Shown: positions 1 through 64,000 of the stretch, in pieces
How the letters are laid out: every line of letters begins with the position of its first letter
How positions within the stretch are numbered: the first letter of the stretch is position 1
From: Crocinitomicaceae bacterium
Lineage (GTDB): Bacteria > Bacteroidota > Bacteroidia > Flavobacteriales_D > Crocinitomicaceae
DNA: 64,000 nt
Direction: 5' to 3'
Assembly (NCBI GenBank): GCA_029254025.1
Contig: JAQWYK010000049.1
Coordinates: forward strand, 1 to 64,000
Translations under genes and position numbers: made by a program
Notes under the pieces: model-generated
The model's database searches: none
Seen by the model: the letters and a program-made list of their open reading frames with translations, nothing else
What the model was told of the DNA's origin: nothing

Positions 1-1700
1 ATTACTACGGATTCCCGCTTGATGATGATGAAAAATACGCCTTACTAAGGGTTATTGAATACAGTTTCGGATTCTACGTCCTTCGTTATATCGTTAAGTT
101 TGTCTACGATTATTCACCTAAAGATTTTTTAAGGCGAAATTGGTTCGAATCGGTCGTGATTCTGCTACTGATTGTTGAAGGAATTGCGTACAATTTCTTC
201 AATACCATGTTCATTTCTAAATTCTTTGTATGGCTTGGATTTGAGGGGTTTGGAGATGTTTCCAATATTTTTGTACAGCTCTTCTTTATAATCTATATCG
301 CTGCGGAAGTATTCAAAAAACGTGACTTTCACATGTGGTTTAAAATTCACCCTGGGCTTCTGTTTACATTTTCTATTTTGGGGATTATTTTAATTGGAAC
401 GGGATTACTGCTGTTGCCAGAAATGACTACTTCCGGAGGAATTCCTTTTACGGACGCGTTGTTTACTTCTGCTTCGTCAGTGAGTGTTACTGGACTAATG
501 ACAGTTGATGTAAGTGCGGATTTTACATTTAAAGGACACCTTGTAATTCTGTTTTTAATCCAAGTTGGAGGGTTGAATACCATAGCGTTCGCGGCGTTGT
601 ATCTGCTTGTTGCTAAATTCGGAATAGGCGTCAAACAAGACGAAATCTTGGAGGATTATGTAAATAATGAATCCTTTTTGGGAACGAGTAACATGTTTGC
701 GAAAATTGTGCTGTGGACGCTCATTATTGAATTTATTGGGTTTTTACTCATCTTTGCGTTACTTGATCCAGCGATGTTTCCAACAACGGGAGATCATTTT
801 TTCCAAAGTATTTTTTACTCAGTTTCTGGGTTTAATAATGCGGGTATTACCGTCATGTCAGATGGGATGATGAATGAAGCAGTGATGCACAATTATGGAT
901 TTCATTCCGTGGTGATGATTCTTTTCTTTTTAGGCGGTTTTGGGATGATTTATTTATTCGACATCCTCGACCCAAGAAGTATCCGCGAACGGATGAAAAT
1001 GAAGTGGAAGGGTTTACAATTCGGTACTAAAATCACGTTGTTTTATACCTTGTTGCTACTTGTTCTTGGAGCAGTGGTATTTTTTACATTAGAGTACGAC
1101 CGATTGTTGGAGGGACAACCTTGGTATGGGAAAATGGTAAGTACGTTCTTTTCATCGATGACTACAAGAAATGCTGGATTTAACACCGTAGATATTGGAA
1201 GTTTGAGCATGCCCGTATTGGTATTTTTCTTATTCCTGATGTTTGTGGGGGCAGGATCAGGTTCTTCCGGTGGAGGTATTCGAGTATCTACTTTCGGAAT
1301 TATGGTATCTTCTGTTTTATCTACGATTCGCAGAAAACCTTACACAGAAATGTTTAAACGTACGATTTCAAACGATTTAGTGCTTAAGGCATATTCCATT
1401 TTTATCTTTTTTATCGTTGGAAATCTGATCGGGATATTTGCGTTACTCATCACGGAGCAAGAGGCGCTTGAGTCAGGCGCGTTCTCATTGATTGATATCA
1501 TTTTCGAACATGTTTCCGCAGCGAGTACGGTGGGATTGTCAACTGGATTAACGCCTGAATTGACTACGGCAGGAAAATATGTCATAATTGTGGCTATGTT
1601 TATTGGTCGTGTGGGAACATTAACACTTGCTTACTTGTTAGGAAAGCAAGTACTCAGTAAAAATTACAAATATCCTTCGGGACATACAATGGTGGGTTAG
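1..1700 (+). CDS. TrkH/KtrB-family potassium uptake membrane protein (5' end outside window)
   Basis: Membrane subunit of a Trk/Ktr-type K+ uptake system in the inner membrane. The frame is open from the first complete codon at position 3 to the left edge, so the GTG at 156 is not the true start and the N terminus is missing. Four pore-loop motifs typical of the family are visible: [36 protein letters not shown] and [12 protein letters not shown], each followed by a membrane segment (M1-P-M2 repeats). Two or more extra N-terminal hydrophobic segments precede the first pore loop, as in the long Bacteroidota TrkH proteins. The regulatory TrkA/KtrA partner is not in the window. The next gene starts 2 nt after the stop, suggesting co-transcription with ubiE. 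Confidence 0.9.
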
Positions 1701-1702
1701 AT

Positions 1703-2440
1703 ATGACACAAGAAAGTAAAGTAGTAAAACCGTATAGCAGCGCAGATAAATCAAAAAAGGAAGAAGTAGCTGAGATGTTTGATAATATTTCGGGTAAATA
1801 CGACTTTTTGAATCATTTTCTTTCGTTAGGGATTGATAAACTTTGGCGTAAAAAAGCGATTAAAATGCTGCGCGACATCCAACCCAAAAAAATCATTGAT
1901 TTAGCCACAGGTACTGGTGATTTTGCCATTGCAGCACTGAAATTGAATCCAACCGAAGTAGCTGGTGTGGACATCTCCGAAGGAATGCTCGCAAAAGGAC
2001 GAATCAAAATGAAAAAGCGCAAGGTAGATAACGTGATTTCCATGAATTATGGAGACTCCGAAAACTTGCCTTTTGACGATAATTACTTTGATGCGCTTAC
2101 CGTAGGATTTGGCGTTAGAAACTACGAAAACCTAGAAAAAGGTTTGTCCGAAATGCTGCGTGTCATACGACCAGAAGGAAGAGTAATCATTTTGGAGTTT
2201 TCCAAGCCTAAGCATTTTCCGATCAAACAATTATTCAATTTCTATTCGAAACGTATTATTCCTTTCCTTGGAAAAGCCATTTCCAAAGACAAGAGGGCGT
2301 ATGCGTATTTGCCAGAGTCTGTTGAAGCATTTCCAGAAGGTCAAGCATTCTTGGATATTTTAACCAAAGTAGGGTACAAAAATGTCAGCGCACGACCTGT
2401 TTCAGGTGGAATTGCCACGATTTATGTAGGGGAGAAGTAA
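1703..2440 (+). CDS. ubiE: Demethylmenaquinone/ubiquinone C-methyltransferase (UbiE/MenG)
   Basis: SAM-dependent methyltransferase catalysing the last C-methylation of menaquinone, the usual quinone of Bacteroidota. The 245-residue length is normal. SAM motif [11 protein letters not shown] lies at about residues 66-75, the acidic loop GVDISEGML follows at 88-96, and the family signature [17 protein letters not shown] is at 37-53. The ATG is 2 nt after the trkH stop; no Shine-Dalgarno is evident, as is common in this phylum. A weak hairpin follows the gene. Confidence 0.93.
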
Positions 2441-2463
2441 AAGGGTTGAGCTAACTGCGCGTG

Positions 2464-2489
2464 GAATCATTTTGGGCGTGAGATGATTC
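2464..2489 (+). terminator. Weak hairpin after ubiE
   Basis: Perfect 7-bp inverted repeat (gaatcat / atgattc) with a 12-nt loop, followed by caaactttt, which is only a poor U-tract. It sits between ubiE and the promoter of the sugar operon, so a terminator or attenuator role is plausible but unproven. Confidence 0.3.
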
Positions 2490-2521
2490 AAACTTTTCAC
2501 CAAGTTTTAAAACATCTTTAT

Positions 2522-2529
2522 TATCTTTG
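2522..2529 (+). promoter_or_regulatory. Bacteroidota -7 element (TATCTTTG) of the nucleotide-sugar operon
   Basis: Exact match to the Bacteroidota sigma-factor -7 consensus TAnnTTTG, 47 nt before the ATG at 2577. No clear TTG appears at the usual -33 spacing. It is the only good promoter match in this gap and would drive the eight following genes. Confidence 0.55.
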
Positions 2530-2576
2530 ACCTTCTTGGGCTGACTCTAATCATTGGGCCCATGTCAGAGTAGCAT

Positions 2577-3710
2577 ATGAAAAAAATTCAAATGGTGGAC
2601 TTGGTTTCTCAATACGAGAAAATTCAACCTCAAGTTCAAAAAGAAATCAATAGTATTTTAGCGAATGCACAGTTCATCAATGGACCGGCAGTTCATGAGT
2701 TTCAAGCTGATTTAGAAAAATATTTAGGCGTGAAGCATGTGATTCCATGTGCCAATGGTACAGATGCCTTGCAAATTGCCATGATGGCTTTAGGGTTAAA
2801 GCCTAGTGACGAAGTGATAACACCTTCGTATACATACATCGCTACAACAGAAGTGATGGGGTTATTGCGTTTAAAACCTGTTTTCGTAGATTGTGACCCG
2901 AAAACGTTCAATGTTTCTCCAGCTGCGATTCGCAAAGCGATTACCGCGAAAACGAAAGCGATTGTCCCTGTGCATTTGTATGGTCAGTCGTGTGACATGG
3001 ATGAAATCATGAAAATCGCTAAAGAATACAACCTATTCGTTATTGAAGATAACGCCCAAGCAATTGGGTGTGATTATCATTCCGCTGATGGTTCGGTAAG
3101 GAAAACGGGTGCCATTGGTGATTTTGGGTGTACGAGCTTCTTTCCGTCCAAGAATTTAGGATGTTATGGCGACGGTGGTGCAATTTGTACGAACGATGAT
3201 GATTTGGCTTCAAAAGCACGAATGGTTGCAAACCATGGTCAAAGCAAGCGTTACTACCATGATGTTGTTGGGTGTAACTCACGTTTAGACACCATCCAGG
3301 CAGCTGTGTTGAAAATTAAGTTGGCCCACCTTGATGAGTACATTGATGCACGCAGAAAAGCGGCTGATTATTACGATAAATCGTTCGCGATGGAGTCGAA
3401 ACTAACAACTCCATTTCGAGACCCTTCCAATAAACATGTATTCCACCAATATACCTTGCAGTTGACAGATGATGTAGATCGAGATGCCCTTGTTGCTTTT
3501 CTCGGAGAGCACGATGTTCCTGCAATGATTTATTACCCTGTCCCTGCGCACAACCAAAAGATGTTTGCAACGCTCGAAACTGAATGCGGAGATTTAACAA
3601 CGACAGATTGGTTAACGACTCGGGTATTCTCGTTGCCAATGCACACGGAGTTGACAGAAGAGCAGTTAGCATTTATCTGCAATAAGGTGAAAGAATTTTT
3701 GAATAAATAG
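2577..3710 (+). CDS. DegT/DnrJ/EryC1/StrS aminotransferase, WbpE-like
   Basis: PLP-dependent sugar aminotransferase, 377 residues. The PLP lysine is in FFPSKNLGCYGDGGA (about Lys192), the PLP-binding aspartate in VIEDNAQAIG, and the substrate-loop signature NSRLDTIQAAVL is present. In WbpE this enzyme aminates C3 of UDP-2-acetamido-2-deoxy-3-oxo-glucuronate using glutamate. That role is favoured because WbpD-, WbpB- and WbpA-like genes lie in the same operon. The exact substrate is inferred from context. The following gene starts 2 nt after this stop. Confidence 0.88.
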   Translation: MKKIQMVDLVSQYEKIQPQVQKEINSILANAQFINGPAVHEFQADLEKYLGVKHVIPCANGTDALQIAMMALGLKPSDEVITPSYTYIATTEVMGLLRLKPVFVDCDPKTFNVSPAAIRKAITAKTKAIVPVHLYGQSCDMDEIMKIAKEYNLFVIEDNAQAIGCDYHSADGSVRKTGAIGDFGCTSFFPSKNLGCYGDGGAICTNDDDLASKARMVANHGQSKRYYHDVVGCNSRLDTIQAAVLKIKLAHLDEYIDARRKAADYYDKSFAMESKLTTPFRDPSNKHVFHQYTLQLTDDVDRDALVAFLGEHDVPAMIYYPVPAHNQKMFATLETECGDLTTTDWLTTRVFSLPMHTELTEEQLAFICNKVKEFLNK

Positions 3711-3712
3711 GC

Positions 3713-5032
3713 ATGAAGAATATTGCAGTAGTAGGCACAGGTTACGTTGGACTCGTTACAGGAACATGTTTCGCAGAAACGGGTAATAATGTGGTGTGTG
3801 TAGATATCGACAGCACAAAAGTAGAGAAAATGAAAGCGGGTGAAGTGCCGATTTACGAACCGCACTTGGATGTCATTTTTGAACGCAATATTAATGCTGG
3901 AAGATTGACCTTTACCACTGATCTGGCTGCTGCTATTGAACATGCCGAAATCATATTTTTAGCACTACCAACTCCTCCAGGGGAAGATGGTTCTGCTGAT
4001 TTATCGTACATATTGGGTGTTGCCAAAGAATTGGGGAAAATCATTAAGGATTATAAAGTAATTGTTGACAAAAGCACAGTTCCCGTTGGGACAGCAGAAA
4101 AGGTACATGCGGCAATTGCAGCGCATGCGGCCGTTGACTTTGATGTGGTTTCTAATCCTGAATTTCTGAGGGAAGGTTTTGCCGTTGACGATTTCATGAA
4201 ACCGGATCGGGTAGTGATTGGAACCTCTTCTGCACGTGCTCAAAAAGTAATGGAGCAATTATACAAACCATTTGTTCGTCAAGGGAATCCAATCATTTTT
4301 ATGGATGAAAAATCGGCCGAACTGACCAAATATGCCGCCAATTCTTTTTTAGCGACGAAAATCACCTTCATGAATGAAATAGCTAATTTTTGCGAATTAG
4401 TAGGAGCTGACGTGGATAAAGTACGCATTGGAATTGGTTCTGATACGCGCATCGGGAAGCGCTTTTTATTCCCCGGGATTGGTTATGGCGGTTCGTGTTT
4501 TCCGAAAGACGTACAAGCGTTGGTGAAATCTGGCCGACAAGAGAGTTTTGAGTTTGAGATTTTAAATGCGGTGATGGCGGTGAATGAAAACCAGAAAACC
4601 GTATTGATGCCCAAAATCAAGAACTTTTTCCGAAATGATTTAAAAGGTAAAAAAATAGCGCTTTGGGGGCTAGCATTTAAACCGGATACAGATGATATTC
4701 GCGAAGCACCGGCGTTGTATATGATTGATGCTTTACTCCATGAAGGAGCAGAAGTGAAAGCGTATGACCCAGAAGCCATGGATAATGTACGTGCGTTAAT
4801 TGGAGATAAAATTAACTATGCGACCACTGAATATGAAGCGCTTACAGAAGCTGATGCATTAGTCATTTGCACGGAGTGGGGCGTTTTTAGAAATCCGGAT
4901 TTTGGAAAAATGAAATCGATGATGAAGGATGCTGTTATTTTTGACGGCCGTAACTTATTTGAAGTGGAGGATATGACCGAATTGGGTTTTTACTACAATT
5001 CAATCGGTAGAACTACGATAAAAGGAAAGTAA
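3713..5032 (+). CDS. ugd: UDP-glucose 6-dehydrogenase
   Basis: NAD-dependent four-electron oxidation of UDP-glucose to UDP-glucuronate. Rossmann motif VVGTGYVGLVTGTCFAE is at the N terminus, the catalytic cysteine is in GYGGSCFPKDV (about Cys262), and the C-terminal domain has the conserved WGLAFKPDTDDIREAP. The 439-residue length is normal. It is placed immediately before a UDP-glucuronate decarboxylase-like gene, so UDP-glucuronate is probably channelled towards UDP-xylose. It differs from the second UDP-sugar dehydrogenase at 7613, which is of the WbpA/TviB type. Confidence 0.92.
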   Translation: MKNIAVVGTGYVGLVTGTCFAETGNNVVCVDIDSTKVEKMKAGEVPIYEPHLDVIFERNINAGRLTFTTDLAAAIEHAEIIFLALPTPPGEDGSADLSYILGVAKELGKIIKDYKVIVDKSTVPVGTAEKVHAAIAAHAAVDFDVVSNPEFLREGFAVDDFMKPDRVVIGTSSARAQKVMEQLYKPFVRQGNPIIFMDEKSAELTKYAANSFLATKITFMNEIANFCELVGADVDKVRIGIGSDTRIGKRFLFPGIGYGGSCFPKDVQALVKSGRQESFEFEILNAVMAVNENQKTVLMPKIKNFFRNDLKGKKIALWGLAFKPDTDDIREAPALYMIDALLHEGAEVKAYDPEAMDNVRALIGDKINYATTEYEALTEADALVICTEWGVFRNPDFGKMKSMMKDAVIFDGRNLFEVEDMTELGFYYNSIGRTTIKGK

Positions 5033-5035
5033 AGA

Positions 5036-6025
5036 ATGGAACAAAAAAGGGTATTAATCACTGGCGCCGCTGGTTTTTTGGGCTCACATCTCTGTGACCG
5101 ATTTATTGCGGATGGATACCATGTGATTGGTATGGATAATCTCATTACAGGTAGAATAGAAAACATTGAACACCTTTTTCCATTGAAGAATTTTGAATTC
5201 TACAATCATGATGTGACCAAGTTTATTCACGTCCCTGGAAAGTTAGATTATATCCTTCATTTCGCGTCACCGGCGAGTCCGATAGATTATTTAAAAATTC
5301 CAATTCAAACGTTGAAAGTGGGGTCCCTGGGAATTCACAATTGCTTGGGATTGGCGCGGGTTAAAAAAGCACGCGTGTTGATTGCTTCGACATCTGAAGT
5401 ATATGGTGACCCTGAAGTTCATCCGCAAACAGAGGATTATTGGGGACATGTAAATCCAATAGGCCCAAGAGGAGTGTATGATGAAGCGAAGCGTTTTCAA
5501 GAAGCATTAACCATGGCCTATCATACGTATCATGGTTTAGAAACGCGTATTGTGCGTATTTTTAATACATATGGTCCACGTATGCGATTGAATGATGGAC
5601 GTGTGTTGCCTGCCTTTATTGGCCAAGCATTGCGTGGTGAGGATTTGACGGTTTTTGGAGATGGCTCGCAAACCCGTTCGTTTTGTTATGTGGATGACCT
5701 TGTAGAAGGCATCGTACGGCTGTTGCATTCCGACTATCCAGAACCAGTGAATATTGGAAATCCAGACGAGATTACCATTGGCGATTTTGCGGAAGAAATC
5801 ATTGCCCTCACAGGAACAAACCAAAAGGTCATTTACACGGAATTACCGGTCAACGATCCGAAACAACGGCAGCCAGATATTACACGTGCGAAAACTATTC
5901 TAGGATGGGAGGCACAGGTTACCCGTCAAGAAGGGTTGAAAATTACCTACGATTATTTCAAAGGCCTTTCGAAAGAAGAGTTGTATAAAAAGGAACATAA
6001 CAATTTTGAAGATTATATAAATTAG
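5036..6025 (+). CDS. UDP-glucuronate decarboxylase (UDP-xylose synthase), SDR family
   Basis: Extended short-chain dehydrogenase, 329 residues. The NAD motif [12 protein letters not shown] is at about residues 11-22, the catalytic motif YDEAKR follows, and the region around [14 protein letters not shown] and NTYGPRM is characteristic of UXS-type enzymes. The family converts UDP-glucuronate to UDP-xylose through a 4-keto intermediate. The upstream Ugd supplies the substrate, which supports this assignment over a dTDP-glucose dehydratase. The start is 3 nt after ugd; the next start is 3 nt after its own stop. Confidence 0.88.
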
Positions 6026-6028
6026 CAC

Positions 6029-6598
6029 ATGGAATATTTCGCGCACGAAACGGCAATTATTGATGAGGGGTGTACCATTGGTGCAGGTTCAAAGATTTGG
6101 CATTTTTCGCATATCATGCCGAATTGCACGCTAGGTGAAAATTGCAATATTGGTCAAAACGTCGTGATTTCTCCGGAAGTGATTCTTGGGAACAATGTGA
6201 AAGTGCAAAACAATGTTTCTATTTACACCGGTGTAATCTGTGAAGACGATGTGTTCTTAGGACCATCAATGGTGTTTACTAATGTAATTAACCCGCGCAG
6301 TGCTGTCAACCGTCGTGGACAATATAGCAAAACAACGGTGAAGCACGGAGCATCTATTGGTGCCAATGCAACGATTGTTTGTGGCCACGATATTGGTCGA
6401 TTCGCATTCATAGGTGCAGGAGCCGTCGTTACGAAGCATGTTCCTGATTATGCCCTAGTGGTGGGTAATCCTGCTAAGCAAATTGGTTGGATGAGTGAAT
6501 TCGGACATCGTTTGGAGTTCGATGAGGCTGGAATTGCCATTTGTGAGGAAAGTAACGAGAAGTATAAGTTGGAAGATAATAAAGTAATAAAACTATGA
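6029..6598 (+). CDS. Left-handed beta-helix N-acetyltransferase, WbpD-like
   Basis: A 189-residue hexapeptide-repeat protein (repeats such as [40 protein letters not shown]). The family includes WbpD/WlbB, which N-acetylates UDP-3-amino-2-acetamido-2,3-dideoxy-glucuronate with acetyl-CoA. The active-site asparagine and histidine of WlbB-type enzymes likely lie in the [10 protein letters not shown] to [10 protein letters not shown] region. Its neighbours are the aminotransferase and oxidase of the same pathway. The stop overlaps the next ATG by 4 nt (ATGA), indicating translational coupling. Confidence 0.85.
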
Positions 6599-7632
6599 TC
6601 AAAAACGATCAAAAAGTAAGGATCGTCGTTGTTGGTGCTGGCCATATTGGAAAGCGTCACGCAGAAATGATTCGCAGAAATGAAGAAGCTGAATTGGTGG
6701 CGATGGTAGATATACTGCCAAAAGAAGAAGTGGGTGCGGCTGAATATGAAGAGCCGTTTTATACGACAATTGAAGAGTTGTTAGCGGCCAACCACGCGTT
6801 CGATGTGGCCTGTATTTGTACTCCAAACGGATTGCATGCAGAACAAAGTATCAAATTACTCAGCGCGAATAAGCACGTGGTGTGTGAAAAACCAATGGGA
6901 CTTTCGAAAGACAATTGCGAAAAAGTGATTTTCAAGTCGCTGCAGATGTCAAAACACGTGTTTTGTGTGATGCAAAACCGGTATTCGCCTCCTTCAGAAT
7001 GGATTAAATCAGTAATTGATCAACAGTTGTTAGGAGACATCTTTATGGTGCAGTTAAATTGTTATTGGAACAGAGACGAACGCTACTATAAAAAAGGCGG
7101 CTGGAAAGGTACTCCGGATTTAGATGGGGGAACTTTATTTACGCAGTTTTCGCATTTCATTGATATCATGTATTGGTTGTTTGGCGACATCGATAATATT
7201 CAAGGTAAATTTGCTGATTTTACACATAAAGATTCCACTGCTTTCGAAGACTCTGGTTTTGTGAGCTTTGATTTTGTGCAAGGAGGAATGGGAAGTATCA
7301 ATTATTCTACTTCCGTTGCGCATCAGAATTTAGAAAGTTCGATTACCATCATTGGTAAAAAGGGAAGTATTAAAATTGGTGGTCAATACATGAATGAGGT
7401 AGAGGTCTGTAACATTGAAGACTACGACATGCCTGAATTAGCGCCTACAAATCCAGGAAATGATTACGGTGCGTATAAAGGTTCTGCAGCAAACCACCAT
7501 TATATTATAGAAAATGTAGTTGACACCTTGAAAGGGAGAACTACGGCTACGACCAACGCCCTAGAGGGCTTGAAAGTTGTGGAGATTATTGAACGAATTT
7601 ACAAAGTAAGAGATGAGCAAGGGTATTTATAA
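6595..7632 (+). CDS. Gfo/Idh/MocA oxidoreductase, WbpB-like
   Basis: 345-residue NAD-dependent oxidoreductase. The Rossmann motif [16 protein letters not shown] lies at about residues 11-26 and the family lysine is in the conserved VCEKPMG motif. In WbpB/WlbA the enzyme oxidises the 3-hydroxyl of UDP-GlcNAcA to the ketone used by the aminotransferase. The assignment to WbpB depends on the neighbouring WbpA/E/D-like genes. The 3' end overlaps the following gene by 20 nt. Confidence 0.87.
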
Positions 7633-8917
7633 TGACCTACTCCAGCAAAACGCTACACTAGCGGTTGTTGGTTTAGGATACGTAGGACTTCCAATTGCAT
7701 TGGAGTTTGCACGTAGAATTCGCGTAATTGGTTTTGACATCAATGCGGGTCGCGTAGAATTGATGAAAAACAATATTGATCCGTCCAATGAATTAGATGC
7801 GGAAGATTTCGAAGGGTGTAACATTGTGTTTACTGCCGATCAAGATAAGTTGAAAGAAGCTTCTTTCTTCGTGGTAGCTGTCCCAACACCGATTGACGAC
7901 TCTAATTTGCCGAATTTAAAACCATTGCTGGGTGCCACAAGAACTGTGGGGAAAGCGTTGAAGAAGGGGGATTATGTAGTATTTGAATCAACGGTTTACC
8001 CGGGCTGTACAGAAGAGGATTGTATTCCGATTTTAGAGGAAGAGTCTGGCTTGAAATGGAAAGAAGATTTTATGGTTGGATATTCACCGGAGCGAATTAA
8101 TCCAGGAGATAAAGTACATACACTTCAAAATGTTGTAAAAGTTGTTTCAGGATGTTGTGCTTCTTCATTAGAGGAGATTGCAAAAACATATGAACTTGTA
8201 GTAGATGCTGGTGTTCACCGGGCAGCTTCAATTAAGGTGGCAGAGGCGGCTAAAATCATTGAAAATACGCAGCGTGATGTGAATATCGCGTTGATTAATG
8301 AGTTGTCAGTTATTTTTAATAAGTTGAACATCAATACATATGATGTATTAGAGGCAGCAGGAACAAAATGGAACTTTTTGAAGTTTAGTCCGGGCCTTGT
8401 TGGTGGTCACTGCATAGGAGTAGACCCCTATTATTTGACGCACAAAGCGCAACAAGCAGGATACCATTCTAAAGTCATTACAAGTGGTCGTTACGTGAAT
8501 GATTCCATGGGGTTCTACATCGGGAAGCAATGCGTAAAGAAAATGATTGCTCAGGGTAAAAATATGAACGAGGCGAAAGTATTGGTCATGGGGGCAACGT
8601 TCAAAGAAGATGTGAGTGATATTCGTAATTCCAAAGTGATTGATGTTGTCAATGAATTAAAATCATTTTCTGTAAAAGTGGATTTAGTAGACCCACATGC
8701 TTCTTCGAAGGAGATGGAGGAAGAGTACGGTGTTGCTTTGGCAGAACATACTGCAAATAATTATGATGCCATTATTGTAGCAGTCAACCATAAAGAATAC
8801 AGCGCATTAATAGAAAATGACTTCAAAGGGAAATTAAAAGACGGAAAAGGCGTTTTCATAGATGTGAAAGGAATCTACAAAGGAAAAATTAAAGAGTTAG
8901 AATACTGGAGTCTATAA
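7613..8917 (+). CDS. UDP-N-acetylglucosamine 6-dehydrogenase, WbpA/TviB-like
   Basis: 434-residue nucleotide-sugar dehydrogenase of the WbpA/VipA/TviB branch. It has the Rossmann motif VVGLGYVGLPIALEF, the catalytic cysteine in GLVGGHCIGVDPYYL (about Cys267), and GATFKEDVSDIRNSKV in the C-terminal domain. Members oxidise UDP-GlcNAc (or UDP-GalNAc) at C6 to the uronic acid. This is the first step of the WbpA-B-E-D route whose other genes flank it. The start lies 20 nt inside the preceding gene and the stop abuts the next ATG, so expression is strongly coupled. Confidence 0.88.
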   Translation: MSKGIYNDLLQQNATLAVVGLGYVGLPIALEFARRIRVIGFDINAGRVELMKNNIDPSNELDAEDFEGCNIVFTADQDKLKEASFFVVAVPTPIDDSNLPNLKPLLGATRTVGKALKKGDYVVFESTVYPGCTEEDCIPILEEESGLKWKEDFMVGYSPERINPGDKVHTLQNVVKVVSGCCASSLEEIAKTYELVVDAGVHRAASIKVAEAAKIIENTQRDVNIALINELSVIFNKLNINTYDVLEAAGTKWNFLKFSPGLVGGHCIGVDPYYLTHKAQQAGYHSKVITSGRYVNDSMGFYIGKQCVKKMIAQGKNMNEAKVLVMGATFKEDVSDIRNSKVIDVVNELKSFSVKVDLVDPHASSKEMEEEYGVALAEHTANNYDAIIVAVNHKEYSALIENDFKGKLKDGKGVFIDVKGIYKGKIKELEYWSL

Positions 8918-9985
8918 ATGAAGGAATTCACAAAACATATTTTAGTGACAGGTGGGGCCGGATTTATCGGCTCGCATGTGGTAAGACGTCTATTGATCAA
9001 TTACCCGGATTATCGAGTAATTAATTTTGATCGGTTAACCTACGCGGGGAACCTACAGAATTTAAAGGATGTTGATACAGCACCGAATTATGTTTTCGTC
9101 AAAGGTGATATTACTAGTCAGCAGGATGTGAATAAGGTGTTTTCCGATTACGGCATTACCGATGTGATTCATCTTGCTGCGGAATCCCATGTTGATCGTT
9201 CTATAAGTGGTCCGATGGATTTTGTGCTGGCTAATGTAGTTGGAACGGTTCAATTATTAAATGTGGCAAGAGAATACTGGGGAGATTTCCAGAATAACGT
9301 GTTTTATCACATTTCTACGGATGAGGTATATGGCAGTTTGGGCGATCAAGGGTTATTTGAGGAAACAACGGCTTATGACCCGAGGAGTCCTTATTCTGCG
9401 TCGAAAGCGAGTTCAGATCACTTTGTTCGCGCGTATCATCACACTTATGGTTTGCCTATACGTATTTCCAATTGTTCGAACAATTATGGAAGTCATCAAT
9501 TTCCAGAAAAGTTGATCCCACTTATTATAAATAATATTGTTCAGCAGAAGGAATTACCGGTTTATGGAGATGGTAAGAACATTCGTGATTGGTTATGGGT
9601 AGAGGATCACGCGCATGCTATTGACGTTATTTTCCATACTGGAAAAAATGGGGAGACGTATAACATTGGTGGATTAAATGAATGGACGAATATCGACTTA
9701 GTGCGTCGTTTGTGCACAATACTAGACGATAAATTGAATCGTCCATCAGGAATGAATGAGCAGTTGATTCGTTTTGTTACGGATAGAGCAGGTCATGATC
9801 GCCGCTATGCCATTGATGCATCTAAACTCACCCAAGAATTAGGCTGGTCACCATCCATCCGCTTTGAAGAAGGACTGGAGAAAACAGTGGATTGGTACTT
9901 AGCCAATACAGATTGGGTAAAACATATCACCTCAGGTGACTATACGAAATACTACGAACAACAATACGCATTGAGAAAATCATAA
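8918..9985 (+). CDS. rfbB: dTDP-glucose 4,6-dehydratase
   Basis: Extended SDR enzyme of 355 residues that converts dTDP-glucose to dTDP-4-keto-6-deoxyglucose. The NAD motif VTGGAGFIGSHVVRRLL is near the N terminus. The conserved FYHISTDEVYGSLG and YSASKASSDHFVRAYHHTYG carry the catalytic Asp/Glu and Tyr/Lys residues, and NCSNNYGSHQFPEKLIP is diagnostic. The ATG directly follows the previous stop. RmlA, RmlC and RmlD are not in the window, so which deoxysugar is completed cannot be said. Confidence 0.93.
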   Translation: MKEFTKHILVTGGAGFIGSHVVRRLLINYPDYRVINFDRLTYAGNLQNLKDVDTAPNYVFVKGDITSQQDVNKVFSDYGITDVIHLAAESHVDRSISGPMDFVLANVVGTVQLLNVAREYWGDFQNNVFYHISTDEVYGSLGDQGLFEETTAYDPRSPYSASKASSDHFVRAYHHTYGLPIRISNCSNNYGSHQFPEKLIPLIINNIVQQKELPVYGDGKNIRDWLWVEDHAHAIDVIFHTGKNGETYNIGGLNEWTNIDLVRRLCTILDDKLNRPSGMNEQLIRFVTDRAGHDRRYAIDASKLTQELGWSPSIRFEEGLEKTVDWYLANTDWVKHITSGDYTKYYEQQYALRKS

Positions 9986-9986
9986 A

Positions 9987-10733
9987 ATGGGAATTCTTGA
10001 CTCGGTATTTAGAAGTAAAAAGTCGAAAGTCGCATATGATTTAGCTGACCTCGGCGTAGATGTGCACAGTCATTTAATCCCAGGAATTGATGACGGGTCA
10101 CAATCGATGGACCAAACCCTGGGAATGCTCCTTAAATTCAAGGAGCTAGGTTATAAAAAGGTCATTACGACGCCACATATTATCTCTGACTTATATCGTA
10201 ATACACCAGAGATTATCTTGGCTGGGTGGAAAGAAGTGTTGGCAATGGTCAACGAACATCAATTAGATATTGAGGTGGAAGTAGCTGCCGAGTATTTTTT
10301 GGATGAGTTTCTGTTAGAGAAAGTCGTAAAGAAGGAATTGCTTTCTTTCGGAGAGAACAATGTCCTCTTTGAATTATCTTTTTCATCGCCTCCCCATCAA
10401 TTAGCTGAATTGGTATTTGCTATGAAAACGAATGGTTACGTTCCTGTTTTGGCACATTTTGAACGGTATCCATATTACTTTTCGAATGCGGAAGAAGTAA
10501 TCACAGATTTGCGTATGAAAGGAGTGAAACTGCAACTCAATTTGAATTCACTAACCGGACATTATGGTCCTCAAGTGAGAAAGCAAGCCGAGTTGATGAT
10601 TGATAAAGGCTGGGTTGACCTAGTTGGGTCTGACTGTCATCGAATCGATCATTTGAATTTACTCGAACGCAATTTGACGCTCAACTATTTTCTCAAGCTC
10701 AAGGAACTTCCTTTAATGAATAGAGCGCTGTAA
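9987..10733 (+). CDS. PHP-family protein-tyrosine phosphatase (CpsB/YwqE-like)
   Basis: 248-residue manganese-dependent PHP-domain phosphatase. Metal-binding motifs are DVHSHLIPGIDDGS (about residues 25-38), TTPHI, the glutamate in VAAEYFLDE, HFERYPY and the terminal GSDCHRIDHL. Family members dephosphorylate the tyrosine-rich tail of Wzc/CpsD-type kinases and so control chain length in capsule or exopolysaccharide synthesis. It is last in the sugar operon, 1 nt after rfbB, which fits. No cognate kinase or Wza-type exporter is visible nearby. Confidence 0.87.
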   Translation: MGILDSVFRSKKSKVAYDLADLGVDVHSHLIPGIDDGSQSMDQTLGMLLKFKELGYKKVITTPHIISDLYRNTPEIILAGWKEVLAMVNEHQLDIEVEVAAEYFLDEFLLEKVVKKELLSFGENNVLFELSFSSPPHQLAELVFAMKTNGYVPVLAHFERYPYYFSNAEEVITDLRMKGVKLQLNLNSLTGHYGPQVRKQAELMIDKGWVDLVGSDCHRIDHLNLLERNLTLNYFLKLKELPLMNRAL

Positions 10734-10753
10734 TAAGTGTTTTTTATTGCAAC

Positions 10754-10782
10754 AAAAAAGGGCAAATCATCCAATTTGCCCC
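10754..10782 (-). terminator. Intrinsic terminator downstream of fabD
   Basis: Stem gggcaaat/atttgccc (10760-10767 with 10774-10781) and a 6-nt loop. Read on the minus strand it is followed by TTTTTT (complement of the A-run 10754-10759), the correct orientation for fabD. It may also block read-through from the plus-strand sugar operon, but the plus side lacks a T-run. Confidence 0.75.
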
Positions 10783-10807
10783 TTCAAATCGTATGTTGTT
10801 AATCTTA

Positions 10808-11701
10808 TTATTCCGCAATAAGTTGAGCACTAGATGTTGGAAATTGACGGTCGATTTTTTTAAAAAGACCTTGTAACACTTTTCCTGGTCCAACTTCAAT
10901 AACCTCTGAACAACCATCTTTAATCATTTGTTCCATAGTTTGTGTCCAGCGGACTGGGGCTGTTAGTTGAGCCACTAAATTTTTTTGAATCTCTTGTGCA
11001 TCACTTACGGCATTTGCAGTTACGTTTTGATAAATTGGACAAATACCATTGCTAAACGCAGTCTCCTCGATGGCTGCCGCCAATTCTTCACGTGCAGGTT
11101 CCATTAAAGGAGAATGAAACGCTCCACCTACTTGAAGCACCATTGCTCTTTTCGCTCCAGCTTCTGTCAATAGTTGACAAGCTTTTTCTATACCAGGAAC
11201 TGATCCAGAAATCACGAGTTGTCCTGGGCAATTATAATTTGCCGCAACAACAATTTCATCGTTGATAGATACACAAATTTCTTCCACGACATTATCTTCA
11301 AGTCCAAGAATAGCAGCCATAGTTGAAGGCTGAAGTTCACATGCCTTTTGCATCGCTAGTGCTCGTTGAGAGACTAATCTCAATCCGTCCTCAAAGCTTA
11401 ACGCGCGATTAGCAACCAATGCTGAAAACTCTCCTAAAGAGTGACCAGCTACCATTTGAGGCTGGAATGAACTTCCTAATGTTTTTGCTAAAATCGCAGA
11501 ATGTAAAAAGATAGCAGGCTGGGTAACCTTGGTTTCTTTGAGTTGCTCATCTGTTCCATGGAACATGATGTCAGTAATATTAAATCCAAGTATTTCGTTG
11601 GCATTTAAAAAGAGGTCTTTTGCTTCTGATGAGTGATCAAATAGATCCTTACCCATACCGATGAACTGAGCCCCTTGACCAGGGAATACATATGCTTTCA
11701 T
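10808..11701 (-). CDS. fabD: Malonyl-CoA:ACP transacylase
   Basis: Loads malonyl groups from CoA onto acyl carrier protein for fatty-acid synthesis. The 297-residue protein has the N-terminal FPGQGAQ motif, the nucleophile elbow GHSLGE (about Ser88), and the catalytic histidine in GGAFHSPLM (about His196), with QNVTA further on. A perfect TATTTTTG -7 box lies 20 nt upstream of the ATG and a strong terminator follows the gene, so it is probably monocistronic. Confidence 0.95.
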   Translation of the reverse strand: MKAYVFPGQGAQFIGMGKDLFDHSSEAKDLFLNANEILGFNITDIMFHGTDEQLKETKVTQPAIFLHSAILAKTLGSSFQPQMVAGHSLGEFSALVANRALSFEDGLRLVSQRALAMQKACELQPSTMAAILGLEDNVVEEICVSINDEIVVAANYNCPGQLVISGSVPGIEKACQLLTEAGAKRAMVLQVGGAFHSPLMEPAREELAAAIEETAFSNGICPIYQNVTANAVSDAQEIQKNLVAQLTAPVRWTQTMEQMIKDGCSEVIEVGPGKVLQGLFKKIDRQFPTSSAQLIAE

Positions 11702-11721
11702 AATGTGAATTTTAGTTGGTG

Positions 11722-11729
11722 CAAAAATA
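11722..11729 (-). promoter_or_regulatory. Bacteroidota -7 element (TATTTTTG) of fabD
   Basis: Exact TAnnTTTG match on the minus strand, 20 nt before the fabD start codon. No TTG at the -33 position was found. Confidence 0.55.
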
Positions 11730-11763
11730 TAAATTCTATTGAATTTAGGCTGTGCATAAAACA

Positions 11764-11792
11764 GAAAAGGCCCGACATAGTCGAGCCTTTTC
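11764..11792 (-). terminator. Intrinsic terminator after the T9SS cargo gene
   Basis: Twelve-position hairpin with arms 11764-11775 and 11781-11792 and a 5-nt loop. The only non-Watson-Crick position becomes a G-U wobble on the minus strand, where the stem is followed by a T-rich stretch. This fits termination of the minus-strand gene ending at 11810. Confidence 0.7.
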
Positions 11793-11809
11793 GTTATAGA
11801 AATTAATTC

Positions 11810-13657
11810 TTATTTGTTAACTATCAATTTCTCAGTAACTACTGCGTTTCCTGCAGCAAAAGAGTAAGTGTAAACTCCATTTGCTAATTCAGCAGTTGGA
11901 ACAGCAATTGAGTGCTTACCAGCAGCAACATTTTTTTCAGTAGTAGTGAAAACTACTTTCCCTGACAAGTCAGCGATGGTTAATGTTACAGTACTGTTGT
12001 TTTCTAACTCAAAGTTCACGTTCGCCACATCTTTCGCTGGGTTAGGGTATACTGTCAAGTTCATAGAATTCTCAGCAATGTTCTCGGTGTTCAATGACAA
12101 ATCAAAGTTCATACGAACCATTGGAGTTGAAGTTGTGTAGTACCAAGTTCCATCTGTTAGATCTAAGTAGAAACAAGTTTGGTCTGCAGAGGTGCCGGCA
12201 GTTCCTGTTACTAAACCATTAGTTCCAATACCGCCTTGTGAACCAACAACTAATAGGTAAGACTCACCAGCGTTCAATGTTTGAGGGGTGTTGAAAGGCA
12301 TAGTGATCCAAGTATCTAGATCATCAGCAGTCAAAACACCTATGTCAGTTCCATCCACGTAAATGAAGTCTCCTGTTGCAGGGTCAATGCTGTAAAGTGT
12401 TCCATCGCAGTCAGCGTCAACATCAGAAGTAGCACTTACGTAGAAGTCAATTCCGTAAAGAACATCAGAAGTTACGATATCAAATACGTTACCTACCTGG
12501 TATCCAGCAGCATTTCCAGCAGCATCTCTATTTAAAGTACCACCAGTTCTGTTGCCGTCTTCACGAGCATATGTTGTGTTTGAAACTTCAAAAGATGCAA
12601 TTCCAGCCACCGCATTGTCCGTTGGAATAACATCAACATTTGGAGATGTAACCTCTGCATCAAATGTGTATGAACCTAATCCGGTCGGTGTAAATTGGGT
12701 TGTCAACTCTAATGTGTCAACTGCGAAAGTTGAAATTGAAGAGTTCGCTGAAGTTCCAGAAAATCCTGAAGTCGCCTCGTTAATAGAGAAAACAACATCA
12801 TTTTGATTTGCGTACCCAAAGTTAGTAACACGACCACCCAAGTCTACTGCAGCGATTTGATTAACAGGTACTTGGTAATAAGGAAGTCGTGCACCATAAG
12901 CACCTAAAGACCCCCAATACAAACCTGTCACTGCTAGGTCGAATTCATCTGTTTCAACAATCTCTACATCATCAACCGCCCAGTACCATGCCCAAATATC
13001 ATTATCGTTGTAGTAGAATTGAATCAAAACTTGAGACTGACCACCTGCTACCGCAGAGATATTGATGATTTCATTTTCAGGATTCGCAGAATTTTGAAGG
13101 TTTGGATATCCACTATTATTGGTTATTTCATATTCTGTCCATGTTACTCCATTATCCCCTGATACACGAACACCTCGAGTGTCGAGATACCAACGGTAAT
13201 TGTGTGAGAATTTCAAAGATACGAATGGATTTGCACTCAAATCAATTGGAGTTGCTGTAGTCATCTCAGCGACAATGGCTCCGTCGCCATCTGCGTTCCC
13301 TGGCTGACCATCAGAATTTATTAATGCATATCCGTTTGCTGCAGATGCACTTGCGAATGGAAATAAAGCAGCCGTTGCGTTGGGCATGTCCGCAGGGTCA
13401 GTTGTAATCATCCAATCCCATGAACTTGGAGCACTTGTGTTTGTCATTGTCCAGTTTGCCGGAGTAGAGAAATCATCTGACCAAAGTGTAACACCTTTTG
13501 ACTCAACCTCAGTGTTAGGTTTTGCTTTAACAGTTTCTAAATTGCTTACATGCTTCGTAGTTTTCAAGCTAGGATAGTTCATAGAACTTACCGGAGCTTG
13601 TGCAAGTGCTTGTCCAGCAATTGCAGAGATACCTAAAAATAAATAAATTTTCTTCAT
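11810..13657 (-). CDS. Secreted protein with T9SS type A sorting domain
   Basis: 615-residue exported protein of unknown activity. The N terminus MKKIYLFLGISAIAGQALAQ is a Sec signal peptide with a likely cut after AQA or AQ. A MAM-like/choice-of-anchor-J beta-sandwich follows at roughly residues 50-235 (ending WAVDDVEIV). A middle region, around residues 240-520, has CARDB-like character and the motif SYLLVVGSQGG. The C-terminal 80 residues are a clear type A sorting domain, with VYPNPAKDVANVNF, DLSGKVVF, NGVYTYSF and the terminal EKLIVNK. It is exported by T9SS and probably surface-attached or released; no catalytic residues are recognised. The leader has a TAATTTAG box (13679-13686, minus), one base off consensus. 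Confidence 0.88.
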   Translation of the reverse strand: MKKIYLFLGISAIAGQALAQAPVSSMNYPSLKTTKHVSNLETVKAKPNTEVESKGVTLWSDDFSTPANWTMTNTSAPSSWDWMITTDPADMPNATAALFPFASASAANGYALINSDGQPGNADGDGAIVAEMTTATPIDLSANPFVSLKFSHNYRWYLDTRGVRVSGDNGVTWTEYEITNNSGYPNLQNSANPENEIINISAVAGGQSQVLIQFYYNDNDIWAWYWAVDDVEIVETDEFDLAVTGLYWGSLGAYGARLPYYQVPVNQIAAVDLGGRVTNFGYANQNDVVFSINEATSGFSGTSANSSISTFAVDTLELTTQFTPTGLGSYTFDAEVTSPNVDVIPTDNAVAGIASFEVSNTTYAREDGNRTGGTLNRDAAGNAAGYQVGNVFDIVTSDVLYGIDFYVSATSDVDADCDGTLYSIDPATGDFIYVDGTDIGVLTADDLDTWITMPFNTPQTLNAGESYLLVVGSQGGIGTNGLVTGTAGTSADQTCFYLDLTDGTWYYTTSTPMVRMNFDLSLNTENIAENSMNLTVYPNPAKDVANVNFELENNSTVTLTIADLSGKVVFTTTEKNVAAGKHSIAVPTAELANGVYTYSFAAGNAVVTEKLIVNK

Positions 13658-13981
13658 AAGTTTAATTTTTTTGAGTTGCTAAATTAATTAAAAATTGCAT
13701 TCATTCTGTGAAAAACATCACAAATGTTTACATTGAGTTAACGAAATTCAATTCAATAAGGTTGGAATTAAACGATAGTTTTCTTTAAATTAGTGGCACG
13801 TGTTGAAGGGATAAACTGAAGAATGAGTAATCCGATAATTAAATAGTTACCAAATGGAAGTTCATTTTTTATTATTCGAATTGGTCATTTGGCGAACTCA
13901 ATGCTTATATTAATTCGGTAAATCAGGGTGAGTTATTCCTGTTTTGTCTTTTAGAAAACAGTGTTAATTTGAATTGGAAGT
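13658..13981. other. 324-nt gap between divergent genes
   Basis: AT-rich spacer between two divergent genes. It holds the upstream region of the T9SS cargo gene, with near-consensus TAATTTAG at 13679-13686 on the minus strand. It also has a 7-bp inverted repeat (ctgtttt/aaaacag, 13939-13961, 9-nt loop) 20 nt before the methyltransferase start. No convincing coding sequence or structured RNA was recognised. Confidence 0.5.
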
Positions 13982-14581
13982 ATGGAAGAGTTGAGCGCAG
14001 AATTTTGGAATACGTGTTACTTGCAGAATAAAATTGGTTGGGATCTTGGTGAAGTTTCTCCAGCTTTAAAATATTGGATGGATGAGCTTTCCGATACCTC
14101 AAGTAGAATACTAATTCCCGGAGCAGGTTATGCATATGAAGTAGATTATCTAATCCAAAAAGGTTTTCAAGATATCACTGTTGTGGATATTGCGCCTAAA
14201 TTGGTATCGGAGCTAAAGAAACGATTTGATAAATTCAAACAGGTAACGATCATTCTTGGCGATTTTTTTGAATTAACCGGGAGTTTCGATATCATATTGG
14301 AGCAAACTTTCTTTTGTGCTTTAGCTCCTTCTTTACGGTCAACTTATGTAACAAAAATGGCTTCACTGTTGACACCAAACGGTCGCCTTTTGGGAGTGTT
14401 ATTTAACCGAGATTTTAACGGTGGTCCGCCTTTTGGTGGTGCGACAGAAGAGTACATTGATTTATTTCAGCAAGCATTTGAAGTTACGTTTTTCCCATGT
14501 CAGGTTTCATACCCTGCTCGAAAGGGAAGTGAAGTTCTATTTGAGGCGAAACTTATTCTTGCTGAAAGTAATAAGAGCTAG
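13982..14581 (+). CDS. TPMT-family SAM-dependent methyltransferase
   Basis: 199-residue protein of the thiopurine S-methyltransferase-like family. The family-typical N-terminal FWNTCYLQNKIGWDLGEVSP is followed by SAM motif I LIPGAGYAYEVDYL (about residues 41-54), VVDIAP, and the QTFFCALAP segment matching EQ.FFCAL in this family. Bacterial members methylate thiols, selenium or tellurium compounds, or small thiocyanate-like substrates; the substrate here is unknown. It converges on the next gene, overlapping by 4 nt. Confidence 0.8.
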   Translation: MEELSAEFWNTCYLQNKIGWDLGEVSPALKYWMDELSDTSSRILIPGAGYAYEVDYLIQKGFQDITVVDIAPKLVSELKKRFDKFKQVTIILGDFFELTGSFDIILEQTFFCALAPSLRSTYVTKMASLLTPNGRLLGVLFNRDFNGGPPFGGATEEYIDLFQQAFEVTFFPCQVSYPARKGSEVLFEAKLILAESNKS

Positions 14582-15597
14582 TCTCTTGGTATCTTTAAAT
14601 AGTAATGTTGAACAGCAGTGAGAACATCTTTATATGCCCAGTGTAAAAGGTTGTTCTCAAGCATAACAGACATCCCTAGGGTTAAAAAAAGTTGTTGCAC
14701 TCCATGAAATAGTGCTTCATGTTGCGAAGGAAGTTCATGTATTAAGTGATTTTTAGCCAGCGTTTTTTCGGCTATACTCAACTCTTGAAACTCATCATGA
14801 AGGTGAGCACATTCTAATAGTATTGATGTGCTTGTGCTTAGCTTAATTTTGAGCCTTTGAAGTGCTTCTATTGGTGATTTAGAGTGTTTTAGTGCTATCT
14901 CGGCGTGTGATACGAAACAGTCTACAATACCCACAAAACTTGCTGAAAGACACAGGCGGGCAAAAGTTTCGAATTCAAGTTGGAATACTGAATAAGCGTG
15001 ATTGTTCTTGATCTCGCCAACGATAAACCGGTGTTCTTCTCGAATAATTTGATTGTTTATTGTAATTCCATGTGATGAAGTAGCCTTTAGTCCCATAATG
15101 GGCCAATTGTCTTGCATTTCAACAAGTTCCCTGGAAATAAGGAAAGAAGATATCCGACCGTCCTTGTGCTTCGCATTAAATGTAAAATGAGAAGCATGTG
15201 CTGCTCCCGTGCATTTATTCCATGCTCCGTTGATGATATATTTTTTATTGATTTCACGAACGGTTCCACTGGTGTCCCCTGAACCGGCCAATATGGTAGA
15301 TGGATTTTGGAACAAGCTACAAGCTATATCGGGAGCAAAACATCCCGAGAAGTAATTAGCCCCAGCACCCAGATTCAATACCCATCCCAAACTTCCGTGC
15401 AGTTTTGAAATATGCATAAGGGCGAGAATTCCTTGACTCAAGGATAATTGCAGTCCACCGAATTCCTTTGGCACGAACAGGTGAAAAGCACGTTCTTGTT
15501 GTAACGTTGAAATCCACTCAGAAGGTAGTGAATTCGCTGTATAGGTTTCAAGAGAGACGGAAGAAATAATGAAGTTACGGATGTATTCTAAACGCAT
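14578..15597 (-). CDS. Acyl-CoA-dehydrogenase-fold flavoprotein (possible monooxygenase type)
   Basis: 339-residue protein with the acyl-CoA dehydrogenase fold. The N-terminal helical part has FHLFVPKEFGGLQLSLSQGI, the middle beta region has KKYIINGAWNKCTGAAHASH, and the C terminus YKDVLTAVQHYYL resembles the wRD..taqH motif of the HsaA/DszC-like flavin monooxygenase branch. It is short for an acyl-CoA dehydrogenase (about 380) and the usual catalytic glutamate could not be located. The gene starts 3 nt after aroB, so the two are probably co-transcribed. Substrate unknown. Confidence 0.65.
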   Translation of the reverse strand: MRLEYIRNFIISSVSLETYTANSLPSEWISTLQQERAFHLFVPKEFGGLQLSLSQGILALMHISKLHGSLGWVLNLGAGANYFSGCFAPDIACSLFQNPSTILAGSGDTSGTVREINKKYIINGAWNKCTGAAHASHFTFNAKHKDGRISSFLISRELVEMQDNWPIMGLKATSSHGITINNQIIREEHRFIVGEIKNNHAYSVFQLEFETFARLCLSASFVGIVDCFVSHAEIALKHSKSPIEALQRLKIKLSTSTSILLECAHLHDEFQELSIAEKTLAKNHLIHELPSQHEALFHGVQQLFLTLGMSVMLENNLLHWAYKDVLTAVQHYYLKIPRD

Positions 15598-15600
15598 AAA

Positions 15601-16662
15601 TCAGTGAGCGATAAATAGTTCTTGGAGTACCTCTTGAATTTGTTTCTCTGAAAAAGCTTGATCAATATGAGAAACGCCAATTGTAGAAATAGTTGTGAAA
15701 TTTATTCTCTTACTGTTGTTTTTTTTATCGTGTTTCATTAATTCAATTAGGTGCGTAAGGTTATCGGGTTCCAACTTAATCTGTGGGTATTCCGATTGAA
15801 TATGTGCGAAGATTTCTTTAAATTCTTCCATGGGAAGCGTTCCAAATTTTGCTGCCAGAAGCGACTCCGCCACAATACCCCATGCTACGCAGTGTCCATG
15901 TGCTTTTTTATCTTGCTCCAGGAAGAAACCTTCTAATGCATGTCCAATGGTATGTCCGAAATTCAACCCTTTCCGGACGTTTTCCTCCTTGAAATCAGCT
16001 TTCACGATTTCGTTTTTAATAGCTACGGATACCGCGATATCTTCGATCGTAATATCCTTCACAGGTTTCGTTTTTAGATTTAACCAATGTTCCTTTGATT
16101 GAATTAGTCCATGTTTAAGCATTTCTGCTTTACCCCATAATAATTCTTCATCAGGAAGCGTTCCAAGGAAGATGTTATCGCAAACTACAAGTCGCGGAGT
16201 ACTGAATAAACCCAATTGATTTTTATACACTCCAAGGTCTACCCCTGTTTTTCCTCCTGCGGAAGCATCTACCATGGCGAGCAAACTCGTGGGGATGTTC
16301 ATGTAATCAACACCTCTTTTGTAAATAGAAGCTACAAATCCGCCTAAATCAGTAATCATTCCTCCCCCAACATTCAAGATGATATCGTTGCGTTGAATTT
16401 TATACTCGCTCAGGGCCTCCCAAACTTGGGCACAAATTTCAAGGATTTTGTTTTCTTCCCCTGCCGGTAGTACTATAATTTCAGCATTTGCTAATTCATC
16501 GATCGAAGTGGTCAGGTAAGGAACACAGTTTTCATGAGTGTTCTCATCACATATAATGACCTTTTTTCGGGTACTGAACTCTTCTGATAATAGCTTGCTC
16601 AGCGAACCTTGAAGGAGGTCGCCAATTTCAATGGAGTAGCCAAGGGATGGAATTGTCGTCAT
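15601..16662 (-). CDS. aroB: 3-dehydroquinate synthase
   Basis: Second step of the shikimate pathway: DAHP to 3-dehydroquinate, NAD- and metal-dependent. The 353-residue protein has the NAD-binding loop NVGGGMITDLGGFVASIYKR, the conserved IPTSLLAMVDASAGGKTGVD, and metal ligands in the E..KHG (AEMLKHGLIQS) and NFGHTIGHALE motifs, all intact. A perfect TAGTTTTG box lies 26 nt before the ATG. The acyl-CoA-dehydrogenase-like gene follows 3 nt after its stop. Confidence 0.95.
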   Translation of the reverse strand: MTTIPSLGYSIEIGDLLQGSLSKLLSEEFSTRKKVIICDENTHENCVPYLTTSIDELANAEIIVLPAGEENKILEICAQVWEALSEYKIQRNDIILNVGGGMITDLGGFVASIYKRGVDYMNIPTSLLAMVDASAGGKTGVDLGVYKNQLGLFSTPRLVVCDNIFLGTLPDEELLWGKAEMLKHGLIQSKEHWLNLKTKPVKDITIEDIAVSVAIKNEIVKADFKEENVRKGLNFGHTIGHALEGFFLEQDKKAHGHCVAWGIVAESLLAAKFGTLPMEEFKEIFAHIQSEYPQIKLEPDNLTHLIELMKHDKKNNSKRINFTTISTIGVSHIDQAFSEKQIQEVLQELFIAH

Positions 16663-16688
16663 AGTTGATTCCTTTTCGGATTCAACTA

Positions 16689-16696
16689 CAAAACTA
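16689..16696 (-). promoter_or_regulatory. Bacteroidota -7 element (TAGTTTTG) of aroB
   Basis: Exact TAnnTTTG match on the minus strand, 26 nt before the aroB start. No TTG at -33 was seen. Confidence 0.55.
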
Positions 16697-16818
16697 ATCG
16701 TTCAGCGGAATGTTTCATAGTATTCGTGTAATTATTATGGTGGTAGGAATGTAACAAAACGACTTTTATTCTTTCATTTGCGAATGCGCGAATGGTGTCT
16801 TTGATTAAATTTACCGCC

Positions 16819-17988
16819 ATGATTTCATTTGAGAACACAGAGATAGCTTTTGGCTACAAATCGAATAAAGATTTGAAACGTGCACAACGCTTGTTTCAGC
16901 TCGTGGGCAAACCTTGTTTGGTCCGATTTGGCAAATGGATAACTCCAATTGCATTTCAATTCAGATTACCTATCCAGGGAATAATTAAATCAACGATTTT
17001 TCGCCAATTTTGTGGTGGTGAGTCAATAAATGAGTGTGATCAAGCCATTGCCAAACTGTATCAACACAGAGTGGGTACTATATTGGACTATTCGGTCGAG
17101 GGAAAAGTAGAAGAAGATGATTTTGATGCGACGTGTGAAGAAATTATTGCAACGCTTACCAAAGCTAAAGGGAATTCGGCTATTCCTTTTGCGGTGTTTA
17201 AAGTCTCCGGGATTAGCCGTCATGGCCTCCTGGAAAAATTAAATGATTCGAAGAATGAACTTTCGCAAGCAGAACGGGCCGAGTTTGCTGGTGTTTTAGC
17301 ACGTGTTGATAAGATTTGTGCCAAAGCACTAGAAGTAGAAACTCCAGTTTTTATTGATGCTGAAGAGACATGGATTCAAAATACGATTGATCAGTTGGCT
17401 TTATCCATGATGAAGAAGTACAACAAAGAATGGGTTGTGGTGTATAACACAGCCCAAATGTATCGCCATGACCGTTTAAATTATCTGAAACATTTATTGG
17501 AAGACGCCAAACGCGAAAACTTCCTGTTAGGGATTAAATTGGTTCGAGGGGCTTACATGGAAAAAGAACGCGAGCGTGCTGCGCAGAAGAATTATAAAGA
17601 TCCGATTCAACCGAATAAAGAGGCTACAGATCGCGATTTTGATGTGGCATTGCGTTTTATGATTGAGAACATTTCATTTTTTGCAGTGTGCGCAGGTACC
17701 CATAATGAAAACAGTTCTACGCTCTTAACAGAATTAATGAATGATAATGGGCTTGATAAGTCGGATAAACGAATCTATTTTGCCCAATTGCTCGGTATGT
17801 CAGATCACATTTCATTTAATCTCGCGCATGCCGATTATCAAGTGGCGAAGTATGTTCCTTATGGTCCAGTAAAAGAAGTAATGCCTTATCTATTGAGGAG
17901 GGCAGATGAAAATACTTCTGTTGCCGGTCAAACTAGCAGGGAATTGAATTTGCTTACTCGGGAAATGGAGAGAAGAGCTAATTCTTGA
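16819..17988 (+). CDS. Proline dehydrogenase
   Basis: FAD-dependent oxidation of proline to pyrroline-5-carboxylate (P5C). The protein is about 389 residues from the ATG at 16819, preferred over the in-frame ATG at 16792. Family members begin close to FENTEIAF, and a near-consensus TGTCTTTG box (16796-16803) lies between the two. The PRODH barrel motifs are visible: FIDAEETWIQ, VVYNTAQMYRHD, the flavin/substrate segment LGIKLVRGAYMEKERERA, and the C-terminal YLLRRADENTSVAGQTSREL. It is a stand-alone enzyme; the P5C dehydrogenase is not in this window. Confidence 0.9.
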   Translation: MISFENTEIAFGYKSNKDLKRAQRLFQLVGKPCLVRFGKWITPIAFQFRLPIQGIIKSTIFRQFCGGESINECDQAIAKLYQHRVGTILDYSVEGKVEEDDFDATCEEIIATLTKAKGNSAIPFAVFKVSGISRHGLLEKLNDSKNELSQAERAEFAGVLARVDKICAKALEVETPVFIDAEETWIQNTIDQLALSMMKKYNKEWVVVYNTAQMYRHDRLNYLKHLLEDAKRENFLLGIKLVRGAYMEKERERAAQKNYKDPIQPNKEATDRDFDVALRFMIENISFFAVCAGTHNENSSTLLTELMNDNGLDKSDKRIYFAQLLGMSDHISFNLAHADYQVAKYVPYGPVKEVMPYLLRRADENTSVAGQTSRELNLLTREMERRANS

Positions 17989-18096
17989 TCAGTTCGATAA
18001 TTGAATCCTTTGGTTTTTGTTCATACTTTGGCGAATCTGTCAATCAGAATCAACTTAAAAAACAGCTACTCCGTTATTATTTAATTGACAAATTAA

Positions 18097-19797
18097 TTAA
18101 TCAAACTTAATCGCTTTAACGGGAGATATTTTTGTAACAGCGTAACTTGGGATAATCAAGGCAGCTGTACATAGGATTAATGTTCCTACGTTGAGTAGCG
18201 AGATGTAGACATAATTGATTTCAATGGGTACCGTGTTCAAATAGTATACTTCCGCGTTTAGAGGAATCAAGTTATAGTGCAGTTGCAAGTAACATAAACC
18301 AAGACCTAAAATGTTCCCAATTATCATCCCACGAAGAATAATAAAACTAACCTGATAGAGAAATACCTTTCGAATTGACCAATTGGCTGCTCCAAGTGCT
18401 TTTAGTAGGCCTATCATACTTGTTTTCGTTATGATGAGCACTAATAGCCCAGACCCCATGTTAATAGTACTTACCAAAATCATTAATACAAGAATGACAA
18501 TTACATTAAGGTCTAGAAAGTTAAGCCACAAGAATATTTCCTCCTGTTCTTCCTTGATACTATTGACACGTAAGTCTTGAAGGGTTTCATCTCCGGTATA
18601 AATCAACGACCTTTTAATTTCAGTGGTAATTTGATCCAAGTCTTCCCATTTATTGACTAAGATTTCAAATCCACCGATGTAGTTTTCGTGGCTACCTTTT
18701 CCATCGATGTATTCAAATGTCACTGTTTTACCATGTTTCAGGTCCACTGAAAACTTTGTCCCTTCGTCATTTAAATAGTTGCGGATGAATTCGTTTCCTT
18801 CCATTTTTTCTGGGAAGCATGGCACAAACCGATTTCCTGATACCGACACTTTCAGGTATGCCGTATCTGGAATTGCCGTTTCAGCATCTTCTCCTTCCAT
18901 AAACATCCAGTAATCTGAGGCAATCAATCGAATTACCGTATCCTTCACGTCACAGTAGGGAAATCCTCTATAGGTTTCATAACCTTCTCCCCAGTCAAAG
19001 CGGTAGTTGCCATTGCCGCCTTTCACGTCCGCGTAGATAATGAATTGCCCCAACTCGTTCACTGTGTCGGCTACCCGAATGGATGCCTGAATTCCCCAGT
19101 CATTCAGACGTTGTACGTTTCGAATATCGCCGATGACGATTTCTTTATCCAGTTCTTCAAGTCCAGTTTCAAAAATCCCAACAATTTTATACTTGTCTTT
19201 AATGGGCTGGGATTTAATAAAGAAGGTATTTATTTCATCGTTTAACGAAATGTTGAGGTCTCGCGCTACTCTCGAAGAAATTAATAATTCATTTATAGGC
19301 GTTGCTGAAGCGAAATCGGGTAGAACCCCTTCTTTAATATTCGATTGAAAGAAGGACAAGTCGAAATCTGTTCCCACTCCCTTAACGACAACTCCGTGAA
19401 TTTCTTGCTGAATTTGAAATGTGTCTATGTTCGGTGATTGATAATATACCGTATCAGGTGCAGATTGCAACAATGCTGGTTTGTATGCAAATTTCTGAAT
19501 ATGACGAACGCTGTTTATTTCGCACACCACATTGGAGATGTTCGAATCAGCTAAAATAGGAGCGGATTCGAAGGTAGATTGTTCTCCCGCTTTCATAAGT
19601 GTAGCATGAGATCCAAACCCAATCACTTTATCCCGCACTTGATTCTGAAAACCCGTGACCACTGCAATCGTGATGATATTTACCATCATGGCAAGTGTGA
19701 TACTAAACATCGCAATACGTGTAATAGGACGAGAAACTTTTTTATCTTCGTTTTTTCCTTGGTGTATTTTTTGTGCTATGAAGTACTCCTTGTTCAC
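18097..19797 (-). CDS. LolC/LolE-like ABC transporter permease with enlarged periplasmic domain
   Basis: FtsX/MacB-type permease with one N-terminal membrane helix (about MFSITLAMMVNIITIAVVTG) and three C-terminal helices with the LolC-type motif KTSMIGLLKALGAANWSIRK and the terminal SYAVTKISPVKAIKF. Such proteins work with a LolD-type ATPase to release lipoproteins from the inner membrane. The frame is open back to a GTG at 19827 (576 residues). The internal GTG at 19797 (MNKEYFIAQKI) looks more like other family N termini and avoids overlap with the divergent gene. The periplasmic part is longer than the usual roughly 400-residue LolC/E. No ATPase gene is adjacent. Confidence 0.82.
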   Translation of the reverse strand: MNKEYFIAQKIHQGKNEDKKVSRPITRIAMFSITLAMMVNIITIAVVTGFQNQVRDKVIGFGSHATLMKAGEQSTFESAPILADSNISNVVCEINSVRHIQKFAYKPALLQSAPDTVYYQSPNIDTFQIQQEIHGVVVKGVGTDFDLSFFQSNIKEGVLPDFASATPINELLISSRVARDLNISLNDEINTFFIKSQPIKDKYKIVGIFETGLEELDKEIVIGDIRNVQRLNDWGIQASIRVADTVNELGQFIIYADVKGGNGNYRFDWGEGYETYRGFPYCDVKDTVIRLIASDYWMFMEGEDAETAIPDTAYLKVSVSGNRFVPCFPEKMEGNEFIRNYLNDEGTKFSVDLKHGKTVTFEYIDGKGSHENYIGGFEILVNKWEDLDQITTEIKRSLIYTGDETLQDLRVNSIKEEQEEIFLWLNFLDLNVIVILVLMILVSTINMGSGLLVLIITKTSMIGLLKALGAANWSIRKVFLYQVSFIILRGMIIGNILGLGLCYLQLHYNLIPLNAEVYYLNTVPIEINYVYISLLNVGTLILCTAALIIPSYAVTKISPVKAIKFD

Positions 19798-19819
19798 GTA
19801 ACTCTTAAATTGCTTGCTA

Positions 19820-21028
19820 ATGTACACATTGCGTTTTTGCCTGAAAAGCTTTTTTTTACTTTTCCTTTTTTCGTGCCAATCTCAGGTGTCGAATCAGGCC
19901 CCTGTGCACATTACGAATTCTTTACCACAAGAATTAATATTAGGAGCGGAGCGAGTTTCGGAATACGTGGACATGTTACGTGGAAAACGAGTAGGCGTTG
20001 TAGCCAATCAAACTAGTGTAGTCAAGAATGTTCATTTAGTGGATACCCTATTGCGAAGTGGAATAGACGTACATTGCGTATTCTCTCCTGAGCATGGATT
20101 TCGAGGAGATGCAGATGCTGGAGAAAGCGTCGCGTCTGGCAAAGATGCCGCAACTGGGTTACCGCTTATCTCCCTCTATGGAAAGAATAAGAAGCCCTTA
20201 GCTCAGCAGCTTCAAGATTTGGATATTTTAGTTTTCGATATACAAGATGTCGGTGCACGGTTTTATACCTATATCTCTACTTTGCACTATGTGATGGAGG
20301 CTGCTGCCGAACATAATAAACAAGTTTTGGTGTTAGATCGACCTAATCCGAATGGGCATTATGTAGACGGACCCGTTCGTCAAAAGGGATACACTTCTTT
20401 TGTTGGTATGCACCCAATACCTATCGTTCATGGAATGACCATCGCGGAGTATGCGTTGATGATTAATGGGGAGTCGTGGCTTGCAAATGATGTGAAATGC
20501 GATTTATCCGTTGTATTGTCATTAAATTATTCGCACTCTACGCCGTATGTTCTTCCAGTCGCACCGTCCCCTAATTTGAGAACTGCTGAAGCTGTCGCCT
20601 TATATCCCAGTTTATGCTTATTTGAAGGTACGGTGTTAAGCGAAGGAAGGGGAACCGACTCCCCATTCGAGGTGTTTGGTCACCCAAAGCTTCCGGACTC
20701 CATCTACACGTATACTTTCACACCAGTTGCTGGTTTTGGATCCAATTATCCAAAATTGGAAAATCAGCTGTGTTATGGATTAAAATTGAGCGATCAAGCG
20801 AAAGATATAGATATGCTCAACATCGAATGGATAATCGAAGCGTATGCACATTATTCCGGGCAGGATTTTTTCATCACCAACAATAGGTGGTTTGATTTGT
20901 TGGCTGGTGGACCAGCACTGCGCACTCAAATTAGCAAAGGGAAGACCGCTGAAGAAATCCGTGCGTCTTGGCAGGAAGACTTAGATACATTTAAGCGCAC
21001 CCGCTCCAAGTATTTGCGCTACGACTAG
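19820..21028 (+). CDS. DUF1343 lipoprotein, NamZ-type exo-beta-N-acetylmuramidase
   Basis: About 402 residues. An N-terminal lipoprotein signal with lipobox LFLFSC places it in the cell envelope. The DUF1343 core is clear: GKRVGVVANQTSV, FSPEHGFRGDADAGE, LISLYGKNKKP, DILVFDIQDVGARFYTYIST, VLDRPNPNG, PSPNLRT and SEGRGTDSPFEVFG. The founding member NamZ cleaves terminal MurNAc from peptidoglycan fragments during muropeptide recycling. The ATG at 19820 is preferred to the TTG at 19814. It converges with the next gene, overlapping by 4 nt. Confidence 0.88.
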   Translation: MYTLRFCLKSFFLLFLFSCQSQVSNQAPVHITNSLPQELILGAERVSEYVDMLRGKRVGVVANQTSVVKNVHLVDTLLRSGIDVHCVFSPEHGFRGDADAGESVASGKDAATGLPLISLYGKNKKPLAQQLQDLDILVFDIQDVGARFYTYISTLHYVMEAAAEHNKQVLVLDRPNPNGHYVDGPVRQKGYTSFVGMHPIPIVHGMTIAEYALMINGESWLANDVKCDLSVVLSLNYSHSTPYVLPVAPSPNLRTAEAVALYPSLCLFEGTVLSEGRGTDSPFEVFGHPKLPDSIYTYTFTPVAGFGSNYPKLENQLCYGLKLSDQAKDIDMLNIEWIIEAYAHYSGQDFFITNNRWFDLLAGGPALRTQISKGKTAEEIRASWQEDLDTFKRTRSKYLRYD

Positions 21029-22401
21029 AGTATACGTTTAATCCATCGAAAGTACTTAAACGGAACATAGCGTAAACGAATTTCAAACGATCGAGGTGAG
21101 GTAACCACACTTTTGTGATGACTAAATGCTTGAAAACTATGAATTCCGTGATAGGCACCCAGTCCGCTATCTCCTATACCTCCAAAAGGTAATTGGTCAT
21201 TAGCAATGTGCAACAACACATCATTAATACAAACTCCACCAGATGAATATTCGCGGACAAATTTTTGCGCTTTCTTGTTGGATCCAAAATAATAGCTGGC
21301 CAATGGCTTTTCGAAGGATGAAATTTGGAGCATCATCTCTTCTAATTTATGAAACGTGAAAATCGGTAAAATTGGACCGAAAATTTCTTCTTTCATAAGT
21401 TGACTATCCATAGCAACTTTTTCGATAAGCGTGGGTGCCACATAACGTTGCATTTTATTCGTCTGACCACCATAAAGTATGTTGCCATCTTTCAATAATT
21501 GCTCAAAACGTTCTACAGCTTGTTCGTCGACTATTTTGGGATAATACTTACTTTTCGATGCATCAGGACCATAAAATTGCTCTGTATAATGTATGCAGCG
21601 CTCAACAAACTCGGCCTTCTTGTCGCGATGCACGAATACGTAATCTGGAGCGATACATGTTTGTCCTGCATTGATGAGTTTCCCCCACATAATTTTTCGC
21701 GCAGCTGTATCAATTGAGGCTTCGCGATCTACTATGCACGGATTTTTTCCTCCAAGTTCTAAGATTACAGGAGTAAGATGTTTAGCCGCTGCATTTATTA
21801 TGATTTTACCAACGCGTGAACTCCCAGTGAAGAAAATAAGGTCAAACCGTTGCTCGAGTAAAATGTCGTTTACAACGCCTTCTCCATCAATGACTGAAAC
21901 ATAATTTTCGTCAAAGCAAGAAGTAATAATTTCTTTCATCACTTGTGCAATAGCGGGCGCCTTCGGACTAGGTTTAAGCAAAGCACAACAACCTGAAGAT
22001 AGTGCACCAATTAGAGGAGCCATTATTAATTGAAAAGGGTAATTGAAGGGTGCAATAATTAACACTGTGCCGAGTGGTTCCGGGATGATTTTACTCGAAG
22101 AAGGAAAGAGTGGAAGAGGGGTAGATACGCGTTTCGGTTCTGCCCACGCTCGAACGTTCCGGAGGTGTAAATTCAATTCTTTTAGAACGATGCTTGTTTC
22201 GGTAATGTATGTTTCTTCGGACGATTTTCCGAGGTCTTTATAAAGCGCCTCTGCAATATCTGATTCTTTTTCTAATATGGACTTCTTCAGTCTTTTTAAC
22301 GCTGTGATACGGTATGCAATCTCTTTGGTTTGTTGAGTTTGAAAAAATGCTTTTTTTCGTTCAAGACGCGTTTGAATGTGTTGTCTGATCTCTTCGTTCA
22401 T
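21025..22401 (-). CDS. ALDH3-like aldehyde dehydrogenase
   Basis: 458-residue NAD(P)-dependent aldehyde dehydrogenase. The general base glutamate is in VILELGGKNPC (about Glu215) and the nucleophile in NAGQTCIAPDY (about Cys249). IIAPFNYPFQLIMAPLIGAL and EEIFGPILPI are typical of the ALDH3/fatty-aldehyde group. The C-terminal FKYFRWIKRIL is basic and aromatic, which could aid membrane contact, as in fatty-aldehyde dehydrogenases. Substrate is inferred to be a medium/long-chain aldehyde, but not shown. Confidence 0.88.
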   Translation of the reverse strand: MNEEIRQHIQTRLERKKAFFQTQQTKEIAYRITALKRLKKSILEKESDIAEALYKDLGKSSEETYITETSIVLKELNLHLRNVRAWAEPKRVSTPLPLFPSSSKIIPEPLGTVLIIAPFNYPFQLIMAPLIGALSSGCCALLKPSPKAPAIAQVMKEIITSCFDENYVSVIDGEGVVNDILLEQRFDLIFFTGSSRVGKIIINAAAKHLTPVILELGGKNPCIVDREASIDTAARKIMWGKLINAGQTCIAPDYVFVHRDKKAEFVERCIHYTEQFYGPDASKSKYYPKIVDEQAVERFEQLLKDGNILYGGQTNKMQRYVAPTLIEKVAMDSQLMKEEIFGPILPIFTFHKLEEMMLQISSFEKPLASYYFGSNKKAQKFVREYSSGGVCINDVLLHIANDQLPFGGIGDSGLGAYHGIHSFQAFSHHKSVVTSPRSFEIRLRYVPFKYFRWIKRIL

Positions 22402-22471
22402 CTTTGTGGAATGATATTAAAAATTTAAAATTAAGTAAATAACGTTTCCAATTTAGGGTTTGTTGTAGATT

Positions 22472-22501
22472 TTGTATTTAATAAATATCTTTCTATATTT
22501 C
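22472..22501 (+). promoter_or_regulatory. Candidate promoter of the DUF1800/DUF1501 pair
   Basis: TTG at 22472-22474, a 19-nt spacer, and TATATTTC at 22494-22501. It matches the Bacteroidota TTG-N19-TAnnTTTG arrangement with one mismatch in the -7 box and ends 14 nt before the start at 22516. Confidence 0.45.
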
Positions 22502-22515
22502 ATCCATTATATGAG

Positions 22516-24132
22516 ATGCTTATGCGACTAGAAGATGAGATTGAGGTACCCGTTTCTTTGAGTATGGATCCTTATGCCGGTTCTTGGGGCACTGATCAGG
22601 CGGCACATTTGTTGAGAAGAACCTTGTTTGGCCCCACCTTTCAACAAATTCAAGATAGTGTGGCGTTAGGAATGAATAATGCGGTAGATCAATTGTTAAC
22701 TTTGATACCCACTCCGCCACCATTAACGTATAGTCCTGATGAAGCAGTGGCTCCTTTTGGTCAGACATGGGTTACAAGTGTTCATGCTGCAGATCCACTA
22801 CCTACTGAGGGTGCGCGAAGGGGATCTCTCGGCGCTTGGATGATGGAACGCCTCAATAAAAGAGAATATAGCATTCAAGAAAAGATGTGTTTGTTCTGGC
22901 AAAATCATTTCGCGGCAACGGACACCTTCGATTCACGAGCAACATACAATTATCATGAGTTGATTCGTACGCATGCTTTGGGGAACTTCAAGCAATTTAT
23001 TAAGGATATGTCGAATGATCCTTGTATGCTGTTATTTTTGAGTGGGGCTTCCAATAACCAATTTAGTCCAAATGAAAATTTTGCTCGAGAACTTTTGGAG
23101 CTTTACACGATTGGTAAAGGACCGCAAATTGGTCCGGGTGATTATACGACTTACAAAGAATACGACATACTGGAGGCATCCAAAATCATGACTGGGTGGA
23201 CAGTTGCTGGTTTTTTGAGTCAGGTTGAAACCAATACTTCCGCTGTTTTTAATCCAATTTTACACGACCCTACTACAAAAACATTGTCGGAGCATTTTGA
23301 TTTTGCGGTCATCGCTGCAAATGGACAGGATGAATATGCGGACTTGATTGATGTTATCTTTCTTCAAAATGAAGTAGCTAATTTCATATGTAAGAAGATT
23401 TACCGTTGGTTCGTGAATTACGATATTACTCAGGTTGAAGAAGACACTATCATTCCCGTCATGGCAAGTACCTTTGTCGCGAATAATTATGAGATTCTCC
23501 CAGTCCTTATTCAGCTTTTTAAGAGTGAGCATTTTTACGATGTTTCCTTGCGCGGGACCATCATTAAGAATCCATTAGAGCATATTTTCTCCATATTGAA
23601 TAGCACAGTCTCTACACCAGCCTATAATTTTGATGAAAATTATGATCTCTACTTGTTTGCGTACAATGGAGCCGCTGTGCTGGGGATGAATTATGCAACA
23701 CCGCCAAGTGTGGGTGGCTGGACTGCTTATTACCAGGCTCCAGCGTATTCTCGACTGTGGGCAAACTCCTCGTTTATTAAGTTGCGGTTTGATATTTCGG
23801 ACTTATTATCCGTTGCAGGAGGTATTAACGTGAACGGAAATACCTGGGGCGTGAATCACATTGACTTTCTAGATGGTTTGTCGAATCCAAGCTCTGCTGT
23901 GGATGTTATCGATGATATGGTGACCGTTTTTTGTCCCAAAGGATTGGACGCGTTCAAAAAGCTTACATTAAAGGGAATTCTTACAAATGGTCTTCCTGAT
24001 TTTGAATGGACCATACAGTACAACGAGTATTTGGCTGATCCAACCAACCCTGCAGCAGTAGATCCTGTTAAATTAAGGGTTGCGTTGACATTGTCTCAAT
24101 TATTTAAAATGCCAGAATTCCAAGCGCTCTAA
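22516..24132 (+). CDS. DUF1800 family protein
   Basis: 538-residue protein. Family hallmarks are the N-terminal AAHLLRRTLFGPT, the central KMCLFWQNHFA and FARELLELYTIGKG, EASKIMTGW, and the NPLEHI / PPSVGGWTAYYQ segment near the C terminus. Function of DUF1800 is unknown; the gene is characteristically followed by a DUF1501 gene, as here (29-nt gap). No signal peptide or sorting domain is seen from either ATG (22516 or 22522). Either the protein is cytoplasmic or it is exported by another route. Confidence 0.85.
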   Translation: MLMRLEDEIEVPVSLSMDPYAGSWGTDQAAHLLRRTLFGPTFQQIQDSVALGMNNAVDQLLTLIPTPPPLTYSPDEAVAPFGQTWVTSVHAADPLPTEGARRGSLGAWMMERLNKREYSIQEKMCLFWQNHFAATDTFDSRATYNYHELIRTHALGNFKQFIKDMSNDPCMLLFLSGASNNQFSPNENFARELLELYTIGKGPQIGPGDYTTYKEYDILEASKIMTGWTVAGFLSQVETNTSAVFNPILHDPTTKTLSEHFDFAVIAANGQDEYADLIDVIFLQNEVANFICKKIYRWFVNYDITQVEEDTIIPVMASTFVANNYEILPVLIQLFKSEHFYDVSLRGTIIKNPLEHIFSILNSTVSTPAYNFDENYDLYLFAYNGAAVLGMNYATPPSVGGWTAYYQAPAYSRLWANSSFIKLRFDISDLLSVAGGINVNGNTWGVNHIDFLDGLSNPSSAVDVIDDMVTVFCPKGLDAFKKLTLKGILTNGLPDFEWTIQYNEYLADPTNPAAVDPVKLRVALTLSQLFKMPEFQAL

Positions 24133-24161
24133 TCGGCCATAACCACTACAAAGAGAAGACC

Positions 24162-25709
24162 ATGAAAAGAAGAAGTTTTGTTAGGAATGTTTCGCTGGCC
24201 TCCGCTGGAGTTCCATTTGTTTTCAATAACATGCAATTCGAGGCAATTGGAAAGAAATTATTTACAGTGCCTAAAGCATTCGAAGACCGTGTATTAGTAA
24301 TCATACGATTGAATGGAGGAAATGATGGATTGAATACTGTTGTTCCGATTGACCAATATGCAAACTTGACGATTCAACGCTCCAATATTATTTTACCGGA
24401 AACGAGTCTTTTGCCAATTGGCGGTAACAATGGGTTGCATCCAGTTATGACAGGGATGGCTGAAATGTATAACAACGGAAACCTCTCGATTATTCAAAAT
24501 GTTGGTTATCCTGATCAGAACCGGTCACACTTTCGCTCAATGGATATCTGGACTACAGGGTCCTTAGAGCCAACAGAAACAAAAGGGTGGCTTGGAAGTA
24601 ATTTTTCAGTGGATCATCCCGATTATCCGGATGGGTATCCTAATATTGATTTCCCAGATCCTTTTGCTATTTCTATGGGGTATGAAGTTTCAGCCACCTG
24701 TCAAGGTTTGTTAGCAAATTTCTCACATACTGTAGTCAACCCATTCGATGCGGCAAATTTACCGAACAGTGCTGTTACGAATGATGGAACGTATTATGGT
24801 GATCACATGGAATATTTGTCAGGGATTATTGCCCAAACAAATCAATATGGGTCACAAATTTCCAATGCTGCAAATGTAGGGAACTCGCTATCTTCATTGT
24901 ATGACCCCAATAATCCACTCGCGGAACAGCTAAGAAATGTAGCGTTGATGATTTCTGGTGGGCTGCAAACCAAAGTTTACATATTGAATGTCAACGGGTA
25001 CGATACGCATGACAATCAAGTGTTGGAAACGGATACAACTCAAGGAGTTCATGCGGACCTAATGAAGCGTGTTTCTGATGCGCTAAATGCATTCCAAGAT
25101 GATATGATACAATTAGGGCTAGAGAAACGAGTATTAGGGATGACGTTCTCGGAATTTGGAAGACAGATCGCTTCAAATGCCAGTATTGGTACCGATCACG
25201 GTGACGCGGCTCCACTGTTTTTGTTTGGCGATTGTCTTAATCAATCCATTTACGGACCTAATCCTGAAATACCGAGTATCCCAATTAATCAAGTTGGACT
25301 GCCAATGCAAATTGATTTCAGAGATATTTATGCATCGATTCTTCGCTTTTGGTTTGGGGTAGATGAGACTACAGTAAATTCCTTGTTTGAACATACTGTT
25401 ACTTACCATAATATTATCGGTGGTTGTGAATTGAGTGTAGACGAATTGTCAAGAATTGAAAACACGTCATTTGTATATCCAAATCCGGCGGAAATGCAAA
25501 CAACGCTCAAGATTGATGGAGACGGTGGTATGGTATTGATAGAAATTGTAGACCTAAAAGGGTCGTGTGTGAAGTTTATTTATGAGGGTACTTTAGCAAA
25601 AGTCACGCATCATATTCCTATTGAATTGCATGGTTTAGAAAAAGGAATCTATCGCATTATTATTCGCAAAGAGAGTAAAAGTGAATCAATTCAATTGTTA
25701 AAAGTGTAA
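24162..25709 (+). CDS. DUF1501 family protein with T9SS type A sorting domain
   Basis: 515 residues. DUF1501 belongs to the alkaline-phosphatase/sulfatase-like fold; visible motifs are VIIRLNGGNDGLNTV, NRSHFRSMDIWTTG, NGYDTHDNQ and TFSEFGRQIASNASIGTDHG, carrying the conserved Asp/His residues. The N terminus KRRSFVRNVSLASAG has a twin-arginine followed by a weakly hydrophobic stretch, resembling a Tat signal. The C terminus holds a type A sorting domain (VYPNPAEMQTTLKID, EKGIYRIII, final IQLLKV). It is partner of the DUF1800 gene upstream. Enzymatic activity is unknown. Confidence 0.86.
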   Translation: MKRRSFVRNVSLASAGVPFVFNNMQFEAIGKKLFTVPKAFEDRVLVIIRLNGGNDGLNTVVPIDQYANLTIQRSNIILPETSLLPIGGNNGLHPVMTGMAEMYNNGNLSIIQNVGYPDQNRSHFRSMDIWTTGSLEPTETKGWLGSNFSVDHPDYPDGYPNIDFPDPFAISMGYEVSATCQGLLANFSHTVVNPFDAANLPNSAVTNDGTYYGDHMEYLSGIIAQTNQYGSQISNAANVGNSLSSLYDPNNPLAEQLRNVALMISGGLQTKVYILNVNGYDTHDNQVLETDTTQGVHADLMKRVSDALNAFQDDMIQLGLEKRVLGMTFSEFGRQIASNASIGTDHGDAAPLFLFGDCLNQSIYGPNPEIPSIPINQVGLPMQIDFRDIYASILRFWFGVDETTVNSLFEHTVTYHNIIGGCELSVDELSRIENTSFVYPNPAEMQTTLKIDGDGGMVLIEIVDLKGSCVKFIYEGTLAKVTHHIPIELHGLEKGIYRIIIRKESKSESIQLLKV

Positions 25710-25823
25710 AAGCTGTCACTCAGAGTTCGTTTGTATGAGTTTTATCTGAAAAAGCTGGTTATTATGTCTGTTAATTAGGATTGCAAGGTCTTCTTAACTA
25801 ACTTGTAGGCCTAAATTCATGCT

Positions 25824-28800
25824 ATGTATAAAATAATTTCTTGTGCTTTAGTGTGTGCGTTACAAACGGTTTTTTCTTTTGGACAAATCTTGAATCTGAA
25901 GTCTGGCGTGTATGACTTGACTGAGTATCCTCAATTAACCGCACAAGCGTTTAGTGAAAATCCTTATGGAATCATTTCTTTTACCCAATTGCCAAGTTCT
26001 GCGGATAAAGAGCGGCTAGCGGCTCAAGGTATAACGCTGATGGGGTATTTGCCGACCAATTCGTTCTATGCTTATTTCTCAAGGTTGCCTGCTGCAGAAG
26101 TGAGCGCTTCTTTTCATATTCAGCGTATAGTAGCGATCGAAGAATCCTTTAAACTGTCTGCTATGTTGGTACGTAATGAGTTGCCACACTGGGCTTTTTA
26201 CGGAGATACGCACGTTGAAATTATTGCCGAATACTTTTCAAACAAACAGCCTGAATCTTTGATAGAAGGACTCACTAAGCAAGGATTACAAGTTATCCAG
26301 CACGATGAGGTAAATTATACATTTTTGATACGTGTTCCTAAGAATGCATTGGCACAAATTTACAAGATTCCTGCATTTAAGTACTTTGAAACGCCAAATC
26401 CTCCAGGAGAACCTGAGAATTTGCCAGGTCGGACCAGTCACCGTAGTAATACATTATTTTCTTTTGCTGATAATGGTTTGAAATATCGTGGAGACGGGGT
26501 GAAAGTGATGATGCAAGACGATGGATACATCGGGCCTCATATTGATTTTGCAGGAAGAATAGATCAAACGGATTGCAATCCGTGCAGTACTTCCCCAGAT
26601 GATAACCACGGAGACCATGTTGGAGGAACAATTATGGGGGCGGGGAATCGCAATCCCTCCAATCGTGGGATGGCGCATGGTGTTGAGTTGTTGGTCTATA
26701 ATGCGGCGAACTCGAATTACGGGGATGTCCCAAATTTATACACGAATGACGATGTTTTCATTACCTCAAAATCATACAGTGATGGATGTAATAGTGGTTA
26801 TAGCTCTTTAACGCGTTCCTTGGATCAGCAGGTACGTTTGTATCCGTCATTGGTGCATGTTTTTTCTGCAGGGAATAACGGAGGTGATGATTGCGGATAC
26901 GGAGCAGGTTCAGGATGGGGAAACATTACTGGAGGGCATAAGTCCGGGAAGAATGTTATTGCTGTTGGAAACCTAACCAATTCTGGAAATCTTGCCGGTT
27001 CAAGTAGTCGCGGTCCCGCTACAGATGGACGTATTAAGCCAGATATCTGTGGTGTTGGAACCGCGGTGAACTCCACCATCTATGGAAATCAATATGCTTC
27101 TTTTACGGGAACGTCTATGTCTTGTCCCGGTGTATCTGGAACAATTGCTCAGTTGTTAGAGGCGTACAGAGATTTAAATGCCGGCGCGAATCCAGATGCT
27201 GCATTGATGAAAGGCTCAGTATTAAATACTGCAGATGATTTTGGAAATCCTGGTCCAGATTATAAATATGGTTGGGGAAGTATTAATGCACGAAGAGCTT
27301 TTGATGTATTTAAAAATCAAACATATCAATCTGGAAGTGTTGCTAACGGAGGCTCAAACGTTCATACGATTTCCGTTCCTGCGAATGTAAAACAATTACG
27401 CGTAATGGTGAACTGGATGGATTATGAAGGGTCCACGAGTGCAGGTATTGCTTTGGTGAATGATATTGATATGACAATGACGGATCCGTCATTAACAGTT
27501 TATGAACCATTGGTACTTGATCCTACACCTACAGTTGCTGCCCTAGATGCGCTAGCGGTGCCGGGTGAAGACCATTTGAATAACATGGAACAAATTGTAG
27601 TGAACAATCCAGTGACAGGAGCCTATGAAGTGACCATTGACGGGTTTGCTATTCCGGAAGGTCCTCAAGCGTACTATCTGATTTACTCCTTCGAAATGGA
27701 TGATATTATTGTGACGTACCCGAACGGAGGAGAAAGCTTCAATCCAGGTTCAAGTGTGGTAATTCGTTGGGATGCTCCAGAAGGAACGGATCTATTTACG
27801 TTGTCATTTTCTGCCGATAATGGTGTGAGCTGGGACGTAATCGGCTCTGCTGCTGCTGATGCTCGCCTTTTCTCATGGTTTATACCCAACGGAACGCTGA
27901 CCCATGAAGGGTTGATTCAAATTGAACGCGCTGGAGTGCAAGGTCAAAGCGGTGCTGAATTTTCTGTAATCGGAACACCAACAGCATTTAGCTTGCAATG
28001 GGTATGTCCTGATTCGTTGATGCTGACATGGAATCCAGTATCAGGTGCTGATACGTATGAGGTGAGCATGCTAGGTGCTCGTTACATGGATAGTTTAATG
28101 ACTGTCTCTGACACCAGCGCTATAATCCATATGTCTGCTGCTCAAGAGGCATGGTTTGCCGTGAAGTCTCGGAATAACCTTGGTGCGATCGGAGAACGCG
28201 CGATTGCTATTGAAAAAATGGTCGGAGAATTTGGTTGTTTATGGAGTGCGCCGTACGCTGCATTTGACATAGACTGTGAATCTGCTGGTGAACACTACTG
28301 CTTTTCACTTTCGGATCAATCCGAAAATACGGACAATACGGCTTCTGTAACTTGGTATTTCCCTGGTGGTACTCCAAGTATTGCAACTGGAACATCTCCT
28401 CAAGTGTGTTATTCGGCTCCAGGTGACTATGACGTTGCGATGGTAGTGGATAACGGGTTTGGAGTAGACTCCATTTATCAGGTGAATTATATCAAAGTTA
28501 TCCCTACGGGTACGCTACCTTATTATGAGAGTTTTGAAAATCACACTTCGTTTGTAAATAACGATGCTTGGGAAAGCGTAAGCGTTGGAATAGGTCCTTC
28601 TGCCTTTGCGATTAGTACCAACGCCTCCTTGTTGGGTGACAAATCTGCCCGCTTACAAAATTTTGGACAGCCGAACGGCGCAATTGATGAACTTATTTCA
28701 GGTCCTATTGATTTGTCTGTATTGAGCGCGACGGATAACGTAACTCTCAGTTTCCGATATGCATATAGAAAAAGGAATGAAACGAACGATGAGTGGTTAC

Positions 28801-29339
28801 GCGTGTTTTTGAAAGATGATTGTTTAGGATCCTGGGCGCAGCGCAAAACTATTCGAGGGAATACATTATCTCCCTTGGTCGAGACAAGCTCTTGGACACC
28901 GAGTACACCAGAGGATTGGACGACCGTGCACATGACGAATGTGACGAGTAGCTTCTTCACGGGTGATCTTCAAGTTAAATTTCAATTTGAAAACGATGGT
29001 GGAAACAATTTTTACTTAGACGACATCAATATTTATCAGGGAAATCCTTCTAATGATATTGTTTCAATAGAGGAAGTTGAGAGTTCTGAGACTTACTTTA
29101 CTATTTATCCGAACCCGTCAGATGGTGAGTTGAATATTGAATTCACACCAGAAATGGCTGGATCGGTGCAAATACAGCTTATGGATGTGAACGGTAAATT
29201 GATTCAACAGCACTTCATTTACGCTACTACCGGAAGTAATTTAGTCTTGGTAGATGCTAAGGATATTGCACCAGGAATGTATTTTATAAATATGATTCAG
29301 CAAGGTGTAAGGGCAACCGAAAAATTAGTTATTCGATAA
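25824..29339 (+). CDS. Secreted subtilisin-like (S8) serine protease with T9SS type A sorting domain
   Basis: 1171-residue exported peptidase. Signal peptide MYKIISCALVCALQTVFSFG. The S8 catalytic triad is readable: Asp in VMMQDDGYIG (about Asp232), His in DNHGDHVGGT (about His265), Ser in FTGTSMSCPGVSG (about Ser431), and the oxyanion Asn in FSAGNNGG (about Asn351). After the protease come a Kre9-like/Ig-like domain (YPNGGESFNPGSSVVIRW), an FN3-like module (SLMLTWNPVSGADTYEV), a PKD domain (FPGGTPSIATGTSPQVCYS), a MAM-like sandwich ending FYLDDINIYQG, and a type A sorting domain (IYPNPSDGELNIEF, PGMYFINM, EKLVIR). Its 3' end overlaps a convergent PrcB-like lipoprotein gene by 11 nt. Confidence 0.92.
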   Translation: MYKIISCALVCALQTVFSFGQILNLKSGVYDLTEYPQLTAQAFSENPYGIISFTQLPSSADKERLAAQGITLMGYLPTNSFYAYFSRLPAAEVSASFHIQRIVAIEESFKLSAMLVRNELPHWAFYGDTHVEIIAEYFSNKQPESLIEGLTKQGLQVIQHDEVNYTFLIRVPKNALAQIYKIPAFKYFETPNPPGEPENLPGRTSHRSNTLFSFADNGLKYRGDGVKVMMQDDGYIGPHIDFAGRIDQTDCNPCSTSPDDNHGDHVGGTIMGAGNRNPSNRGMAHGVELLVYNAANSNYGDVPNLYTNDDVFITSKSYSDGCNSGYSSLTRSLDQQVRLYPSLVHVFSAGNNGGDDCGYGAGSGWGNITGGHKSGKNVIAVGNLTNSGNLAGSSSRGPATDGRIKPDICGVGTAVNSTIYGNQYASFTGTSMSCPGVSGTIAQLLEAYRDLNAGANPDAALMKGSVLNTADDFGNPGPDYKYGWGSINARRAFDVFKNQTYQSGSVANGGSNVHTISVPANVKQLRVMVNWMDYEGSTSAGIALVNDIDMTMTDPSLTVYEPLVLDPTPTVAALDALAVPGEDHLNNMEQIVVNNPVTGAYEVTIDGFAIPEGPQAYYLIYSFEMDDIIVTYPNGGESFNPGSSVVIRWDAPEGTDLFTLSFSADNGVSWDVIGSAAADARLFSWFIPNGTLTHEGLIQIERAGVQGQSGAEFSVIGTPTAFSLQWVCPDSLMLTWNPVSGADTYEVSMLGARYMDSLMTVSDTSAIIHMSAAQEAWFAVKSRNNLGAIGERAIAIEKMVGEFGCLWSAPYAAFDIDCESAGEHYCFSLSDQSENTDNTASVTWYFPGGTPSIATGTSPQVCYSAPGDYDVAMVVDNGFGVDSIYQVNYIKVIPTGTLPYYESFENHTSFVNNDAWESVSVGIGPSAFAISTNASLLGDKSARLQNFGQPNGAIDELISGPIDLSVLSATDNVTLSFRYAYRKRNETNDEWLRVFLKDDCLGSWAQRKTIRGNTLSPLVETSSWTPSTPEDWTTVHMTNVTSSFFTGDLQVKFQFENDGGNNFYLDDINIYQGNPSNDIVSIEEVESSETYFTIYPNPSDGELNIEFTPEMAGSVQIQLMDVNGKLIQQHFIYATTGSNLVLVDAKDIAPGMYFINMIQQGVRATEKLVIR

Positions 29340-29814
29340 ATTCTAGTTGAACTGGAAGGGTGGGTTTTTCCAGTGACACAATAACATATGGTTGTGTCAT
29401 AACGGTAGAGGCCGGCCCTTTCGGGGCATGTTTTTTTGCCTGAACGAATAACGTGTCGTTACGAGTGAGTATGTTTTCAATGGAAATCTCATGTCCTCCA
29501 GAACCGCGGACATCGTCGAAGATGAATAGTAACGCCGAACCGGTGTAGAAATCTTTTTTCGGAAGTTTTGTAGTATCAATTTCTACGTTGATGCGATTCA
29601 TTTTTTCAACGAGTGCAAGAGATGAAGCGTGTTCATATGCAGCGTAAAGACCAGAAGCGATGTTTTCTTCGCCAGCTCCGTACAAATTTCCTTTTTGTAA
29701 TACTACGAAAGAAACCGTCATTGACGAGGTGGCAAGCTGGGTTTTCCCAGTTTTGCAGCTGAACGTCAAAAGCAGGCAAACGATTGAAAAGAGAATATAG
29801 GAAATGGATTTCAT
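29329..29814 (-). CDS. PrcB-like lipoprotein
   Basis: 161 residues from the ATG at 29814, chosen because it begins a lipoprotein signal (MKSISYILFSIVCLLLTFSC). The open frame extends to 29847. The mature part resembles the PrcB C-terminal domain: PKKDFYTGSALLFIFDD, then GSGGHEISIENI, then VQAKKHAPKGPASTVMTQPY and VIVSLEKP. These match the family pattern of a buried strand, a tGGysi.i segment and a tsPyhvv strand. PrcB was described as part of the dentilisin protease complex in Treponema. This gene lies tail-to-tail with a subtilisin-like protease. Domain assignment is by eye. Confidence 0.62.
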   Translation of the reverse strand: MKSISYILFSIVCLLLTFSCKTGKTQLATSSMTVSFVVLQKGNLYGAGEENIASGLYAAYEHASSLALVEKMNRINVEIDTTKLPKKDFYTGSALLFIFDDVRGSGGHEISIENILTRNDTLFVQAKKHAPKGPASTVMTQPYVIVSLEKPTLPVQLEFIE

Positions 29815-29986
29815 GTTTTTTAGTGACAAGATATGAAATTTCTTCAATGTTGAGTAACCTATTCACTCCTGCGAAAAAGATCCATAATATTAGCGACCCA
29901 CTAAAAAGATGTTAGAAAATCGACGAGTCAAGAGAAGAGTTCGTAATAATTTGTAGTTTTAACTGAACGCAATAAAGACCTGTTAC

Positions 29987-30526
29987 ATGAATTTTTATTT
30001 TAGCACAATCGTAGCAGCACTATTATTGGTGAGCTGTGGAGAACAACCAGAAGAACTGAATGTTATGGAGGAATTGGATAGAACAACAAAAGAGGGGGTT
30101 GAAATTGATTCTACTCCAAGAGTGACGGGTATAGGAGGAATATTTTTTATCTCGGATGACCCAAAAGCGTCGAAGGAATGGTACGCTCAAAATTTGGGAT
30201 TAAAGGTCAACGAATGGGGTTCTAGTTTTGAGTCGAGAAACGCAAACCGACCTGAAGAAATCAATTACCTACAATGGAGTCCGTTTGAGAAAGGAAGTGA
30301 ATACTTGGACCCCTCGAAAAAAGAGTTTATGATCAATTATCGTGTACACGATTTGGAAGGTTTATTAGTGAAATTAAAAGCCAATGGGGTTACCATTTTG
30401 GACGAAGTAGCGACCTATGATTATGGTAAGTTTGTGCACATCATGGACAACGAAGGAAACAAGATTGAGTTATGGGAACCTATTGATTCAGTCTTCACTG
30501 CTATGGGTGGAGAAACAACGAAGTAA
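29987..30526 (+). CDS. VOC (glyoxalase-like) domain lipoprotein
   Basis: 179 residues. An N-terminal lipoprotein signal (STIVAALLLVSC) is followed by a single glyoxalase/bleomycin-resistance-type domain. It begins GIGGIFFISDDPKASKEWYAQNLGL and ends GKFVHIMDNEGNKIELWEP, the usual terminal metal-ligand glutamate strand. VOC proteins bind a metal and small substrates; the reaction here is unknown. Lipoprotein localisation is unusual for this mostly cytoplasmic family. Confidence 0.82.
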   Translation: MNFYFSTIVAALLLVSCGEQPEELNVMEELDRTTKEGVEIDSTPRVTGIGGIFFISDDPKASKEWYAQNLGLKVNEWGSSFESRNANRPEEINYLQWSPFEKGSEYLDPSKKEFMINYRVHDLEGLLVKLKANGVTILDEVATYDYGKFVHIMDNEGNKIELWEPIDSVFTAMGGETTK

Positions 30527-30540
30527 TTCGAAGGTAAATA

Positions 30541-30567
30541 AAAAAGGAAAGCTTAGCTTCCCTTTTT
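30541..30567. terminator. Bidirectional terminator between VOC and rocD genes
   Basis: Hairpin with arms 30541-30552 and 30556-30567 and a 3-nt loop. It has A-run on the left and T-run on the right, so it works for both converging genes. The single A-C mismatch on the plus strand is a G-U pair on the minus strand. Confidence 0.75.
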
Positions 30568-30589
30568 ATAAAATGATAAGGTATTCTGC

Positions 30590-31870
30590 TTAACGTTTGA
30601 ACTCCATCAATGTTTTTTCAATGATAGCTACACATTCTAAAAGTTGTGCTTCTGTCATGACCAATGGCGGAGCAAATCGAATGATGTTTCCATGGGTTGG
30701 TTTCGCTAATAAGCCATTTTTTTTCAACGCTACACATATGTTCCAAGCTGTTTCACTTTCTGGGGTGTCATTTATTAAGATGGCGTTTAATAATCCTTTT
30801 CCACGTACCGAATTGACCAAGTCCGTGCCTTCAATGATGCGGTTCATTTCTTTTCTGAATAGATTTCCGAGTACACGGGCATTTTTAGTTAACTGCTCGT
30901 CTTTAACAACATCTAATGCAGCCAGGGCTACTTTTGCAGCAACGGGATTCCCACCAAAGGTAGAGCCATGTTGACCAGGTTTAATCACCGCCATAATTTC
31001 ATCGTCTGCAAGTACAGCTGATACAGGATATGCTCCCCCGGACAAGGCTTTTCCTAAAATCAAAATGTCTGGTTTACTGTAGGTTGCTTGTTGCTCGCAA
31101 TGGTTTTCACACGAACAATTTCCACATACTGCTAATAAGCTTCCTGTGCGTGCAATTCCAGTCTGTACTTCATCGGCTATAAAGAGTACGCCATTTTCTG
31201 TACATAATTTTCGTGCTGTTGCGATATAGTCCTCGGAAGGCGTATAGACTCCTGCTTCCCCTTGAATAGGCTCTACTAGGAAGCCAGCTACATTTTCTGT
31301 TTTTAATGCTTCCGCTAACGCATTCAAGTCATTATAAGGAATTCGAATGAATCCAGGAGTGAAAGGGCCGAAGTTTCTACGCGCTGTTTCATCGTTAGAA
31401 AACGAAACAATGGTAGTTGTTCTTCCATGGAAATTGTTTTCACAAACGATTATTTTTGCTTGGTCTTCAGCAATTCCTTTTTTCTCGTAAGCCCATTTTC
31501 GACAGAGTTTAATTGCTGTTTCAACGGCCTCTGCTCCCGTGTTCATCGGAAGTACTTTATCAAAATTGAAGTATTCGGTAACGTATTTTTCGTAAGGCCC
31601 CAGCGCATCGTTGTAAAACGCTCGAGATGTTAACGTAAGCGTTTCAGCTTGTGCTTTCATGGCACCTACGATTTTCGGATGACAATGACCTTGATTCACT
31701 GCGGAATAAGCAGAAAGAAAATCGAAATATCGTTTTCCTTCCACATCCCAAACATACACACCTTCACCTTTTGCCAAGACAACTGGTAATGGATGGTAGT
31801 TGTGCGCGCCGTGCTTGTCTTCCAGCCCCATTAATTGCGCTGAGGACATTTTTTCAAGTGTTGAACTCAT
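30590..31870 (-). CDS. rocD: Ornithine aminotransferase
   Basis: PLP-dependent class III aminotransferase converting ornithine and 2-oxoglutarate to glutamate semialdehyde (P5C) and glutamate. It is 426 residues from the ATG at 31870 (MSSTLEKMSSAQ). The frame is open 26 codons further but those residues do not look like protein of this family. Motifs: HNYHPLPVVLAKGEG, MNTGAEAVETAIKLCRKW, NNFHGRTTTIVSFSND, VEPIQGEAGV, and the PLP lysine in LILGKALSGGAYPVS. Together with proline dehydrogenase elsewhere in the window it feeds the P5C pool. A perfect palindrome lies just upstream. Confidence 0.9.
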   Translation of the reverse strand: MSSTLEKMSSAQLMGLEDKHGAHNYHPLPVVLAKGEGVYVWDVEGKRYFDFLSAYSAVNQGHCHPKIVGAMKAQAETLTLTSRAFYNDALGPYEKYVTEYFNFDKVLPMNTGAEAVETAIKLCRKWAYEKKGIAEDQAKIIVCENNFHGRTTTIVSFSNDETARRNFGPFTPGFIRIPYNDLNALAEALKTENVAGFLVEPIQGEAGVYTPSEDYIATARKLCTENGVLFIADEVQTGIARTGSLLAVCGNCSCENHCEQQATYSKPDILILGKALSGGAYPVSAVLADDEIMAVIKPGQHGSTFGGNPVAAKVALAALDVVKDEQLTKNARVLGNLFRKEMNRIIEGTDLVNSVRGKGLLNAILINDTPESETAWNICVALKKNGLLAKPTHGNIIRFAPPLVMTEAQLLECVAIIEKTLMEFKR

Positions 31871-31901
31871 AGTTTGTATATTTAAATAATAAAGGTTGCC
31901 A

Positions 31902-31918
31902 CAAATTGAAGCAATTTG
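31902..31918. promoter_or_regulatory. Perfect palindrome upstream of rocD (possible operator)
   Basis: Inverted repeat caaattg-aag-caatttg, 7-bp arms with a 3-nt spacer, 32-48 nt before the rocD start and so near its promoter. The symmetry suits a dimeric regulator, but nothing identifies which one. It may be chance in AT-rich DNA. Confidence 0.3.
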
Positions 31919-32196
31919 GATCCTCGTTTCGGGAGAGCAATCATCCAAAGCAAAGATAGTCTTTCCTTTTGAAACTAAAAGAATGCTCTGGATAAAACTT
32001 CAATAGTATACTTCGAATTCCAAAAAGCAATCTAAACTCAAAATTCCAAACTCCATCCAGCTGAATATTTTTTTTATTTTTACATGTCACGAAATTCGAT
32101 TCATCCGTTAAGTAAGTATTTGAAATCGATTGCTCGAAGTTTGTGAGACGGCGAAAGGTGAAAACCATGTCCGTCCGTAATAATACAAGAACTAGT

Positions 32197-34041
32197 ATGA
32201 AGTATATTTTCTCTTATCTCTTTTTCCTTTTTACCATTAACGTCTCGGCACAAATTGATGGCATTACGCGTGTTCGAATGGATACAACAATGGCGTTTTC
32301 GGGGCTGGAAATACTAGATAGCGTCGTCCAAGACAAACGCATCGTCTTAACAGGAGAAAACCATCAATTTAATGTTACGAACAACGTGTTGAAATTCAAC
32401 CTTATTCTTTACCTCTATGAAAAGGGATTTCGTTATTTCGTGCTGGAATTTGGTCAGGGAATAGGGTATTTGGCGAATCAATATGTCACGGAAGGAGACG
32501 AAGAAGCGATCGACATCTTAGACGCTGGAACGCCAGACTATGTACCTAATTATTTGAGTGATTTGTTGTTTCCATTGCGAGAATTTAACAAAGACAAAGC
32601 ACCCGAAGACCAGGTGAAAATTGTAGGTGCGGATTTGACGCGTTACCCAATTTATTCCTTGCGTGCAATGGCGCGAATCATTCAACAGTCCAATTGTGAA
32701 AAGGATTTGGCACTATTTTACGAGGACATTAATGTCGTGGCTTCTGCGCGTCCAACTAATGATCGATTAGGTTTTACGGGAAGAATTCAAAACCTGGAGG
32801 ATTTCGACATCAAAGCGGGTTTTAAATCCTATCAAAATCGATTATTTGAGTTGTCTGTGCGAAATCTTATTTCCGATTTCTATAAGGATACTATTCGTTT
32901 TGAGCGAGCACTTGGACATGATTACGCAGATTTTAAGTTTTTATTGGATGAATTAAAGACGACAGTAGAATGGTATAAGCGGGATAATGTGGTCATTCAA
33001 TCACATGTTGATCGAGAACGTCATTTAGAAAAGCGTATACTAGGTATATTTGAAAACGATTCTATGGCGAAGGTTGCAGGTCAATTTGGGCGATGTCATG
33101 TGCGGCTTTCAGATTTCGATCAAGACTGTTATGCATTTGATATGATTTCAGTTACAGAACGGTTACAAAAGCATGAATTACTCGAAGATAAACTGTTCAT
33201 TCTCCCTATTTTTTACACGTTTTTAAAGTCGGAAGTGCACTTCGAAAAGTCGGCGACTACCTATTCACAAAAAGAGTTGATTCATAATGATGCGGTATTC
33301 TTGTACGATACAGAAAAAGAGTGGTTTACCTTTGATGGAGAGGTTGAAGTTCCGCGTTACGTGTTAATTAACACCTTCACGCCGTATGCTGAAACCGATC
33401 ACATGTTGCCAGCACAAGAAAGTAGTACTGCTTACCGTGGAGTTGCAGAAGAGGGACATACCACTTTTCTTGTACAACCGCGTTATTTTGACGTGAGTGT
33501 GAATGATGATTTTGGTGTGGAACTGTTACAGACACAACAACTCTTTTATGGATTTAACTTCACGACTGTATTTGCACAAGGTGGTCGCTATGGGCTGGGC
33601 GCATCCTTTATGCCTCCGCGCACCGTAAACAATGATTCGGTAGCTTGGAGGTATACGAATTGGAATATACCTGTTACACTGGGATATACTTGGCTGTATC
33701 GTTCTTGGATTTCCTTGTATTCAAATGTGATGACGGACATCGGTTTTGCAAAGGTGCGTGAGGACCGGGGCTTATTGAACTCAGGATTTACGTATGATTT
33801 TGAGAAAAACCGTGCGATTTATCGCAATCCGTATTTTACGTTCAATGGAATTGCAGGTATTCAGTTCAAGTTCAAATCAGTTTCCATATTCAGTGAAGTA
33901 GGGTACGGGTTTGATGTTACCCATGCGAAATGGCGGAATAAAGGTATTCTACCCAATTCTACTGGGCAGAAATTTGACCAGCTATTTTACCGTTTTGGAT
34001 TGTCATTTTATTACCGAGATCGAGTGGGGAGTAGGTTTTAA
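32197..34041 (+). CDS. Erythromycin-esterase-like domain protein with C-terminal barrel-like region
   Basis: 614 residues from the ATG at 32197, chosen because it starts a Sec signal peptide (KYIFSYLFFLFTINVSAQ); the frame is open upstream to a GTG at 32143. Residues about 35-420 resemble the erythromycin esterase-like (EreA/TIKI-related) superfamily: KRIVLTGENHQFN matches the GE.xH motif, GFRYFVLEFGQG the following strand, and GQFGRCHVRLSD a later conserved histidine. From about residue 428 (nt 33481) to the end the sequence alternates polar and hydrophobic/aromatic residues with short turns and ends FYYRDRVGSRF, as an outer-membrane beta-barrel would. Function unknown. Confidence 0.65.
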   Translation: MKYIFSYLFFLFTINVSAQIDGITRVRMDTTMAFSGLEILDSVVQDKRIVLTGENHQFNVTNNVLKFNLILYLYEKGFRYFVLEFGQGIGYLANQYVTEGDEEAIDILDAGTPDYVPNYLSDLLFPLREFNKDKAPEDQVKIVGADLTRYPIYSLRAMARIIQQSNCEKDLALFYEDINVVASARPTNDRLGFTGRIQNLEDFDIKAGFKSYQNRLFELSVRNLISDFYKDTIRFERALGHDYADFKFLLDELKTTVEWYKRDNVVIQSHVDRERHLEKRILGIFENDSMAKVAGQFGRCHVRLSDFDQDCYAFDMISVTERLQKHELLEDKLFILPIFYTFLKSEVHFEKSATTYSQKELIHNDAVFLYDTEKEWFTFDGEVEVPRYVLINTFTPYAETDHMLPAQESSTAYRGVAEEGHTTFLVQPRYFDVSVNDDFGVELLQTQQLFYGFNFTTVFAQGGRYGLGASFMPPRTVNNDSVAWRYTNWNIPVTLGYTWLYRSWISLYSNVMTDIGFAKVREDRGLLNSGFTYDFEKNRAIYRNPYFTFNGIAGIQFKFKSVSIFSEVGYGFDVTHAKWRNKGILPNSTGQKFDQLFYRFGLSFYYRDRVGSRF

Positions 34042-34089
34042 ATGTGCATCATGAGATCGATTCATTCGAAACCTGAAACCTTTCGACAT

Positions 34090-34125
34090 AAAAAAAGCGC
34101 AGTCATTAGGGCTGCGCTTTTTTTT
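34090..34125. terminator. Strong bidirectional terminator
   Basis: Stem aaaaaagcgcag / ctgcgctttttt with a 9-nt loop, flanked by A- and T-runs. It serves the plus-strand gene ending at 34041 and the minus-strand gene ending at 34140. Confidence 0.85.
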
Positions 34126-34139
34126 GTGAACGATATTGA

Positions 34140-34562
34140 TTATGCAGGAATCAAGTGTGTTTCGTTACCTTCAGAATCTGTTAACCACAATTCTTTGTTT
34201 TTCAAGCGTAAGATTTTAGTTGAGTCTGTAACAGAAAAACCTCCAACTGAAAAAGTAATCAAAATAGACTCTTTGTCATCACTGAATTCCCAAGTTCCCT
34301 CAGTAGTTTGAGAAAATCCTCCACCAGCAGCAATTGCGATGAAATTACCGTCTTTAACAAATTCCCAAGTAGACTCGTCTCCAGAAGCAGGGGTACTTTC
34401 TGTACCATTTGCATCTACATATTTTTCTACTTTCCAAACACCCGCTAAACGTGTTTTCTTCGGAAGTAAAGAGATTGCAGGACCTTCTTCGTACTTACCA
34501 CATGAACCCAAAACAAATGCAAAAGCTAACAATGCAAATGAAAATAATTTTAACGATTTCAT
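34140..34562 (-). CDS. Lipocalin-like lipoprotein
   Basis: 140 residues. The lipoprotein signal ends LGSCGKYEEGP. The mature part begins LAGVWKVEKYV and alternates short strands (STWEFVKDGNFI, TTEGTWEFSDDKESI, TKILRLKNKELWLT), the pattern of the Bacteroidota lipocalin-like family. No ligand can be named. A TATATTCG box, one base off the -7 consensus, lies upstream (complement of cgaatata around 34586). Confidence 0.75.
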   Translation of the reverse strand: MKSLKLFSFALLAFAFVLGSCGKYEEGPAISLLPKKTRLAGVWKVEKYVDANGTESTPASGDESTWEFVKDGNFIAIAAGGGFSQTTEGTWEFSDDKESILITFSVGGFSVTDSTKILRLKNKELWLTDSEGNETHLIPA

Positions 34563-34756
34563 AATTTTTTCTTTTTAATTTGAAGCGAATATAGATGTAA
34601 TTCTTACATTTCGAAAATATTAAAGATTATTTAACATGCTAACTTCGACTTTCTAACCTTCTCACTTTTCTTATTTTCAACTTTCCAACTCCAATGAGTT
34701 GTTAACATCTCACACAAGTTTTCAAAAGTCGTAGTGACTCAAAACATTGAATTCCC

Positions 34757-34764
34757 TATTTTTG
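34757..34764 (+). promoter_or_regulatory. Bacteroidota -7 element (TATTTTTG) of folD
   Basis: Exact TAnnTTTG match ending 16 nt before the folD ATG. No TTG with correct spacing. Confidence 0.55.
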
Positions 34765-34780
34765 CACAAAATTCTTCGCT

Positions 34781-35653
34781 ATGCAATTATTGGACGGTAA
34801 GGCAACATCTGAAGCTATTCGACAAGAGTTAATGAAAGCAGTGCAAAAGCGCCGTGAAAACGGGCAGAAAATTCCGCACCTTGCCGCTGTAATTGTTGGA
34901 AATGATGGAGGATCGCTCACCTATGTTGGAGCCAAAGTGCGTGCATGTCAGGAAATTGGTTTTGATAGCACGTTGATCCAATTGCCCGAAGAATTATCCG
35001 AAGAAGCGTTGTTGCAGAAGGTGGAAGAATTGAACAATAATCCCCAAATCGATGGTTTTATCGTACAGTTGCCACTTCCGAAACATATGGATGAGAAAAA
35101 AGTCACCTTGGCGATTGACCCCAAGAAAGACGTGGATGGCTTTCATCCATTGAACTTAGGGAACATGGTGTTGGATTTACCCGGTTTTTTACCGGCAACT
35201 CCAGCAGGAATGTTAGAGTTATTTAAACGCTACAACATTGAAACTTCTGGTAAGCATTGTGTGGTGATTGGCCGAAGTCATATTGTTGGTTCCCCAATGA
35301 GTATCATGATGGGTAGGAACGCCTCTCCTGGAAATTGCACCGTAACATTGACCCACAGCCGTACCAAAAACTTAAAAGAAATAACCCTTCAAGCAGACAT
35401 CATTATTACTGCCATCGGGAAGCCCGGATTTTTGACTGCAGATATGGTCAAAGAAGGGACGGTTGTAATGGATGTGGGTATTACACGCGTAGCAGATGCT
35501 ACCCGAAAATCAGGATACAAGCTATACGGCGATGTTGATTTCGAAAATGTAGCTCCTAAATGTTCCTATATCACACCTGTGCCTGGCGGAGTAGGGCCGA
35601 TGACCATTGTATCACTGATGATGAATACGTTGAAGGCGATGGAGTTGAAGTAA
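34781..35653 (+). CDS. folD: Bifunctional methylene-THF dehydrogenase / methenyl-THF cyclohydrolase
   Basis: 290-residue one-carbon enzyme interconverting 5,10-methylene-, methenyl- and 10-formyl-tetrahydrofolate with NADP. The catalytic lysine is in [15 protein letters not shown], the substrate loop is [13 protein letters not shown], then [15 protein letters not shown], the Rossmann motif [13 protein letters not shown], and the terminal [18 protein letters not shown]. All catalytic positions look intact. Confidence 0.95.
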
Positions 35654-35913
35654 GGTGAGTTCCGAGCGCAGAGCATAGAACCTCGCTGCCCCCGGTACAC
35701 GCTCCTTGGTCACGCACTTGGTCAGCGGGACTCAGCATTTTATTGATTTTTCTCCTACAATTAAAAAACGAACCCTCAGCCCAAGTGATTTTTCAAAACG
35801 ACGATAGGAGTGAATGAAAAATTGTATCGTGGTAGCAATCCAATGTAGAATTGATCAACTGTCTTGATTGACTAATTAACAATATTGTCCAATTGATTAA
35901 TTATCTTAGCGGC
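35654..35913. other. 260-nt gap with GC-rich patch
   Basis: The left part (about 35655-35738) is much richer in G and C than its surroundings and contains the direct repeat cttggtca twice, 12 nt apart. A short inverted repeat (cgctg ... cagcg) brackets it. The right part is AT-rich and holds a near-consensus TATCTTAG box (35902-35909) just before the next gene. No coding sequence was seen. Confidence 0.4.
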
Positions 35914-37614
35914 ATGAAGCTAAACATCACCACCCGTAGTTTTGTGTCTGACGATTTTCAAATTGAAAAATGGGAAGACGTTGAACAATACATCACTGAT
36001 TTAGTGGAACGTCCACTGGACACCCTAACGCAATTTGAGCAATGGTTGAGCGATAAGAGCGAATTAGAAGCCATTCTGGAAGAAAACTTGGCGTGGCGCT
36101 ATATTCAGATGACCATCGATACGAGGGATCAAGCAAAAGCGGAACGCTATGCATTTTTTATTCGAGAGATACAGCCTAAGCTGGCGCCTTACGACGATCA
36201 ATTGAATCGTAAGATGATGGCTTCGCCCTTTGTGCATGAATTGACGGATTCGTCGTACGCTATCTATTTTCGTGGGGTGAATACTGCCTTGAAATTGTTT
36301 CGAGCGAAAAATATTACGTTACATGCCAAAATAGGCGAGAAGAGTCAAGAGTTTGGTGCCATCGCTGGTGCACAATCTATTGAGTATAAAGGGTATCAAC
36401 TAACAATGCAGAAAGCAGGATCTTTATTGCGTGAAAATGATGAGACACTCCGGAAAGCGATTTTCGAGAAGATGAACACGCGTCGTGCGGATGATAAAGT
36501 CAAACTAGATGAGTTATTTACAGAGTTGATTCATTTGCGACATCAAATAGCGGTTAATGCGGGTTTTGAGAATTACCGCGATTACAAATTCGAAGAACTC
36601 GGTCGCTTTGACTACACCAAAGAGGATTGTTTTGATTTTCACAGAGCGATTAAGGAAGAAATTGTCCCGATTGTAAAGGAGTTCTACGCCAAACAAGCGA
36701 AGCAACTAGGGAAGGATAAATTGAATCCTTGGGATACAGAGGTCGACCCTTTAGGGAGAGCACCGCTTAAACCATTTACCACAGGGGAAGATTTGTTGCA
36801 GAAGTCGATTCAGGTGTTTGACAAAGTTGATCCTTATTTCGGAGATTGTCTCCGAAAAATGGAAGAGATTAATCACCTTGACCTCGAATCGAAAGAGGGC
36901 AAATCACCGGGTGGATATAATTATCCGCTATACGAAATCGGTGTTCCGTTTATTTTTATGAATGCCGTGGGAACCCATCGTGACATGGTGACGATGTTAC
37001 ACGAAGGGGGTCATGCGGTACATTCATTCTTGAGTCGAGATTTGAAATTGACAGGTTTTAAAAGCTTGCCATCAGAAGTAGCCGAATTGGCTTCCATGAG
37101 TATGGAATTAATTACAATGGACCATTGGAATATCTTTTTCGAAAATGAAGAGGACGTGAAGCGTGCAATTGAGGAGCAACTCGAAACGGTCTTAAAGATT
37201 TTGCCATGGATTGCGACAATTGATGAATTCCAGCATTGGGTGTATGAATATCCAACGCATACAATGGAAGAGCGTCATGGGAAATGGATGAGCCTTCTTG
37301 AAGATTATGGAACGGGAATGGTTGATTGGTCGGGATATGAAGAATTTCAGCGCATCTCGTGGCAGCGTCAATTGCATTTGTTTGAAGTTCCATTTTATTA
37401 CATCGAATATGGAATGGCCCAACTCGGAGCGTTGTCCGTATGGAAAAATAGCAAAACAGATTTCAAAAACGCTGTAAACAGTTATAAATACGCATTGAAA
37501 CTAGGATACACGAAATCTATACCAGAGATTTATAAAACTGCTGGGATTCAGTTTGATTTCAGCCAGCGAAACGTAAGAGAGTTGGCAGAGTTTATTAGGA
37601 ACGTAGTAGGGTAG
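35914..37614 (+). CDS. M3 family oligoendopeptidase
   Basis: 566-residue zinc metallopeptidase of the oligoendopeptidase F / M3 type, cleaving short peptides in the cytoplasm. The zinc-binding motif is TMLHEGGHAVHSFLS (HExxH), with the downstream glutamate in SEVAELASMSMEL. No signal peptide. The ATG at 35914 is preferred to the TTG at 35893, because the latter lies within the likely promoter. The gene converges with pdhB, 4 nt apart. Confidence 0.88.
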   Translation: MKLNITTRSFVSDDFQIEKWEDVEQYITDLVERPLDTLTQFEQWLSDKSELEAILEENLAWRYIQMTIDTRDQAKAERYAFFIREIQPKLAPYDDQLNRKMMASPFVHELTDSSYAIYFRGVNTALKLFRAKNITLHAKIGEKSQEFGAIAGAQSIEYKGYQLTMQKAGSLLRENDETLRKAIFEKMNTRRADDKVKLDELFTELIHLRHQIAVNAGFENYRDYKFEELGRFDYTKEDCFDFHRAIKEEIVPIVKEFYAKQAKQLGKDKLNPWDTEVDPLGRAPLKPFTTGEDLLQKSIQVFDKVDPYFGDCLRKMEEINHLDLESKEGKSPGGYNYPLYEIGVPFIFMNAVGTHRDMVTMLHEGGHAVHSFLSRDLKLTGFKSLPSEVAELASMSMELITMDHWNIFFENEEDVKRAIEEQLETVLKILPWIATIDEFQHWVYEYPTHTMEERHGKWMSLLEDYGTGMVDWSGYEEFQRISWQRQLHLFEVPFYYIEYGMAQLGALSVWKNSKTDFKNAVNSYKYALKLGYTKSIPEIYKTAGIQFDFSQRNVRELAEFIRNVVG

Positions 37615-37618
37615 AGTT

Positions 37619-38599
37619 TTAATTTCTATATAAAGTAGCCTTAACTGCTTTTACCAAGCGCTCAACGTTTGGCAATGCTTCGTCAATTAACGTGGGTGAG
37701 AATGCAAATGGTGTATCTGTTTGTGTTACACGCATTACTGGAGCATCTAGATAATCAAATGCATAGCGCTGAACGTGGTAGGCAATCTCAGATGAGATAG
37801 AAGCCAATGGCCATGATTCCTCAAGTACTACACAGCGGTTTGTTTTCTTGATGGATTCAACTACCGCGGGATAGTCAATCGGACGTATAGTACGTAAATC
37901 GATGATTTCACAAGAAATACCTTCTTTCTCCAAAACCGCTGCCGCCTCATGAGCTACTTTGATGATTTTTCCAAAAGTGATGATAGTGACGTCTTTTCCT
38001 TTTCGTTTGATATCGGCTACCCCAATCGGAATGATATATTCTCCCTCTGGAATCTCGCCTTTGTCACCGTACATTTTTTCAGACTCTAAGAAAACAACAG
38101 GGTCTTCATCCCGTATAGCAGCTTTTAAAAGTCCTTTCGCATCTGCTGGGTTGGAAGGTGTAATCACCTTTAACCCTGGCACGTGCGCATAAAACGCCTC
38201 GAAACTTTGTGAATGCGTTGCCGCTAATTGACCGGCAGTACCGTTTCCACCACGAAATACAATTGGACAGTGGTATTGACCTCCGGACATCTGTAACATT
38301 TTAGCAGCACTGTTAATGATTTGATCGGCCGCCAAAATAGCAAAGTTCCATGTCATGAACTCTACGATTGGACGAAGTCCGTTCATGGAAGCGCCAACGG
38401 CAATTCCGGTAAATCCAAGTTCAGCAATCGGAGTATCAATTACACGTTTAGCCCCAAATTCATCCAGCATTCCCTGGCTCACTTTGTATGCTCCGTTGTA
38501 TTCGGCAACTTCTTCTCCTAATAAAAATACGTTTTCGTCGCGACGCATTTCTTCCGACATCGCTTCTCTTAGTGCTTCTCTAAACTGAACTGTTTTCAT
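37619..38599 (-). CDS. pdhB: Pyruvate dehydrogenase E1 component, beta subunit
   Basis: 326 residues from the ATG at 38599 (MKTVQFREALREAMSEEM); the frame is open 17 codons upstream without family similarity. Motifs of the E1-beta/transketolase fold: EEVAEYNGAYKVSQGM, DTPIAELGFTGIAVGA, EFMTWNFAILAADQIIN, and GTAGQLAATHSQSFE. It forms a heterotetramer with E1-alpha and feeds acetyl groups to E2. Genes for E1-alpha, E2 and a genuine E3 are not here; the cysteine-less Lpd relative at 47510 would not serve as a normal E3. Confidence 0.9.
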   Translation of the reverse strand: MKTVQFREALREAMSEEMRRDENVFLLGEEVAEYNGAYKVSQGMLDEFGAKRVIDTPIAELGFTGIAVGASMNGLRPIVEFMTWNFAILAADQIINSAAKMLQMSGGQYHCPIVFRGGNGTAGQLAATHSQSFEAFYAHVPGLKVITPSNPADAKGLLKAAIRDEDPVVFLESEKMYGDKGEIPEGEYIIPIGVADIKRKGKDVTIITFGKIIKVAHEAAAVLEKEGISCEIIDLRTIRPIDYPAVVESIKKTNRCVVLEESWPLASISSEIAYHVQRYAFDYLDAPVMRVTQTDTPFAFSPTLIDEALPNVERLVKAVKATLYRN

Positions 38600-38797
38600 A
38601 ATCTCAACATTACATGCTGCAAAACGCACTGCAACAAAATAGGTGGTCAAAACTAAGAAAAAATGGATTTAAGTGGGTCATTTTATAGAAATCTTTTTGG
38701 ACTTTATTTCCTTCTAATCATGGATTTCTAGGGAGGGCTATGTCGGACGAACTGAAAAATAGTATATTTACTACGAATCAAGAAAACACGAGGTGCC

Positions 38798-39391
38798 ATG
38801 GAAAATGAATTAATCGACGATTTTCAATCCGGAATAACGCAGAATCAAACAGAATCAAAGCAACGTGGAATTGTAAAAACCTTTGGATGGATTAGTTTTG
38901 GGATAGCCATTTTCTATTTATTCTCTGGTTTGGTTTCATTGTTAACGACCTCGGTAATGAGTTCTGTTTCCGAAATGGCAAGTGCAGCTGGAAATAATGA
39001 ATTGAATTTCATCGGTCGCATCAGCGGGATGCAACAATTAAATGCCGGACTAACGGCAATTATCGCGTTACTCATCATAGTGAGTGCTGTAGGATTTGTG
39101 ACGTTCAAAGAGTGGGGGAGAAAATTGTACATCGCTGGATGCATAGGTGCTCTAGTGGTGAATTTAATTGGGATTTACATTGCCATTTATTCGATGTCCA
39201 TTGTCTCAGAAATGGCAAACACAATTAATGGTATGACGGATCAAGAAGCCGTGATTTTTGAGAATGTGATGGGTAGCTTCGGTTCGTTTTTCTCCATTAT
39301 CGCCATTATCTTTTCGCTTATTCCATTGACATACTTAGTCATCAATATTTTTATTTCAGTAAACCCGAAAACAAAGGCGTTAATGAGTTGA
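38798..39391 (+). CDS. Four-helix integral membrane protein of unknown function
   Basis: 197 residues. A short acidic N terminus is followed by four hydrophobic segments: ISFGIAIFYLFSGLVSLL, then LTAIIALLIIVSAVGFV, then AGCIGALVVNLIGIYIAI, and SIIAIIFSLIPLTYLVINIF. No family recognised. A TATATTTA box near 38763 is one base from the -7 consensus. The following TPR gene has its own promoter. Confidence 0.7.
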   Translation: MENELIDDFQSGITQNQTESKQRGIVKTFGWISFGIAIFYLFSGLVSLLTTSVMSSVSEMASAAGNNELNFIGRISGMQQLNAGLTAIIALLIIVSAVGFVTFKEWGRKLYIAGCIGALVVNLIGIYIAIYSMSIVSEMANTINGMTDQEAVIFENVMGSFGSFFSIIAIIFSLIPLTYLVINIFISVNPKTKALMS

Positions 39392-39409
39392 TATTGCCCT
39401 TTGACTGCA

Positions 39410-39439
39410 TTGTCAAATTGTCAAATAGTCCTATCTTTG
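39410..39439 (+). promoter_or_regulatory. Canonical Bacteroidota promoter of the TPR lipoprotein gene
   Basis: TTG (39410-39412), a 19-nt spacer, and TATCTTTG (39432-39439), a full consensus match. The -7 box ends only 4 nt before the ATG at 39444, so the transcript is expected to be leaderless or nearly so. Confidence 0.7.
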
Positions 39440-39443
39440 AAGA

Positions 39444-40481
39444 ATGAAAAAAATTCAAGGACTAATCGGCATACTCTTTTTGCTCTCTTCATGCGGAGAA
39501 GCGGTAACCAATGATGTAGAAAGCTTTTTTGCAGATTCATTAACTGGAAAGGAAAAAAGTGAATTGCGTTTATCTGAATTAGAAGGCTTACTTGCTGAAC
39601 AACCCGATAATCAAGCACTATGGGTAGAGAAAGGATACATTTGTAAAGAACAGTATGATTTTGTCTGTGCGTTAGATGCTGGAGCAAAGGCTTACGCAAT
39701 TGACTCTACCAATGTTGAAGCGCGGATGCTGTATGCGTGGACGCTCATGAATAAGCCGAATACACAATTAGTCGACATAGAACGGGCCAAAAAACACTAT
39801 AAATATGTTTTGTCTGTGAAAGCCAATGATCCAGCTGTAATGGTGGAATTGGCCAATACATTTTCGTTGACGGGAGATTTTGAAACTGCATTTAAGTATG
39901 TCAATGATGCACTGCGTATCGACGATAAATTTCGGGATGCATACGTCCTAAAGGGCTCAATGTACAAGACACAAGGAAACACGAAGTTTGCCTTGTCGTC
40001 ATACCAAACTGCTGTGCAGGTTGACCCGGATTTCTTCATGGGACATTTGAATATTGGGTGGTTGTTATCTGAGATGGAAGACCATGTTTTGGCGCTTGAG
40101 TATTACAAGAATGCCCTTGAGTTAGATCCTGAATCAATAAATGCCTACTACGGAGTGGCAAAGAGTTATCAAGATATGGGACAGTTTGATGAAGCACAAG
40201 CGTATTACCGTCAACTGCTTCAAGTTGACCCTGACTTTCATTACGCGTATTTTAACCAAGGGATTATTAAGCAATACTTTCAAGCTCAATTGGATAGTGC
40301 GGTGTATTATTATGACTTATCAACGTCTGTGCAGCCTGAATTTGTAAAAGGTTGGCACCAATTAGGTGAAGTATATCTGAATCAAGGAAGAAAGCCTGAT
40401 GCGGCACGAGTATTTTCGAAAGTATTAGAACTAAATCCGGACTATGAACCCACCCTTTTAGCGAAGGAGAAATTGCGTTAG
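39444..40481 (+). CDS. Tetratricopeptide-repeat lipoprotein
   Basis: 345 residues. Lipoprotein signal ending LFLLSSCGEAV, then about six to seven TPR units of 34 residues. Examples are AFKYVNDALRIDDKFRDAY, ALSSYQTAVQVDPDFFMGH, ALEYYKNALELDPESINAY and AQAYYRQLLQVDPDFHYAY. TPRs scaffold protein contacts; an envelope assembly role is possible. The next gene begins at the base after this stop, so the two are coupled. Confidence 0.85.
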   Translation: MKKIQGLIGILFLLSSCGEAVTNDVESFFADSLTGKEKSELRLSELEGLLAEQPDNQALWVEKGYICKEQYDFVCALDAGAKAYAIDSTNVEARMLYAWTLMNKPNTQLVDIERAKKHYKYVLSVKANDPAVMVELANTFSLTGDFETAFKYVNDALRIDDKFRDAYVLKGSMYKTQGNTKFALSSYQTAVQVDPDFFMGHLNIGWLLSEMEDHVLALEYYKNALELDPESINAYYGVAKSYQDMGQFDEAQAYYRQLLQVDPDFHYAYFNQGIIKQYFQAQLDSAVYYYDLSTSVQPEFVKGWHQLGEVYLNQGRKPDAARVFSKVLELNPDYEPTLLAKEKLR

Positions 40482-41072
40482 ATGTTACGTAAACAGTTCG
40501 TTATTCAGGCAGTTGGGGAGTCGGTGATTCCTTTGTTAGGATTCTTCTGGTTTAATTGGGACCTTTATTTCATTGCACTATTTTACTTGTTGGACCTGCT
40601 GGTGACTGAGGTATTCTATCAGTTGAAATTAACGAAAATCACTCAGTTTCAAAAGCAGTCAATTCCGTATTTGCGGCGATTTCAATCCGCTGGTTTTACA
40701 CTAGCTATTCTCGGAATGTCACATGTCATGCTTCGTATGATGTATCCTGAACTTGACTTTGGAAAAGATTTCATCGCTTTTTTAGTCTATGAAGAAGCAG
40801 GCATTCCAATTCCACAAGGGATTATTTTGTTGCCATTGGTGGTGCTTGGGAATTATCAACAATATAAGCTATTTTTTTTGGTTCCAAAGCGATTTCGCGG
40901 GATTGCTTGGCAGGTTCTGCTTACCTCACGAAGAAGGGCATTAGTTTTAGCAATCGCAGCTCTGATTCTTTTTTCCGCTCTTTTGTGCAAAGTCATGTTA
41001 CCCGAAATACTCGTGTTGTCGGCATTCGTAGTGGGTAAATTTTGGATTGACCTCCAACGCTCGGTGAATTGA
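40482..41072 (+). CDS. Membrane protein of unknown function
   Basis: 196 residues with about four to five hydrophobic segments (GFFWFNWDLYFIALFYLLDL, AGFTLAILGMSHVML, GIILLPLVVLGNY, LVLAIAALILFSALLCKVML, ILVLSAFVVGKFWI). No family recognised. It directly abuts the TPR lipoprotein gene, suggesting the two products work together at the inner membrane. Confidence 0.65.
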   Translation: MLRKQFVIQAVGESVIPLLGFFWFNWDLYFIALFYLLDLLVTEVFYQLKLTKITQFQKQSIPYLRRFQSAGFTLAILGMSHVMLRMMYPELDFGKDFIAFLVYEEAGIPIPQGIILLPLVVLGNYQQYKLFFLVPKRFRGIAWQVLLTSRRRALVLAIAALILFSALLCKVMLPEILVLSAFVVGKFWIDLQRSVN

Positions 41073-41213
41073 TTACATGGGGTTTAGAACTCATGACTTG
41101 GAATTCTAAACTTTTACCTTGAGCCAGTGGAAGTAATAAAGTCTGATCTCTAAATTCTACATTCAAAACTCTCCTGTCTCAAAAGAAAGCGTTACTTTCG
41201 TAAGAGGAATTTT

Positions 41214-42251
41214 ATGAACGAGAAACAGCTCAAGATATGGTTGAATAAGCGGAAGTCGCATAAGACATCCCTCAATCATGACGCCTTACTTGCAGGAATT
41301 AGAAAAGGCGAAATCCCGGCGCTTAGTAGCGCGATAACACTGCTTGAAAGTTCCCGTTCCGAGGATCGATTGGTGACCAAACAACTCATTACTTCCTGTC
41401 TTCCATTCGCTGGTAATTCCATTCGCGTGGGTATTACTGGTGTTCCTGGAGTGGGAAAGAGTACCTTCATAGAAGCGTTTGGATTACTTGCCGCGAATGA
41501 AGGTCGAAAAGTGGCGGTTCTAGCGATTGACCCAAGTTCAGAGAAAAGCGGTGGAAGTATCCTTGGCGATAAAACGCGTATGAATGCCTTGTCGCAACAC
41601 CCCAACGTTTTTATTCGTCCATCAGCAGCAGGAGATTCGCTAGGTGGAGTGGCGCGTAAAACCCGGGAATCCATTCTTTTATGTGAAGCAGCTGGCTTTG
41701 ACTTGATTTTGATTGAAACAGTCGGTGTAGGACAGTCGGAAACGGCTGTGAATTCCATGGTAGACTTCTTTTTATTGCTCATGTTAGCTGGGGCAGGTGA
41801 TGAATTGCAAGGTATTAAGCGCGGAATCATGGAGATGGCAGATGCATTGGTCATCACGAAAGCGGATGGAGATAATTTAACACGGGCGAAATTGGCGTGT
41901 CGGGAATATCAAAATGCCATGCACCTATTTCCAGCTAATGCGAACAACTGGATACCCAAGGCGTTAATATGTTCTGCATTGGAAAAGATGAATATTGATA
42001 AAGTGCTCGAAACCATTGAATCGTATATAAACCAAGTAAAAATCAACGGGCATTTCGGCAAAGACCGTATGGCACAGGATAAATATTGGTTACATGAAAC
42101 AATCCGTGAACAACTGATTAGCGATTTTTATCGTTTACCTGAAGTGAAAGCGCAGCTCAAAGAAGTAGAAACTCAACTTACTGCGGGGAAAACATCTTCC
42201 TTTGATGCCGCAGAATACTTATTGTCGTTGTATAAAAATCATAAATTATGA
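41214..42251 (+). CDS. meaB: MeaB-type GTPase, methylmalonyl-CoA mutase chaperone
   Basis: 345-residue G3E-family GTPase that loads and protects the B12 cofactor of methylmalonyl-CoA mutase. P-loop GVPGVGKST is at about residues 76-84, followed by VAVLAIDPSSEKSGGSILGD, LILIETVGVGQSE (Walker B/switch) and ALVITKADGDN (NKxD equivalent). The mutase genes are not in the window. The stop overlaps the next ATG (ATGA). Confidence 0.92.
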   Translation: MNEKQLKIWLNKRKSHKTSLNHDALLAGIRKGEIPALSSAITLLESSRSEDRLVTKQLITSCLPFAGNSIRVGITGVPGVGKSTFIEAFGLLAANEGRKVAVLAIDPSSEKSGGSILGDKTRMNALSQHPNVFIRPSAAGDSLGGVARKTRESILLCEAAGFDLILIETVGVGQSETAVNSMVDFFLLLMLAGAGDELQGIKRGIMEMADALVITKADGDNLTRAKLACREYQNAMHLFPANANNWIPKALICSALEKMNIDKVLETIESYINQVKINGHFGKDRMAQDKYWLHETIREQLISDFYRLPEVKAQLKEVETQLTAGKTSSFDAAEYLLSLYKNHKL

Positions 42252-43015
42252 AAAAGTATCTATACATTCTATTTACCGTCTTAATGACTGCATGCGGTCA
42301 ATCAACTTCTTCATCAACGGTGGAAGTAGAGAGCGCAGAACTGGCGACTCCTGAACAAGAATTGATAGCGCGTGTGCAAGCTGCTCATGGTGTGGATAAC
42401 CTGGAAGGAAAAGAGGTTTCGTTTACGTTTCGAGACAAACAATATGTGCAATATGGTTTTAATAATGCCTATGGTTACTCGCGATCTGGCCTGAATGAAA
42501 ATGGCGAAATGGTCATTGATTCATGGCGTGGGGATGATTTTGAGCGTACAGTTAATGGGGTAACAGTTCAAGTCACAGAAAAAGATGCGAATGCTTTCAA
42601 GAGCTCAATTAATTCAGTGTTTTATTTTGCCTTGTTGCCAGCATCGTTCACAGACCCTGCAGTGAATGTCGAATTACTTGAGGAAACAAAGCTCAATGGG
42701 ATTGAATATGCAAAAATAAAAGTAACTTTTGACGAAGAAGGTGGTGGTGAAGATCATCACGATATTTTTATCTATTGGTTGAATAAGGAAACGAATACAA
42801 TGGACTACCTTGCCTACGAATATTTTACCAATGGTGGAGGTATTCGTTTTCGAGAGGCATACAATCCAAGAACTGTAGGCGGTTTTCGCGTACAGGACTA
42901 TTTCAATTTTGAACCGCCATCTGGGGTTGAGCTTATCGACATGGATAAAGCTTTTGAAATGGGGAGAATGGAATTGGTGTCAGATATTGTGCTCACCGAT
43001 GTGAATATAAACTAA
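42248..43015 (+). CDS. DUF6503-like lipoprotein
   Basis: 255 residues with lipobox LMTACGQS. The mature protein has an antiparallel strand pattern with HDIFIYWLNKETNTMDYLAY and GGGIRFREAYNPR, the segments I associate with the Bacteroidota DUF6503 family of envelope lipoproteins. Function unknown. It overlaps meaB by 4 nt, so it is co-translated with it although no metabolic link is evident. Confidence 0.7.
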   Translation: MKKYLYILFTVLMTACGQSTSSSTVEVESAELATPEQELIARVQAAHGVDNLEGKEVSFTFRDKQYVQYGFNNAYGYSRSGLNENGEMVIDSWRGDDFERTVNGVTVQVTEKDANAFKSSINSVFYFALLPASFTDPAVNVELLEETKLNGIEYAKIKVTFDEEGGGEDHHDIFIYWLNKETNTMDYLAYEYFTNGGGIRFREAYNPRTVGGFRVQDYFNFEPPSGVELIDMDKAFEMGRMELVSDIVLTDVNIN

Positions 43016-43048
43016 TTCTCGCAACGGTCCTTTAAGACTTTGCTTCGT

Positions 43049-44494
43049 ATGCAAAAGAAATTCTACTCGAGCGTTGGCTTAATCGTTTTACTTAATTTAT
43101 TGGTAAAGCCATTTTACCTTTTTGGAATTGATGCACAAATACAGAATCAAGTCGGTGCTGCTGAGTATGGAATGTATTTCTCTCTCCTGAATTTTTCTTT
43201 TTTGTTCAATATGTTGCTCGACTTTGGGATTACCAACTATAACGCAAAGAATATAGCGGAGCACCCTGCTATTGTCCAACGTTATATCGGTTCAATCATC
43301 GGAGTGAAAATTGTCTTGGGATTACTTTACGCGGCTGTGACACTTGGTGCTGCTCTGATTTGGGGGTATAATGATATTCAGATGGGGATACTAGGTGCGT
43401 TGGTGCTCAATCAATTTTTAGCGGGACTAATTTTATATTTCAGAAGCAATTTCTCAGGACTTCATCTTTTTAAAGTGGATGCTGTATTGTCAGTGTTAGA
43501 CCGAATTCTGCTGATCGCCATTTGTTTGGTGTTGCTTTATGGTGGACTTACAGTAAGCACCTTTCGCATTGAATGGTTTGTTTTTGCTCAAACTGTAGCA
43601 TATGGGACAACAGTGTTGATAGGGTTCGTGTTGTCTGTATGGAAATTCGGATTTTCGCGTATTAGAATCAAACGATTATATTCCATTGCGATGTTAAAGA
43701 AAAGCACACCATTTGCTTTGTTGATCTTGTTAATGATGTTATACACACGGATTGATGCAGTCATGCTGGAGCGGTTACTCCCGGATGGAAAATTTCAAGC
43801 TGGAATTTATGCACAAGGTTTTCGTTTGTTAGATGCAGCAAATATTTTAGGACTGCTCATTGCGGGTATTTTACTCCCTATGTTTGCCCGGATAATAAAG
43901 CGCAAAGAGGAAATTGGAGAACTCGTAAAGTCAGCAACGGGGTTACTTATTGGTATTTCTCTTATAGTGGCAATAGCGTCAAGTTTCTTTGCAAATGACC
44001 TATTGGGCTTAATTTACAGTCATCAAGTGGCAGAGACAACCATCGTTTTTCCATGGATCATTATGAGTTTCGTTCCCATCTGTGCCGCGTATGTGTTTGG
44101 TACGTTACTCACAGCAAGTGGACAGCTGCGCTTACTGAATCGGATTGCTTTGAGTGGAATAGGGATAAATATAGTTTTGAATCTACTACTTATCCCAACC
44201 TATAGAGCGGAAGGTGCGGCTATTGCCACGTGTGTTACGCAAGTTTTGGCAGGACTCGGACAGGTGCTTCTTGCAGCGCGGTTGTTTCGATTAAAATGGA
44301 ATATTTCCTTAATTTCTCGGTTGATTGTGTTTGTAATTGCATTAACTGGTCTAGGACTTGGAAATCATTTTTTCCTAGAATTAAGAGGGATATTGGCATT
44401 TATCCTCTTTGCTCTAGTAGGGACGAGCTTACTTTTTCTCATGCGTATTGTTCACGTGCGTGAGATTGTACATATTATGAAAGAGAAAATCTAA
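43049..44494 (+). CDS. Polysaccharide flippase-like membrane protein (Wzx/MOP superfamily)
   Basis: 481 residues from the ATG at 43049 (the TTG at 43040 is less likely). About twelve to fourteen hydrophobic segments. The N terminus FYLFGIDAQIQNQVGAAEYG, then FGITNYNAKNIAEHP, and MLYTRIDAVMLERLLPDG in the middle are typical of the lipopolysaccharide flippase / oligosaccharide exporter group. It likely translocates a lipid-linked glycan, but it is 32 kb from the sugar-nucleotide operon and no glycosyltransferase is adjacent. It converges end-to-end with the next gene. Confidence 0.82.
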   Translation: MQKKFYSSVGLIVLLNLLVKPFYLFGIDAQIQNQVGAAEYGMYFSLLNFSFLFNMLLDFGITNYNAKNIAEHPAIVQRYIGSIIGVKIVLGLLYAAVTLGAALIWGYNDIQMGILGALVLNQFLAGLILYFRSNFSGLHLFKVDAVLSVLDRILLIAICLVLLYGGLTVSTFRIEWFVFAQTVAYGTTVLIGFVLSVWKFGFSRIRIKRLYSIAMLKKSTPFALLILLMMLYTRIDAVMLERLLPDGKFQAGIYAQGFRLLDAANILGLLIAGILLPMFARIIKRKEEIGELVKSATGLLIGISLIVAIASSFFANDLLGLIYSHQVAETTIVFPWIIMSFVPICAAYVFGTLLTASGQLRLLNRIALSGIGINIVLNLLLIPTYRAEGAAIATCVTQVLAGLGQVLLAARLFRLKWNISLISRLIVFVIALTGLGLGNHFFLELRGILAFILFALVGTSLLFLMRIVHVREIVHIMKEKI

Positions 44495-44812
44495 CTAAGC
44501 ACGAATCTGACGTACATGATGTATCGGGTAAAATTCCTCAATCAATATGTTCTCCCAACCAAAGTCCTCCATGTCCAAGGTGTACAAATTGCCATTCTCT
44601 GTTTGGTAACAAGAAAAGTTTTCGCTTAAACTCACATCTACACCTTTTGTGTTTAATTTTGCGAACAATCGGTTCAAATCCGTTAAGTCCATCAATAATT
44701 TCGTATGAATAGAACTGGCATTTTGCGTAATAACTGCATCTACTGTAACTTCTTGCTGTTCGTCCTCTACTATAATGTAGTTAATTCTTAGGGTGTCAAA
44801 TAATGTGTTCAT
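44495..44812 (-). CDS. Small conserved-looking protein of unknown function
   Basis: 105 residues, acidic, no signal or membrane segment. Not recognised. It is supported as a real gene by a full consensus promoter (TTG-N17-TAGTTTTG) 24 nt upstream and by lying exactly end-to-end with the flippase gene. The MDLTDLNRLFAKLNTKGVD segment looks amphipathic. Confidence 0.65.
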   Translation of the reverse strand: MNTLFDTLRINYIIVEDEQQEVTVDAVITQNASSIHTKLLMDLTDLNRLFAKLNTKGVDVSLSENFSCYQTENGNLYTLDMEDFGWENILIEEFYPIHHVRQIRA

Positions 44813-44836
44813 GTGCCTTATTTTTTATTATTGATA

Positions 44837-44864
44837 CAAAACTAAGGAGGTAGAACGTAAACAA
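44837..44864 (-). promoter_or_regulatory. Canonical Bacteroidota promoter of the 105-residue protein gene
   Basis: On the minus strand TTG (44864-44862), 17-nt spacer, TAGTTTTG (44844-44837). A full match to TTG-N17-23-TAnnTTTG, 24 nt before the ATG. Confidence 0.7.
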
Positions 44865-45010
44865 TTTACGTTTAATTAAATTCTCAGTGGTTTAGTGTAA
44901 ATAACTTTATTCTTGATGTTTCAAATCATTCTTTCTACTTTTTTAATTTAAACACAATTGGTTTTTTTATGGTTCCAATCTGTACATTTACGTGTTTAAT
45001 TTAGCGTCAA

Positions 45011-45640
45011 TTGGAGAGAAATGAATTGTTTTGGGTGGGAGTCTTCGATCAGATGGCGCAAGAAGACTATGTAGTTATTGATAACTTTTTAAAGGAGGAA
45101 TTAGTGACCAAGGTGATGGATTATTTCCATCAACAAGAAGAGAAAGACGTTTTCCAAAAAGCAGCTATCGGTTCTGCTGGAAATGAACTTGTCATCAATG
45201 AAGTGCGAGGTGATTATACCTTCTGGCTGGATCAACACCGCGACTTAGAGCTCGCAGAGCTATTTGCAGCATTTGATGAAGTTAAAAGCTGGATTAATCG
45301 GTTATGCTTTTTATCCTTATCGGACTATGAGTTTCATCTTGCCCATTACCCAAAAGGATCCTTTTACAAGCGTCATTTAGACCAGTTTTCAGAGCGGAAT
45401 AATCGTATGATTTCGATGATTATTTATTTGAATAAAGGCTGGAAGAATGGAGATGGTGGAGAATTACGCATTTATCCCGAAAATGCTGAGGCCATTAATG
45501 TTGAACCGTTATTTAACCGATGCGTTCTCTTCCGGAGTGATACGTTAGAACATGAAGTGCTTACTGCGCATACCGATCGCCGAAGCGTTACAGGTTGGAT
45601 GCTTTATCAACCTTCAATTATCGCTGCAATTCGCCCTTAA
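45011..45640 (+). CDS. 2-oxoglutarate/Fe(II)-dependent oxygenase (prolyl-hydroxylase-like)
   Basis: Up to 209 residues. The double-stranded beta-helix core has the iron ligands HxD in YKRHLDQF (about His122, Asp124) and the distal His in LEHEV (His181), with the 2OG-binding Arg in DRRSVTGWML (Arg191). GDGGELRIYPE is typical of P4H-like 2OG-FeII_Oxy_3 proteins. The start is uncertain: TTG at 45011 or ATG at 45053. A TTG-N22-TACATTTA promoter-like site (44958-44990) favours the earlier start. The protein or small-molecule substrate is unknown. It overlaps the convergent permease gene by 4 nt. Confidence 0.83.
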   Translation: MERNELFWVGVFDQMAQEDYVVIDNFLKEELVTKVMDYFHQQEEKDVFQKAAIGSAGNELVINEVRGDYTFWLDQHRDLELAELFAAFDEVKSWINRLCFLSLSDYEFHLAHYPKGSFYKRHLDQFSERNNRMISMIIYLNKGWKNGDGGELRIYPENAEAINVEPLFNRCVLFRSDTLEHEVLTAHTDRRSVTGWMLYQPSIIAAIRP

Positions 45641-46812
45641 CGTGCACGCAGTATTTCTTTCTGTGCGTTCCAATAATTGACAGCGGAGTAAATAACGAAT
45701 GCCAGAATGACGGAAGAAAAGCTGAGGAACGTAAACGAGGAACTAATCATTATTCCCCCTTTAATCATGATGCCATCGATGATGAATTTTAACGAGATAA
45801 ATGATGCGGCGGCCAAAACACTGATCAAGGCAAATACCTTAATGAAATATGCGATAATCGCTTGAATGATCGATTTCGGTGCATAACCAATACGCAATAA
45901 GGTTTTGATTTCATAAGCATTTTTTGACATTATTAATTGTGCATATTGAATCAGTACAAGACTCGCTAGAAAGACAGCAATGATGCTAATGGCCATCACC
46001 ACTCCAAAGAGTGTTCCAGCTACACTTTTCAATTTTCCCACAATCATGGATGATTCCTTGCTTTCTAAAGAGCGTTCTTCCATAAAGTTTTCAAAAGTAC
46101 CGAAACTTCCTTCTTTCACGGAAATCATGAGTTGTGTAACCTTAGCTGGAACAGCTGTTGGAAAACCAAGATTTCCATATTCCATAAATGAACTCGGGAC
46201 AAGAATCGCTGACACCTCACTGGTGAATCCAATAATTCGTGCAGCTTGATATTCTGAGCTGTTATCATTATATAACTTAAACTTAAACCCAATACTTTTT
46301 GCGAGCTCATCGGATACCTGTGGGAGCCCTTTTGCGCTGGCAAAGGTGTTCAGCATGACCAAAAATTCGCGAGGAAGAACTATGGGAACAAACTCATCTC
46401 CTTCAGACCATTTCCACAGGGTTGAATCGAATTTTAAAAAATCAGAATTTACACTCTGAACAAATACGTCTGTACGAAAATAGGGTACTAAATCACTGTC
46501 CGTTTGAAAAGAAACTCCAAAACTATTGCTCAAAATAGGCTCAACATGTTCGATGAATGGCTGTTGATCTAAATGGTCAATTTCATTTTCCCCAAAATCT
46601 GTTTTAGCCAAATTGATTGTGTTGTAATTGGACACCTTTTTTTGGATGATAATGCTATTGCTTCCTAAAATCTCTTCCCCTTCTCCAAATTCATTTACAC
46701 GAATGAGATAATGAATCGACGTAATTAGGAATGTGAATCCCAGGAAAGAGCCAACTACAGCAATAATTAACTGACTCTTTACCTGATTATTGAATAGTAT
46801 TTTCTTTAACAT
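45637..46812 (-). CDS. FtsX-like ABC transporter permease
   Basis: 391 residues from the ATG at 46812 (MLKKILFNNQVKSQLI). One N-terminal helix (IIAVVGSFLGFTFLITSIHY), a roughly 230-residue extracytoplasmic domain, and three C-terminal helices (VVMAISIIAVFLASLVLIQY, FIKVFALISVLAAASFISL, FLSFSSVILAFVIYSAV): the MacB/LolE/FtsX topology. The start lies 4 nt after the ATPase stop, so they form one transporter. The cargo is unknown; candidates are lipoproteins or a peptide. Confidence 0.82.
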   Translation of the reverse strand: MLKKILFNNQVKSQLIIAVVGSFLGFTFLITSIHYLIRVNEFGEGEEILGSNSIIIQKKVSNYNTINLAKTDFGENEIDHLDQQPFIEHVEPILSNSFGVSFQTDSDLVPYFRTDVFVQSVNSDFLKFDSTLWKWSEGDEFVPIVLPREFLVMLNTFASAKGLPQVSDELAKSIGFKFKLYNDNSSEYQAARIIGFTSEVSAILVPSSFMEYGNLGFPTAVPAKVTQLMISVKEGSFGTFENFMEERSLESKESSMIVGKLKSVAGTLFGVVMAISIIAVFLASLVLIQYAQLIMSKNAYEIKTLLRIGYAPKSIIQAIIAYFIKVFALISVLAAASFISLKFIIDGIMIKGGIMISSSFTFLSFSSVILAFVIYSAVNYWNAQKEILRAR

Positions 46813-46816
46813 AGGT

Positions 46817-47458
46817 TCAGAGATTAAGTTCTTTATCAAAGGTAAAGTCGTGGTAGTCGCCAAGGGTTGTTAAGATAAACCCTGTTCCAAGGGTGTTGCA
46901 GCGAGCATTGATTAATTCTAAACAGAGCTCAGTGTTGGCTTTGTCCAAGTGACTAAAAGGCTCATCTAGAATTATCCATTCAAACGGTTGCGCCAATGCA
47001 CGGATAATCGCGACGCGTTGTTGCTGACCCATGGAAAGTAATTTACACGGTTCATCCCACTTTTCAGGAATTCCTAAAATCGCTAGGAATTCTTTGAGTT
47101 CTGCTTTTGTAAAGGTGTTTGTTAAATCATTTTTAAGGAGTAAATTTTCTTGTACAGTAAGTTCTGGAAAAAGTTGTAAATCCTGAAATACAAAGGATAT
47201 TTTTTCTCTTCTATGGATGGCCCAATGTTCAGGAGTTATATCTCGCACGGCCTGTTTGTCAAAAAGAAGATTACCCGAATAATCATTGCGAATTCCTGCG
47301 AGTGTATGAGTGAACGTTGTTTTACCTTTTCCACTCGAGGCATTTAGCACGACTTTCTGTCCTTGCTCCAAGCGAAAGGCATTTCCCCATATACTGTCTT
47401 TTCCATGCTGTATGGATGAAAGAGGATGAGGCATAACATGATCGAACGTGATGGTCAT
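46817..47458 (-). CDS. ABC transporter ATP-binding protein (MacB/LolD-like)
   Basis: 213 residues from the ATG at 47458 (a TTG six bases earlier is less likely). Walker A reads NASSGKGKTT, where the first glycine of GxxxxGKT is replaced by alanine (about Ala40) while GKT is intact. The Q-loop is FVFQDLQLFPELTVQENL, the signature LLSMGQQQRVAIIRALA has Met for the first Gly of LSGGQ, and Walker B is WIILDEPFSHLD. A TAAATTTG promoter box lies 39 nt upstream. Paired with the permease downstream. Confidence 0.83.
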   Translation of the reverse strand: MTITFDHVMPHPLSSIQHGKDSIWGNAFRLEQGQKVVLNASSGKGKTTFTHTLAGIRNDYSGNLLFDKQAVRDITPEHWAIHRREKISFVFQDLQLFPELTVQENLLLKNDLTNTFTKAELKEFLAILGIPEKWDEPCKLLSMGQQQRVAIIRALAQPFEWIILDEPFSHLDKANTELCLELINARCNTLGTGFILTTLGDYHDFTFDKELNL

Positions 47459-47497
47459 AAGCAATTTTTTGAGATTGTTTCAAGAATTGTTCCAAAC

Positions 47498-47505
47498 CAA
47501 ATTTA
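47498..47505 (-). promoter_or_regulatory. Bacteroidota -7 element (TAAATTTG) of the ABC transporter operon
   Basis: Exact TAnnTTTG match on the minus strand, 39 nt before the ATPase start, in the gap after the upstream oxidoreductase gene. Confidence 0.5.
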
Positions 47506-47509
47506 CAGG

Positions 47510-49000
47510 CTACAGGCGCTCTAGTGGTGTTTTTACACCGTCAACAAGGCTGTAACAGGCTAACTTGTCTTTAAACACCGACGATTTGAAGACTGAGCGC
47601 TTCAGCAGCATACGGACACATTCTTGAATTCCTTCAACAATGGATGGGTGTGGGTGAATCAACTCGGACAAAACTTCAATGGGCATTTTTAGTTTAATCA
47701 ATAATCCGATTGCTTGTATCGCGGAAGAAGCATGTTCTCCGACAGCACGCATCCCCAATATATGCATGTCTTTGTCGTTGGTCACAATAATTTTAAAGAA
47801 TCCTTGTGTTTTTCGCATAGCTATCGCCCGAGCCATAACTGAATAGTCAATTTTTACAACTTTTACAGGGATGTTCTGCGCAATGCACTGTTGTTCATTC
47901 ATTCCTACTCCTGCGACTTCCGGTTGGAGAAACATTATTGTACAAATGTTGTCATAGCTTATGCGATCTTTGGCAAATCCAAACATTTTTTCTACGGCAT
48001 GACGTCCTTCAATCTCTCCCATATTTACTAATGAAATTCTTCCTGAAACATCTCCTACCGCATAAATGTGAGGGATGTTAGTTACAGTATCATCATCGCC
48101 GATATGTATTCCACGTTTGGACATGCTAACGCCTGCATTTTCGAGTTTCAGTGATGTCGTGTTTGGCGTTCTTCCTACAGAAAGAAGTGCAATATCGACT
48201 TGTATCACCTCCCGCTTACCATCAGGATAACTCAATTCATATTCTACACGTCCATCTTTTTTCTCAAGTCGTTCAAGTTGAGCTTTAGAATGAACGACGA
48301 CACCGTTTTTTTCAAAATTTTTTGATACAATCGAGGAGACATCTTCATCTTCAAAGGGAAGGATGCGGTCCTGACGATCTATTATGTGTACTTTTGTTAA
48401 GCCAAAACTCGAAAAGATAGTGGCGTACTCACAGCCAATAACTCCCGCTCCTACAATCACCATGCTTGCAGGAAGCTCTTCAATGTGTTCAATTCCGTCA
48501 CTGGTGCAGATGATTTTTTCATCGACGTCCACATTGGGTAGTTTTCTCGGTGAACTCCCCGTAGCAATTATTATGTTTTTGCCAAACACTTTTTTTACAG
48601 CTCCATCGATTACAATCTCTACTTCATGTTCGTTTATGAATGATGCATCGCCACGCTCATAGGTGAATTGACATTTTTCAGTTTCGTTCTGTAGTAACTT
48701 TATGTGGCAGGAATACTGAAATTTTCGTTCAAAGATTGCCTCGTTCAATGTTGTCTTAATCTCACTCCATGTTGGTCTGTATGGCGCGTGGCCAAAGTTT
48801 TCCAAATTTTCATTAGTGACTTGTACTTTTTGAGAGAGCTCCCATAATGTTTTGGAAGTCAAGGCACCATCGTAGAGTCCCGCTCCGCCGATTCTACTGC
48901 GTTCAATGAGGCAAACTTTCTTCCCGAAATCAATGGCCCGCATCGAAGCCGCATAACCTGCGGGACCCCCTCCAATAATCACAACATCAAACTTATCCAT
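47510..49000 (-). CDS. Dihydrolipoamide-dehydrogenase-like flavoprotein lacking the redox disulfide
   Basis: 496 residues from the ATG at 49000 (MDKFDVVIIGGGPAGYAAS); 34 open codons upstream lack family similarity. FAD motif GGGPAGYAAS, the second nucleotide motif VIVGAGVIGCEYATIFSS, and the FAD-contact YAVGDVSGR are all present. The C-terminal His-Glu dyad is kept in HPHPSIVEGIQEC. However, the active site normally written GGTCLNVGCIPSK reads GGAGLYDGALTSK: both cysteines are gone (about Gly41 and Ala46). It may act as a transhydrogenase-like or quinone/electron-transfer enzyme. It is divergent from the YkgJ-type gene. Confidence 0.82.
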   Translation of the reverse strand: MDKFDVVIIGGGPAGYAASMRAIDFGKKVCLIERSRIGGAGLYDGALTSKTLWELSQKVQVTNENLENFGHAPYRPTWSEIKTTLNEAIFERKFQYSCHIKLLQNETEKCQFTYERGDASFINEHEVEIVIDGAVKKVFGKNIIIATGSSPRKLPNVDVDEKIICTSDGIEHIEELPASMVIVGAGVIGCEYATIFSSFGLTKVHIIDRQDRILPFEDEDVSSIVSKNFEKNGVVVHSKAQLERLEKKDGRVEYELSYPDGKREVIQVDIALLSVGRTPNTTSLKLENAGVSMSKRGIHIGDDDTVTNIPHIYAVGDVSGRISLVNMGEIEGRHAVEKMFGFAKDRISYDNICTIMFLQPEVAGVGMNEQQCIAQNIPVKVVKIDYSVMARAIAMRKTQGFFKIIVTNDKDMHILGMRAVGEHASSAIQAIGLLIKLKMPIEVLSELIHPHPSIVEGIQECVRMLLKRSVFKSSVFKDKLACYSLVDGVKTPLERL

Positions 49001-49075
49001 ACACGTAATAATTGCCTTAAATATAAGAAGGATTTTTGTTCTATATGTGGATAAAGAGTTCCAACACATTATGCT

Positions 49076-49083
49076 TATTTTTG
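49076..49083 (+). promoter_or_regulatory. Bacteroidota -7 element (TATTTTTG) of the YkgJ-like gene
   Basis: Exact TAnnTTTG match ending 17 nt before the ATG at 49101, in the divergent intergenic region. No TTG at the -33 spacing. Confidence 0.55.
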
Positions 49084-49100
49084 TAGAGTAACGGATAAGC

Positions 49101-49574
49101 ATGGAATATCAAGAAGATTTAATCGTCGCAAAGGCGCAATCAAAAGTCAATAAAAAGAAGATTGAACAATTCGCTCGCATGCGTGACAAAGAATTAGATT
49201 CCTTGTTTCATGATGCACACGAAGAGGTGTTTGAAGAAATTGATTGTTTGAAATGCGCTAACTGCTGCAAAACGACGAGCCCTATATTTCGCGATGTGGA
49301 CATCAAAAGATTGTCAAAAAGATTAAAGGTGTCTACCGGGCATTTCATTGATCAATATTTACACTTGGATGAAGAACATGATTATGTCTTGAATTCTTCA
49401 CCATGTACATTCTTAATGGCCGATAATACTTGTGCCGTTTATGAAGATCGTCCATTAGCATGCAGGGAATACCCTCATACAGACCGAAAAAAAATGAAGC
49501 AAATTTTAAAGTTGACGCTGAAAAACACTGAAATTTGTCCGGCTGTAGCGCGCATTTTTGAGCGCATCAAGTAA
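49101..49574 (+). CDS. YkgJ-family cysteine-cluster protein
   Basis: 157 residues. The family's metal-binding cysteines are seen in CLKCANCCKT, SSPCTFLMADNTCAVYEDRP and LACREYPHTD, with a late EICPAV. These proteins (UPF0153/FliB-like) probably bind a zinc ion or Fe-S cluster; their reaction is not established. It is preceded by a perfect promoter box and followed closely by a convergent gene. Confidence 0.85.
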   Translation: MEYQEDLIVAKAQSKVNKKKIEQFARMRDKELDSLFHDAHEEVFEEIDCLKCANCCKTTSPIFRDVDIKRLSKRLKVSTGHFIDQYLHLDEEHDYVLNSSPCTFLMADNTCAVYEDRPLACREYPHTDRKKMKQILKLTLKNTEICPAVARIFERIK

Positions 49575-49580
49575 GTCCTG

Positions 49581-50978
49581 CTAATGGACTTCGAATAATA
49601 CCATTTTTGAATAACGTTCTCTGTCATCAGTGCTTTCGGTTTCAAAAACAAGTTTGAAGTTCGGTTGGTTCATTAGATCATCTAAAGAAATACCATGTTC
49701 CACAATTGAAAACCAATTGTCCCAAATAATTAAATCCCTGGGTTGAGCAGTTTCAATAGCTTTTCGTGTTATGAACGATTTTTTAGAAGGGTCAAAGCAA
49801 TCTATATTTAGAATTTCACAAAAGTAGGTGTTGCCAACAATGATCTTTGGTTCTTTATAGTGTGCGTTGATATAGTTTGCAATTTTGTTCGCTTGTACTT
49901 GTTCTACATGTAAATTCAAATCATGCTTAAAATCTATTGCCGCAGGGTTTTTTGTAAAAGGAAAAACCATAGTGTATAGGGCAAAAATAAAAACTATTGC
50001 ACCTGCTAATCGATATGAGAAATGCTGCAGTATAAATTGAATTTGACTCAATCCGTACGTTGCGATGAGCGCCATAAAAGGAATTACACAAATCAACACG
50101 CGTTTAAGCCCCATCGAATTAAAAATGCCGTAATACCAAAATATGGTGTGAGCCAGAATAAATGCCACTACACTGCCCATTAGAAAATATACCAATTTAA
50201 AAGAAGTCCGTCGTAAAAAATAATGAAAAGTAAGGAACAAAAATCCAATCCAAAACAAGAGGTAAAATGGGATTCCAACTACATAAATGAGTTGCTCAAT
50301 GAAGTGCAGCGCCGTACCGCTCCCATAAGTACTACTAAGTTTTGAATAGGGAATTTTCGTAATTGTCCAAAAGAAATCGTTATGAACGAAATAGCCGGCT
50401 AGACCGTATATGAACGAGCCAGTGAGAAGAAATAAGAGAGAGGTATAGCGTCCGCGAAGGACTTCCCAAAGTCCAAAAATGCCAATAAAAAAAAGTCCTT
50501 CAGAACGAACAAACGGTAAAAACGAAATAAGAACAATTGCCAAAGCATGCCGCTTATTCAGCTGCATGAAAAAGGCAAGGATTAAGAAAAAGGCAAATAG
50601 CGGTTCTGTTAATCCTGAAAAGGTTAGAACAAAATAAAGTGGTGAGAAAATTAGCAATATAAGGGTGAAATAGGGCGAAGGAATATCTAGCTTTTTTGCT
50701 GTTTGATAGGTGAAATAGAGGGTTGCATTCACAACCAGTAAGTTTAAGAGTTGAACACCAATGAATCCAATTTGTGCCATTGGACTGTAAAGAAGTACAA
50801 ATAACGGTTTCGCCCAATGATCGAAATAAAGTTCGGGGTGATCTGGTGCAGATCGTGCATACAAATAGTGGTAAATACTATCTCCTGAATCACCAGTCCC
50901 GTCAAATATTATGAGCGTTAAAACTCCCAAGATAAGATGGAGGAGCATCAAAGGATATGGTGGACGAAGAAGTTTCAT
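49581..50978 (-). CDS. Polytopic membrane protein, GT-C glycosyltransferase-like
   Basis: 465 residues with roughly ten to twelve hydrophobic segments. The first extracytoplasmic loop has the acidic GTGDSGDSIYHYLYARS, and FVRSEGLFFIGIFGLWE and LKRVLICVIPFMALIA follow, resembling dolichyl-phosphate-mannose-dependent (GT-C) transferases. The last roughly 100 residues form a soluble extracytoplasmic domain. Donor and acceptor unknown. A perfect -7 box ends 5 nt before the start codon. Confidence 0.68.
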   Translation of the reverse strand: MKLLRPPYPLMLLHLILGVLTLIIFDGTGDSGDSIYHYLYARSAPDHPELYFDHWAKPLFVLLYSPMAQIGFIGVQLLNLLVVNATLYFTYQTAKKLDIPSPYFTLILLIFSPLYFVLTFSGLTEPLFAFFLILAFFMQLNKRHALAIVLISFLPFVRSEGLFFIGIFGLWEVLRGRYTSLLFLLTGSFIYGLAGYFVHNDFFWTITKIPYSKLSSTYGSGTALHFIEQLIYVVGIPFYLLFWIGFLFLTFHYFLRRTSFKLVYFLMGSVVAFILAHTIFWYYGIFNSMGLKRVLICVIPFMALIATYGLSQIQFILQHFSYRLAGAIVFIFALYTMVFPFTKNPAAIDFKHDLNLHVEQVQANKIANYINAHYKEPKIIVGNTYFCEILNIDCFDPSKKSFITRKAIETAQPRDLIIWDNWFSIVEHGISLDDLMNQPNFKLVFETESTDDRERYSKMVLFEVH

Positions 50979-50983
50979 GCGAA

Positions 50984-50991
50984 CAAATTTA
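50984..50991 (-). promoter_or_regulatory. Bacteroidota -7 element (TAAATTTG) of the GT-C-like gene
   Basis: Exact TAnnTTTG match on the minus strand separated from the ATG (50978) by only 5 nt, predicting a leaderless transcript. Confidence 0.55.
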
Positions 50992-51148
50992 GAGCTATTT
51001 CTTAAGATATTGAATTCTACCGATGAAAGAAGAACGGATACAACTGCCTACATACTTCTTTACCTTTTGTCACATTACGCGTTTGATTATTGGAATATCC
51101 ACCAACCTTTTATACTTTTAACGCGTTGTAAAACCAAACTAGAAACTC

Positions 51149-54100
51149 ATGATTCGGAACCTTACCGTTGCGCTTATTATATTGTTCATCGCTCTACAAT
51201 CCATTGCTCAAAGGGGTGCAAACGGGGATTTAACGATTTCTGTTCAGAATGAATGGGTGAATACATACACCTATTTGATGAATAATGCGAATGCTGGAGC
51301 TTCTTCTATAAGCGTGAATAGTAACGCTCTTGGAGGTGCTATGTTTACGAATAATTTGGCTGCAGGAGACCTTGTTTTGATTATTCAAATGCAAGGAGCT
51401 AGTGTTGATGTGAATACAACTCCAACCGTTTCTTGGGGAGGAAATTATACAGCGCAAAACTCCTTTTTTTCAAATGGAAATATATTTGATGAAAAGGAAT
51501 TTGGTCAAGTAACGAATTATAACAACGCTGGTAATTATGAATATGCTGAGGTACGGGGTGTTTCAGGATCCAATACGATTCTCCTCAATTGCGCACTTAC
51601 CTTATCTTATACCGCAGCTGGTCACGTTCAAGTAATTCGAGTTCCAAGATTCGACAACCTTACTGTTCAGAATAATGCTAGTATTTCTTGTCCACTTTGG
51701 AGTGGTCAAACTGGAGGAGTTTTAGCAATTGAAGTGAATGGTAATTTGACATTGAATGGAACTGGCGCGATTAATTCGAATGAAACAGGCTTCAGGGGAG
51801 GTCAAAAATTAAATATTTCTACCAATGCTGGAGGTCCAGGTGGTGGTGGTTTTTTAGGTTCTTATGATGCTGCGGAAGGAGCTGAAAAAGGTGAAGGAAT
51901 AGGCGGTTATCATGACGAGTATGACCTACTTGAATCGCGCTATTGTCGCGGTGCCATCGCAAATGGTGGAGGTGGAGCAAATTACCACAATGCCGGTGGA
52001 GGTGGTGGATCGAATGTAGGAACTGGAACTTACCATGCCTACGGTGTTCCAGATGCTGGAGGAGCCAATCAATTCTTGTCGGCATGGAATTTAGAAAATG
52101 CATCAATGGTTTCTCAACCAAGTTCTGGTGGTGGTCGCGGTGGATATTCGCACGCAAATAGCGCGCAGAATCCATTGACTCAAGCACCAAATACGACTCA
52201 ATGGTCAGGAGACTTCAGACGCTATGCTCATGGTCATGGTGGTCATCCGCTTACTTATAGTGTAGACCGCGTTTTTTCAGGTGGCGGAGGAGGAGCAGGA
52301 GATGAAAATGATGGTGACGGAGGAGATGGCGGTCGCGGTGGTGGAATCGTATTGTTAACAGTTTATGGTGACATCATCGGAACTGGATCTATTAATGCCA
52401 ACGGAGGAGACGGTGGCAATGCAGAAGGTGCTACTCCTCCTGCATTTACAACACAAAAATCTGGTGATGACGGTGCCGGAGGAGGTGGAGGAGGTGGTTC
52501 AATCGTTATACAAAATAGCAATCCACTCCCAAGTTCTGTTTCGTTGAATGCGCGAGGAGGAGACGGTGGTAATCAAATCTTACAATTGAGTAACTTTGCT
52601 GCAAATACTATGGATGGTCCGGGTGGAGGAGGTGCTGGTGGACTTATTTCTACCTCTGGAGGTGCTGCTGTTTTGGATATATCAGGCGGTGTGGCGGGAA
52701 CATCCTCCAGCTCTATCGCTAATAACTTTCCTGCAAATGGCGCAACAAGTGGTGCGAGTGGAGTTTCAAACCAATTGACGAGTGCTTACGATTTAACGGT
52801 TCTAGATCAAACCATTTGTGGTGGAGGATCCGCGAATCTTTCTGTTACTGTTTTGGGATCTCTGCCAGCTGGTGGTTCCATAGAATGGTATACTTCCCAG
52901 TTTGGAGGTAGTAGCTTAAACAGCGGAACGACATATACAACTCCGGTTCTCGGCGCAAATACGACCTATTGGGTTGGTGTTTGTCCAGGTACATTCAGGA
53001 TTCCTTTTAACGTGTTCGTTTCTCCAGCAATTACAATTACGGGTACCGCAGTTGAGCAAGATGAGACCTGCGCAGGAAACGATGCATCCATTACTGGATT
53101 ATCGGCCTCTGGTGGTTTCGGTGCACTGATGTTTGACTGGAATGGTGTTGTATCCACTTCGGAAGACCTAACTGGAGCGATAGGAGGAACATATAATTTG
53201 ACCGTGATAGATGAAAATGGATGTACCGCTACTTCTGGGCCTTACATATTGACTGCATCGCCCGGTCCAAGTATTGATGTTTCCAACATGATAATTGATG
53301 ATGAAACATGTTTTGGTAATGATGGATCGATAACAGGGATTGTGGCGACTGGATCAAACTTAACTTTTGCATGGAATGGTAATTCTTCTGCTGGAGAGGA
53401 CTTAAATGGAGTTACGGGAGGTACTTACACTTTAGTGGTAACGGATGATAATTCATGTCAGGCGACCGCTGGACCTTTTACGGTTAATACAATTAGTGGT
53501 CCTGTGATTGATATTTCAGGGTTATCTGTTCAAGATGAATCATGCTTTGGAAACGACGGCGAAATTAGTGGTATTGTGGTTACAGGTTCAAGCGTAACTT
53601 ACCAATGGAATGGAAATGTTTCTGCTTCCTCCGATTTAACAAATGCTAATGCAGGAGCGTACACTTTAGTAGCGACTGATGATAATGGATGTTCAACTTC
53701 AGAAGGCCCGATTACCGTCGGAACGATTGCTCCGCCTACTATAGATATTACAAATTTGGTTATCCAAGGTGAAAACTGCAATCAATTTGATGGAGCTATC
53801 ACTGGTATTACGGCTTCAGGAATTGGATTAACGTTTGAATGGAACGGAGTTACGTCGGTGGATGAAGATCTCGTGAATCAGCAAGCAGGAAGCTATACCT
53901 TGGTGGTAACTGATAATATAGGTTGTACTGCCCAGAGTGGTCCACATGAAATTCCAGTTGTTGGTGGTCCTGCTGTTGATGACGCAAACTTAATTGTTCA
54001 AGACGAAACCTGCAATGCCAACGACGGTGCTATCACTGGGTTGACAGCAACAGGATCTGGGTTAGTTTTTGTTTGGAACGGAACTCCAGGAACCTTGGAC

Positions 54101-54955
54101 TTACAGGATATTACAGCAGGATCGTACAACTTGACAGTTATTGATGGTAACGGTTGTTCTGCCGATTATGGACCAATTGATATTCTTGAAATTCCACCTC
54201 CTACCATTGACGATGTGAACTTAACCGTGTTGGATGAATCCTGCGTTGGTAACGATGGTGTGATTCAAGGACTAGTCGTTACAGGAAATGGACTTACCTA
54301 TACGTGGAACAGTACTTCGAGTCCATCACAGGATGCCGCTGGCTTAAGCGCAGGTGACTACACTTTGGAAGTAATAGATGAGAACGGTTGTAATGTTTCG
54401 TATGGTCCGATCACTGTAGGAGGAACAGTTGCTCCTGTTATCGATGTTGTTCCAGGCAATCCAACCATAGATTTAGGAGACAATGTGGGATTGACGCTTT
54501 TAATCAATCCTTCTTCGGCTTCCGATGCGATCACGTGGACGCCTTCAGCTGGGTTGAGTTGTACAGATTGTATCAATCCAATTGCAAGTCCAACCCAAAC
54601 TACAACGTACGTGGTTACCGTATCGAATGCGGATGGTTGTGTTGTGACAGATACAGTATTGATTGCTGTGACCAATCCATGTGGTGAAATTTTCGTGCCT
54701 ACTATTTTTACGCCGAATGGAGATAATCTCCATGATGAACTTTGCGTTTTAGGAGGATGTGTATCTTCAATTACGTTTGAGGTATTTAATAGATGGGGAG
54801 AACGAGTTTTCAAGACAGAGAATCCGGAAGTGTGCTGGGATGGTTTGTTTAAAGGTAAGAAGGTGAATACAGGTGTTTTTGTGTATAAAGCGAAAGGAAC
54901 GCGAACGGATGGAACAACCTTTGAAGCGGCAGGAAATGTAACTATCGTACACTAA
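51149..54955 (+). CDS. Giant SprB-like repeat adhesin with gliding-motility (T9SS type B) C-terminal domain
   Basis: 1268 residues. Signal peptide MIRNLTVALIILFIALQSIA. A roughly 600-residue N-terminal region is rich in glycine loops (GGGGANYHNAGGGGGSN, GGDGGDGGRGGG) on a beta-helix-like framework. An Ig-like domain (about 550-630) follows. Six repeats of 77-81 residues, each with DE(T/S)C..NDG.I.G, W(N)G and AG.Y.L.V.D..GC, resemble SprB repeats. A further Ig-like module has TWTPSAGLSCTDC. The C-terminal domain VPTIFTPNGDNLHDELCV / NRWGERVFKTENP / WDGLFKGKKVNTGVFVY is the gliding-motility-associated type B sorting domain. It is exported by T9SS and likely a surface adhesin. Confidence 0.9.
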   Translation: MIRNLTVALIILFIALQSIAQRGANGDLTISVQNEWVNTYTYLMNNANAGASSISVNSNALGGAMFTNNLAAGDLVLIIQMQGASVDVNTTPTVSWGGNYTAQNSFFSNGNIFDEKEFGQVTNYNNAGNYEYAEVRGVSGSNTILLNCALTLSYTAAGHVQVIRVPRFDNLTVQNNASISCPLWSGQTGGVLAIEVNGNLTLNGTGAINSNETGFRGGQKLNISTNAGGPGGGGFLGSYDAAEGAEKGEGIGGYHDEYDLLESRYCRGAIANGGGGANYHNAGGGGGSNVGTGTYHAYGVPDAGGANQFLSAWNLENASMVSQPSSGGGRGGYSHANSAQNPLTQAPNTTQWSGDFRRYAHGHGGHPLTYSVDRVFSGGGGGAGDENDGDGGDGGRGGGIVLLTVYGDIIGTGSINANGGDGGNAEGATPPAFTTQKSGDDGAGGGGGGGSIVIQNSNPLPSSVSLNARGGDGGNQILQLSNFAANTMDGPGGGGAGGLISTSGGAAVLDISGGVAGTSSSSIANNFPANGATSGASGVSNQLTSAYDLTVLDQTICGGGSANLSVTVLGSLPAGGSIEWYTSQFGGSSLNSGTTYTTPVLGANTTYWVGVCPGTFRIPFNVFVSPAITITGTAVEQDETCAGNDASITGLSASGGFGALMFDWNGVVSTSEDLTGAIGGTYNLTVIDENGCTATSGPYILTASPGPSIDVSNMIIDDETCFGNDGSITGIVATGSNLTFAWNGNSSAGEDLNGVTGGTYTLVVTDDNSCQATAGPFTVNTISGPVIDISGLSVQDESCFGNDGEISGIVVTGSSVTYQWNGNVSASSDLTNANAGAYTLVATDDNGCSTSEGPITVGTIAPPTIDITNLVIQGENCNQFDGAITGITASGIGLTFEWNGVTSVDEDLVNQQAGSYTLVVTDNIGCTAQSGPHEIPVVGGPAVDDANLIVQDETCNANDGAITGLTATGSGLVFVWNGTPGTLDLQDITAGSYNLTVIDGNGCSADYGPIDILEIPPPTIDDVNLTVLDESCVGNDGVIQGLVVTGNGLTYTWNSTSSPSQDAAGLSAGDYTLEVIDENGCNVSYGPITVGGTVAPVIDVVPGNPTIDLGDNVGLTLLINPSSASDAITWTPSAGLSCTDCINPIASPTQTTTYVVTVSNADGCVVTDTVLIAVTNPCGEIFVPTIFTPNGDNLHDELCVLGGCVSSITFEVFNRWGERVFKTENPEVCWDGLFKGKKVNTGVFVYKAKGTRTDGTTFEAAGNVTIVH
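53048..54455 (+). repeat. Six tandem coding repeats of about 234 nt
   Basis: Repeat units begin near 53048, 53291, 53525, 53759, 53993 and 54224, giving periods of 243, 234, 234, 234 and 231 nt. Each encodes a cysteine pair: one after the DE motif and one at the GC near the end of the unit. The units are diverged at DNA level, so they are old duplications rather than a recent expansion. Confidence 0.85.
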
Positions 54956-55056
54956 CGGTGTAACCAATATGATCCTTCTAGCGTTCATTATAAGTATGTC
55001 TATTGAGTGAGTGAGTTGGGCTCCAATTGACATACAAAGCAATTCAAAATGAAAAC

Positions 55057-55638
55057 ATGAGTAGCGAAAATTCTGAAATATCAACCGTCGTAAAAAATAC
55101 CTACCAGGATATTTACGATACATTCTGTGCTGTTCCTGACTCCTCAGTAGTTATTGCACATTTCGGTCGGTTTTCCCAGGATTTAGTGAACAGTATTTCA
55201 GAAGGTGTTGAAAATATTCTCATTTCCAATGACGTCAAGAAAAACATGATCAAGCGTATGTTTTCGGTCCTAATAGAAGGGCTTCAAAATATTCGTATTC
55301 ATGGTGGGAGTGATTCCGATGACCAGCAAATTGGTCATGTAATTGTTCTTAGGGGGTGTGCAGATTACCGTGTATCTTTTGGAAGCTACGCATCTGAGGA
55401 GGATCGAAGTTTTTTAACCAAGCATCTCGATAATATCAATGAAAAATCCTTAGAAGAAGTCAAAGCCTTTTACCTAGATGTATTGAGCAAAGGTTTTCTT
55501 TCTAACAAAGGTGGTGCAGGATTGGGGTTTATCACGATTGCTCTTACATCTAAATCCGCGATTTATTATGCGTTTCATCCGACTGATTACAAGGATCTGC
55601 ACTATTTTGATTTCTCAGTTGAATTAAAAATTGATTAA
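55057..55638 (+). CDS. SiaB-like (DUF6272) histidine-kinase-fold ATPase
   Basis: 193 residues from the ATG at 55057 (an in-frame TTG lies at 55027). The protein has a GHKL-like ATPase pattern: an N-box-like [11 protein letters not shown] and a glycine-rich lid [12 protein letters not shown]. Helix-rich N-terminal part, no membrane segment. SiaB-type kinases phosphorylate a small anti-anti-sigma-like partner (SiaC) to control surface attachment; no SiaC or SiaA gene is adjacent. Lying directly after a T9SS adhesin gene, a link to surface behaviour is possible but inferred. Confidence 0.72.
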
Positions 55639-55661
55639 ACCACTTTGCGTATCTTTACGGT

Positions 55662-55928
55662 GTGAATGTTTTCCGCCAAATAGCGCAAGCCCCTTTTATC
55701 TTTTTAGTTAAGATTTATCAATGGCTAATAAGTCCACTTTTGCCAGCGAGTTGCCGTTATACGCCGACATGCTCCCAATATATGATTGAAGCAATCAGGG
55801 AATGGGGCGTTCTTAGAGGTGGTTGGATGGGAGTGAAGCGGCTTGCAAGTTGTGGACCTTGGGGCGGATGCGGTCATGATCCTGTTCCTAAAAGAAAAGA
55901 TACATCCAATAATTCCCATGGGAAATAA
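55662..55928 (+). CDS. yidD: YidD membrane protein insertion efficiency factor
   Basis: 88 residues, GTG start. The conserved YidD core is evident: [32 protein letters not shown] and the terminal [13 protein letters not shown]. It assists YidC-mediated insertion of inner-membrane proteins. Usually it lies in the rpmH-rnpA-yidC region, but here it stands alone. A TATCTTTA box (55650-55657), one base from the -7 consensus, lies 4 nt before the GTG. Confidence 0.9.
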
Positions 55929-55933
55929 ATAGC

Positions 55934-57121
55934 TTACGGCAAGTTGTCCATCGCTTTCAAAATTACTTCTCCTGCTTGTTGAATTTCTTCCCATGATATT
56001 GTAAGTGGAGGACTTAGTCGGAAACTATAAGGGTGAGACAAAAACCAAAACGTAATCAGACCATCTTCAAGACATTGTTCTACGATTTTCGTGACTATCA
56101 CATCACTTTCCATATCAATAGCAAACATAAGCCCTATGCGCCTGATCGACTGAACAGCTCGGTGTCGGCTAAGTAACTCCTCTAGTTTTTTTCCTTTCGC
56201 TTCCACTTCGAGATAGTCTACCTCTTCAGTTAGTACATCTAAACAAGCAGCACCTGCCGCACATACAACAGGATGTCCACCAAACGTGGTGATATGTCCA
56301 AGCATTGGATCGAATGAGAGCTGTTTCATTTTCTCATTACTGCTAACGAAAGCACCAATTGGCATTCCTCCACCAAGTGCTTTTCCGAGTGTTAGAATAT
56401 CTGGGATAATTCCACTATGCTCAAATGCAAAAAGTTTTCCAGTCCGCCCCATTCCGCACTGTATCTCATCGAAAATTAATTGAGCTCCAGTTTCAGTGCA
56501 TCGGTCACGAAGTTTTTCTAAATATTCAGCCGAGGCAATTCGAACACCCGCATCTCCTTGAACTGGCTCAATAATTACTCCTGCTGTTCGTTCCGTAATC
56601 AACTCTAAATCCTCCAGAGAGTTATGTCGTATGAATCGGATACCTGGCAGTAAAGGTCGAAAGGGTGATTTTTTAGATTCATTGGAAGATACACTCAGAG
56701 AGCCATGTGTACTCCCGTGATACGCCCCGATACAAGCGACCAATTCACTGCGTCCCGTAATCCGTTTAGCAAGTTTCAATGCGGCTTCATTTGCTTCAGT
56801 TCCCGAATTGACCGTGTAAACACAATCGAGTGGAGTAGGAAGCAAAGCACTTAGTTTTTGTGCAAACACCAATTGACTATCTTGGATGAATTCGCCATAT
56901 ACCATCACGTGGAGGTGCTTGTCAATTTGTTGCTTGAGCGCTTCAACTATGTGAGGATGGTTATGACCAATATTGTTTACAGCGACACCGGAAATCATAT
57001 CCATGTAAGCTTTACCTGATTTATCATAGATGTAAATTCCTTTTGCATAGTCTACATCAATCAGGAAAGGATACGGATTCGTTTGTCCCTGTATGGTTAA
57101 AAAATTATCGCGACGATTCAT
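55934..57121 (-). CDS. Class III aminotransferase (acetylornithine/aspartate-type)
   Basis: 395 residues from the ATG at 57121 (MNRRDNFLTIQGQTN); the alternative ATG at 57151 adds ten residues. PLP fold-type I motifs: VNSGTEANEAALKLAKR, GAYHGSTHGSLSVS, VIIEPVQGDAGVRIAS, FDEIQCGMGRTGKL, and the PLP lysine in LTLGKALGGGMPIG. ISGVAVNNIGHNHP and VMVYGEFIQDSQ match the Bacteroidota proteins annotated as aspartate aminotransferase family. The exact substrate is unclear. It is not an ornithine aminotransferase paralogue by length or motif detail, as that enzyme is at 30590. Confidence 0.83.
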   Translation of the reverse strand: MNRRDNFLTIQGQTNPYPFLIDVDYAKGIYIYDKSGKAYMDMISGVAVNNIGHNHPHIVEALKQQIDKHLHVMVYGEFIQDSQLVFAQKLSALLPTPLDCVYTVNSGTEANEAALKLAKRITGRSELVACIGAYHGSTHGSLSVSSNESKKSPFRPLLPGIRFIRHNSLEDLELITERTAGVIIEPVQGDAGVRIASAEYLEKLRDRCTETGAQLIFDEIQCGMGRTGKLFAFEHSGIIPDILTLGKALGGGMPIGAFVSSNEKMKQLSFDPMLGHITTFGGHPVVCAAGAACLDVLTEEVDYLEVEAKGKKLEELLSRHRAVQSIRRIGLMFAIDMESDVIVTKIVEQCLEDGLITFWFLSHPYSFRLSPPLTISWEEIQQAGEVILKAMDNLP

Positions 57122-57241
57122 ATGTGTTTTCACTACTTCAAAATTAAACATTCTTGCGTAGACCTATGATAAAGTTCTTAAGTTACTTTTGTCGTGTGTG
57201 AACTTTGTAAGTGTCCAATGCGACTTTACCAATTCAACGCT

Positions 57242-57249
57242 TAACTTTG
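57242..57249 (+). promoter_or_regulatory. Bacteroidota -7 element (TAACTTTG) of the 57254 operon
   Basis: Exact TAnnTTTG match ending 4 nt before the ATG at 57254; predicts a leaderless transcript. It drives at least the three overlapping genes that follow. Confidence 0.6.
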
Positions 57250-57253
57250 CACC

Positions 57254-57856
57254 ATGACACCTCAAGAGGCAAAAGTACTATTGAAAATTGAAGATGGTGA
57301 TGAGTTCATCGACCGTTGGGAGCAAGAAATGTTTGGTATTAAGCGTTACTTTTTAACTTCTACACCTATTCCAAAGGTGTTTTATGCTAAACTGGCACGC
57401 TTGCGCAAATTCGAAGAAGCGTACTTTACGCTAATCGGGGTAGATGTTCCGTCATTGAATGATGCAATTTCCATTGAGCTTGTCAATTTCTCTCCAGATG
57501 TTTCTGAAGCCTTTCATCAATTACATGTTTGGCGAACATCTATCAAGCAGCGCATCCATTCTACGCATAATGTTGAAGAAATTGTCCAGTTGATAGAAGC
57601 TTGGATACGCGTTGAGAAGGACTACATTACTCAATGGGTTAACCCACAAAGTACTGAGATTCCCGCGGAGATGGTTATTTCAAAGGAGCCAGATCCAATG
57701 GAGATACTCACTTTAATTAATAACTGGAAGAGTGCTGCAGGTCTTACTACGTTTCATCAATTACATATGAATTTTCCTTTTTTACCTGAACGGCTCCGCT
57801 TTGAGGTGAAAAGGTTAACTTTGTTGGCAGAACATTATGGAGAAAGATTTATTTGA
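57254..57856 (+). CDS. Protein of unknown function, first gene of DUF493 operon
   Basis: 200 residues, predicted soluble and helix-rich. No family recognised. It opens with MTPQEAKVLLKIEDGDEF and contains many acidic and aromatic residues. Its end overlaps the next gene by 20 nt, indicating tight coupling with the DUF493 protein. Confidence 0.7.
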   Translation: MTPQEAKVLLKIEDGDEFIDRWEQEMFGIKRYFLTSTPIPKVFYAKLARLRKFEEAYFTLIGVDVPSLNDAISIELVNFSPDVSEAFHQLHVWRTSIKQRIHSTHNVEEIVQLIEAWIRVEKDYITQWVNPQSTEIPAEMVISKEPDPMEILTLINNWKSAAGLTTFHQLHMNFPFLPERLRFEVKRLTLLAEHYGERFI

Positions 57857-58106
57857 CGGATTGAGAAAACAGTTGGAGGAACAAGATTGGCCTGCCCTGT
57901 ATTTTTTTAAATTTATATGTCCCTCGGACGATGAGACAGTAGCTAAAATTGTTGGTCTTTTTGGCGTACATAGTGACATTAATTTTCAGCCTTCAACAAA
58001 GGGTAAATACACAAGTATTTCGGTGAAAGAAGTTATGTTGAGCGCGGAGCGTGTAATTGATGTGTACAAGGAAGCTGGCAAAGTAAAAGGGGTAATATCA
58101 TTGTAA
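57837..58106 (+). CDS. DUF493 family protein (YbeD-like)
   Basis: 89 residues with an ACT-like alpha/beta pattern. FFKFICPSDDETVAKIVGLF and the family signature STKGKYTSISVKEVMLSAERV are followed by VYKEAGKVKGVISL. YbeD-type proteins are thought to be small regulatory domains; the target is unknown. It overlaps genes on both sides (20 nt upstream, 1 nt downstream). Confidence 0.82.
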   Translation: MEKDLFDGLRKQLEEQDWPALYFFKFICPSDDETVAKIVGLFGVHSDINFQPSTKGKYTSISVKEVMLSAERVIDVYKEAGKVKGVISL

Positions 58107-58516
58107 TGGAAGCATTTTTTTTATTGGTAATTGATTTACCGAAAGTGATCTTAAATGTGGCATGGGGAACATTGTTGGTAATTATCGCAATTATTTTGTA
58201 CCGATTACTCTTACGAAGAATGAAGAGAGAAGTGATGGATAACTCTGGTTTCGTGGTGCTACATCGAAGTGAGAAAGAACCAGCATGGGGTCTAATTCAA
58301 TTGTATTTTACTGCGGAAAAATCTGGAAAAGGTACCTTTCGCTTGTATGCAAAAGAGGGGCAGGCAGAATGGGTACTATTTGATGGTGAATTTAAACCTG
58401 GAAATACGATTGTGAATTTTGATACAACTCTAGTGCCTAATGGGTGGTATTATTATGAAGTGAAAACGGAAAATCAAAAAACGTACAAATTGCTTGAAAT
58501 AAAGAATAAGGTTTAG
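58106..58516 (+). CDS. Membrane-anchored protein with beta-sandwich-like domain
   Basis: 136 residues. An N-terminal hydrophobic helix (VAWGTLLVIIAIILYRLLL) is followed by a basic stop-transfer and a roughly 90-residue strand-rich domain (GFVVLHRSEKEPAWGLIQLYF ... NTIVNFDTTLVPNGWYYYEV). Topology is uncertain; the RRMKRE stretch after the helix suggests the domain faces the cytoplasm. No family recognised. It starts on the last base of the DUF493 stop. Confidence 0.68.
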   Translation: MEAFFLLVIDLPKVILNVAWGTLLVIIAIILYRLLLRRMKREVMDNSGFVVLHRSEKEPAWGLIQLYFTAEKSGKGTFRLYAKEGQAEWVLFDGEFKPGNTIVNFDTTLVPNGWYYYEVKTENQKTYKLLEIKNKV

Positions 58517-58546
58517 CGTTTTATAAAAAAAGCTTATTTTCCCACC

Positions 58547-59185
58547 ATGAGAAATTGGACGGCCATATTGCTAATCATCTTTTTTTCCGGAAGAACCTCA
58601 GCGCAAACAGAGGAGTTTCAGCCAGCTGGTTCATTCAAAGCAGAAATCGGTTTAGCGAATAATGCATCCAACGAGGCTTTCCGTGATTTAATGCAAGGTC
58701 TTTTTAATATTACGGTGGGTTATCAATATACTCTCCCTAATTCGCTTTCCTTTGGTGCCGGTATTCGACATAATTATTTCACTGTAAATCAGTTTAAAAA
58801 TAAAATCGACTTGCGCGGTGGAATCCATTTTGGGGGAATGTATGGTAAAATTGGTATTGAGAAGTATTACGGTCAATTTGGAATTGATATTGGTATTCGA
58901 GCAGGGTACAATATGATGGCCTCTGTTACAAATAAATGCAAAGAGGCTAACGAGGGATTGAAGATTTTTGATGGGGGTTTTATCGAACCTGTGATCAACC
59001 TGGGTTTGTTAGCCGATGAACAAAGTTCTTTTTACTTGAATCTAACGTATTCATTCCATACCTTTAAGTTCCAACCTTATCACGTCTGTGAAGATGACTT
59101 TTCGGCATATAGTCCTGAGGGTCTTGATAAAATCACGTCCTATTTCGTTATCGGGTTCGGTTATTCGTTTTATTTTGGACAGTAA
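58547..59185 (+). CDS. Outer-membrane beta-barrel-like protein
   Basis: 212 residues. Signal peptide MRNWTAILLIIFFSGRTSAQ, then alternating amphipathic strands (FKAEIGLANNASNEAF, ITVGYQYTLPNSLSFGAG, GGMYGKIGIEKYYGQFGIDI, SFYLNLTYSFHTF) ending FVIGFGYSFYFGQ, the aromatic-terminated strand pattern of small outer-membrane barrels. Function unknown. A TATTTTCC site sits immediately before the start, two bases from the -7 consensus. Confidence 0.72.
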   Translation: MRNWTAILLIIFFSGRTSAQTEEFQPAGSFKAEIGLANNASNEAFRDLMQGLFNITVGYQYTLPNSLSFGAGIRHNYFTVNQFKNKIDLRGGIHFGGMYGKIGIEKYYGQFGIDIGIRAGYNMMASVTNKCKEANEGLKIFDGGFIEPVINLGLLADEQSSFYLNLTYSFHTFKFQPYHVCEDDFSAYSPEGLDKITSYFVIGFGYSFYFGQ

Positions 59186-59213
59186 TTTGTATGTTCAAGG
59201 AAAAAATAGAAAT

Positions 59214-59657
59214 ATGCGTTACTTATTTATTTCAATGGTTTTAGTTATTGCTGCTGCATGTGGTTCCATGAAGGAAACAGAAGAAAGACCATTACAAGTA
59301 GATCAAATGGTGAAGAAGGCAACAATTGGTGAAGTACCAAAAGATAATCCAGCGACTGACATCGTAAATGTTTCCCTTGAAGGGAATCTGCTAAAAATTA
59401 CGGCTTCATACTCAGGTGGGTGCGAAGACCAAGTAATTGAGTTAGTTGGAAATGAAATGATCATGAAATCACTTCCTCCGAAACGTGCGATTACTCTGGT
59501 CCGGGATACCAAGGGCGACGGGTGTCGTGAATATATCACCAAAGAGCTGGTGTTTGATATTTCAAAATTGGCATACCAGCAAAAGGAGGAAAGCGAAATT
59601 GTCCTGCTGCTTGCTGGATTTGAAGGAGATATTCGTTACGTATATTCGGGAGAATGA
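59214..59657 (+). CDS. Small lipoprotein of unknown function
   Basis: 147 residues from the ATG at 59214, chosen for its lipoprotein signal (RYLFISMVLVIAAACGS); the open frame extends upstream into the barrel gene. The mature part has a strand-rich pattern with IVNVSLEGNLLKITASYSGG and paired cysteines (CEDQ, GCREY). The stop overlaps the next ATG by 4 nt, linking it to the metalloregulator. Confidence 0.72.
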   Translation: MRYLFISMVLVIAAACGSMKETEERPLQVDQMVKKATIGEVPKDNPATDIVNVSLEGNLLKITASYSGGCEDQVIELVGNEMIMKSLPPKRAITLVRDTKGDGCREYITKELVFDISKLAYQQKEESEIVLLLAGFEGDIRYVYSGE

Positions 59658-60340
59658 GTAGTCCTATGTCCAAATCACTCACGCAAAGTGAAGAGAATTA
59701 TCTAAAGGCAATTTACAGTCTTGAAGAACGTCACATTGGTGCAATTTCTACAAACGACTTAGCCGAGGTAATGGATACCAAAGCGAGCTCCGTTACAGAC
59801 ATGATTAAGCGGCTGTCTGAAAAAGAACTGGTTTCTTACAAGAAATATCAAGGATGTTTATTAACCGATAAAGGCCGTCAAAAAGCACTTCTTACTATTC
59901 GGAAGCACCGACTTTGGGAAGTGTTCTTGGTAGAAAAATTGAACTTTGGTTGGGATGAAGTGCACGATATTGCAGAACAATTGGAACACATTCAGTCCAC
60001 AGCATTAACGGATAAGCTAGAGTCGTTTCTGGAGTTTCCAAAGTTTGATCCCCATGGTGATCCCATTCCTAACAAAGCAGGAGAAATGCAACTCAGAAAA
60101 AACACTTGTAAGTTGTCTGAATTACATGGGGGACCATCAGCAATTGTAATTGGCGTAGATGATGGTTCACCAAGCTTTCTGCAGTACCTGGATAGGCATA
60201 GTATTCAACTCGGAAGTGAAATTCAACTCAAAGAGAAATTCGAATTTGATGGTTCCGCAACACTCGTGATTGATGGCAAAGAACTAAACCTTTCACATAC
60301 AGCACTGGTGAAGATTACGGTGCAAGTGAAGAACGAATAA
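59654..60340 (+). CDS. DtxR/MntR-family metal-dependent transcriptional regulator
   Basis: 228 residues. N-terminal winged helix: SEENYLKAIYSLEER, ISTNDLAEVMDTKASSVTDM, and VSYKKYQGCLLTDKGRQKAL. The dimerisation/metal domain has FGWDEVHDIAEQLEHIQS with the Glu and His ligands expected in MntR/IdeR. The C-terminal roughly 70 residues are an SH3-like FeoA domain (QLGSEIQLKEKFEFDGSA). It probably represses Mn or Fe uptake genes; targets are not visible nearby. Confidence 0.88.
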   Translation: MSSPMSKSLTQSEENYLKAIYSLEERHIGAISTNDLAEVMDTKASSVTDMIKRLSEKELVSYKKYQGCLLTDKGRQKALLTIRKHRLWEVFLVEKLNFGWDEVHDIAEQLEHIQSTALTDKLESFLEFPKFDPHGDPIPNKAGEMQLRKNTCKLSELHGGPSAIVIGVDDGSPSFLQYLDRHSIQLGSEIQLKEKFEFDGSATLVIDGKELNLSHTALVKITVQVKNE

Positions 60341-60346
60341 TGTTCT

Positions 60347-60958
60347 TTATTGGTTTTTAACAGCTTCAATGATAGCATGTAAAGAGGGGTACGTTTCTGA
60401 CTTTAGTCGCTCAAATTCTTCTTTATAAAACCATTTGACCTTTTCTATATCCTCCTCAGTTTGCGGAATTAGTTTTTGTTGATTATCTGCTTCAAAGAGG
60501 AACCAATGCGTTTTTTTTAATACGTATTCTTGATATTTATAATAGACGTGCCAGGTGCAAGGAAGTGTTGTAATTAGGTGAATATCTGTTATGCCGGATT
60601 CCTCCTTGATTTCCCGTTCTGCTCCATCTGAAGGTAATTCTTTTCTTTCCAATTTCCCCTTAGGAAGGTCCCATTTCCCCCAGCGATAGATGAAAAGGTA
60701 GTTGTAGGGTTCCTGGGTAGACTTTACAACTCCACCAGCGGCTTCCAAGTATTTAAAATTACAAAAAAAGCGCCCGATTTCTTCTAGGGGCTCAGGGCAA
60801 AGGACAGTTACTTCACCAGGATGTTTTTCAAGCTCTAAAGATAGTAGCGAAAGGTCTTTTGTTTTCAAAGAAGGGAAATAACGCTCCAAATAATCCGGTA
60901 ATTTTCCTAATCCTTTCTTAAAAATTATTGCTTTATTTTCGATAAAAACTTTGTACAT
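60347..60958 (-). CDS. NUDIX hydrolase
   Basis: 203 residues. The complete Nudix box lies at about residues 101-123: it starts GKLERKE and ends REIKEESGI (Gx5Ex7REUxEExGU). The preceding WDLPK and N-terminal strand-rich extension of about 75 residues are common in the Bacteroidota group. It hydrolyses a nucleoside diphosphate derivative; the substrate is unknown. It is divergent from pyrE, 8 nt between start codons. Confidence 0.88.
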   Translation of the reverse strand: MYKVFIENKAIIFKKGLGKLPDYLERYFPSLKTKDLSLLSLELEKHPGEVTVLCPEPLEEIGRFFCNFKYLEAAGGVVKSTQEPYNYLFIYRWGKWDLPKGKLERKELPSDGAEREIKEESGITDIHLITTLPCTWHVYYKYQEYVLKKTHWFLFEADNQQKLIPQTEEDIEKVKWFYKEEFERLKSETYPSLHAIIEAVKNQ

Positions 60959-60961
60959 TTG
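60954..60961 (+). promoter_or_regulatory. Bacteroidota -7 element (TACATTTG) of pyrE
   Basis: Exact TAnnTTTG match ending 5 nt before the pyrE ATG, with TTG at 60928-60930 (23-nt spacer). It overlaps the divergent NUDIX start codon (complement of 60956-60958), so the two genes share their promoter region. Confidence 0.62.
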
Positions 60962-60966
60962 GCGCT

Positions 60967-61608
60967 ATGATTACAGATCTTGATAACGCCTCAAAAATAG
61001 CAGAATATTTACTGCAAATCAAGGCGATAAAACTCCAGCCAAATGATCCTTTCACGTGGTCTTCTGGTTGGAAGTCTCCTATTTATTGCGATAATAGAAA
61101 AACATTATCTTATCCAAATGTACGTACGTTCATAAGACAGAGTTATACCCAAGCGATTTTAGATGAATTTGGGAAGCCAGATGTGATTGCAGGCGTAGCT
61201 ACAGGTGGAATTGCCCAAGGAGTGCTTGTTGCACAAGAGCTAGGTATTCCTTTTGTTTATGTGCGTTCTTCTGCCAAGGGTCATGGACTTCAAAATATGA
61301 TTGAAGGTCATTTTGAAGAAGGACAAAGTGTAGTGGTTATCGAAGATTTGATCTCCACCGGAGGAAGCAGCCTAAAAGCCGTAGAAGCGTTGAGAGATGG
61401 CGGTTTGAGTGTAAAAGGTGTCGTGGCCATTTTTTCTTATGGTTTTCAGCAAGCTGTCGATGCATTTAAGGCTTCTAATTGCCCGTTAGTAGTGTTGAGT
61501 AACTACGATGTACTGATTGATAAGGCATTGGCTCAAGGTGCTATCGGAGAGCGAGATATGAACTCCTTGAAGGATTGGAGAGCAGCGCCAGATATGTGGA
61601 ATAAATAA
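60967..61608 (+). CDS. pyrE: Orotate phosphoribosyltransferase
   Basis: 213-residue pyrimidine biosynthesis enzyme forming OMP from orotate and PRPP. PRPP-binding motif SVVVIEDLISTGGSS is intact. The catalytic-loop region has YVRSSAKGHGLQNMIEG, and FTWSSGWKSPIYCDNRKTL is the usual orotate-side motif. Transcription probably begins at or near the ATG. The SRPBCC gene follows 12 nt later. Confidence 0.93.
   Translation: MITDLDNASKIAEYLLQIKAIKLQPNDPFTWSSGWKSPIYCDNRKTLSYPNVRTFIRQSYTQAILDEFGKPDVIAGVATGGIAQGVLVAQELGIPFVYVRSSAKGHGLQNMIEGHFEEGQSVVVIEDLISTGGSSLKAVEALRDGGLSVKGVVAIFSYGFQQAVDAFKASNCPLVVLSNYDVLIDKALAQGAIGERDMNSLKDWRAAPDMWNK
60992..61022 (-). promoter_or_regulatory. Candidate promoter of the NUDIX gene, inside pyrE
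   Basis: On the minus strand TTG (61022-61020), 20-nt spacer, TATTTTTG (60999-60992), 33 nt before the NUDIX ATG. A full consensus match lying within the pyrE coding sequence. Confidence 0.5.
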
Positions 61609-61620
61609 ACAATAGAAATT

Positions 61621-62022
61621 ATGGTGATTGAAAGTCAGAAAGTAGAAGTGAATGCTCCGGCAGAAGATGTGTTTACATTTTTGTCAAATGCTCAAAACAT
61701 TGAGGAACTCTTGCCGGCAGATAATATCAAAGATTTTCAAGCTACAGAAACGCAGTGTTCTTTTAAAGTTCAAGGAGGAATTACGATTACTTTGATTCAG
61801 GAAAAACTTATTCCGCACAGCGAAATCAAAATGGTTTCTGGAGAGAAATCACCATTTCCTTTTCACCTCACTATTCATATGGGGGAAGACGTAACCAAGC
61901 AAACGATCGGATACATTCATTTTGATGGAGATGTAAATCCTTTTTTAAAGATGATGGTTCAAAAACCATTGACTAACCTCTTTAACTACATGTCTCAAAA
62001 AATGAAGGAGAAATACGATTAG
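61621..62022 (+). CDS. SRPBCC (START-like) family protein
   Basis: 133 residues. It begins VIESQKVEVNAPAEDVFTFL, the classic first strand and helix of the SRPBCC/polyketide-cyclase-like fold. A hydrophobic-cavity pattern and a long C-terminal helix (MVQKPLTNLFNYMSQKMKEK) follow. It binds an unknown lipid or hydrophobic ligand. It lies 12 nt after pyrE and is probably co-transcribed. Confidence 0.78.
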   Translation: MVIESQKVEVNAPAEDVFTFLSNAQNIEELLPADNIKDFQATETQCSFKVQGGITITLIQEKLIPHSEIKMVSGEKSPFPFHLTIHMGEDVTKQTIGYIHFDGDVNPFLKMMVQKPLTNLFNYMSQKMKEKYD

Positions 62023-62033
62023 CAAGTAGTATT

Positions 62034-62572
62034 TTACTTCTTTCGTTGATAGTGACGCTGAACTACTTGATTTAAATAACTTCTAGTTTCAAGCAATTCA
62101 AAGTTAAGTTCCTGTGGTAAATCACCGAATAAAGGGGCTCCCCCTCCCAATAAAATAGGAATGGTGGTAAGCGTTATTTCATCGATTAAGTCTTTGCTCA
62201 AGAAACTTCGTATAGTTGTTCCTCCGTCGATGTATAGCTGATTGTACCCCTTTCGATGGATTTCTGCTAAGACTTCATGCAATGATCCTTTTACCAAATG
62301 CGCTTTGTCCGCAAGATGTGGTGGTAAATTGTTGAGTTGACTACTCAGAACAAATACAGGGATCTCATATGGCCAAGGGATGTCAAAGCTCAATACCGTT
62401 TCAAATGTGGTTCGCCCCATTACAATTGCGTCACATCCGCTAATAAATTCCATATACCCCATGTCGTCCTTGTTGGGATTAGGAAGTGTATGAAGCCAAT
62501 CAATTTTGCCATTTTTGTCTGCAATAAAACCATCGATACTTGTAGCAATAAATACCTTATTTTTTTATTCAT
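62034..62572 (-). CDS. RibD-C/DHFR-family reductase with start out of frame across an A7 tract
   Basis: NADPH-dependent reductase family. From the first in-frame ATG (62462) only 142 residues remain, which would remove the conserved first strand. The reading frame stays open upstream and encodes VFIATSIDGFIADKNGKIDW, the expected N terminus of a RibD-C/DHFR-like domain. The only nearby ATG (62572) reads MNKK and is one base out of frame. The run of seven A (minus strand, 62560-62566) lies between, and eight A would join them. Further motifs: CDAIVMGRTTFETV, VFVLSS, LYIDGGTTIRSFL, and LGGGAPLFGD. Candidate explanations: assembly/sequencing error, recent mutation or transcriptional slippage. 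Confidence 0.75.
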
Positions 62573-62725
62573 GGAGTAATATTAAACAAATGAAGTACTA
62601 AATTATTTCCACTGTTTTTGATTCTTTTACGCACGAACCTTTACCAAATATAATAATTGACAGGCACTAGAAATGGAATATCGAGCGAATTAACTTTACT
62701 GATCGATACTCTTTTATGGATCAGA
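62573..62725. other. 153-nt spacer
   Basis: AT-rich spacer between two minus-strand genes. It carries the upstream region of the RibD-C-like gene. No gene, hairpin terminator or exact -7 box was recognised. Confidence 0.4.
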
Positions 62726-64000
62726 TCAATCCAACAAGTTAAGTTTCGCGAACTTCAAAATGAGTACCTTTTGACCAACACGAGGAAAGAACACAGTTGC
62801 CTTTTGATTCGGGAAGGATCCTTCTAACCCTGTTACTTTTCCTTTTCCAAAACGATCGTGCTCCACGTTGTATCCAACTTTTAAAGGTTGTGTTGTCCCG
62901 CCTGAAGTGGACGAACTATTAGGCGTATCGGATAACTTTTTTAAATTTTTTGGAACTCCTGAAGGATGTTCTTGTATCCGAGAGGTGGTTGGTTTCGAAA
63001 AGTCCGAAGGTCGCGTAAATCCCTTTAAAGAAACTCCGCCACCGCTTTTTTCCAATTTGTTTTCAAAATGTACAAAACGGGAGTCAATTTCGTCTATAAA
63101 TCGACTTGGCTCGGCAGTAATTAGCTGTCCCCATTTAAAGCGGGTGTTCACGTAAGACAATGTACAGGACTTTTCTGCACGTGTCAATGCGACATAGAAT
63201 AGTCGCCTTTCTTCTTCCAATTCGGTCCGAGAGGTTAAAGAAAGTTGAGATGGGAATAGGTTCTCCTCTAACCCAACAATGAATACGTGAGGAAATTCCA
63301 ATCCTTTTGAAGCGTGAATCGTCATCAAGGTGATTTTATTCAAATCCTCTTCTGTTTCTTGATCGGCGTCGGTGAGTAAAGCTACATCGATTAAGAAGTC
63401 AGCAAGTGTTGCTTTAGTTCCTTCAGGTTGAGAAACGGAAAATTCCTTAATACCTGCGAGTAATTCTTGGATGTTTTCGTACCGCGCAACTCCTTCAGGT
63501 GTTTTATCTTCATATAATTCGCGCATAATGCCAGTGCTAGTAGCAATGTCGCTGGCTAGGTCATATGCAGGGACTAACTCCAATTTCGCGCTGTATCCTT
63601 GGATTTTAGTCACGAAATTGGAAAGTTTTGTTCGAATTCCTGAAGAGATGTTTAACGGAAACTGATGTGGGTCTGAGATAACGTTCCACATCGAAGTATT
63701 GTATTGCAAGGCTGCTACAGATACTGCGTCAAGTGTAGTATTTCCTATGCCTCTTCGGGGGTAATTTATGACCCGTTTTAAGGCTTCCTCATCATTGGGA
63801 TTAGCACTTAGGCGAAAATATGCAATGAGGTCTTTAATCTCTTTTCGCTGATAGAACGACAATCCTCCATAAATTTTGTAGGGCACCCCCAACTTTCTCA
63901 ACGATTCCTCAAAAGAACGCGATTGTGCATTCGTGCGGTAAAGAATTGCAAAGTCCTTGTAGTCACAACCGGTACTTTGTTTGAGGTCATATATTTTATT
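62726..64000 (-). CDS. UvrD/PcrA-type ATP-dependent DNA helicase, C-terminal part (gene cut by right edge)
   Basis: About 424 residues are visible; the frame stays open to the window edge, so the N-terminal ATPase domain is missing. Superfamily 1A motifs: FAILYRTNAQSRSFEESL (motif IV region), VINYPRRGIGNTT, ITLMTIHASKGLEFPHVFIVG (motif V), and EEERRLFYVALTRAEK (motif VI). The C-terminal roughly 40 residues (VGYNVEHDRFGKGKVTGLEG) match the PcrA/UvrD Tudor-like RNA-polymerase-binding domain. It acts in nucleotide-excision and mismatch repair. The TTG at 63901 is internal, not the start. Confidence 0.92.
   Translation of the reverse strand, partial: NKIYDLKQSTGCDYKDFAILYRTNAQSRSFEESLRKLGVPYKIYGGLSFYQRKEIKDLIAYFRLSANPNDEEALKRVINYPRRGIGNTTLDAVSVAALQYNTSMWNVISDPHQFPLNISSGIRTKLSNFVTKIQGYSAKLELVPAYDLASDIATSTGIMRELYEDKTPEGVARYENIQELLAGIKEFSVSQPEGTKATLADFLIDVALLTDADQETEEDLNKITLMTIHASKGLEFPHVFIVGLEENLFPSQLSLTSRTELEEERRLFYVALTRAEKSCTLSYVNTRFKWGQLITAEPSRFIDEIDSRFVHFENKLEKSGGGVSLKGFTRPSDFSKPTTSRIQEHPSGVPKNLKKLSDTPNSSSTSGGTTQPLKVGYNVEHDRFGKGKVTGLEGSFPNQKATVFFPRVGQKVLILKFAKLNLLD

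Follow-up and report, generated by a model that had tools for sequence, protein, structure and literature searches.

A probable periplasmic Ere/TIKI-type hydrolase carrying its own predicted outer-membrane barrel in the Bacteroidota

The known Ere-type enzymes are free hydrolases, some of which confer resistance. In outer-membrane barrels of the OmpA type, which have an even number of strands, the short turns and both termini lie on the periplasmic side. The catalytic set of EreC consists of E47, H50, E78, R261 and H289 (PMC7979712), and a 2His/2Glu set is essential in the TIKI-type endopeptidase RRSP (PMC6254334). Here we describe a protein in which an Ere-type domain is followed by a predicted outer-membrane barrel, a new domain combination inside a known superfamily. 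The earlier note on this DNA, made from the sequence alone, knew of no description of this architecture. It is apparently undescribed, as full-text searches of the open literature, which leave most subscription journals outside their scope, returned no description of an Ere domain joined to an outer-membrane barrel.

The N-terminal part resembles EreA, EreC and the B. cereus proteins BcR135 and BcR136 (PF05139) in its two-lobed fold, its five catalytic residues and its 28-residue spacings. These proteins, however, have no barrel, carry GExxH where the fused family has GExH, and share about 13–16% identity with it; a pair of Cys residues next to the second catalytic His characterises the fused family. 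Core fold, 2His/2Glu site and GExH motif are shared with the TIKI superfamily (TIKI, TraB, ChaN, RRSP), but ChaN lacks the Ere minor lobe and no member was found with a bacterial outer-membrane barrel. The C-terminal part has the barrel fold and topology of OmpA, OprF and OmpW. OmpA and OprF also possess a periplasmic domain, but theirs is C-terminal and binds peptidoglycan, whereas in the fused protein the enzyme stands ahead of the barrel. The order of enzyme and then outer-membrane barrel is known from EstA, which differs in having twelve strands and a surface passenger of the SGNH hydrolase fold. The statement of the earlier note that barrels are normally separate proteins was too strong, since other domains are attached to the barrels of OmpA, EstA and autotransporters. 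Free-standing barrels of Bacteroidota, homologous to the C-terminal domain, lack the enzyme domain.

The window, the whole stretch of DNA analysed, comprises 64,000 nucleotides of a Crocinitomicaceae contig. An open reading frame on its forward strand (32197–34041) encodes the 614-residue protein. An in-frame GTG is present upstream at 32143, and the ATG at 32197 matches the starts of the relatives. Both flanking genes are on the opposite strand, and the fused gene stands singly. The features of the protein, among them the signal peptide and GENH motif that had been noticed before, are listed in Table 1. Gln19 is invariant in 30 members. No lipobox Cys is found at the end of the signal peptide, and by this criterion the fused protein is not a lipoprotein.

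Table 1. Features of the fused protein and their positions in the window.
Feature	Residues	Position	Strand	Basis or remark
Signal peptide (MKYIFSYLFFLFTINVSA)	1–18	32197..32250	+	Predicted mature start Gln19; cleavage site inferred from sequence
Ere/TIKI-type hydrolase domain (predicted)	21–401	32257..33399	+	VIA-align to EreC, PDB profile matches, borderline Pfam PF05139
GENH motif (E54; H56, catalytic-base candidate)	53–56	32353..32364	+	Invariant in active members; counterpart of EreC E47/H50
E84	84	32446..32448	+	Counterpart of EreC E78; 28 residues past His in both
R273	273	33013..33015	+	Counterpart of EreC R261; 28 residues ahead of second His in both
QFGRCH motif with C300 and H301	296–301	33082..33099	+	H301, counterpart of EreC H289
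C311	311	33127..33129	+	Probable disulfide partner of C300
Linker	402–417	33400..33447	+	Low model confidence, fast evolving
Eight-stranded outer-membrane beta-barrel (predicted)	418–608	33448..34020	+	AF2 model, fold matches, free-standing homologues
Barrel strands	418–430, 447–458, 463–478, 482–501, 505–524, 538–559, 562–573, 595–608			AF2 model

An AF2 prediction from the single sequence (pLDDT 27) was replaced by a model computed with 41 homologous sequences, which has a mean pLDDT of 86.4 and a pTM of 0.71. Residues 21–401 of this model match the folds of EreC, BcR135 and BcR136; for EreC (6xcq), VIA-align gave a Z-score of 25.6 with 343 of 408 residues aligned at an rmsd of 5.6. The core fold of ChaN matches the same domain with a Z-score of 11.3. 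A family profile built from fused and free-standing relatives detected 2qgm (E 2.6e-30), 2rad/3b55 (1.2e-23) and EreC 6xcq (2.8e-13) among the PDB sequences. The match of the window protein alone to the Pfam family Erythro_esteras has an E-value of 3.7e-5, the protein scoring 24.0 and 25.2 bits and the genome search giving 26.5 against a gathering cut-off of 26.4; 13 of 28 family members are matched, the best with E 5.6e-10. On the NCBIfam EreA model the window protein scores 12.3 bits, below the cut-off of 750, and this sequence criterion places it outside the curated EreA family. As judged from the modelled fold and the active site, the N-terminal domain is a two-lobed Ere-type domain of the Ere/TIKI superfamily. 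The EreA/TIKI-like fold proposed earlier is thus borne out by the fold match to EreC, the full set of catalytic residues and the PDB profile matches.

The equivalence of the active-site residues with those of EreC was set by profile alignments and spacings, not by geometry in the model. Of 48 aligned members, 46 have all five residues (E54, H56, E84, R273 and H301); altered paralogues from one family make up the remaining two. Even when free-standing Ere proteins of Bacteroidota are included, E54, E84, R273 and H301 are at least 90% conserved. Equivalent residues have been tested by mutation in Ere enzymes (PMC7979712) and in RRSP (PMC6254334). The motif has the RRSP form, with a Glu–His spacing of two instead of the three found in Ere enzymes, and for this reason the substrate site may differ from theirs. 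In 44 of the 48 members both C300 and C311 are present, in four both are missing, and neither is ever found singly. This joint retention or loss points to a disulfide and thereby to an oxidising compartment.

Extra barrel-bearing copies occur in one family, f118 (L163:1-2181, L163:2145-4223, L165:1288-2736), one of them in tandem with a fused gene. Copies without catalytic residues, with ENNNH and IRPRY instead of EHERH, are probable pseudoenzyme paralogues as far as their sequences tell. The Ere profile fails to recognise the N-terminal part of L163:1-2181, whose kinship in that region is therefore unsure. The loss of catalytic residues in two of these paralogues (the first of L163 and that of L165) would fit a protein that acts as a receptor, its Ere-like domain binding a ligand, for example haem as in ChaN; the shared ChaN core fold and the resemblance of GExH to the TIKI/ChaN form point the same way. 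We nevertheless regard this reading as unlikely, because the Ere minor lobe, missing in ChaN, appears to be present, the alignment covers nearly all of EreC, and the catalytic set is almost always complete.

The C-terminal part is predicted to form an antiparallel barrel ending in a C-terminal strand. In VIA-align comparisons this region (416–606) matched OprF (Z 17.3; rmsd 2.2 over 132 residues), OmpW (16.1), OmpA (15.6) and PagL (14.2), in agreement with Foldseek. The earlier note had assigned a barrel to this region and had named a soluble sandwich as the contrary outcome; the prediction returned an outer-membrane barrel, which begins about 11 residues before the start at nucleotide 33481 that the note had given. 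The alternation of polar and hydrophobic residues reported there proved to be beyond chance. Over the eight strands the family mean lies above all 20,000 within-strand permutations (z 4.4), and for the window protein alone p is 0.007; as the strands were taken from the AF2 model, this is a check of the model and not an independent discovery.

A search of the PDB with the barrel sequence only gave no match, and its solved counterparts there were found by fold comparison alone. Pfam OMP_b-brl does not match the window protein and matches two of 28 members weakly. Free-standing homologues of the barrel, 215–275 residues long, occur in the order and the phylum (e.g. L031, L041, L102–L107); one or two of them match OMP_b-brl weakly, and one adjoins a fused gene directly downstream (L059). 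Conservation within the barrel is highest at N436, N544, D573 and W579, which are all predicted to sit in the outer mouth or close to it, and it is partly common to the free-standing barrels. In one genome a barrel closely related to the fused one (E 5.6e-37) is encoded behind MORN-like repeats (L162:1299-2801, reverse strand). Since it occurs behind another N-terminal part, the barrel is a module that has been put to use repeatedly, and it may serve as a reusable anchor in the outer membrane.

Across 46 members, median turn lengths are four, three and two residues between strands 2–3, 4–5 and 6–7, and the connections 1–2, 3–4, 5–6 and 7–8 have medians of 20, 4, 13 and 21 residues, the second loop being short as well. 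Since the enzyme precedes strand 1 and the termini share their side of the barrel with the short turns, the enzyme domain should be periplasmic. The earlier idea of a hydrolase tethered by its own barrel is upheld; between the surface and the periplasm, which it had left open, the modelled strands and loops speak for the latter.

Display on the cell surface, with the barrel delivering the hydrolase as in EstA to act outside the cell, would have in its favour the same order of enzyme and barrel and the presence of EstA (3kvn) among the Foldseek matches. It is quite improbable: with eight strands where EstA has twelve, the barrel has no pore through which a passenger could pass, the model shows no helix threading the barrel, the short turns are on the side of the termini, and the enzyme of EstA has a different fold. 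Assignment to the type V autotransporter class, which needs a twelve-stranded barrel with a linker through the pore, was rejected for the eight-stranded model.

The neighbourhoods of 20 relatives contain only housekeeping-type genes and no constant partner that would point to a substrate or pathway. In three genomes from two families of the order (L116, L119, L121), the fused gene and an adjacent ECF-type sigma-factor gene are divergent, with the same pair of genes next in line, an arrangement absent elsewhere. The window itself also encodes a subtilisin-like serine protease (25824–29339, forward strand), whose C-terminal tail resembles a type IX secretion sorting domain (YPNPSDGELNIEF...). 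Among solved enzymes whose substrate is known, EreC is the closest, so that a macrolide esterase conferring antibiotic resistance at the outer membrane might be considered. We judge this very unlikely in view of the score on the curated EreA model, the identity of about 13% to EreC, the equally close BcR135 and BcR136, which are annotated otherwise, and the chromosomal-like setting of an old and widespread gene away from resistance genes.

The fused protein was detected in 17 of 59 near relatives (once cut by a contig end), in about 30 of the order's 399 genomes, and in at least 12 genomes distributed over five further families of the class. Outside the class, where sampling is thin, it was not encountered. 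Restriction of the fusion to one order, which a first phylum sample had indicated, was overturned by the class search with a better profile. Other long Ere reading frames of the phylum, when read by eye, had jelly-roll-like, methyltransferase-like or carboxypeptidase-regulatory-like extra parts and no visible barrel. In another architecture of the Bacteroidota (L148, L149 and L151, 823–829 residues; L150, 877 residues) the Ere-like domain precedes a carboxypeptidase-regulatory-like region and an additional region rich in beta structure.

The nearest relative, from a Crocinitomicaceae metagenome-assembled genome, is 82% identical. Both domains are under purifying selection, with dN values against the sister species of 0.09 for the enzyme and 0.15 for the barrel and saturated dS; identity to that species is 44% in the linker, compared with 86% and 76% in the domains. 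Enzyme and barrel have co-diverged, as the distances of the one correlate with those of the other at r 0.91 over 44 members, and the best of 2000 permutations reached 0.25. A barrel tree neither shows nor excludes a single origin of the fusion. A chance fusion, an assembly error or a soluble C-terminal sandwich can be set aside as extremely improbable: both parts do have common unfused relatives, but the same two-domain reading frame, sought by the phyletic search that had been suggested, recurs in more than 40 genomes, both parts are under selection, their divergence is correlated, and the AF2 model is a barrel.

Taken together, the protein is probably a periplasmic hydrolase anchored in the outer membrane, which would work as EreC does, without a metal and by activating water, on an ester, a lactone or a peptide. 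It would be exported by the Sec pathway and lose its signal peptide, whereupon the C-terminal barrel would insert into the outer membrane with both ends periplasmic. The Ere-type domain would then hang in the periplasm at the inner face of that membrane. H56, oriented by E54, would together with E84 and H301 activate water for attack on the carbonyl of the ester, lactone or peptide, and R273 would stabilise the intermediate; a C300–C311 disulfide probably fixes the loop that bears H301. An ester or lactone of the envelope, or an incoming one, is a more likely substrate than macrolides specifically.

It is conceivable, if improbable, that the barrel acts together with the enzyme, the mouth cluster of N436, N544, D573 and W579 recognising an outer-leaflet lipid or glycan and the hydrolase acting on the same or a passing molecule. 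If so, this would be a one-protein outer-membrane sensing or remodelling enzyme. The existence of an old, class-wide lineage in the Bacteroidota with a barrel-tied Ere enzyme points to an unrecognised envelope function, for the testing of which a defined set of genes is now given.
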